From a virus, in IMG/VR virus record IMGVR_UViG_3300009194_000042, positions 1 through 27,781 of that record: a stretch of 27,781 nt of DNA. One strand, written 5' to 3'. How positions within the stretch are numbered: position 1 is the first letter of the stretch; each line of letters starts with the position of its first letter. The notes beneath the pieces were generated by a model. The model was not told the origin of the DNA and made no database searches. It saw nothing but the letters and a program-made list of their open reading frames with translations. A program made the translations under genes and the position numbers. Shown here one piece after another: positions 1-27,781 of the stretch.

Positions 1-66
1 ACCCCTCCTGACCTTGGAGACTTCGATGTGGATCGTCTCTTGAACGCGCCGTATTTCTTTTCCTGA
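1..66 (+). CDS. C-terminal end of single-subunit (T7-like) phage RNA polymerase, partial
   Basis: The first 21 codons are open in frame 1 and end at TGA 64-66; the start lies outside the window. The peptide reads PPDLGDFDVDRLLNAPYFFS at its end. Single-subunit RNA polymerases (T7 gp1, mitochondrial RNA polymerases) finish with a similar short signature: a Pro/Gly turn, an (F/L)-D/N-hydrophobic stretch, then an aromatic pair at the extreme C-terminus (FAFA in T7, YFFS in mitochondrial enzymes). That C-terminal foot contributes to the active site in T7 RNA polymerase. Its position directly upstream of the ssDNA-binding protein and the rest of a T7-ordered genome fits gene 1. Only 21 residues are visible, so the call rests on this motif plus context. 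Confidence 0.72.
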   Translation, partial: TPPDLGDFDVDRLLNAPYFFS

Positions 67-92
67 GAAGTACAGTAAGTTGTTAACTAGTG

Positions 93-113
93 GGGCGTGA
101 ACTTTTTACGCCC
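93..113 (+). other. Intergenic hairpin between RNA polymerase and SSB genes
   Basis: GGGCGT (93-98) pairs with ACGCCC (108-113) around a 9-nt loop and is followed by TTAT. It is the only clear structure in the 67-162 gap. The tail is too short in T for a convincing terminator. It could be an RNA processing site or a weak terminator behind the polymerase gene. No phage promoter could be defined in this gap by eye. Confidence 0.35.
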
Positions 114-162
114 TTATGCCCAAAGAAGAAAACCGAAAGATAAAACTCTAGGAGAAAACTTT

Positions 163-822
163 ATGTCCCAGAAGAAGAAGCTGCCGAAAGTTGCCACCCC
201 TGCCGGTACTGCTGCCTACGCCTGGATCGAGAAGCCGGACTCCGGTAACGAATACAGCGATGACAAGTACAAGGTGACTCTGCTCATCGACGAGGAGCTG
301 GAAAGCACCGAGGAGTTCGTCGCCAAGATCACCGCCAAGGCGAAGGAGCTGGCCCAGGAGGAATGGGGCAAGTGTCCGAAAGACCTGCAGCTTCCCTTCC
401 GTGACGGCACTGAGATTGCTGACGAGAAGGAAGATAAAGAAGACTTCCGTGGCATGGTGGTCTTCACCCTCAAGTCCAAGTATCAACCGGGCTGCGTTGA
501 TGCCAAGAAGAAACCCCTGCCGAAGAACCTGAAGGTTATGTCCGGTGACCTGATCCGGGCGTCCGCTCTGCTGGTTCCCTACAAGACCACCGAAACCGTC
601 GTCGAGAACGGCAAGAAGAAGAAGGTAACTGTACACGGCGTGACCTTCCGTCTGCGGAACATCCAGCTCCTGGAGAAACGGAACATGGGCGGCGGCGCTG
701 CCGGTGACTTCGACGAGGACGACGAATACGAAAGCGTGGTCGACCAGTACGGCGACGACATGGACGACGACAACGGCAACGAAGGAGGAGCCGGTGACGA
801 AGAAGATCACGACGACATCTAA
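163..822 (+). CDS. ssDNA-binding protein (T7 gp2.5-like)
   Basis: A 219-residue protein starting at ATG 163, behind AGGAG at 150-154; an upstream in-frame start at 97 has no ribosome site and is not used here. It follows the RNA polymerase gene and precedes the junction resolvase, as gene 2.5 does in T7 (232 aa). The N-terminal part is a mixed-charge beta-rich region (early KVATPAGTAAYAWI and KYKVTLLID segments). The last roughly 40 residues are extremely acidic and low in complexity and end in DHDDI. Such an acidic tail is the hallmark of gp2.5, where it contacts the polymerase and primase-helicase. T7 ends in Phe, this protein in Ile. The expected role is coating single strands and coordinating the replisome. 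The 3' end overlaps the next gene by 29 nt. Confidence 0.8.
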   Translation: MSQKKKLPKVATPAGTAAYAWIEKPDSGNEYSDDKYKVTLLIDEELESTEEFVAKITAKAKELAQEEWGKCPKDLQLPFRDGTEIADEKEDKEDFRGMVVFTLKSKYQPGCVDAKKKPLPKNLKVMSGDLIRASALLVPYKTTETVVENGKKKKVTVHGVTFRLRNIQLLEKRNMGGGAAGDFDEDDEYESVVDQYGDDMDDDNGNEGGAGDEEDHDDI

Positions 823-1255
823 ATTCAATGAGCTGTTCGCTCAGTTCCTCAAGACTTTCAACAAGGCCTCCGAGCGAGGCCTCATTGAGTTCGCCCTGGA
901 TGTGCCGCCCTACCCGGCGTCACGTCCTCGGGTGTCCCGCTGGGGCACCTACTACGGCAAGAAGTATCAGGCCTTCCTGAACGAAGCCGGTAAGGCTGCG
1001 CTCGGCTACAAGGGCCTGAAGGTCGAGGGTCCGGTGGTGGTGTTCATCGAGAACATCGTCCCGAAACCCAAGACCACCAAACGCGATTACCCGCGAGGCG
1101 ACGTCGACAACTACGCCAAGGGTGTCCTGGACGTCATGACCAAGACCGAGAAGTTTTGGGAAGACGACGATCAGGTACTGCTGCTGACTGTCGGCAAGCG
1201 TTTCGCGGAAGAAGGTGAGGAACCACGCGTGAATCTGTACTGGGCAGAGCTATAG
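794..1255 (+). CDS. RusA-type Holliday junction resolvase
   Basis: A 153-residue protein whose start is taken as GTG 794, because GGAGGAG at 784-790 lies 3 nt upstream inside the SSB gene; an upstream in-frame start at 704 would only add shadow sequence of the acidic SSB tail. The RusA signature is clear: D103-V-D105-N, K109, then a W-E-D-D-D cluster at 122-126 followed by QV, matching the acidic metal-binding residues and lysine of the RusA endodeoxyribonuclease family. RusA dimers cleave four-way DNA junctions. The position corresponds to T7 gene 3 (endonuclease I), which resolves junctions and degrades host DNA, so this looks like a non-orthologous replacement. Whether it also degrades host DNA cannot be told. 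Confidence 0.85.
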   Translation: MTKKITTTSKFNELFAQFLKTFNKASERGLIEFALDVPPYPASRPRVSRWGTYYGKKYQAFLNEAGKAALGYKGLKVEGPVVVFIENIVPKPKTTKRDYPRGDVDNYAKGVLDVMTKTEKFWEDDDQVLLLTVGKRFAEEGEEPRVNLYWAEL

Positions 1256-1265
1256 GAGGTGATCC
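1254..1265 (+). promoter_or_regulatory. Orphan extended Shine-Dalgarno overlapping the rusA stop codon
   Basis: AGGAGGTGATCC is fully complementary to the last part of bacterial 16S rRNA (GGAUCACCUCCU), a 12-nt match. No ATG, GTG or TTG lies within normal spacing: the nearest GTG (1277-1279) is 17 nt past GGAGG and is followed at once by TAG. The downstream primase gene has its own site at 1360-1369. This is therefore a strong ribosome site without a gene. Confidence 0.6.
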
Positions 1266-1281
1266 CAGTATCTCCGGTGTA

Positions 1282-1306
1282 GCTCCGTGCCGGTGACCCA
1301 CGGAGC
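1282..1306 (+). other. Intergenic hairpin after rusA
   Basis: GCTCCGTG (1282-1289) and CACGGAGC (1299-1306) form a perfect 8-bp stem with a 9-nt loop. No T-run follows, so it is not a terminator by itself. It lies between the orphan Shine-Dalgarno and the true terminator and may be an RNA-processing or stability element. Confidence 0.55.
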
Positions 1307-1327
1307 ATCGCTACCTTAGAACCGTTG

Positions 1328-1353
1328 GCCCCGCCTTAGTGCGGGGCTTTTTT
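1328..1353 (+). terminator. Rho-independent terminator between rusA and primase-helicase
   Basis: GCCCCGC (1328-1334) pairs perfectly with GCGGGGC (1341-1347) around a 6-nt loop, followed by six T (1348-1353). This is a textbook intrinsic terminator. It would limit host-polymerase read-through from the early side; T7-type polymerases pass some such sites, so downstream genes can still be expressed. Confidence 0.85.
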
Positions 1354-1369
1354 GTTTCTGGAGAAAGGA

Positions 1370-3034
1370 ATGAGCGAATGGGCTGAAACACATCTGCCCT
1401 GCCCCTGCGGCACCAGCTCGGACGCTTACAGCATCAACGATGAGGGCTGGGGGAAGTGCTTCCGCTGTAACAAGAACTTCAGAGAGGGAGAAGCTGTGGA
1501 CGTAGAGGAGCAGGAACCCAGGACCCACAAGAAGAAAAAGCGCAGACCGCTGATCGACGGTGAATACAAGGCGCTGATCAAACGGAAAATCTCCGAAGAA
1601 ACCTGCCGGTTCTTCCGCTACGAGGTCGGAGAGTTCAAAGGTAAAGCCTGTCACATCGCCAACTACTTCGACGAACGCCGTCGCAAAATCGCCCAGAAGA
1701 TCCGCTTGCCGGGTAAAGACTTCACGATTACCGGTGACATGAGCGAAGCGGGTCTGTTCGGTGAGCAGTTATGGAAGCCTGGAGGTAAGCGGCTGATCAT
1801 CACCGAGGGTGAGATGGACGCACTGTCCTACGCCGAGGTCACGGACTGTAAATGGCCGGTGGTGTCTGTCCGTAACGGAGCCCAAGGCGCACCGAAGTGT
1901 GTTCAGAAACGGCTGGAGTTCATCGAGTCGTTTGAAGAAGTGGTCTTCATGTTCGACCAGGACGAGCCCGGACAGGAAGCGGCAACCAAGTGTGCCGAAC
2001 TACTGAGTCCCGGCAAGGCCAAGATCGCCTCGTTCCAGCTGAAGGATGCCAACGATATGTTGGTCGAGCGGAAGGTCCGGGAGCTGATCAACTCTGTGTT
2101 CCAGGCCAAGGACTTCAGACCTGACGGCATCATCGAAGGCGCGGACATTACCATCGAGGAGCTGATCACTCAGCCTGTCGTTGGGTACAGCTGTAAGTAC
2201 CCGGACCTGAACGAGAAGCTACGCGGTATCCGCAAGGGTGAGCTAACCCTGTTCACTGCGGGTTCCGGTATCGGTAAGTCAACGATTGTCCGGGAGCTGG
2301 GCTACGAGTTCTCCATTGATCACAAGTTGTCGATGGCCAACGTGTTCCTGGAGGAGAGCTATAAGAAGACAGCTCAAGGTTACATCGCCATCCACCACAA
2401 CACGCCTCTCGGGGAGATTCGTCGGAACCCCAACATCCTGACGCCCGAACAGTGGGCTGCAGGTAAAGCGGCGACCATCGACCGCATGTCCTTCTACAAC
2501 CACTTCGGTTCCCTGGAGTGTGACAACCTGATCGGCAAACTGAACTACTTCTCTGTCGGTCTTGGCTGCGACTTCATTCTGCTGGACCACATCTCAATGG
2601 TGGTGTCCGGTCTGGAATCCGACAAGGGTGAACGCAAGGACATCGACATTCTGATGACCAACCTCCGGTCCCTCATTGAGCGAACCGGTGTGGGGGTCAT
2701 TGCGATTGTTCATCTCAAGCGGCCTGACGGTAAGCGTAAGTCCTTCAATGAAGGCGGACGGATCAGCCTACAGGACCTGCGTGGTTCTGCCTCTCTCGAA
2801 CAACTATCCGACAACATCATCGCCATTGAGCGTGACCAACAAGGTGAAGGGGATGACCCGGATCTCTCCTACCCGCGAGTCCTGAAGAACCGCGAGTGGG
2901 GTGACCTGGGACCGGCTGGGTGTAACCGATACCACAGGGACACCGGTCGTCTACTGCCTGAAGATAACTCTGCGGAGGAAGACTTCAACGGTGAGGACGA
3001 CGTCCCGTGGGAGGAAGACACAACTGACATCTGA
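1370..3034 (+). CDS. DNA primase-helicase (T7 gp4-like)
   Basis: A 554-residue protein (T7 gp4A is 566) starting at ATG 1370 behind GGAGAAAGGA. Domains in order: an N-terminal zinc-binding module with Cys 11, 13, 30 and 33 for template recognition; a TOPRIM primase core with the ITEGEMDAL segment at 144-152 (catalytic E147) and the DQD acidic pair at 196-198; a linker; then a RecA-fold helicase with Walker A GSGIGKST at 298-305, Walker B LLDHISM at 404-410, and a downstream LQDLRGSASLEQLSD segment. The C-terminal tail (about 532-554) is acidic, as in T7 gp4, where it docks on the polymerase. It unwinds DNA 5'-3' and primes the lagging strand. Stop TGA is 10 nt before the next gene. Confidence 0.95.
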   Translation: MSEWAETHLPCPCGTSSDAYSINDEGWGKCFRCNKNFREGEAVDVEEQEPRTHKKKKRRPLIDGEYKALIKRKISEETCRFFRYEVGEFKGKACHIANYFDERRRKIAQKIRLPGKDFTITGDMSEAGLFGEQLWKPGGKRLIITEGEMDALSYAEVTDCKWPVVSVRNGAQGAPKCVQKRLEFIESFEEVVFMFDQDEPGQEAATKCAELLSPGKAKIASFQLKDANDMLVERKVRELINSVFQAKDFRPDGIIEGADITIEELITQPVVGYSCKYPDLNEKLRGIRKGELTLFTAGSGIGKSTIVRELGYEFSIDHKLSMANVFLEESYKKTAQGYIAIHHNTPLGEIRRNPNILTPEQWAAGKAATIDRMSFYNHFGSLECDNLIGKLNYFSVGLGCDFILLDHISMVVSGLESDKGERKDIDILMTNLRSLIERTGVGVIAIVHLKRPDGKRKSFNEGGRISLQDLRGSASLEQLSDNIIAIERDQQGEGDDPDLSYPRVLKNREWGDLGPAGCNRYHRDTGRLLPEDNSAEEDFNGEDDVPWEEDTTDI

Positions 3035-3044
3035 GGGAGAACAG

Positions 3045-3446
3045 ATGCAACCCATCCCAAAGAACGTGGCCGCATGGATTGCTGGCTTCTTTGATGGCGA
3101 AGGCACCATCGGTATCTACTTGCCGAAAGGCGCTAAGACCCCCTGCCATCGCGTCCACCTCTACAACAACCACCTGTCAGCCTTGACGCTTGTCCGCCAG
3201 CACCTCGGCGGTCACCTGAAGAAAGTCTCTGAGGACGGAGGACTCAACTCCTACTGTCTTCAGCTGCGCCTGGACGAACTGCCCCGGTTCGTTGAACACG
3301 TCGTTCCCCACCTGCGAATCAAAGCGGCCAACGGAATGTTGATCCGCCGGTTCCTGGAATGTCGTGAGGAAGGCTGGACCCAGGACACGATCTCCGAGGT
3401 CATCGGAATGTACCAAGCGATCAAGGCTCCGAAAGCTCTGAGGTAA
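3045..3446 (+). CDS. Free-standing LAGLIDADG homing endonuclease
   Basis: A 133-residue protein starting at ATG 3045 with GAGGGAGA just upstream. A single LAGLIDADG motif is seen as IAGFFDGEG at residues 12-20, with E19 in the position of the usual second metal-binding acid. One motif per chain means it should act as a homodimer. It sits alone in the 10+3 nt between primase-helicase and the intron-bearing DNA polymerase gene, so it is a free-standing mobile gene inserted between T7-type genes 4 and 5. In a 60-nt sample its GC (60%) resembles the core genes, suggesting long residence. The target site is unknown; the neighbouring polymerase gene is the natural suspect. It is related to, but clearly diverged from, the protein at 9417-9878. 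Confidence 0.85.
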   Translation: MQPIPKNVAAWIAGFFDGEGTIGIYLPKGAKTPCHRVHLYNNHLSALTLVRQHLGGHLKKVSEDGGLNSYCLQLRLDELPRFVEHVVPHLRIKAANGMLIRRFLECREEGWTQDTISEVIGMYQAIKAPKALR

Positions 3447-3449
3447 GTA

Positions 3450-5159
3450 ATGGAAGTTCTCGTCGCTGACGTCGAAGGTAATGACCTGTTACCTGGACTC
3501 ACCACGATGTGGTGCCTGGGGATTGGCAACCCCAAGACCGGTGAGGTCGAGATGTATGCCAACCACAAGGACTACAAACCGTTGGCCGAGGGACTAGCCC
3601 GACTGCATAACGCGGATCGTGTGGTCTTTCACAACGGCCTGGGGTACGACTTCGAGGCTATCGAAAAGCTGTATCCCGGCACCCTCCGGTGGAGCCAAAT
3701 CTGGGACACGCTCGTCGTGGGCCGGATGCTCAGGCCAGATATCAAGGACCAGCGACTGGCCAGTTGGGGTCGCATCTTCAAGTTCCCGAAGGGCGACCAC
3801 ACGGACTTCTCTCGCTTCTCGCATGAGATGGCCAAGTATTGCCGTCGTGACGTTGAGATCACGATGAAGCTGTACCGGATGCTTCAGTCGATGCTGAAGA
3901 AAGACCTCAAGAAAGAGGGTATCGACTGGCGTCCGGCCATCCATGTTGAGCATCAGGTGGCCTACGTAATCATCGAGCAGGAGCGTCATGGTTTCCGTCT
4001 CGATGTCGAAGCGGCCCAGGCCCTGGAGGCTGAGCTTCGCGTTGAGAAAGCGGAGATCCTGGACGAGCTTCGAGACATCTTCCCGCCAGTTATGCGGCCT
4101 GAGAAAGGTACGTGGGACTGGTACAACCGCAAGTGGAAAGGTGTTGAGGTAACCACGCCGAAGGTCAACAACGGACCCCGAGGGATCACCAAGGGAGCCT
4201 CCTACTGCAAGGTGAAACTTGAGGAGTTCAACCCCAAGTCCGGCCAGCAGAAGACCTTCCGCCTGACCCACAAGTACGGCTGGCGTCCCGAGAAGCTGAC
4301 CGACAACGGCGCTCCCTGTACCGATGAAGAAGTGCTGTCGGAACTGGACTACCCGGAAGCTCGGGCCATGCTCCGGTACGACCGTATCACCAAGCAGCTC
4401 GGCCAGATTGCCGACGGTAAGAACGGCTGGCTCAAGCTGGAGAAGAACGGATACGTCCACGGTCGGGTTAACCCGGTCGGTGCCCGGACGTTCCGCATGA
4501 CTCACTTCGCGCCGAACATGGCGCAGGTCGACAAGAAAGACAAACGGATGCGGGCTGTCTGGCTCCCGGACCCCGGCCAAAAGCAGGTCGGTGTGGATGC
4601 CAGCGGTCTGGAACTCCGCATGTTGTCCCATTACCTGGCCCGGTGGGACGGCGGCAAGTATGCCCGGATCGTTGTGGACGACGACAAGGCCAACGGCCTG
4701 GACGCTCACAGCCGGAACCGGGACATTGTGGGCCTGTACGAACGGGACTCAGCCAAGACCCTAATGTACGCCTTCATGTATGGCGGTGGTGATCTGAAGC
4801 TGGGCCTGATCATCATTGAAGATGCCCGAGAAGCTGGCAAGGCTAAGCCCAAGGGCGGACAGAGGAAGATCGGTAAGACCGCACGGTCCAAGCTGGAGAA
4901 CGGTATCACCGGTCTGGATCGTCTCGTCAGCCTGTGTAAGAAGCGGACCAAACAGAAGGGTTACCTCAAAGGCCTTGACGGTCGCAAGGTAATCTCAAAT
5001 GCACAACACGCCTCTCTGAACACCCTGCTCCAATCTGCCGGTGCCATCGTCATGAAGTACGCACTGGCCATCTTCCACTACGAACTGTGCGTCGAGCGTG
5101 GCTGGGTTGATCCCGTCATGTATCGAGCCACTGCGTTCAGTTATCTGGCCAATGTCCAT
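3450..5159 (+). CDS. DNA polymerase I family (T7 gp5-like), exon 1
   Basis: This exon encodes residues 1-570 of a 620-residue spliced polymerase (T7 gp5 is 704), starting at ATG 3450 behind GAGGTAA. The 3'-5' exonuclease domain shows Exo I DVEGN (D7, E9), Exo II FHNGLGYDF and Exo III YCRRDVEI. The polymerase domain shows motif A GVDASGLELR with D383 and motif B RDSAKTLMYAFMYGG near residues 432-447. The exon ends with ...SYLANVH, and the reading frame then runs into intron sequence and stops at TAA 5196-5198, so unspliced RNA would give a 582-residue protein without the motif C carboxylates. The region matching the T7 thioredoxin-binding loop (about residues 218-268) appears shortened. It is the replicative polymerase, partnered with the primase-helicase and SSB. 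Confidence 0.95.
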
Positions 5160-5801
5160 GAACTTGCGTGGACACGAGGGGCGACCCTCGTTAAATAAAC
5201 TGGGTTAATTCAGGGGAACCCCTCGATGGGCAACCCTGAGCCAAGACTAGGAGAGTACTGTGGCCAACAGTAAGAAGTTGGTCTTAGTCAGTACAAGTTC
5301 TGGATGTCTCGTCCCTACGTCTCACAAGCTCAATCAGGATGGATATTTCCGTAAGAGGGTTTGGATAGACGGGGTCCTAAAAGCCGTGATGTACCACAGG
5401 TACGTTTACGAGCAGAACCGTGGGCCTATTCCAGAGGGTTACGAGGTTGATCATCTATGTAAGAACAGAGCTTGCTGCAACATAGACCATCTGCAGCTCC
5501 TACCCGCCACCATCCATAGGTCGAAGGACAACTCCGAAAGGTATGCGTCTAGCAAAGAGACGGCCCGGCAGTTCTTCAAGGACCATCCAGACATAACCGG
5601 TACTGAGCTAGGGAAACGCTTTGGAGTTTCCTTCAGTACCGGATGCAAGTGGCGCAAGGAGTTCTCCAAGTAAGGTGCAGAGACTATCCCGAAAGGGAGT
5701 AGGAGCGTGGGGTGAGATTCCCCACGTTTCCGAAAAGCCCAGCCCTCCGAAAGGAGGTGAAGATATAGTCCGACACCACCAGCAATGGTGGAAACAGAAA
5801 G
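5160..5801 (+). ncRNA. Group I self-splicing intron (IA-like) in the DNA polymerase gene
   Basis: The intron is 642 nt. Exon 1 ends in T5159 and the intron ends in G5801, the two bases group I splicing requires. P1 is visible: exon bases 5153-5159 pair with intron 5168-5174 (7 bp), with the obligatory U5159-G5168 wobble at the cleavage site. P2 is CGAGGG/CCCTCG (5175-5190) with a GCGA loop. The 5' core has GGGGAACC (5213-5220) and CAACCCTGAGCCAAG (5231-5245), as in td-type phage introns. P7 is GACTA (5682-5686) with TAGTC (5766-5770) inside the typical AAGATATAGTCC. Local stems: CCC-GAAA-GGG 5688-5697, 5706-5712/5720-5726, 5744-5748/5753-5757 with GAAA loop, and P9 5776-5780/5787-5791. P10 was not resolved. 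An HNH gene fills the loop between the 5' and 3' core halves. Confidence 0.93.
5260..5673 (+). CDS. Intron-encoded HNH homing endonuclease
   Basis: A 137-residue protein starting at GTG 5260 with AGGAGAG about 5 nt upstream. The HNH fold spans about residues 46-92: EVDH (D64, H65), the N74-I-D-H77 segment and H86, with Cys 67, 72 and 73 in between, as in HNH_3-type phage intron endonucleases. The C-terminal part (about 110-137, TGTELGKRFGVSFSTG then K-W-R-K) looks like a helix-turn-helix DNA-binding module, common in such enzymes. It lies wholly inside the group I intron, between the two core halves, and would cut intronless polymerase genes to spread the intron. Sampled lines are 47-53% GC, lower than the polymerase exons, consistent with later arrival. 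Confidence 0.92.
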   Translation: MANSKKLVLVSTSSGCLVPTSHKLNQDGYFRKRVWIDGVLKAVMYHRYVYEQNRGPIPEGYEVDHLCKNRACCNIDHLQLLPATIHRSKDNSERYASSKETARQFFKDHPDITGTELGKRFGVSFSTGCKWRKEFSK

Positions 5802-5954
5802 GATGAGGTCCAGATGACCGCACCACCTGAGATCGCAGAGGAACTGGGACAGATGTTCGCCAAGGCCATCGAGCTGGCTGGCGAAAGATTGAAGCTGAAG
5901 GTTCCCCTGGCCGGGGAAGCACTGATCGGAGAGAACTGGCGCGAAACTCACTAA
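5802..5954 (+). CDS. DNA polymerase (T7 gp5-like), exon 2
   Basis: This exon adds the last 50 residues, beginning DEVQMTAPPEIAEEL and ending GENWRETH before TAA 5952-5954. Joined to exon 1 it restores motif C as NVH-DEVQ, the HDE motif that supplies the second catalytic Asp. The end parallels the T7 gp5 terminus (GPNWAICH), which confirms frame and splice point. It has no start codon or ribosome site of its own for this part and is only meaningful after splicing. The stop codon merges with the AAGGAG site of the next gene. Confidence 0.93.
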   Translation, partial: DEVQMTAPPEIAEELGQMFAKAIELAGERLKLKVPLAGEALIGENWRETH

Positions 5955-5963
5955 GGAGAAACC

Positions 5964-6200
5964 ATGGCTAATTACGCCCCGCACATCGTTCATGAAACCA
6001 AGCTGTACTTCGCTCCTGTCGATCCAGACCATGAGGTAAGCACGATTCGCGTGGTCCTGGGAGAGTTTGCAGGACGGCCACGAGCGGACGAGATCATGGA
6101 AAAGTTACAGGAGGATCTGGAGATTCAGCTACGTCCGGCAACGGCGAACGAAGTGCTGCTGCATGAGGAGCAGCGTGAGGAACTGGACGAGGAGGAATAA
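5964..6200 (+). CDS. Small acidic protein of unknown function
   Basis: A 78-residue protein starting at ATG 5964; AAGGAGA at 5954-5960 overlaps the polymerase stop, so the two genes are translationally adjacent. The sequence has a short beta-like N-terminal half (TKLYFAPVD, STIRVVLGEF) and a charged helical C-terminal half ending in ELDEEE. I recognise no family. It occupies the position of the small T7 5.x genes between polymerase and exonuclease, most of which are accessory proteins. The tight spacing to the next gene (6 nt) argues it is really expressed. Confidence 0.75.
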   Translation: MANYAPHIVHETKLYFAPVDPDHEVSTIRVVLGEFAGRPRADEIMEKLQEDLEIQLRPATANEVLLHEEQREELDEEE

Positions 6201-6206
6201 CTGCCC

Positions 6207-6965
6207 ATGGCGATTGGTCTTCTTGATGGAGACGTAATCGCTTATCGAGCAGCAATCTCCGCTGAAGACGACTTCGGGGATGGTGACATCATCGCCACCC
6301 CGGAGTTGGCCTGTCCCGTAGCTGATCGCATCATCGAAGACTGGATGCGTCAGTCCCGCTGTAAGAAAGCGATTATCTGTCTCTCCCCCCGCGAATCGAA
6401 ATCTACCTTCCGCTACAAACTCCTCGACTCCTACAAGGGGACCCGCAAAGGTTCCAAGCCCCAGGTCTACTGGGAAGTCGTGGACTACATCGAACAGAAC
6501 TACAAGGTTGCACGTATCGACGGCCTCGAAGCCGACGACGTCATGGGTATCTACGCTACATCCCCAAAGCTGGATAACCCTACCGTAGTTTCCATCGACA
6601 AAGACATTCAGTCCCTCCCTGCCCGCATCCACATAGTCGATAAGTTCCGTCGACCGATCAAGCAACGCCGCTCCCAGGCTGACTATCACTGGATGTTGCA
6701 GACCCTGACCGGCGACACCGTGGACAACTATAAAGGCTGCCCTGGTGTTGGCGAGAAGACGGCTCCGCGCATCCTGGCCGATGGTTATTCCCTTGCGACG
6801 TGGTGGCCGCTGGTCGTCAAGACCTTCGAGAAGAAGGGGCTGACTGAAGAAGACGCCATCCTGCAAGCCCGCCTTGCTCGCATCCTGAGACGGGAAGACT
6901 GGCGCAAAGAGGAAGGCGAGATACTGCTCTGGAGCCCGCGTGAGCCGGGGGTTCTGAAGCTGTGA
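6207..6965 (+). CDS. 5'-3' exonuclease (T7 gp6-like, FEN family)
   Basis: A 252-residue protein (T7 gp6 is 300) starting at ATG 6207 with GAGGAGG at about 6190-6196. FEN-family landmarks in order: an N-terminal metal-binding DGD (D7, D9), the helical-arch stretch RYKLLDSYKGTRKG at 69-82, GLEADD at 106-111, SIDKD at 129-133, and the helix-3-turn-helix region TGDTVDNYKGCPGVGEKTA from 168, with D170 and D173. It removes RNA primers and supplies recombination ends and nucleotides from host DNA. Its place after the polymerase matches T7 gene 6. Confidence 0.92.
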   Translation: MAIGLLDGDVIAYRAAISAEDDFGDGDIIATPELACPVADRIIEDWMRQSRCKKAIICLSPRESKSTFRYKLLDSYKGTRKGSKPQVYWEVVDYIEQNYKVARIDGLEADDVMGIYATSPKLDNPTVVSIDKDIQSLPARIHIVDKFRRPIKQRRSQADYHWMLQTLTGDTVDNYKGCPGVGEKTAPRILADGYSLATWWPLVVKTFEKKGLTEEDAILQARLARILRREDWRKEEGEILLWSPREPGVLKL

Positions 6966-6973
6966 CACCTTTT

Positions 6974-7019
6974 GGGGACCTTATGCCCAATCAACGCAAA
7001 CCCAACCGAGGAGGTCCCC
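6974..7019 (+). promoter_or_regulatory. Hairpin covering the ribosome site of the next gene
   Basis: GGGGACC (6974-6980) pairs perfectly with GGTCCCC (7013-7019), 7 bp. The 3' arm includes the last two G of the GAGGAGG ribosome site (7008-7014) and ends directly at ATG 7020. Folding would hinder translation of the 80-residue protein unless an upstream ribosome finishing the exonuclease gene (stop 6963-6965) disrupts the stem. Confidence 0.5.
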
Positions 7020-7262
7020 ATGACTGTTGGCTCCATGTACTTCCACCGCGACCCGGTAAAGCTGTTCCCGAAGGCCACTGCCCCTGAGTTCAACCACAAA
7101 GAGCGCCGGGTGATGGCCGCACAGATCAAGCGCATGAAGCGTGGCCGGGAGCCGGTGGGTCCGAACTTGCCGATGGTGTTCGCTATGCGCCGGTTCGGTG
7201 ACTTCAACCAAGCCCAGCAGTTCGTCCAGGAGGTGATGCTTCGTGATTGGAGTGGAGCCTAA
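7020..7262 (+). CDS. Small basic protein of unknown function
   Basis: An 80-residue protein; the start is ATG 7020 because GAGGAGG (7008-7014) precedes it, whereas the upstream in-frame ATG at 6972 has no such site. The sequence is basic in the middle (KERRVMAAQIKRMKRGREP) and otherwise shows no motif I can name. It follows the exonuclease and overlaps the next small ORF by 20 nt. No membrane segment or Cys is present. It may be one of the small accessory proteins usual between genes 6 and 7 of T7-like phages. Confidence 0.7.
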   Translation: MTVGSMYFHRDPVKLFPKATAPEFNHKERRVMAAQIKRMKRGREPVGPNLPMVFAMRRFGDFNQAQQFVQEVMLRDWSGA

Positions 7263-7326
7263 TCGGGGCGCTGAGACTGCCCTGCTGTTGGTTTCCATCG
7301 TTCTCGTTCTTTCCAGCTGTTCTTGA
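7243..7326 (+). CDS. Candidate 27-residue lipoprotein-like peptide
   Basis: This ORF starts at GTG 7243, 9 nt after a full AGGAGGT (7228-7234) inside the preceding gene, and ends at TGA 7324-7326, which forms part of the ribosome site of thyX. The peptide is MIGVEPNRGAETALL followed by LVSIVLVLSSCS. It has an Arg, a hydrophobic core of about 12 residues and an LSSC lipobox, so it looks like a bacterial lipoprotein signal whose Cys is the second-last residue. If processed, almost nothing but a lipidated Cys-Ser would remain. It could be a membrane-active peptide, a remnant of an outer-membrane spanin, or only a leader coupling translation to thyX. It is too short for composition tests; the ribosome site and lipobox are the evidence. 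Confidence 0.45.
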   Translation: MIGVEPNRGAETALLLVSIVLVLSSCS

Positions 7327-7333
7327 GGTAGCA

Positions 7334-8122
7334 ATGATCAACAACAACGTACTTGGCGACGGCATCGGTTCCGTCGAATTTATCGACTCAATGGGTGACG
7401 ACCTGCGCGTGGTCAACGTAGCCCGCGTCTCGTTCAACCAGCATACCGACCATCTGCGCCAGAAGGATCGCAACCTGATCCGGTTCCTGGCCCGAGGCAT
7501 GTCTGCTCACGATATGGAGCAGCTGCTGATCGAGGCCGCTGGTAGTGAGGACTTTGAGGTTCTGCGTGATGTGTTTGATCGGATGATGGTCGACACCCAC
7601 TGGACCCCGTTCAGCCACGTCCAGATCACCATGCGTCTGAAGATGCCGATCTTTGTGGCCCGTCAGTGGTTCAAGCACCAGATCGGATTCACCCGCAACG
7701 AGGTGTCTCGCCGGTACGTTAAGGCTACCCCACAGATTTACCTGCCGGACCAGTGGCGTAAGGCCGCTGCCAACGTGAAGCAGGGGTCGAGTGAAGAATT
7801 GGTCACCCACTGTGGCGCACGGAGAGTGCTGGATCATCCCAGCCAACGCGCCCATGAAGTCTACGACGAGGCTCTGCACCAGTACGAGTCGCTACTCAAT
7901 GCTGGTGTCTGCGCCGAGCAGGCCCGCATGGTTCTACCACAGGCCATGTACACCGAGTTCTACGAGACGGGTTCCCTTGCTGCCTACGCACGGCTCATTC
8001 GGCAGCGAACGGATTCTCACGCCCAGAAAGAAATCCAGGCATACGCTCTGGCCGTGAAAGAGGCCATCAAGGATGTGGCCCCCGTCTCACTTCATGCGCT
8101 CCTGAATCCAGTAAGTATTTGA
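7334..8122 (+). CDS. thyX: Flavin-dependent thymidylate synthase ThyX
   Basis: A 262-residue protein starting at ATG 7334 behind TTGAGGTA; the in-frame extension to 7247 lacks a ribosome site and covers the small lipoprotein ORF. ThyX features: RVSF near 31, the HWTPFSHVQITMRLKMPIFVARQW block at 89-112, and the signature region KHQIGFTRNEVSRRY at 114-128, which corresponds to RHRxxSxNExSxRY. KHQ replaces the usual RHR. A segment of about 30 residues (roughly 56-88) before HWTPF looks longer than in standard ThyX. The C-terminal QARMVLPQAMYTEFYETG and SLAAYARLIRQR segments are also typical. ThyX methylates dUMP using methylene-tetrahydrofolate, FAD and NADPH. With the RNR and MazG genes nearby it belongs to a dNTP supply module. 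Confidence 0.93.
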   Translation: MINNNVLGDGIGSVEFIDSMGDDLRVVNVARVSFNQHTDHLRQKDRNLIRFLARGMSAHDMEQLLIEAAGSEDFEVLRDVFDRMMVDTHWTPFSHVQITMRLKMPIFVARQWFKHQIGFTRNEVSRRYVKATPQIYLPDQWRKAAANVKQGSSEELVTHCGARRVLDHPSQRAHEVYDEALHQYESLLNAGVCAEQARMVLPQAMYTEFYETGSLAAYARLIRQRTDSHAQKEIQAYALAVKEAIKDVAPVSLHALLNPVSI

Positions 8123-8138
8123 CGAGGAGGTAAACGAC

Positions 8139-8540
8139 ATGCGCTTCTCCAAGATCCTGACCAGCGCCCTGGCTGGCCTAGTCCTAATGCTGACCACCGT
8201 TCAGGTGGCGGATGCTCGTTACTACTCGTCACCTTCTTACTCGGTCCCACGGACCACGACCTACTCCAGTCCATCGTCCAGCACCGTCAACACGATTTTG
8301 CTGACAACAGCAATCATGGCGGCTTCCGACGATGCTGACGCAGATGAGTCCCCTGCCCCGGCCCCTGACTGCCGGGAGCGTCAGGTCCACGAAAAGCTCT
8401 GCCAGCTGACCCAGCCTGGGGTTGGCTGCGTGAAGTCTGCCGACTCGTTCTCTGACTGGTTCGCCTCCGCTTACCCGGAAGGTGAGCTGGTCGAGCATTC
8501 CTTTGAATCGCCCTGGCATACGTTCTGTGTGAGTGAGTGA
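8139..8540 (+). CDS. Exported Cys-containing protein of unknown function
   Basis: A 133-residue protein starting at ATG 8139 with a strong GAGGAGGT site. The first 26 residues form a clear Sec signal peptide: MRFSK, a hydrophobic core (ALAGLVLMLTT) and the A-D-A cleavage motif at 24-26. The mature part begins RYYSS with a Ser/Tyr/Thr-rich stretch, then a moderately hydrophobic segment (about 49-62), an acidic/Pro linker (64-76), and a C-terminal domain with Cys 78, 88, 97 and 130, which could form two disulfides in the periplasm. I recognise no family. A secreted protein among nucleotide genes of a lytic phage is odd; superinfection exclusion, lysis or envelope modification are possible roles. 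Its stop overlaps the next ATG. Confidence 0.8.
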   Translation: MRFSKILTSALAGLVLMLTTVQVADARYYSSPSYSVPRTTTYSSPSSSTVNTILLTTAIMAASDDADADESPAPAPDCRERQVHEKLCQLTQPGVGCVKSADSFSDWFASAYPEGELVEHSFESPWHTFCVSE

Positions 8541-8896
8541 TGAACCGCGAGTACGAAATCCGCTCCGCTAAACACGACCAGTTCAAGGAAGACCTCGGAC
8601 TGGTCCTCGAAAACATCCACGACCTGCTTGTCGAGAAGAACCGGAAGTACGGGGACTCCGCTCTGAACCCGTGCCGGATCTTCTCCAAGTCCGACGCAGT
8701 GGAACAGCTGCGCGTCCGCATCGACGACAAGCTCAACCGCATCATCAATCGTCAGGCCGATGAAGACGAAGACGTAGAGATCGACCTGATTGGTTACCTG
8801 CTGATGATGCAGATCGCCAAGCGCCGGAAGCGTCTACGCGATCACGTCCACCTTGCCCAGCATACCCATCAGGAGACTTCCAATGACGCCAGCTGA
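8540..8896 (+). CDS. Nmad1/DUF1599-like phage protein
   Basis: A 118-residue protein starting at ATG 8540, overlapping the preceding TGA (8538-8540); a GTG one codon earlier is the only alternative. The central block EKNRKYGDSALNPCRIFSK (32-50) followed by DAVEQLRVRIDDKLNRI (52-68) and DVEIDLIGYLLM (78-89) is characteristic of the family called nucleotide modification associated domain 1 (DUF1599), which is all-alpha and MazG-like in shape. Such proteins are frequent in phages and assumed to act on nucleotides; no reaction is established to my knowledge. The adjoining MazG gene, overlapping by 14 nt, supports a nucleotide-related role. Confidence 0.75.
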   Translation: MNREYEIRSAKHDQFKEDLGLVLENIHDLLVEKNRKYGDSALNPCRIFSKSDAVEQLRVRIDDKLNRIINRQADEDEDVEIDLIGYLLMMQIAKRRKRLRDHVHLAQHTHQETSNDAS

Positions 8897-9203
8897 GTAT
8901 CAGTCCTTCACACCGAAGACCGCTGTCTACCCGAAAGACCGCGCCCTGGACTACCTGACCAACGCCCTAGCCTCCGAAGCGGGTGAAGTGGCCGGTGCCT
9001 ACGCCAAGTACGTGCGAGGTGATTTCGGCCCGGAGGAGTTGGCTGAGCGCCTGATGAAGGAGATGGGTGATGTCCTCTACAACATCTCCGAAATCTGTAA
9101 CCGCTACGGGTGGACTTTTGAAGACCTTATGCGGGAGAACGCATTCAAGCTCTCCCGTCGTCTTGTGAACAAAACCTTGCGAGGCGATGGCGACGAAAGA
9201 TGA
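8883..9203 (+). CDS. MazG-like nucleoside triphosphate pyrophosphohydrolase
   Basis: A 106-residue protein with start ATG 8883 (AGGAGA upstream at 8871-8876) rather than the in-frame 8853 start deep inside the preceding gene. The MazG metal-binding pattern is present: E32-A-G-E35 and E60-M-G-D63 (ExxE and ExxD), and a C-terminal ENAFKLSRR segment typical of the family. MazG-type enzymes hydrolyse NTPs or dNTPs to monophosphates plus pyrophosphate; phage versions have been linked to dNTP balance and, in some cases, to lowering of ppGpp. The stop overlaps the start of the redoxin gene (ATGA), indicating a translationally coupled operon. Confidence 0.88.
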   Translation: MTPAEYQSFTPKTAVYPKDRALDYLTNALASEAGEVAGAYAKYVRGDFGPEELAERLMKEMGDVLYNISEICNRYGWTFEDLMRENAFKLSRRLVNKTLRGDGDER

Positions 9204-9415
9204 AGCTGTACACAACGCCTACCTGCGGTCCCTGCCGCCAAGTAAAACAAACCCTTATTGCTGAGAAGCTGATCGACAAGGTCGAGATAATCGACAACCC
9301 CGCCGAGTTCCCCCGCACCGTCCGCTCCGTGCCGACCTTAGAGCTGGACAACGGGACATTCCTGACCGGCACCTCTGACGTCCTGTTCCACCTTCGGAAT
9401 CTCAAGGAGGATTGA
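9200..9415 (+). CDS. Glutaredoxin/thioredoxin-like protein with CGPC active site
   Basis: A 71-residue protein starting at ATG 9200 (ATGA overlap with mazG). The N-terminal strand MKLYTTPTCGPC carries the redox pair C9 and C12, with the CGPC sequence of thioredoxins on a glutaredoxin/NrdH-size chain. The cis-proline appears in SVPT (P45), followed by a G-T-S-D segment. Its gene is separated only by an inserted endonuclease gene from a class II ribonucleotide reductase with a C-terminal Cys pair, so the likely role is to re-reduce that enzyme. It could alternatively serve the polymerase as T7 uses host thioredoxin, but its small size makes that less likely. Confidence 0.88.
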   Translation: MKLYTTPTCGPCRQVKQTLIAEKLIDKVEIIDNPAEFPRTVRSVPTLELDNGTFLTGTSDVLFHLRNLKED

Positions 9416-9416
9416 A

Positions 9417-9878
9417 TTGGCTCAGATAGACCAGACTGCTTTGGCATACGCGGCTGGATTTATCGACGGAGAAGGATGCTTCGGGATAGCCAAGAACGGA
9501 AGCGTAAGTATCTCAATCGTCAACTGTTCGATCCCTTCCCTTGAGAGAGTCAGAGAGGCTTTGGGGAGGGGTCGGATCACCTCGCGAAAGCAGAGAGTTA
9601 ACCGTAGCCAGTATCTCTTTCGGGTATATGGCGACGACGCTATCTACTGCATCCAGCTGCTTCTACCTTACCTAATCGAGAAAAAGCCTCAAGCTCTGAC
9701 AATCCTTGAGTATCGCGAGGAAGCTAAGACTTACCGGATTCCAGGTAGGCGGGGAAGGTTCGGCACGAACGTCAAAGAGAAATACAGAGAAATCCTGAAG
9801 GAGCAGAAAAGAAGTGAGTATCACTCCCTCGACTCGCGCCCAGATTGTAACGAGGCGCACCTACAACAGAGTGCTTGA
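9417..9878 (+). CDS. Free-standing LAGLIDADG homing endonuclease overlapping the RNR gene
   Basis: A 153-residue protein starting at TTG 9417, 6 nt after AAGGAGG (9404-9410); the redoxin gene stops at 9415. A single motif AAGFIDGEG at residues 12-20 (E19 in the catalytic-acid position) marks a homodimeric LAGLIDADG enzyme. The body has the usual alternation of short strands and helices plus a basic C-terminal stretch (about 114-135). Its last 65 nt overlap the N-terminal coding region of the RNR gene in another frame, so the C-terminal tail (about 133-153) is likely run-on sequence. Three sampled 60-nt lines give 45-52% GC, lower than the flanking genes, suggesting recent insertion. It is a distant relative of the protein at 3045-3446. 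Confidence 0.87.
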   Translation: MAQIDQTALAYAAGFIDGEGCFGIAKNGSVSISIVNCSIPSLERVREALGRGRITSRKQRVNRSQYLFRVYGDDAIYCIQLLLPYLIEKKPQALTILEYREEAKTYRIPGRRGRFGTNVKEKYREILKEQKRSEYHSLDSRPDCNEAHLQQSA

Positions 9879-11781
9879 CCCCGACAACAACATCTTTGAA
9901 TCCTGGGAGCAGACCGTTGACCGAGTGATCGGACACCAGCGGTGGCTCTGGGAACGCGCCCTCGGTCGTGAGTTGGAAACCGAGGAACTGATGGAGCTGG
10001 CCGAGCTGCGGAACCTGATGATCGAACGTAAGGTTTCGACTTCCGGTCGGACTCTGTGGCTGGGCGGTACTCGCATCGCCAAGACCCGCGAGGCCTCCCA
10101 GTTCAACTGCTCGTTCCTGCACATCGAGACTGTGTACGACGTGGTGGATTCTCTGTGGCTGTTGCTGCAGGGCTGCGGTGTTGGGTTCCGTCCGATCCCC
10201 GGCACCCTGACCGGCTTTATGCAGCGCATCCCGCAGATCGAAGTGATCCGCTCCGAGCGCACCAGCAAGGGAGGTAACGAGCATAATGTTGAAACCTTCG
10301 AGGATGGCGTCTGGACCATCCAAGTCGGAGACAGTGCGAAAGCCTGGGCCAAGTCAATCGGGAAGCTCCTCGCAGGGAAGTATCCCGCCAAGCGACTTGT
10401 TCTGGACTTCTCCCAAATCCGGCCTGCTGGTGAGCGTCTTGCGGGCTATGGCTGGATCAGCTCGGGAGACGAACAGATCGCCCATGCGTACCAGAAGATT
10501 GCCGAGCTGCTGAACCGTAAGGCTGGTCAGCTGCTGACTCGGATCGACATTCTCGATCTGTGCAATCACCTGGGCACCGTACTGAGTTCCCGTCGTAGCG
10601 CGGAGATAGCCATCTTCCCAGTCGATGAGCCGGAGTGGGAGGAGTTCGCCGTTGCTAAGAAGGACTACTGGGAGCATGACAACCATCACCGGACCCAAAG
10701 CAATAACTCTTTGCTGTTCCGGGAGAAACCGAGTCGTGCCGAGCTGGAGCATATCTTTGAGCTGATGCTCGATGCCGGTGGTTCCGAGCCTGGATTCATC
10801 AACGCCGAAACCGCGCTACGACGTGCCCCGTGGTTCAAGGGCTGCAACCCCTGTGTGGAGATCCTGCTGGGTAACAAGTCGTTCTGTAACCTGACCGAGG
10901 TCGATGTGGCCAAGTTCAAGAACGACCCGGCTGGCCTCCTCCGCGCCATCTACATCGCAGCCCGAGCCAACTACCGGCAGACCTGTGTGGACCTGCGTGA
11001 CGGTATTCTCCAGGAATCCTGGCACCTGAATAACTATCACCTGCGTCTGTGTGGTGTCGGTCTGACAGGCATCGCCCGTCGTCCTGACCTGGGAGCCTGG
11101 GAGTACACCGACATGCAGCGAGTGGCCACCTCTGCGGCCTACTCCATGGCTGACGAACTGGGAACTCCGCGTCCCAAGAACGTCACCTGCGTGAAGCCGT
11201 CTGGCACTCTGTCGAAGATCATGGACACGACCGAGGGTGTACACAAGCCGCTTGGCAAGTACATCTTCAACAACATCGCCTTCTCCAAGCACGACCCGCT
11301 GGTCGAGACGCTGCGTAAGGCGAACTACCGCGTCTTTGATCATCCGTTCGACAGCTCCGCAGTGATCGCCACTCTGCCGGTCAAGTACGACGACGTCGAG
11401 TTCGACGTGGTGGATGGCAAGGAAGTGAACCTTGAGTCTGCCATTGACCAGCTGGAGCGGTACAAGCTGCTACAACAGAACTGGACCCAGCAGAACACCT
11501 CAGTGACCATCAGCTATGACCCATCCGAGGTCCCGGCAATCATCGACTGGCTGCTGGAAAACTGGGATGTGTACGTCGGCGTGTCGTTCCTGTTCCGAGC
11601 AGACCCCACCAAGACCGCCGAAGACCTGGGATACCAGTACCTCCCGCAGGAAGTAGTAACCAAAGAGGTCTACGACGAGTATGTATCCCAGCTCGAACCG
11701 GTCGTCCTCGACGAGTCCAACAACTCGCTTGAGGAGATCGGCAACGACGAGTGCGCTAATGGCGCATGTCCTGTCCGATAG
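9814..11781 (+). CDS. Class II (adenosylcobalamin-dependent) ribonucleoside-triphosphate reductase, monomeric type
   Basis: A 655-residue protein starting at GTG 9814, with AAGGAG at 9798-9803 lying inside the preceding endonuclease gene. Features match monomeric RTPR of Lactobacillus leichmannii: an early RRTYNRVL segment, STSGRTLWLGG (75-85), the N-terminal active-site Cys C99 (FNCS), a CGVGF loop (121-125), the NPCVE block with thiyl radical C347 and E349, then C358 eleven residues later, the PSGTLS segment, and a C-terminal ECANGACPVR whose Cys pair C647/C652 equals the CxxxxC electron shuttle of RTPR. It makes dNTPs from NTPs and needs vitamin B12 coenzyme from the host, with the neighbouring redoxin as probable reductant. 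Oxygen is not required or harmful. Confidence 0.93.
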   Translation: MSITPSTRAQIVTRRTYNRVLDPDNNIFESWEQTVDRVIGHQRWLWERALGRELETEELMELAELRNLMIERKVSTSGRTLWLGGTRIAKTREASQFNCSFLHIETVYDVVDSLWLLLQGCGVGFRPIPGTLTGFMQRIPQIEVIRSERTSKGGNEHNVETFEDGVWTIQVGDSAKAWAKSIGKLLAGKYPAKRLVLDFSQIRPAGERLAGYGWISSGDEQIAHAYQKIAELLNRKAGQLLTRIDILDLCNHLGTVLSSRRSAEIAIFPVDEPEWEEFAVAKKDYWEHDNHHRTQSNNSLLFREKPSRAELEHIFELMLDAGGSEPGFINAETALRRAPWFKGCNPCVEILLGNKSFCNLTEVDVAKFKNDPAGLLRAIYIAARANYRQTCVDLRDGILQESWHLNNYHLRLCGVGLTGIARRPDLGAWEYTDMQRVATSAAYSMADELGTPRPKNVTCVKPSGTLSKIMDTTEGVHKPLGKYIFNNIAFSKHDPLVETLRKANYRVFDHPFDSSAVIATLPVKYDDVEFDVVDGKEVNLESAIDQLERYKLLQQNWTQQNTSVTISYDPSEVPAIIDWLLENWDVYVGVSFLFRADPTKTAEDLGYQYLPQEVVTKEVYDEYVSQLEPVVLDESNNSLEEIGNDECANGACPVR

Positions 11782-11802
11782 TCTCCCTCCGATAAACCTC
11801 TG

Positions 11803-11837
11803 GGTCGTCGTCCCGGCACACCGCTGGTACGGCGACC
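11803..11837 (+). other. Hairpin in the RNR-downstream gap
   Basis: GGTCGTCG (11803-11810) pairs with CGGCGACC (11830-11837), 8 bp with one G-U wobble, around a 19-nt loop. No T-run follows. The 80-nt gap holds nothing else except the AGAGGTGATC ribosome site of the next gene. T7 has a promoter and RNase III site in the corresponding stretch before its gene 7 region; a processing site is a reasonable guess. Confidence 0.45.
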
Positions 11838-11861
11838 GAGATAACAAGAGGTGATCAAAAA

Positions 11862-12110
11862 ATGTCCCTTATGAGAGATACGTCATTCGGTAACGACTCT
11901 CTTCAGGACCACGTAGAGATTCCGCGTGATTCCTACGACCTGATTGACCTCCTCGACGCGGCTCACCCCCATCGCTGTCCGGCTTTGGGGGAAAGCCCAG
12001 AGGCAATCCAAAGGTACGCAGGGGCCAGGGAGTTAATAGATGAGCTGGTCGCTCTCAAGCAGGAAGAACTGGAAGGTGGTTATGAAGACGAGACTGATCA
12101 AACCGAGTGA
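11862..12110 (+). CDS. Small acidic protein of unknown function
   Basis: An 82-residue protein starting at ATG 11862 behind AGAGGTGATC (11848-11855 region). It is acidic, rich in Asp, Glu and Leu, with one Cys, and has a helical C-terminal half (ARELIDELVALKQEELEGG). I cannot assign a family. It overlaps the acetyltransferase gene by 29 nt and precedes the head genes, a place where T7-like phages keep small variable proteins. Confidence 0.7.
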   Translation: MSLMRDTSFGNDSLQDHVEIPRDSYDLIDLLDAAHPHRCPALGESPEAIQRYAGARELIDELVALKQEELEGGYEDETDQTE

Positions 12111-12531
12111 TGTGGAAACCATCCTGGAGCTGGGCCGCAAGGCTCACCAGGAATCTCGCTACGCGAAGTATCCGTTCGATGGGTCCAAGTGTCTGATGAT
12201 CCTCAACTCTTGCCTGACCCTGGACGAGACGTTCTGCATCGTATTGGAACACGAAGATCAGATCGTCGGGTTTGCCGCCGGATACTTGGTTGAGCATTTC
12301 TTCACGTCCCAGCGTTTCGCCAACGACATGCTGGTCTACGTGGCCCCGGAATATCGCAGCAAGAGCGGCGGTTCCATCCTGATCAAGGCCTTCGAGGACC
12401 ACGTTCGGGAGAACTTCGGTGATATCCCCATCGTCATGGGTATCACGACCGGCGTAGAGCCGGAGCGTTCCGCATCGCTGTACGAGTTCATGGGGTTTAA
12501 ACAGTGTGGAACCTTGTTCACTAAGGAGTAG
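12082..12531 (+). CDS. GNAT-family N-acetyltransferase
   Basis: A 149-residue protein with start ATG 12082, preceded by GGAAGGTGG (12070-12078) inside the previous gene. The GNAT fold is recognisable: an opening strand KTRLIKPSD and helix VETILELGRKAHQ, a central strand IVGFAAGYLVEHF, then motif A MLVYVAPEYRSKSGGSILIK (83-102), where R92-x-x-x-G-G binds acetyl-CoA pyrophosphate, and a motif B-like end SASLYEFMGFKQCGT. A GNAT gene upstream of the portal is common in T7-like phages and its substrate is generally unknown; acetylation of a host or virion protein is possible. Confidence 0.85.
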   Translation: MKTRLIKPSDVETILELGRKAHQESRYAKYPFDGSKCLMILNSCLTLDETFCIVLEHEDQIVGFAAGYLVEHFFTSQRFANDMLVYVAPEYRSKSGGSILIKAFEDHVRENFGDIPIVMGITTGVEPERSASLYEFMGFKQCGTLFTKE

Positions 12532-12536
12532 TAACT

Positions 12537-12737
12537 GTGTGTGGATCGCCCGACACCCCTAAAACTCCACCACCCCCGCCTCCTGCACCGCCGCCCGCTA
12601 AGCCAAGGACTGAAGTGGAAGTTGATTCCACCAAGATGCGAAAAGTGAAACGTAAGAAGTCCAGTCGCGGGTCGTTAATCCGTACCGCTATGTCCTCCGT
12701 GGGCAACAGCTCAGGAAAATCAGGAGTCTCAACTTAG
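12537..12737 (+). CDS. Small Pro-rich protein, possible T7 gp7.3-like tail assembly protein
   Basis: A 66-residue protein starting at GTG 12537, 8 nt after AAGGAG (12523-12528), and ending 9 nt before the portal gene. It opens with MCGSPDTPK, has a run of prolines (about 10-20), a basic block RKVKRKKSSRG, and a Ser/Gly-rich end (SSVGNSSGKSGVST). T7 gp7.3 lies in the same place, is small and basic, and also ends in a Lys/Ser/Gly-rich segment, so a structural or tail-assembly role is inferred from position and composition only. The N-terminal MC start resembles that of the gp14-like protein in this genome. Confidence 0.55.
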   Translation: MCGSPDTPKTPPPPPPAPPPAKPRTEVEVDSTKMRKVKRKKSSRGSLIRTAMSSVGNSSGKSGVST

Positions 12738-12746
12738 GAGTAACCA

Positions 12747-14252
12747 ATGGAAGCGACGGCTCAAGACCGATATGACGAGCTGGCCACTCTCCGGGAACCC
12801 TACGTCCGAACTGCCCGAGACTGCTCGGCTCTCACTATCAAGGCCCTGATGCCGCCTGAAGGACACAACGTCCACTCCAAGCTCCCTGAGACTTACCAGG
12901 ACTTCGGCAGTCGGCTGGTCTTGAATCTGGCCTCCCGGCTGCTGCTGGCCCTCTACCCTCCGGGTATCGTTCCATTCAGTCTGGACGTGGCCCCGGAAGT
13001 TCTCATGGAGTCAGGCCAACTGACCCCTGACGAGAACGTCTCAAAGCAACTCGCTCTGCTATCCAAAGCGATGAACGCAGAGATCGAGCGTAAAGTCTGG
13101 CGTAAGCCCACCTTCCTGTCTCTGCTGTACCTGATGGTTACCGGCAACGTGCTGGAACGGATGATGGACGACAACACGCTCCGGGTGTACCGCCTGGATC
13201 AGTATGTGGTTGTCCGTGATCTGTCCGGCAATGTCATGGAAGTGATCCTCAAAGAGATGGTCAACAAGGCCAACCTGCCCGAGGATCTTCGGGGTCTGGC
13301 TGATAAGACCGAGGACGTTAATGGTCGTGTGGCTCTCTACTCTGTCTTCAAGAAGAAGGATGAGGAGTACGAGGTCCATCAGGAAATTGGCACCAACAAA
13401 GTCCCAGATTCCGAATACACCACGGACGTCCTGCCGGTGAACCCGCTCCGGTGGACTGACGTTATCGGTGAGGACTACGGCAGGGGTAAGGTGGAAGAAC
13501 ACCTGGACGACCTCCGTTCCGTCGAAGGCCTGATGAAAGGCGTGGTCGACGGCTCAGCGATGGCCGCACGGAACATCACCATGGTCCGCCCGAACGCTGC
13601 CGGTGGGCTGAATCTGCGGCGTCGTCTCGCCAAGGCTCAGAATGGTGATGTCCTGGTGGGTAACCCCGAAGATATCTCCATGCTGAAGTTCGACAACCTG
13701 GGCAGTATGCAATTCATCGACTCAGTGTTGAACGAACTGAAGCGTGAGCTGGCTTCATCCTTCCTGCTCAACTCCTCTGTTCAGCGTTCCGGTGAGCGCG
13801 TGACGGCCTACGAAATTCAGAAGATGGCCGAGGAGCTTGAGGGTGCGCTTGGTGGCACCTACACGATGTTGTCCGCTGACATGCAGGGCACCCGCATCCG
13901 ACGCCTCATGCTGCAGATGCAGAAGCAAGGCAAGCTGCCAAACGTCGGGGAAGACCTGATCGAGCCCACCATCTTGACCGGTCTGGAATCTCTTGGCCGG
14001 GAGAAGGATATCCAGCGTGTTGTTCAAGCCATCCAGATCACCCAGCAGATGCCCGATGAGGGGCAGATGTACGTCAAGTGGCCGAGCCTGTTGACCAAAG
14101 TGTTCAACGGTCTGCAGCTACCTGACTCTGTCCGGGATGAGAAGGAGGTCCGGCAGATGATGGAACAACGTCAGCAACAACAGGTTGCTCAAGGCCTGCT
14201 TGAGGAGGGAGGCCGAGCAGCTATCCAACAGGCAACTCAAGGAGCGCAGTAA
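12747..14252 (+). CDS. Head-tail connector (portal) protein, T7 gp8-like
   Basis: A 501-residue protein (T7 gp8 is 536) starting at ATG 12747 behind AGGAGTAA. It opens with a helix-rich segment (YDELATLREPYVRTARDCSALT) and the FGSRLVLNLASRLLLALYPPG block typical of T7-group portals, then an alternating alpha/beta body, and ends with a long Gln-rich helix (QMMEQRQQQQVAQGLLEEG). The portal forms the dodecameric ring at the head vertex through which DNA is packaged and ejected. It is followed directly by the scaffold gene, whose start touches its stop. Confidence 0.93.
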   Translation: MEATAQDRYDELATLREPYVRTARDCSALTIKALMPPEGHNVHSKLPETYQDFGSRLVLNLASRLLLALYPPGIVPFSLDVAPEVLMESGQLTPDENVSKQLALLSKAMNAEIERKVWRKPTFLSLLYLMVTGNVLERMMDDNTLRVYRLDQYVVVRDLSGNVMEVILKEMVNKANLPEDLRGLADKTEDVNGRVALYSVFKKKDEEYEVHQEIGTNKVPDSEYTTDVLPVNPLRWTDVIGEDYGRGKVEEHLDDLRSVEGLMKGVVDGSAMAARNITMVRPNAAGGLNLRRRLAKAQNGDVLVGNPEDISMLKFDNLGSMQFIDSVLNELKRELASSFLLNSSVQRSGERVTAYEIQKMAEELEGALGGTYTMLSADMQGTRIRRLMLQMQKQGKLPNVGEDLIEPTILTGLESLGREKDIQRVVQAIQITQQMPDEGQMYVKWPSLLTKVFNGLQLPDSVRDEKEVRQMMEQRQQQQVAQGLLEEGGRAAIQQATQGAQ

Positions 14253-15098
14253 GTGGATCAACCGAATGGCGAAGCTCAAGACCAGAATCAAGGTAACAAC
14301 GTGCCGGAGCCTGGTTCTGATGAATACAACCAGCAGATGGCCGAGAAGTACCGCCAAGGCCACGGTGAAGTAGATCAGGATCAGGAGACTCCACCGGTCC
14401 CTGAGATGCCCGAAGGCGGGTACGAAAAGTTCTACAACAAGGAAACCGGTGAGTACAACTGGCAGGCTCACGCCCAGGAACTTCAGTATCGACTGGACCA
14501 GAACTCAGGTAAATCCAGCGACGATAAAGGCCAGGAAGGCGACGACAAGGACGAAGGCACCAAGGAAGGTGACGCCAAGGACGGCGACATTTACCAGCAG
14601 ACAGGCCTCGATCCGCAGGAGCTGGAGCAGCAGATTATCCAGAATGGGTCTCTGGATGCTGACGCCAAGGAAGCTCTCACCAACGCCGGTATCCCTGAAC
14701 AACTGATTGATATGTTTGTGTCCAGCTATGCGAAGGGAATGCAGGCTGAACAGCAGGCAATCATTCAGGAAGCCGGGGGGCAGGAATCATGGAATCAGAT
14801 TTCTGCTTTCGTCGAGACTCTCCCGGAGGCTGAACAGAACGCCTTCTACGACAGTCTCGGCACCCAGTACAGGAAGTACGCACTCGCGGATATCCAGGAA
14901 CGGATGAAACAGTCCGCTCCGTTGGGCCGCGAGAAGCCGATGATCAATGGCGATTCCACATCGTCCGGCGTTGCGGGTTACCGCAGCAAGGCCGAGATGA
15001 AGAAGGACATGGCCGATCCTCGGTATCAGTCCGATCCGACATTCCGTCAGCAGGTCATGAATCGTATGGCCGCTGCAACCTGGGATTTGGATCGTTAG
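14253..15098 (+). CDS. Capsid assembly scaffolding protein, T7 gp9-like
   Basis: A 281-residue protein (T7 gp9 is 307) starting at GTG 14253, immediately after the portal stop, with CAAGGAGC about 11 nt upstream. It is acidic, Gln/Asp/Glu/Lys-rich and low in complexity in its first half (repeated GDDKDEG/EGDAKDGD-like stretches near 90-115), with helical segments around 125-180 and a C-terminal basic helix (KAEMKKDMADPRY and onward), the pattern of phage scaffolds whose C-terminus binds capsid protein. Its place between portal and capsid genes settles the call. It guides procapsid assembly and is absent from the mature virion. Confidence 0.88.
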   Translation: MDQPNGEAQDQNQGNNVPEPGSDEYNQQMAEKYRQGHGEVDQDQETPPVPEMPEGGYEKFYNKETGEYNWQAHAQELQYRLDQNSGKSSDDKGQEGDDKDEGTKEGDAKDGDIYQQTGLDPQELEQQIIQNGSLDADAKEALTNAGIPEQLIDMFVSSYAKGMQAEQQAIIQEAGGQESWNQISAFVETLPEAEQNAFYDSLGTQYRKYALADIQERMKQSAPLGREKPMINGDSTSSGVAGYRSKAEMKKDMADPRYQSDPTFRQQVMNRMAAATWDLDR

Positions 15099-15103
15099 TA
15101 ATC

Positions 15104-15162
15104 CGCTGAGAAATGCCCTGAGCATATCGCTATGACGGGCGTCCCAAGGAAGGGGCTCAGCG
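15104..15162 (+). ncRNA. Compact branched RNA structure (candidate)
   Basis: CGCTGAG (15104-15110) pairs with CTCAGCG (15156-15162), closing a junction. Inside, ATGCCC (15113-15118) pairs with GGGCGT (15137-15142) including one G-U, topped by CATA/TATG (15123-15126/15131-15134) with a TCGC loop, and CCC (15143-15145) pairs with GGG (15152-15154). The three-stem fold is seen by eye only; function unknown. Confidence 0.4.
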
Positions 15163-15167
15163 AACAT

Positions 15168-15232
15168 ACCCACCATGCCTCTGTCTGCGATTGGGCGATC
15201 CCGGTCATCAAGCACACTTTGGTGGGTCTTTT
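15168..15232 (+). terminator. Terminator-like long-loop hairpin
   Basis: ACCCACCA (15168-15175) pairs perfectly with TGGTGGGT (15220-15227), followed by CTTTT. The 44-nt loop is longer than in usual intrinsic terminators, so this may instead be an RNA processing or attenuation element. It lies 70 nt after the scaffold stop. Confidence 0.45.
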
Positions 15233-15239
15233 CTCCCCC

Positions 15240-15259
15240 CTGACTGGTTAGCCAGTTAG
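15240..15259 (+). other. Short stable hairpin
   Basis: CTGACTGG (15240-15247) and CCAGTTAG (15252-15259) form 8 bp with one G-U wobble around a TTAG tetraloop. It directly follows the T/C-rich tail of the preceding structure. It could protect an RNA end after processing. Confidence 0.5.
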
Positions 15260-15261
15260 AC

Positions 15262-15320
15262 ACCCGCCAAGCCTCTGCCGTGTTTATCCAGCGGGCTCAT
15301 GCTCAAATCGTGCGGGTTTT
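15262..15320 (+). other. Second ACCC/GGGT long-loop hairpin
   Basis: ACCCGC (15262-15267) pairs with GCGGGT (15312-15317), followed by TTT. The loop is 44 nt, as in the structure at 15168-15232, and the 5' arms are similar over 16 nt (ACCCRCCAWGCCTCTG), so the two look like diverged copies about 94 nt apart. Confidence 0.4.
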
Positions 15321-15401
15321 CCAGGAGAGGCGGCACTCCACAACAAACGCAATCAACACGACCCTGGCCTCTGTGACGACACGCCGGGGTTATCAACACG
15401 G

Positions 15402-15441
15402 CCCTTCCCTCTGGTCACGGAATGACCACGGAAGGGTTCTT
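15402..15441 (+). terminator. Terminator-like two-part hairpin
   Basis: CCCTTCC (15402-15408) pairs with GGAAGGG (15430-15436), and inside it GGTCA (15413-15417) pairs with TGACC (15423-15427). TTCTT follows. The stem is strong but the T-run is interrupted, so it may be a weak terminator or an RNase III-type processing stem. Confidence 0.45.
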
Positions 15442-15444
15442 ATG

Positions 15445-15493
15445 ATGGATACATCTCCCCCGCTTACCGACCGGCCAATCGGTAAGCATCCAT
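15445..15493 (+). other. Bulged hairpin with 9-bp upper stem
   Basis: GCTTACCGA (15462-15470) pairs perfectly with TCGGTAAGC (15479-15487) around an 8-nt loop. Directly outside it ATGGAT (15445-15450) pairs with ATCCAT (15488-15493), leaving an 11-nt pyrimidine-rich bulge on the 5' side only. The continuous 3' strand with a one-sided bulge recalls RNase III processing stems or protein-binding RNA. Confidence 0.5.
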
Positions 15494-15654
15494 ACAGGTC
15501 CTGAACGCCACACGGATTGGCCTCTGTGTGCGCGTCTCAGCGCCTCGTCGAACTACCAAACCCGGACCCTCTACGGAGGACAATCCGAGAAGTAGGTAGC
15601 CATCGAGAAAGCCCATGGACTCTCAAATCTCAACTCACAAAGGAATTGTGAACG

Positions 15655-16650
15655 ATGGCTATTGGAGCTGAAAACTCTAACCCGATCCGTTTTGGTCAGG
15701 GTCAAACTTCCAACCCGCGTGAACTCTTTCTCGACGTCTTTGGCGGCGAGGTAATCACCGCGTTTGATCTGGCCACTATCACCCTGGACAAGCACAACGT
15801 GAAGACCGTGGGTGGCGGTCAGCGCAGCTGGCGCTTCCCGAAAACCTGGAAGGCGCAGGCCGGTTACCATCAGCCGGGAACTGAACTGCTTGGTGAAGAT
15901 ATCGACACTGGTGAGATCACCGTGACTGTCGACGACATTCTGGTATCTCATACCGCGCTGTCTGATATCGACCAGATGCTGAGCCACTTCGACGTGCGCT
16001 CCGAGTTCTCCAAGCAGATGGGTCTGGCCCTCGCTCGGGTGTTCGATAAGAACGTCTTCCGGCAGCTCATTCTGACTGCCCGTGTGGCCGCTGATGGTCC
16101 GTTCCCTGGCGGTAACATCGTTACCGACGCTGCCCTGGCACCGGACGGCACCACTGGTGTTGTTGACGGTAAGGCCTGGATCGACGCGATCCGCGCAGCC
16201 AACAAGCAGCTGTTCGAGAAGGATGTGCCGGAAGAACAGGAACGGTACATGGCTGTCGACTACGACACCTTCGAGGCGATCAAGTATGCCACTGACGCCA
16301 ACGGCAACTATCTGGTGCTGAACCGTGACTTCGGTCACTCCGGTGCCGGTGGTTTCGAGAACCGCGCCGAGGTGATCCGCATCGACGGTGTGAACATCTA
16401 CAAGACCCGGAACAAGCCGAACACCGATGAGTCTGCGGACACTGGCGTGTACTCCAAGTACCGCGCCAACTACGCAAACACTCTGGGTGTTCTGTGGACT
16501 CGGGACGCGATGGCCACCGTTAAGGTGCAGGATATCGCCTTCGAGACTGAACGTGACACCCGTCGTCTGGAAGACTTCATGGTCGCCAAGATGCTGGTAG
16601 GTCACGGCGCTATGCGCCCGGAATGCGCGGTGGAGTTCGCCTCCGCGTAA
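15655..16650 (+). CDS. Major capsid protein, T7 gp10A-like
   Basis: A 331-residue protein (T7 gp10A is 345) starting at ATG 15655 behind AAAGGA. It carries the T7-group capsid blocks: FLDVFGGEVITAF near 24-36, the GYHQPGTELLG segment, a DIDQMLSHFDVRSEFSKQMGLALA region matching the T7 DIEDAMNHYDVRSEY segment, and a C-terminal RANYANTLGVLWTRDAMATVKV beta region. This is the HK97-fold shell protein. The gene has a long structured leader and a strong terminator right after its stop. No slippery site for a gp10B-type frameshift product is apparent at its end. Confidence 0.94.
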   Translation: MAIGAENSNPIRFGQGQTSNPRELFLDVFGGEVITAFDLATITLDKHNVKTVGGGQRSWRFPKTWKAQAGYHQPGTELLGEDIDTGEITVTVDDILVSHTALSDIDQMLSHFDVRSEFSKQMGLALARVFDKNVFRQLILTARVAADGPFPGGNIVTDAALAPDGTTGVVDGKAWIDAIRAANKQLFEKDVPEEQERYMAVDYDTFEAIKYATDANGNYLVLNRDFGHSGAGGFENRAEVIRIDGVNIYKTRNKPNTDESADTGVYSKYRANYANTLGVLWTRDAMATVKVQDIAFETERDTRRLEDFMVAKMLVGHGAMRPECAVEFASA

Positions 16651-16657
16651 CCCTTCA

Positions 16658-16696
16658 AGTACCTCGATCTGGAAACAGGTCGGGGTACTATTTTTT
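16658..16696 (+). terminator. Strong terminator after the capsid gene (T-phi counterpart)
   Basis: A 14-bp stem, 16658-16671 with 16676-16689, closes on a GAAA tetraloop; only two positions are G-U wobbles. One A and six T (16691-16696) follow. It lies 8 nt after the capsid stop, the place of T-phi in T7, and would raise capsid transcripts relative to the tail genes. Confidence 0.93.
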
Positions 16697-16710
16697 GCCC
16701 GAGGTAAACC

Positions 16711-17313
16711 ATGCTGACCAAACTTGAAGCAATCAACCAGATGCTGGACGCCATCGGTGAGGACGCCGTTTCGTCACTTGAGGCGACCGATATTGAGGAC
16801 GTGGAGGCGGCTCTGCGTACCTTCGACCGAGTCAACCGGCAGATCCAGGCCAAGGGTTGGCATCGGAATACTGATACCGAATACGAATTGTCTCGGGATG
16901 TGAACAATCGGATCATCCTGCCGTCAAACACACTGCGTGTAGACTCGGCAGGTCCGCACCGTCACATCAATATAGTCCCGAGGAAGTTGAATGGGTTCTT
17001 GTACCTCTACAACAGGGACATCAACTCTTTCACCTTTGATCAAGACCTGATCGTTGACATCGTCCGTCTACTCGACTTCGAGTCCCTCACCCCGGAACTC
17101 CAAATGTACATCGCAGCGAAAGCCTCTGCGGAATACTACGCGGACTCCCTCGACTCAGGCACTGCAAGTCAAACGCTGGTTAAACGTGAGATGGAAGCGT
17201 ATGCGGCGCTCATGGATGCCGAATCGGATACCGACGACCTCAACATTCTGAGGGACAGTAAGAGCGCACACTTCATTTCCTATCGAGTGAACAATCTTTT
17301 GAGCGGAGTGTAA
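16711..17313 (+). CDS. Tail tubular protein A, T7 gp11-like (gatekeeper)
   Basis: A 200-residue protein (T7 gp11 is 196) starting at ATG 16711 behind GAGGTAA. The opening LEAINQMLDAIGEDAVSSLE followed by DVEAALRTFDRVNRQIQAKGWHRNTD is the standard signature of this family in T7-like phages. It forms the adaptor ring under the portal to which the nozzle protein attaches. It lies between the capsid terminator and the gp12-like gene, with a 3-nt gap to the latter. Confidence 0.93.
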   Translation: MLTKLEAINQMLDAIGEDAVSSLEATDIEDVEAALRTFDRVNRQIQAKGWHRNTDTEYELSRDVNNRIILPSNTLRVDSAGPHRHINIVPRKLNGFLYLYNRDINSFTFDQDLIVDIVRLLDFESLTPELQMYIAAKASAEYYADSLDSGTASQTLVKREMEAYAALMDAESDTDDLNILRDSKSAHFISYRVNNLLSGV

Positions 17314-17316
17314 GCA

Positions 17317-19647
17317 ATGGGTCAACCTGTCGAAGGCTCTGTGTATCGCCTGTTCCAGGGCGTGAGTCGCCAACCTGATTCGCTACGTCTTGAGGGTCAG
17401 GTTGAAGAAGCTGTGAACGTCTGGATGTCTATAGTCAGTGGAGGTTTCGAGCCCCGCCCTGGCTCAGAGAGGTTTTTCTCCTCAAGTGTTACTGGCGAAG
17501 CTCGTCCGTTCGTTCATGCGTATCGAAGGGATAATGAGGAGAACTACCTTTTTGTCGTCCTCGATGGGCAGCTTAGAGTCTTCAATTCCGAAGGAACTGT
17601 CGTCTATAACCTGTCACTTCCTTACTTTGAAACTCCTGAGCCCATGGCGGATATCCGTGCAGTCACAGCCGGCGATACCACAATTCTTGTCAACAGAAGG
17701 GTCACTGTCAGCTACACAGATGCTCAAAAACCTGTCGGCGAAGACAGCGCGCTCATCACCTGTGTTAAAGGAGATAACACGTATGGTAGTTGGTATCTGC
17801 GCGTTGATATCGGCTCCTCCACCTATACAGCCTCTGCGTCCGATCTGGCCGATACCACCAGCGTAATCTCTACTCTCAAGAATGGACTAGGTATCCCGCC
17901 TGAGAAAGCCTCAGTGACGTTGAGCGGCTCCACATTGATCATCCGAAACGAGACGAACGAACCAATGAACGTGAGTCATCGTGATTTCTGGGGAGATCAG
18001 TCGCTGGTGGTGATCCATAAAGAAACACCTTCCACGTCAGATTTACCGCTGATAGCTGAGAACGGGATGATGGTTGCTATAGGCTCAGATCCTGAAACTC
18101 AGGTATGGATGCAGTTCCAAGCTACAGGGGCTTCTGAAGGTATGCGGATGATCGGAAGAGGTCAGTGGGTGGAAACCGTTGCGCCCGACTCAAAGTACGC
18201 CCTAGACGCCACCACCTTGCCGCGAGCCTTCAAGAACACAGCCGTGGACAGTTTTGCCTACGAAAGTATCGCGTGGGGTAGTCGCAATTTTGGCTTCGAC
18301 GGGGATATTTTTGAACCCGCGTTCATCGGGAAAGGAATCGAAGATGTGACCTTCCACAGGGATCGTCTGGTAGTACTTTCTGGGGAACACGTCGATTGCT
18401 CCGCTCAGGGTGACTACTTTAATTTCTTCCCCGAACGGTCCACGGAAGTACTGGATACAGACCCTTTCAGCAGGACAGCCAGTTCGAGGAACGTGAATTA
18501 CCTGTACCACGCGGTTCCTTTCCGCTCCCAGTTATTCATCATGTCGGAGAACGGACAGTTCGAGCTTCGAGGGGACCCTGTGTTGACCCCGAAAACAGCC
18601 ACTTTAGAGCTGGCCACACAGTATCAAGCAGAACCCCGCTGCGCTCCGGTGGTTATGGGCAGTGAGCTGTACTTCCCGGCGACTATTGATAGTAACGTCA
18701 CAGCCCTCTTTGAATACTACTTTCAGGAGGCTTCAGTCAGTCACACGGCTACAAACGCAACGATCCAGGTAGAGGATTATGTTCCTGGACCTGCCGTTAA
18801 GATGGTAGCCGACTCAGTGACCAACACCTTGTTCCTCCTACAGGAGCAAGAACAAAACGCTGTGTACGTTTATAAGACGTTCTGGGACGGGACAGAGAAG
18901 CGGCAATCTTCCTGGAGTAAATGGGTGTTTGGTCACGACATCAAGAACATAACCATCTTCAGGGACCGATTACTTTTAATCACCATTGAGGATGGACAAC
19001 TGGTTACCTACCAAGTCCCGCTGAGCAACGCCTCACCGCTACTCAGCAAGGCTTCCAGTAAGTATCACCTGGACGCTGCGCTGAAGTCGACCAACATTAC
19101 GAAAGACATGGAGAACGGTATTACCTACGCCGAGTTCTCTCAGAACCTCACCCCGTCCAGTGAGGTGTACTGCGTCTTAGCAGCAGGTGAGGATTCTTTA
19201 GTTGTTCTCGGAATGGTTCAAGCTGATGGCGTGACGGTACTCATTCCTCATGTCTCTGAGGCTGAATACGAAGTCTATGCGGGAGAACCCTTTGAATCCT
19301 CCGTAACGCTGTCGAAGCTATTCCCGAAAGATCCAGAAGGACGAGCCATCCAGCACGGACGGACTCAGCTGAAACGACTCTCCATAGACTACGAAGATTC
19401 CTCATACTTCAACGTCGAGTGGGAAGCCCCAGGGAGGACTAAGAAGCGGAGTCCCATGGACAGCAGGGAATCGAGTGACGCGCTTAACGTGAACCTTTTC
19501 CCAGAGCTTGTCGATGGGGTCCATAACGTGAAGCTAAGGGGAAGCTCTGATCAGTTGCGGATCAAGATCGGCAGTAACCAACCATACCCTTACAAGATCA
19601 CCGGCCTCCGGTGGAAAGGAACCTATCACGATAAATACGGTGGTTAA
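17317..19647 (+). CDS. Tail tubular protein B (nozzle), T7 gp12-like
   Basis: A 776-residue protein (T7 gp12 is 794) starting at ATG 17317. The N-terminus GSVYRLFQGVSRQPDSLRLEGQVEEAVN with GFEPRPGSERF is the recognised start of this family. The remainder is beta-rich with DRLVVLSGEHVDCSAQGDYFNFFP and SQLFIMSENGQFEL segments typical of nozzle proteins, which form the tip of the short tail and bind the fibres. Several counted 60-nt lines have 42-50% GC against 63% in two lines of the downstream gp15-like gene, and AGA/AGG/ATA codons are more frequent, pointing to a different recent history for this gene. Confidence 0.94.
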   Translation: MGQPVEGSVYRLFQGVSRQPDSLRLEGQVEEAVNVWMSIVSGGFEPRPGSERFFSSSVTGEARPFVHAYRRDNEENYLFVVLDGQLRVFNSEGTVVYNLSLPYFETPEPMADIRAVTAGDTTILVNRRVTVSYTDAQKPVGEDSALITCVKGDNTYGSWYLRVDIGSSTYTASASDLADTTSVISTLKNGLGIPPEKASVTLSGSTLIIRNETNEPMNVSHRDFWGDQSLVVIHKETPSTSDLPLIAENGMMVAIGSDPETQVWMQFQATGASEGMRMIGRGQWVETVAPDSKYALDATTLPRAFKNTAVDSFAYESIAWGSRNFGFDGDIFEPAFIGKGIEDVTFHRDRLVVLSGEHVDCSAQGDYFNFFPERSTEVLDTDPFSRTASSRNVNYLYHAVPFRSQLFIMSENGQFELRGDPVLTPKTATLELATQYQAEPRCAPVVMGSELYFPATIDSNVTALFEYYFQEASVSHTATNATIQVEDYVPGPAVKMVADSVTNTLFLLQEQEQNAVYVYKTFWDGTEKRQSSWSKWVFGHDIKNITIFRDRLLLITIEDGQLVTYQVPLSNASPLLSKASSKYHLDAALKSTNITKDMENGITYAEFSQNLTPSSEVYCVLAAGEDSLVVLGMVQADGVTVLIPHVSEAEYEVYAGEPFESSVTLSKLFPKDPEGRAIQHGRTQLKRLSIDYEDSSYFNVEWEAPGRTKKRSPMDSRESSDALNVNLFPELVDGVHNVKLRGSSDQLRIKIGSNQPYPYKITGLRWKGTYHDKYGG

Positions 19648-19649
19648 TT

Positions 19650-20180
19650 ATGTGTACCGGCTATGAGGTTGCAGCACTCGTCATGATGGCTGCAGGTACT
19701 GCCACAACCATCCACAACAACAACCAAGCCGCTGAAGCCCAGGCCGAGGCGCAGGTGGAGATGGTGAAGCAGCAGTACGCTAACTCTCAGGACACGATCC
19801 GTGAGATCAATGAGTCCACCGAACAGCAGTACACAGATAGGATGCGTCAGGCACGGCGGGAGATTTCCGCCTTGTCTGCCTCTCTGGGCGAGGCCGGAGC
19901 CGTAGGGGCTTCCGGTCAGCGTGTCCTGTATGAGGCTGCTTACGGTGAGAATGTTGACCTGATGCGTATAGCGTCAAACGCCAAGAGTCAGCTCGATAAA
20001 GTCAACAGTCAGAACTTCGCGGCCTCCAAAGGCGCTTCCCTGAGAAACGCCATCCGGGCAGAAACGGCGAAGAATCAGAACATGGGCGCTGTTATGAACT
20101 TCGGAGCTAACGCCTCAAGCGTTGGAATCTCCTCGCAGAACCGCAAAGACGCGACCACACCGAAATCGAAAGGAGGCTGA
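19650..20180 (+). CDS. Internal virion protein, T7 gp14-like
   Basis: A 176-residue protein (T7 gp14 is 196) starting at ATG 19650, two bases after the gp12-like stop. It begins MCTGYEVAALVMMAAGTATTIHNNNQAAEAQAE: the MC start, a short hydrophobic segment and an Ala/Gln helix match T7 gp14, which starts MCW followed by a similar hydrophobic stretch and coiled helix. In T7 this protein is ejected first and forms the outer-membrane part of the DNA channel. The rest is helical and Gln/Asn/Ala-rich. The ribosome site of the next gene overlaps its 3' end. Confidence 0.87.
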   Translation: MCTGYEVAALVMMAAGTATTIHNNNQAAEAQAEAQVEMVKQQYANSQDTIREINESTEQQYTDRMRQARREISALSASLGEAGAVGASGQRVLYEAAYGENVDLMRIASNAKSQLDKVNSQNFAASKGASLRNAIRAETAKNQNMGAVMNFGANASSVGISSQNRKDATTPKSKGG

Positions 20181-20181
20181 T

Positions 20182-22512
20182 ATGCAGCGAGACACCAGTA
20201 GTCGGGTCCGTCGCATGAACCTGGATGCGCTGGATACAGCTCCTCGGGTACAAACCACGGTCACCAACCAGAACGTACAGATTGATCGTGGCGATCCTGG
20301 AGCCCCGTACAAGGCTCTCTCGTCCTCCCTGTCGAACTTTTTCAACAAGGGAGCCAACATGCTTCTGGAGAAGCAGCAGGCCGAAACTGAGGCCGAGATA
20401 CGCTTACAGGAGCAGAAAGCCAAGGAGGCAGCGTTCGAGGCTTACACGGAGTTCGCCGCGTTCAAGGAATCAGAATGGGACCCGGATACCCAGGACTTGG
20501 GAGAAGAAGCCAGTCGTATCTTCACTGAGAAGTTCGGTGAGGAACTGTCCGGCTACTCTGTGTTCGATCAGACGCTGCAGCAGTCCTTCGACGCGATGAC
20601 CCGCCAGGACATCGTTCAGGGCAGAGTCTTCCAGGCGCAGCGTCAAGTGAAGAAACTCTCTAGTGACCTGTCGACCGACATCCAGCATAGCTTCGCGGAC
20701 CCGGCTCTGCGGGGTGACGTGAGTTCTGAGGACATCATCGGCTGGGCCAAGCAGATCAGGGAAATTGATAAGTCCCTAACTGATGGTGAGGCCTATGCGT
20801 ACGTCTTCAAGAATCTGTATGACGGAGCCTCTGCCGGTGGCGGGGCAGCTGTCGCACGGTTCTCCAAAGTGTTGAGCGAAGTGCCTGTCGACGAGCGGGG
20901 CAATACGTTTGCCCGCCTGTTCCCCGGTCAGGCTCGGAAGCTGCTCACCTCGCTTACCGCTGATGTCCTGAACAAGGCAACCATCGGCACCCGAGAGTTT
21001 GCCGCCCAGGCCGCGAACAAAGCGGATATGTTGGCTGGTCAGCAGGATGTGGACGGTCTGATCGACTTGATGGGTGACCTGTCGGCTCACGTTTCAGCCA
21101 ACGGCGGGGAGTCTGCTATCGGCCCTGTACGTGAGCGGATCAGTAAACACCTTCAGCAAATCTACGCCCGAGAAACCACGATCAAGAATATCCACGAACT
21201 TGGGCAAGACCCGAGCGTTGTGTCGAATCTGAGTAATGATCAGCTGAATGACCACGTCGGGGACTACCTCAAGCGAACCGGAATGCACGACCTCAAGTCT
21301 CTCGACAGTGAGCGTATCGTTCAGCTCTCCGGGTTCCTGGATAACGTCCAACAAGGTCGTGGTTACCTGCCGGAATCGGTGACCTCCTGGTTCACCACGG
21401 CGGTGGCCCGCGCTGACGATCCCATGGTCATGCAGAACGCGCTCATGCTGGCTGACTCCCTGTCTCCCCAGGCCCGGAAAGAGCTGTTCAAGGGGAACGA
21501 ATACGTCTCCTCAGTGTTGAACGCTTACCGGGACATGAAGGAGTCCGGGGTGGCTAACGCACAGCAATACGTTCGGGAGTTCCTGGAAGACCCGCAGCTG
21601 GCCCAGCGGTACAAAGACTTCAGCTGGGAAAGCTATGAGGTCGAGAACTTCCAGGAGATTCTGGACGACGACCCAATCAGTCCGTTCACCGGGAATGCGG
21701 CTGACGAGATCGTTTCCTACCTGAACGCGGAAGGCGTGGTCGATGACGTTGACGCATGGTCCGACGTACGGCTCACCCCTGCGGCTGCTGACCGGATCGA
21801 GAAGGCGATGAAGCTGCGGGTGCTTCTCCATGAGAAGACCAATGGTTTCGCCTCACGCAGCACCATCACGGACATCCGTAACACGGTCGTCCGGGAACTA
21901 GCGAGAGATGGTCTGGCTGCTCGGAAGGTTAAGGCCGGGGGTTTGATCTCTGCGGATGAATGGGTGATCGACACCTATAACCCGAAACCCACGAACTGGG
22001 GCGGGAAGGATAACTACCTGACTGCCTACGACGACTTCGGTCGGCAGGAGATTCGGGCTCCTCACGTTAACGCAGAGGTGACCAACCCCGCTGGCGTACG
22101 GGAGAACCCTGTGCAGAACCTGCAGATGGCTCTGGACGAGCTTCCTGATTACCTTGAGGGGTTTGACTCGGAGATCATCGGTAAGGAAGTACCGAATGAT
22201 CCGACCGGAGCTTTCATGGTTCATCACCAGTATGACGCCGGTATGCCTACCGTTCCGTTCTACATGCAGCCTGGGTACGCCTATGAAATCAACGGACAGG
22301 AGATTGTCATCCCCGAAGACCTCACGGAGGAGAGTCTGAAACCTTTGGCGGACCTACTGCCCAAGGGTGTCTATCCAGAAGTCGATGAGTTTGGAGGCGG
22401 GGTGAATCTCCTCGTCTATCCACATTATCGAGGTATGGATGACTTCAAGAATATGGAAGCTCTTAAAGCTGGTCCGAAGGAATTGGGCCGACCAGACCGG
22501 CAAGGTCTGTAA
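20182..22512 (+). CDS. Internal virion protein, T7 gp15-like
   Basis: A 776-residue protein (T7 gp15 is 747); start ATG 20182 is chosen because AAAGGAGG (20169-20176) precedes it, while an earlier in-frame start at 20122 lies inside the gp14-like gene. The chain is mostly helical and highly charged, with no membrane segments or enzyme motifs visible, as in gp15, which forms the periplasmic tube during DNA ejection. Its position between gp14-like and gp16-like genes supports the call. Its last 74 nt overlap the lysozyme gene. Confidence 0.85.
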   Translation: MQRDTSSRVRRMNLDALDTAPRVQTTVTNQNVQIDRGDPGAPYKALSSSLSNFFNKGANMLLEKQQAETEAEIRLQEQKAKEAAFEAYTEFAAFKESEWDPDTQDLGEEASRIFTEKFGEELSGYSVFDQTLQQSFDAMTRQDIVQGRVFQAQRQVKKLSSDLSTDIQHSFADPALRGDVSSEDIIGWAKQIREIDKSLTDGEAYAYVFKNLYDGASAGGGAAVARFSKVLSEVPVDERGNTFARLFPGQARKLLTSLTADVLNKATIGTREFAAQAANKADMLAGQQDVDGLIDLMGDLSAHVSANGGESAIGPVRERISKHLQQIYARETTIKNIHELGQDPSVVSNLSNDQLNDHVGDYLKRTGMHDLKSLDSERIVQLSGFLDNVQQGRGYLPESVTSWFTTAVARADDPMVMQNALMLADSLSPQARKELFKGNEYVSSVLNAYRDMKESGVANAQQYVREFLEDPQLAQRYKDFSWESYEVENFQEILDDDPISPFTGNAADEIVSYLNAEGVVDDVDAWSDVRLTPAAADRIEKAMKLRVLLHEKTNGFASRSTITDIRNTVVRELARDGLAARKVKAGGLISADEWVIDTYNPKPTNWGGKDNYLTAYDDFGRQEIRAPHVNAEVTNPAGVRENPVQNLQMALDELPDYLEGFDSEIIGKEVPNDPTGAFMVHHQYDAGMPTVPFYMQPGYAYEINGQEIVIPEDLTEESLKPLADLLPKGVYPEVDEFGGGVNLLVYPHYRGMDDFKNMEALKAGPKELGRPDRQGL

Positions 22513-23335
22513 ACGGTGGGGGCTCTGTGCCCTCACCTACTCCATCATCTTCTCCCTTCTCCTGATCACCGGAGTGCATCACAGCATGGAAGTGAAAGCC
22601 CAAGAGGCCGTTCCGTACAATGCGGAGGCCCTTAACTCTATGCGTCGTCTGTACGAGCGTCAGGGCATGATCTCCTCCACAAAGAATCTCACTACGTTTG
22701 AGAACGTGCAGGATTATGAAGACCCGTCCAAGTACGTTGACGACTTGTATCACGAAGCTGCTGAACGGCATGGCTGGAGCGTCCACGATACAAAGGATCG
22801 CGCCTATAAGCAGGAACGGTTCGAGTTCATTAGTGGTCTGGAAGGCTACCGCCGACAGGTCTACAAGGACACGAAGGGCATCGCCACGATTGGCTACGGC
22901 TTTAACCTTGAAGACCCGGCGAACCGTCGGTTGGCGAAGAATGTCCTGAATATTAACGACTCAGAGTACAGCAAGTTGGTGACGGGCAAGCGTTCAATCA
23001 GTAAGGACGAAGCGCAGGTTCTGTTCGACGCTGCTGTAGCTGAAGCCGAAAAGCAGGTCCGCTCGAAAACCAAAGGTCTGAAGCTCTCCAAGCATGAGCA
23101 TCTGGCCCTGGTGTCGATGGCCTACAACAACCCCTCCCTGCTGGGCCGCGACCTCATGAAGGCGCTCAAACAGAAGGACCGCGAAGCAGCGATCCACGAA
23201 ATCCTCTACAAGTCCAACCGCTCGAAATCCGAAGGGCTGGCGCACCGCCGTTACATGGAAGCCTCCATGTTCGTCGGAATGTCAGACGCAAAGTCTGTCC
23301 TGCCGCCGCTTGAGGATTACATGAGCAATTATTGA
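22439..23335 (+). CDS. Membrane-anchored GH24 (T4-type) lysozyme in the ejection-protein cluster
   Basis: A 298-residue protein starting at ATG 22439 inside the gp15-like gene; CGAGGT is just upstream and no other in-frame ATG or GTG occurs before the membrane segment. Residues 1-27 are basic, 28-46 are hydrophobic (CALTYSIIFSLLLITG), 50-125 are a polar helical linker, and about 128-290 form the lysozyme domain. The GH24 triad has exact spacing: E135, eight residues, D144, five residues, T150, followed by GYGFN. The enzyme cleaves the peptidoglycan glycan. T7 places its peptidoglycan-cutting domain at the N-terminus of gp16; here a separate gene of another fold sits directly before gp16. It may be a virion enzyme, a signal-anchor endolysin, or both. 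Confidence 0.88.
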   Translation: MTSRIWKLLKLVRRNWADQTGKVCKRWGLCALTYSIIFSLLLITGVHHSMEVKAQEAVPYNAEALNSMRRLYERQGMISSTKNLTTFENVQDYEDPSKYVDDLYHEAAERHGWSVHDTKDRAYKQERFEFISGLEGYRRQVYKDTKGIATIGYGFNLEDPANRRLAKNVLNINDSEYSKLVTGKRSISKDEAQVLFDAAVAEAEKQVRSKTKGLKLSKHEHLALVSMAYNNPSLLGRDLMKALKQKDREAAIHEILYKSNRSKSEGLAHRRYMEASMFVGMSDAKSVLPPLEDYMSNY

Positions 23336-23346
23336 TCGAGGTGACC

Positions 23347-26300
23347 ATGGCAGACCCGAGACAGAACTACGCTGAGCAGCGTCGGCGGGAAGCCCTTATG
23401 AGGGAGTCTCAGCTCTCTCAACAAGTTGGAACCCCTAGCAACGTAAAACCTGGGGGACTCGAAACGGCCAAAGCGTTTTTCATCAACCAATCGCTGGTCG
23501 GCTCGTCTCTCGTTTACGGGTCTGACCGGGTCACTGAGAACGCTTTCGCCGGGGAGGCCGAGGAAGGTTTCAACCCGTACACCTACTGGTACGAGAACCG
23601 TGATCGGTTTGAGGACATCGGTCAGTTCATCCAGCAAGGTAAGTTCGACGATGTTCGCAATCCCCTGGCATTCGGCCTGAGAGCTGAGCGATACCGTAAA
23701 GAATTGGAAAACCGGAAGACCGAACAGGGAGGCCCTCTATGGGGTCAACTCCTGGGCATGGGTCTTTCGATGATCGACATCACTTCGCTCATCCCTGGTC
23801 TGGGTCAAATGCGGAAAGCCAAGACCCTTGTTGACCTGATGAAGAACACCGGCAAGGTAGCTGGTTATGGTGCCGGACTGACCGCTGCACAGGAAGTGGC
23901 TCTCCACCAGATGCAGGATCAGCGCACCGTGGAGGAATCCTTGTACGGTATCGGGGCGGGTGCTGCATTCGGTGCAGGTCTTGGAGCCCTGGTATCCGGG
24001 AACCCCAAGTCCATCTTCCACGCCACCAACCCGGATCACCCTCTGACCACGAAGAAGCCTATTGAAATCGGTGAGTGGCGTCCCGGTAAGGACATGCAGG
24101 ATGCCAAGAGAGAGGCAGTCCCGGAGCCTGCCAGTGTTGGCGCAAAGTCTGCCGAGGACTACACGTACAAGATTCGTGGTCAGGATAAGCATGGCAGGGT
24201 CCGTACGTACGGCTCCAAGTTCTTCAACCTGTTCACCCCAGGTGGACGAATGGTCCGCTCCCTGTCCCAGACCGCTCGTAAGGTCTACTACGAGATGGCT
24301 GATTCTCCTCAGACTTTCACCGAGGAGAACCTTCAGGGTGTCGCTCACCATCCGGCTGAGATCACCGCGTCACGCTACTACCAGGACTTTATGGACCTCC
24401 GGGAGGAGGCCGAGATGGCTCTGGTCCAGGTGAACCAGCGGTTGGGCGAGAAGGATTCTGCAGCCAAGCAGGAGGCTAAGTCTCTTGGTGCCCGAGCGGT
24501 TAACTACGGGCGTTCCCTGGCTGGTAAGGAAGAAAATGTCCACTTCAACCCGGTGGAACGCTGGGAGTACAACGAACTGGTTAACTCTGCGTTACACGGC
24601 GGGCTGAACAAACAGCTACGCGATCAGTGGCTCGAACGGTTAGGCAGTGAGGATATGGTCGATGATCTGTTCCAGACTGCTAAGAAATCCGCCAAGGCCG
24701 TCCAAGACCTGAACACCCGGATGGAAAACAAGCTGATCGACGCTGGCCTGTTGGACCCGGACGATGCTCTGGGCGACAAGTTCAAGCTACCTCACATCTG
24801 GGACCACAAAGCAATCCGAGGGTCTTACGGTGAGTTCCGCGCTTGGCTGCTCGACTCGCTGGCTTCACGTCCAACCGATGACTACCTGCAGGAAGTCTGG
24901 AAGATCGACCAGAAGACCTTCGACAAGCTCGGTAAGGAGCCGGTCAAGGCTTACACCTACCCGGAGCGTGGGCAGAAGGCAGAACTGGTCGAGCAGGAAT
25001 TGAGTCCGCTGGAAGGCGAAAAGCTCCGCACTCAGATTCTCGAAGACTGGTCCGGCGAGGAATACGAGCAGATGCTGGCCACGGCACATGCTCGACTGGA
25101 AGACGCCAAGGCTGCTGAGAAGCAGGCCAACAAGGACGTCATCGACATCAACAGGGAGCTGTTCGGGGCTGATGCGAAACTCAAAGGCTCCAAGCTCAAG
25201 AAGGCCCGAGCGGAAATCCGTAAGAAGGAAGCCGATTACCAGTGGTATCAGGCAGAAATCAAGAAGGCCAAGGCTGAGCGTCAACAGCTAATCCGTGCAG
25301 CAGAGGCGGCACGTCAGCAGAAGGTCGACCGACTGACCGCCTACAGTGACGAGGTTCCGACCTCCTCCGCAGATACCTCACTGGACATCACCACGTCCAT
25401 CAGGGAGTCCCGCAGCAAGCGTAACGCTGGTGATGTCGTCTTTGATCGAGTTCGAGGCCCTGAGTCTGGCACAACCAAGCAGATCAAAGGCCGCATCCAG
25501 GAGATCGACAAGCAGGTCGCTGAGTGGACCAAGAAGTCTAACCAGCTGGCTGCGAAGGTGGACGAAGTGAACGCCCGACTGGACGCCGCCGAGGAAGCCT
25601 TTGAGAACGCCAAACGCTGGCGCTCCGAAGTGAAACAGCTCAAGGAGGAAATGCAGCGTGACAGGAACACTGCCCGAAAGGAGCGGCGCTCTGCAGCGAG
25701 AGCTTACAAGGCTGCTGAGAAGCGTCGTCCTATCGACGTGGTTGTGGACGAGATCGTTGAAAAGCTCACACGATCCTCTGAAGTTCCAACAGCCATGCTC
25801 AAGGACCTGGACATTGAATCCGGGCGTCTGAAGAAACGGCAGCTCGATCTGACAGACGAACAGGTGCTTGAAGCTCAACGTAAAGGCTGGCTCCGTTCCG
25901 ATGTCTACGGGGTTCTCGACCGGGCTCATCAAGAGCTGTCGGCCACAATCGCCCTGAAAGAGAAGTTCGGAAGTCACACGCTCCGTGATCAAATCGTGGA
26001 CGTGAAGCGGGAGTACGACGAGATCATCGAACAGCGCAGACTGGAAGGTGACTCCGAGAAGAATCTCGCACGGCTGGCTAATGAGCGTGACCGCGTGGTT
26101 AAGGACATCGAGGGTCTGCGTGACCGGCTGAAAGGTCACTATCGGATACCTGATGATCCTGAGTCCCTGACCTACTGGATATTCGACCGGTTCAGGGAGT
26201 TCAACTTTGCGCGGTTCGGTGCCGGGTTCCTGATCTCGTCTCTGACTGACCTTGCCTCTGTGTCTCTCCACAAGATAGGCGCAGCCCCGGTCTTTCAGAA

Positions 26301-27405
26301 GAAGTACCGTAAGGCGGTCGCAGAGGCGATGCGTGGTGCCCGCTCCGATGAGCTACGCCGAATAGTACAGGCCCTGGAACGCTCAATGCACCATAGCCGA
26401 GCGTCCACAATCGCTGGCGTGGATCAATCTCACGCAGCTGCTGGTCTGGGTCACGTTGGCTCCCGGAAGCATCGCATCACGTCTGCCATCGAACGGTTCA
26501 CCAGAGGCACCTCTGAGTCGATGAACTTCGTCTCTGGGATGCAGTGGTGGAACGAGCGGTGGAAAGCCCTGGCGCTGATCCACATGCAGGACAATGTGGT
26601 CCGTAACATCGACGATCTTCTGGCTGCAGTGTCTTCCAAGTCGAAGACCAAAGAGCAGATCACGCTGACAGACAAACTGACCAGCGTTGGGCTCGGCACC
26701 GAGGAACTCACGTTGATCAAGCGGCAGCTGGAGAAGCATCCGCCGGTCGAGCAGGACGGTGTGTTCGAGCTGGGCATGGCCCGTTGGATGGACACCGAGG
26801 AGGGTCGACTGGCTGCGGATTACATGCAAGAAGCGATGATCCGTGAGGCAAACCGGGCGATCAACTCCCCAGGCATTGCGGACACTCCGTTGTTCATGTC
26901 CGGGCCGTTCGGCAAGACCCTCATGCAGTTCCAGACCTACTCGTTCACCTTCGTTAACCGGTTCATGAATCCGGCCATGCGTCGGATGCTGGACCAGCAG
27001 GACATGCAGACCATCTTCTCGATGGCTCATTTGGCCATGATGGCGTCTGCCGTTGTGACCATCAAAGACCTGCAGCGAGGTGAAGACCCAACGGAGCGCA
27101 CAGCTCAGCAGTGGATTCACGACGTCATGGACCGTTCAGGTTTCCTGGCGATGTACTCCCCGTATGTCGCTCTGGCAAGCCAAGCGTTGGGCGGTACGAC
27201 TCCCAGTCGGTACTACTCCAACACCTTCGGTAACCAGATGTTTGGCCCGTCGTTCTCCGCGATCACTGATCTGGGGAGCATGGGGTTGACCATCGTTGAC
27301 CCGGAGGAGTCACCAAGCTGGAGCGACGTGCAACGCCTCATGGTCTACAAGCCGTTCCTCGACGTGATCGAGCGGGCTGCAGCTATCTCAGCGGATGAAG
27401 ACTAA
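23347..27405 (+). CDS. Internal virion protein, T7 gp16-like, without transglycosylase domain
   Basis: A 1352-residue protein (T7 gp16 is 1318) starting at ATG 23347 behind CGAGGTGA, 11 nt after the lysozyme stop. Two hydrophobic Gly/Ala-rich stretches lie near 128-155 and 172-217. Long charged coiled-coil segments occupy about 575-660, 711-795 and 880-933. A membrane-like segment FGAGFLISSLTDLASVSL lies near 955-973, and a Phe-rich TLMQFQTYSFTFVNRFM segment near 1192-1208. No lytic transglycosylase motif is seen at the N-terminus, unlike T7 gp16. In T7 this protein spans the inner membrane and helps pull in DNA. Position, size and C-terminal features support the call. Confidence 0.88.
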   Translation: MADPRQNYAEQRRREALMRESQLSQQVGTPSNVKPGGLETAKAFFINQSLVGSSLVYGSDRVTENAFAGEAEEGFNPYTYWYENRDRFEDIGQFIQQGKFDDVRNPLAFGLRAERYRKELENRKTEQGGPLWGQLLGMGLSMIDITSLIPGLGQMRKAKTLVDLMKNTGKVAGYGAGLTAAQEVALHQMQDQRTVEESLYGIGAGAAFGAGLGALVSGNPKSIFHATNPDHPLTTKKPIEIGEWRPGKDMQDAKREAVPEPASVGAKSAEDYTYKIRGQDKHGRVRTYGSKFFNLFTPGGRMVRSLSQTARKVYYEMADSPQTFTEENLQGVAHHPAEITASRYYQDFMDLREEAEMALVQVNQRLGEKDSAAKQEAKSLGARAVNYGRSLAGKEENVHFNPVERWEYNELVNSALHGGLNKQLRDQWLERLGSEDMVDDLFQTAKKSAKAVQDLNTRMENKLIDAGLLDPDDALGDKFKLPHIWDHKAIRGSYGEFRAWLLDSLASRPTDDYLQEVWKIDQKTFDKLGKEPVKAYTYPERGQKAELVEQELSPLEGEKLRTQILEDWSGEEYEQMLATAHARLEDAKAAEKQANKDVIDINRELFGADAKLKGSKLKKARAEIRKKEADYQWYQAEIKKAKAERQQLIRAAEAARQQKVDRLTAYSDEVPTSSADTSLDITTSIRESRSKRNAGDVVFDRVRGPESGTTKQIKGRIQEIDKQVAEWTKKSNQLAAKVDEVNARLDAAEEAFENAKRWRSEVKQLKEEMQRDRNTARKERRSAARAYKAAEKRRPIDVVVDEIVEKLTRSSEVPTAMLKDLDIESGRLKKRQLDLTDEQVLEAQRKGWLRSDVYGVLDRAHQELSATIALKEKFGSHTLRDQIVDVKREYDEIIEQRRLEGDSEKNLARLANERDRVVKDIEGLRDRLKGHYRIPDDPESLTYWIFDRFREFNFARFGAGFLISSLTDLASVSLHKIGAAPVFQKKYRKAVAEAMRGARSDELRRIVQALERSMHHSRASTIAGVDQSHAAAGLGHVGSRKHRITSAIERFTRGTSESMNFVSGMQWWNERWKALALIHMQDNVVRNIDDLLAAVSSKSKTKEQITLTDKLTSVGLGTEELTLIKRQLEKHPPVEQDGVFELGMARWMDTEEGRLAADYMQEAMIREANRAINSPGIADTPLFMSGPFGKTLMQFQTYSFTFVNRFMNPAMRRMLDQQDMQTIFSMAHLAMMASAVVTIKDLQRGEDPTERTAQQWIHDVMDRSGFLAMYSPYVALASQALGGTTPSRYYSNTFGNQMFGPSFSAITDLGSMGLTIVDPEESPSWSDVQRLMVYKPFLDVIERAAAISADED

Positions 27406-27441
27406 GGGGACCGCAATGGTCCCCACGTTTCAGGAAGAAAC
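27406..27441 (+). promoter_or_regulatory. Two tandem hairpins before the tail fibre gene
   Basis: GGGGACC (27406-27412) pairs with GGTCCCC (27418-27424) around GCAAT. GTTTC (27427-27431) then pairs with GAAAC (27437-27441), holding AGGAA of the ribosome site in the loop, two bases before ATG 27444. The first starts right at the gp16-like stop. They could be a weak terminator or a processing site plus a translation-tuning element. Confidence 0.5.
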
Positions 27442-27443
27442 AC

Positions 27444-27781
27444 ATGGCCCAATATCAACCTTCAGTAATCGTACTGGATGGTTCGACTTGGCAATTCCCT
27501 GTCCCCTTTGCATACGAAGATAAATCCTACGTAGTCGTCAAGGTTGACGGGGTGGAGGTTCCGTACGATTGGGTGGATGACTCGACGGTCATCATCTCCT
27601 CCGGCTACTTCCCAGGCCAAGTTCTTACCATCGAGAGACAAACCTCTCCGCACAACAGGCTGGTGTCATTCAGTCTACCTGGATCTGTCACCCAGGCCTC
27701 TCTTGAACGTGACTCGAAGCAAGCGTTTGCCCTTATTCAGGAGGCGATGGCCGAGGCTTTAAGCGCCCTGCGTATGGGCGA
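27444..27781 (+). CDS. Tail fibre protein, T7 gp17-like N-terminal domain, partial
   Basis: The frame is open from ATG 27444 to the window end (112 codons visible). The start MAQYQPSVIVLDGSTWQFPV, then PFAYEDKSYVVVKVDG, ERQTSPHNRLVSFSLPGS and an Ala/Glu helix (QAFALIQEAMAEAL) follow the T7 gp17 N-terminal domain block by block (LDGSNRDFNIPFEY, RRVTSTTDRLVDF, DGS). That domain attaches the fibre to the tail; the receptor-binding part lies outside the window. Its place after the gp16-like gene agrees with T7 gene order. Confidence 0.9.
   Translation, partial: MAQYQPSVIVLDGSTWQFPVPFAYEDKSYVVVKVDGVEVPYDWVDDSTVIISSGYFPGQVLTIERQTSPHNRLVSFSLPGSVTQASLERDSKQAFALIQEAMAEALSALRMG

Follow-up and report, generated by a model that had tools for sequence, protein, structure and literature searches.

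The question raised by this locus is what divides the DNA polymerase gene of the window, the whole 27,781-nt stretch of viral DNA that was analysed, and whether the dividing DNA is a mobile intron. The 5' exon (3450-5159, + strand) contains 570 codons of a family A polymerase of the T7 gp5 type (DNA_pol_A 2.7e-19 and a T7 gp5 match) and ends in SYLANVH. The polymerase frame picks up again at 5802 with DEVQMTAPPEIAEELGQ in a 3' exon, likewise matching T7 gp5, of 50 codons and a stop (5802-5954, + strand) that starts with DEVQ. Once joined, the exons matched T7 gp5 (E 1.7e-69), with the residue that opens the 3' exon aligned to T7 D654, the motif C aspartate. The insertion therefore lies exactly ahead of the motif C Asp codon as claimed in a preliminary description of this DNA. 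Both polymerase exons are intact and in frame.

Boundaries, fold and covariation of the intron

Reading of the sequence placed the 5' boundary after GCC AAT GTC CAT, which ends at 5159, and the 3' boundary after the intron terminal G5801, which is followed from 5802 by GAT GAG GTC CAG. The intron thus spans 5160-5801 on the + strand and its length of 642 nt agrees with the gap reported earlier between LANVH and DEVQ, while the range of 5154-5810 given at that time takes in exon bases. The Rfam group I model (RF00028, Intron_gpI) matched 5150-5792 over its full length with 49.9 bits (E 4.6e-10), which is 0.1 bit below the gathering score of 50. The covariance search proposed in the preliminary description did find a group I core. 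The marginal score is no argument against an intron, because even lower scores were obtained for the related K1F and Edwardsiella introns (35.7 and 31.8 bits). At its gathering threshold the model passes over most of the intron relatives and lack of a match at the cut-off was therefore not used as evidence.

Folding of 5140-5815 gave a minimum free energy of -262.8 kcal/mol compared to -211.0 +/- 5.3 for 20 shuffles (z -9.9), none of which was as low. The structure recovered all of the nested core helices, P1, P2, P3, P4, P5, P6a, P7.1, P7.2, P8 and P9, while P7 is a pseudoknot and so outside the reach of this fold. An alignment was made of twelve intron cores stripped of their reading frames, which came from K1F, 13a and Bas103, from phages of Edwardsiella, Klebsiella and Aeromonas and from environmental contigs; several members are close to each other and two (L025 and L030) are near-copies. 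Two-sided compensatory changes were present in P1, P2, P3, P4, P7.1/P7.2 and P9, while P7 was nearly invariant.

P1 pairs 5153-5159 with 5168-5174 (7 bp), with six of the seven pairs kept in all twelve introns, as is the U5159.G5168 pair at the splice site. The covariation of this helix extends to the exon, where four introns have GUC and eight have GUG as the Val codon, with a matching G or C in the guide. The optional P2 (5175-5190), supported by covariation, has 6 bp and a GCGA loop; its pairs were kept, with two-sided changes, in all five introns having this element, and K1F-type introns are without it. P3 pairs 5200-5206 with 5736-5742, is present in both fold and alignment and bridges more than 500 bases with 7 bp, of which five positions had two-sided changes. 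P4 (5210-5215 with 5234-5239) encloses P5 (5220-5222 with 5228-5230) in the region 5210-5239 and is supported by RF00028, the fold and covariation. P7, identified from the covariation alignment, forms a pseudoknot with P3 by pairing G5682-U5687 with A5765-C5770 (GACUAU/AUAGUC), and five of its six pairs were invariant across the twelve introns. P8 (5744-5757) aligned poorly across the set, and in the window it is itself a clean 5-bp hairpin with a GAAA loop in the predicted fold. P9 (5776-5781 with 5786-5791, GCAA loop) kept all six pairs in the twelve introns, with two-sided changes at several.

The P1 of 7 bp with its U-G pair, the P7, the P9 and the terminal G of the preliminary description were thus all located in the sequence. 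With a conserved P3-P8 core, the guanosine site in P7, the U.G pair at the 5' splice site and G5801 at the end, together with the RF00028 match, fold and covariation, the insertion in the polymerase gene is confirmed as a group I intron. P7.1 and P7.2 (5688-5726, fold and covariation) are joined by GUA, the hallmark of subgroup IA2 (PMC3428280), to which the intron was assigned. Some records are annotated as though a free-standing HNH gene lay between two separately translated polymerase pieces (Edwardsiella DT115P1 and ECBP2). We give virtually no credence to such an arrangement in the window, as the group I core is complete and covaries, the intervening DNA holds the same fold in twelve introns, and the 3' piece begins with GAT and would have no initiation codon there.

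Endonuclease gene and P10 helix

An HNH homing endonuclease gene of 137 aa with a GTG start (5260-5673, + strand) is located within P6a, and its earlier identification was upheld by matches to HNH_3 (1.6e-15) and phrog_6254 (4.9e-36). The gene is intact, full length compared to its relatives and homologous to the P6a-encoded genes of introns of the PhiI, W31 and K1F type. A structure search found no solved structure matching the protein. Close relatives of this HNH protein, intronic or free-standing, are encoded in 181 phage-collection records.

The Shine-Dalgarno sequence of the endonuclease gene (5249-5254) is predicted by the fold to be paired in P6a with 5663-5667, which is the end of the HNH frame, and the pairing probability of its GGA was 0.98-1.0. 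Burial of this site was considered as a conserved control and rejected: in the part of the intron set that was compared it was strong in the window and Bas103 and absent in Aeromonas PT2. Translation of unspliced RNA would meet an in-frame TAA (5196-5198) 12 codons into the intron, giving a polymerase without the motif C carboxylates as previously claimed. Since this stop lies just before P3, polymerase ribosomes would stay out of the intron core. The corresponding stops in related introns come after 0-25 intron codons.

Pairing of the guide with the 3' exon, P10, is common in group I introns and is not a defining feature. All eleven relatives have 4-6 contiguous P10 pairs, in which UCAUU, immediately 5' of the guide G in the intron, pairs with GAUGA at the start of the 3' exon. 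The window intron, judged from its sequence, is apparently without P10, having the arm CUUGC with one isolated pair beside the guide. A shifted helix was possible by eye, in the window only, between 5162-5165 and 5806-5809 (4 bp), starting four bases into the exon. Absence of P10 might weaken the choice of 3' splice site. An identical intron, with an identical polymerase, was found in a second contig (IMGVR_UViG_3300027365_000078), so that the two contigs may derive from one phage or from very close ones.

The replacement of UCAUU by CUUGC could be taken for a sign of relaxed selection, with an intron in decay that splices poorly in a damaged or defective phage. We regard this as extremely unlikely, given that helices P1, P3, P4, P7 and P9, the two exons and the HNH frame are each intact, that an identical copy exists in the second contig and that an inactive intron would put an essential gene out of action. 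It is also conceivable, as a long shot, that with P10 given up and the endonuclease start held in P6a, 3' splicing and endonuclease translation compete, which would delay the polymerase or the endonuclease.

Occurrence of the intron site in other phages

The VH|DE boundary was common to every related DNA polymerase intron found. The same codon boundary carries an intron in K1F, 13a, Bas103, Aeromonas PT2, Edwardsiella DT115P1, Klebsiella RCIP0053 and several environmental contigs. For ECBP2, a 77-kb Escherichia phage of another group, the site was placed by the 3' boundary only, as it was for two contigs (L023 and L031). Two further contigs, the 90-kb L025 (- strand) and L030, have at this site a reduced form of the intron with no reading frame or endonuclease gene; that of L025 is 255 nt long and scored 94.4 bits in Rfam. 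In four GenBank phages (L003, L004, L005 and L110) the intron is unannotated and the polymerase is given as separate pieces or hypothetical proteins.

In E. coli Pol I, motif C consists of H881-D882-E883. Bonocora and Shub reportedly described in 2004 the group IA2 introns of the T7-like phages PhiI and W31, along with the W31 endonuclease I-TslI. The PhiI and W31 introns are of subgroup IA2, contain an HNH gene in P6a and lie at DNA polymerase site 881 by E. coli numbering (PMC3428280), so the site, class and endonuclease of the window intron are a known combination. The comparison with known phage polymerase introns suggested in the preliminary description thus places the window at the PhiI/W31 site, and the novelty there ascribed to the exact site, core and HNH gene was overstated, as K1F, 13a and Bas103 share the combination as well. 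Introns of this type at the motif C position of T7-like phages have been on record from 2004 onwards. The introns of SPO1, SP82, Bastille and Pf-WMP3 are also group I introns with an HNH gene in a phage polymerase gene, that of Pf-WMP3 being IA2, but are inserted at site 674 in the fingers (PMC3428280) rather than at 881.

PhiI and W31, compared by published description and via K1F and 13a, differ from the window in the lineage of the host polymerase. K1F, 13a and Bas103 resemble the window in the VH|DE site and the core, and their HNH proteins are 55-57% identical to that of the window, whereas their introns (598-601 nt) have no P2 and a P10 of 4-6 bp and their polymerases are only 31% identical. 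Edwardsiella DT115P1 and Klebsiella RCIP0053 share with the window the site, P2, an HNH protein about 54% identical and a similar length (644 and 647 nt), but have P10, a polymerase of another lineage and a C-terminal exon of 110 codons. By sequence comparison, the window polymerase is a divergent host for the motif C intron, which extends this known intron to another phage polymerase lineage.

Mobility of the intron and other elements of the window

The intron of the window is very probably a mobile element of subgroup IA2, like those of PhiI, W31 and K1F, and we infer its splicing from the structure and its homing from the family. At the RNA level, the core would align the exons and excise itself by two guanosine-driven transesterifications, which would restore VHDE and hence the polymerase active site. 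At the DNA level, by analogy, the P6a-encoded HNH enzyme would nick or cut intron-less polymerase genes at motif C in co-infecting phages, and repair after the cut would copy the intron into them. The site is the least changeable exon sequence, so that a target would be available in many phages and the phage would not survive an inexact loss of the intron.

In pairwise blastp with intron-bearing relatives having a long first exon, HNH identity was 48-57% and polymerase identity 29-36%. When the whole gene region was used in a DNA search, the matches fell in the intron and at the very start of the 3' exon, with none across the length of the polymerase; polymerase-plus-intron DNA matched 81 phage-collection records, mostly via the 3' part of the intron. 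Higher identity in the endonuclease than in the polymerase and DNA matches confined to the intron are what horizontal movement predicts, and they are consistent with an intron that has passed between diverged phages, with a possible contribution from unequal rates of change. No near-identical intron-less phage with an empty site was found at the DNA level.

Of 26 HNH proteins, 14 were in an intron at the site and ten, including T3 gene 5.3, were encoded just 3' of a polymerase gene with no intron and an intact HDE; two were unplaced by the script. In a tree of the remaining 24, based on only 134 columns and with few firm branches, intronic and free-standing proteins were interleaved with five changes of state in the best tree, at least two of them forced by well supported branches. 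The clade of Edwardsiella, Klebsiella and NTNC80A proteins (100/99) contained both states. The window protein thus belongs to a family of endonucleases whose genes lie within this intron or stand free immediately 3' of an intact polymerase gene. The intron and its relatives form a small natural data set in which one endonuclease family is intronic or free-standing beside the same target gene. Bonocora and Shub are said to have worked with PhiI and T3 in 2009. Free-standing endonucleases that target intron insertion sites are regarded as a route to mobile introns in a review citing Bonocora and Shub 2009 (PMC3984707), and the interleaved states bear on this already proposed pathway for the origin of mobile introns.

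The preliminary description had further suggested that splicing efficiency could control replication. As a regulator of this kind, the intron would determine through its splicing how much active polymerase is made and thereby when replication takes place. The early stop in unspliced RNA, the missing P10 and the Shine-Dalgarno sequence buried in P6a would suit such a regulator. The polymerase genes of T3, LUZ100, L008 and other related phages are intact at this site, however, the burial is unconserved, and the patchy distribution fits a selfish homing element. The proposal, unsupported beyond its plausibility, is in our judgement very unlikely, and the intron is real and probably active as a mobile element, its splicing and homing being read from structure and family.

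Elsewhere in the window, an abiF RNA (15263-15317, + strand; RF03085, 37.8 bits with a cut-off of 37) was located between a head assembly gene ending at 15098 and the major head protein gene starting at 15655. This RNA is the partner of AbiF, an abortive-infection toxin. No Abi_2 gene was found anywhere in the window contig. A pattern search found the abiF motif in 72 viral contigs, about 30 of them with the closing stem, and six of nine tested reached the Rfam cut-off. Abi_2 was found in none of 28 closing-stem contigs nor in the window, with a positive result for the control (L051). Orphan RNAs of this sort in phages might act as decoys against host AbiF, although the contigs scanned are fragments. 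In two contigs of related phages (L053 at 3377-3436, and L064) an abiF-like motif precedes a closely similar major head protein gene by about 300 bases; the position ahead of the capsid gene is thus shared in the group.

The window also contains two free-standing endonuclease genes of LAGLIDADG-like type, both belonging to the family phrog_5046. The first (3045-3446, 1.3e-11) lies between the primase-helicase and polymerase genes, and the second (9417-9878, 1.1e-18), which also has a weak LAGLIDADG_3 match, lies just ahead of a ribonucleotide reductase-like gene. Another viral contig (L021) has two apparent group I intron cores in a different gene, at about 2370-2590 and 1950-2170.
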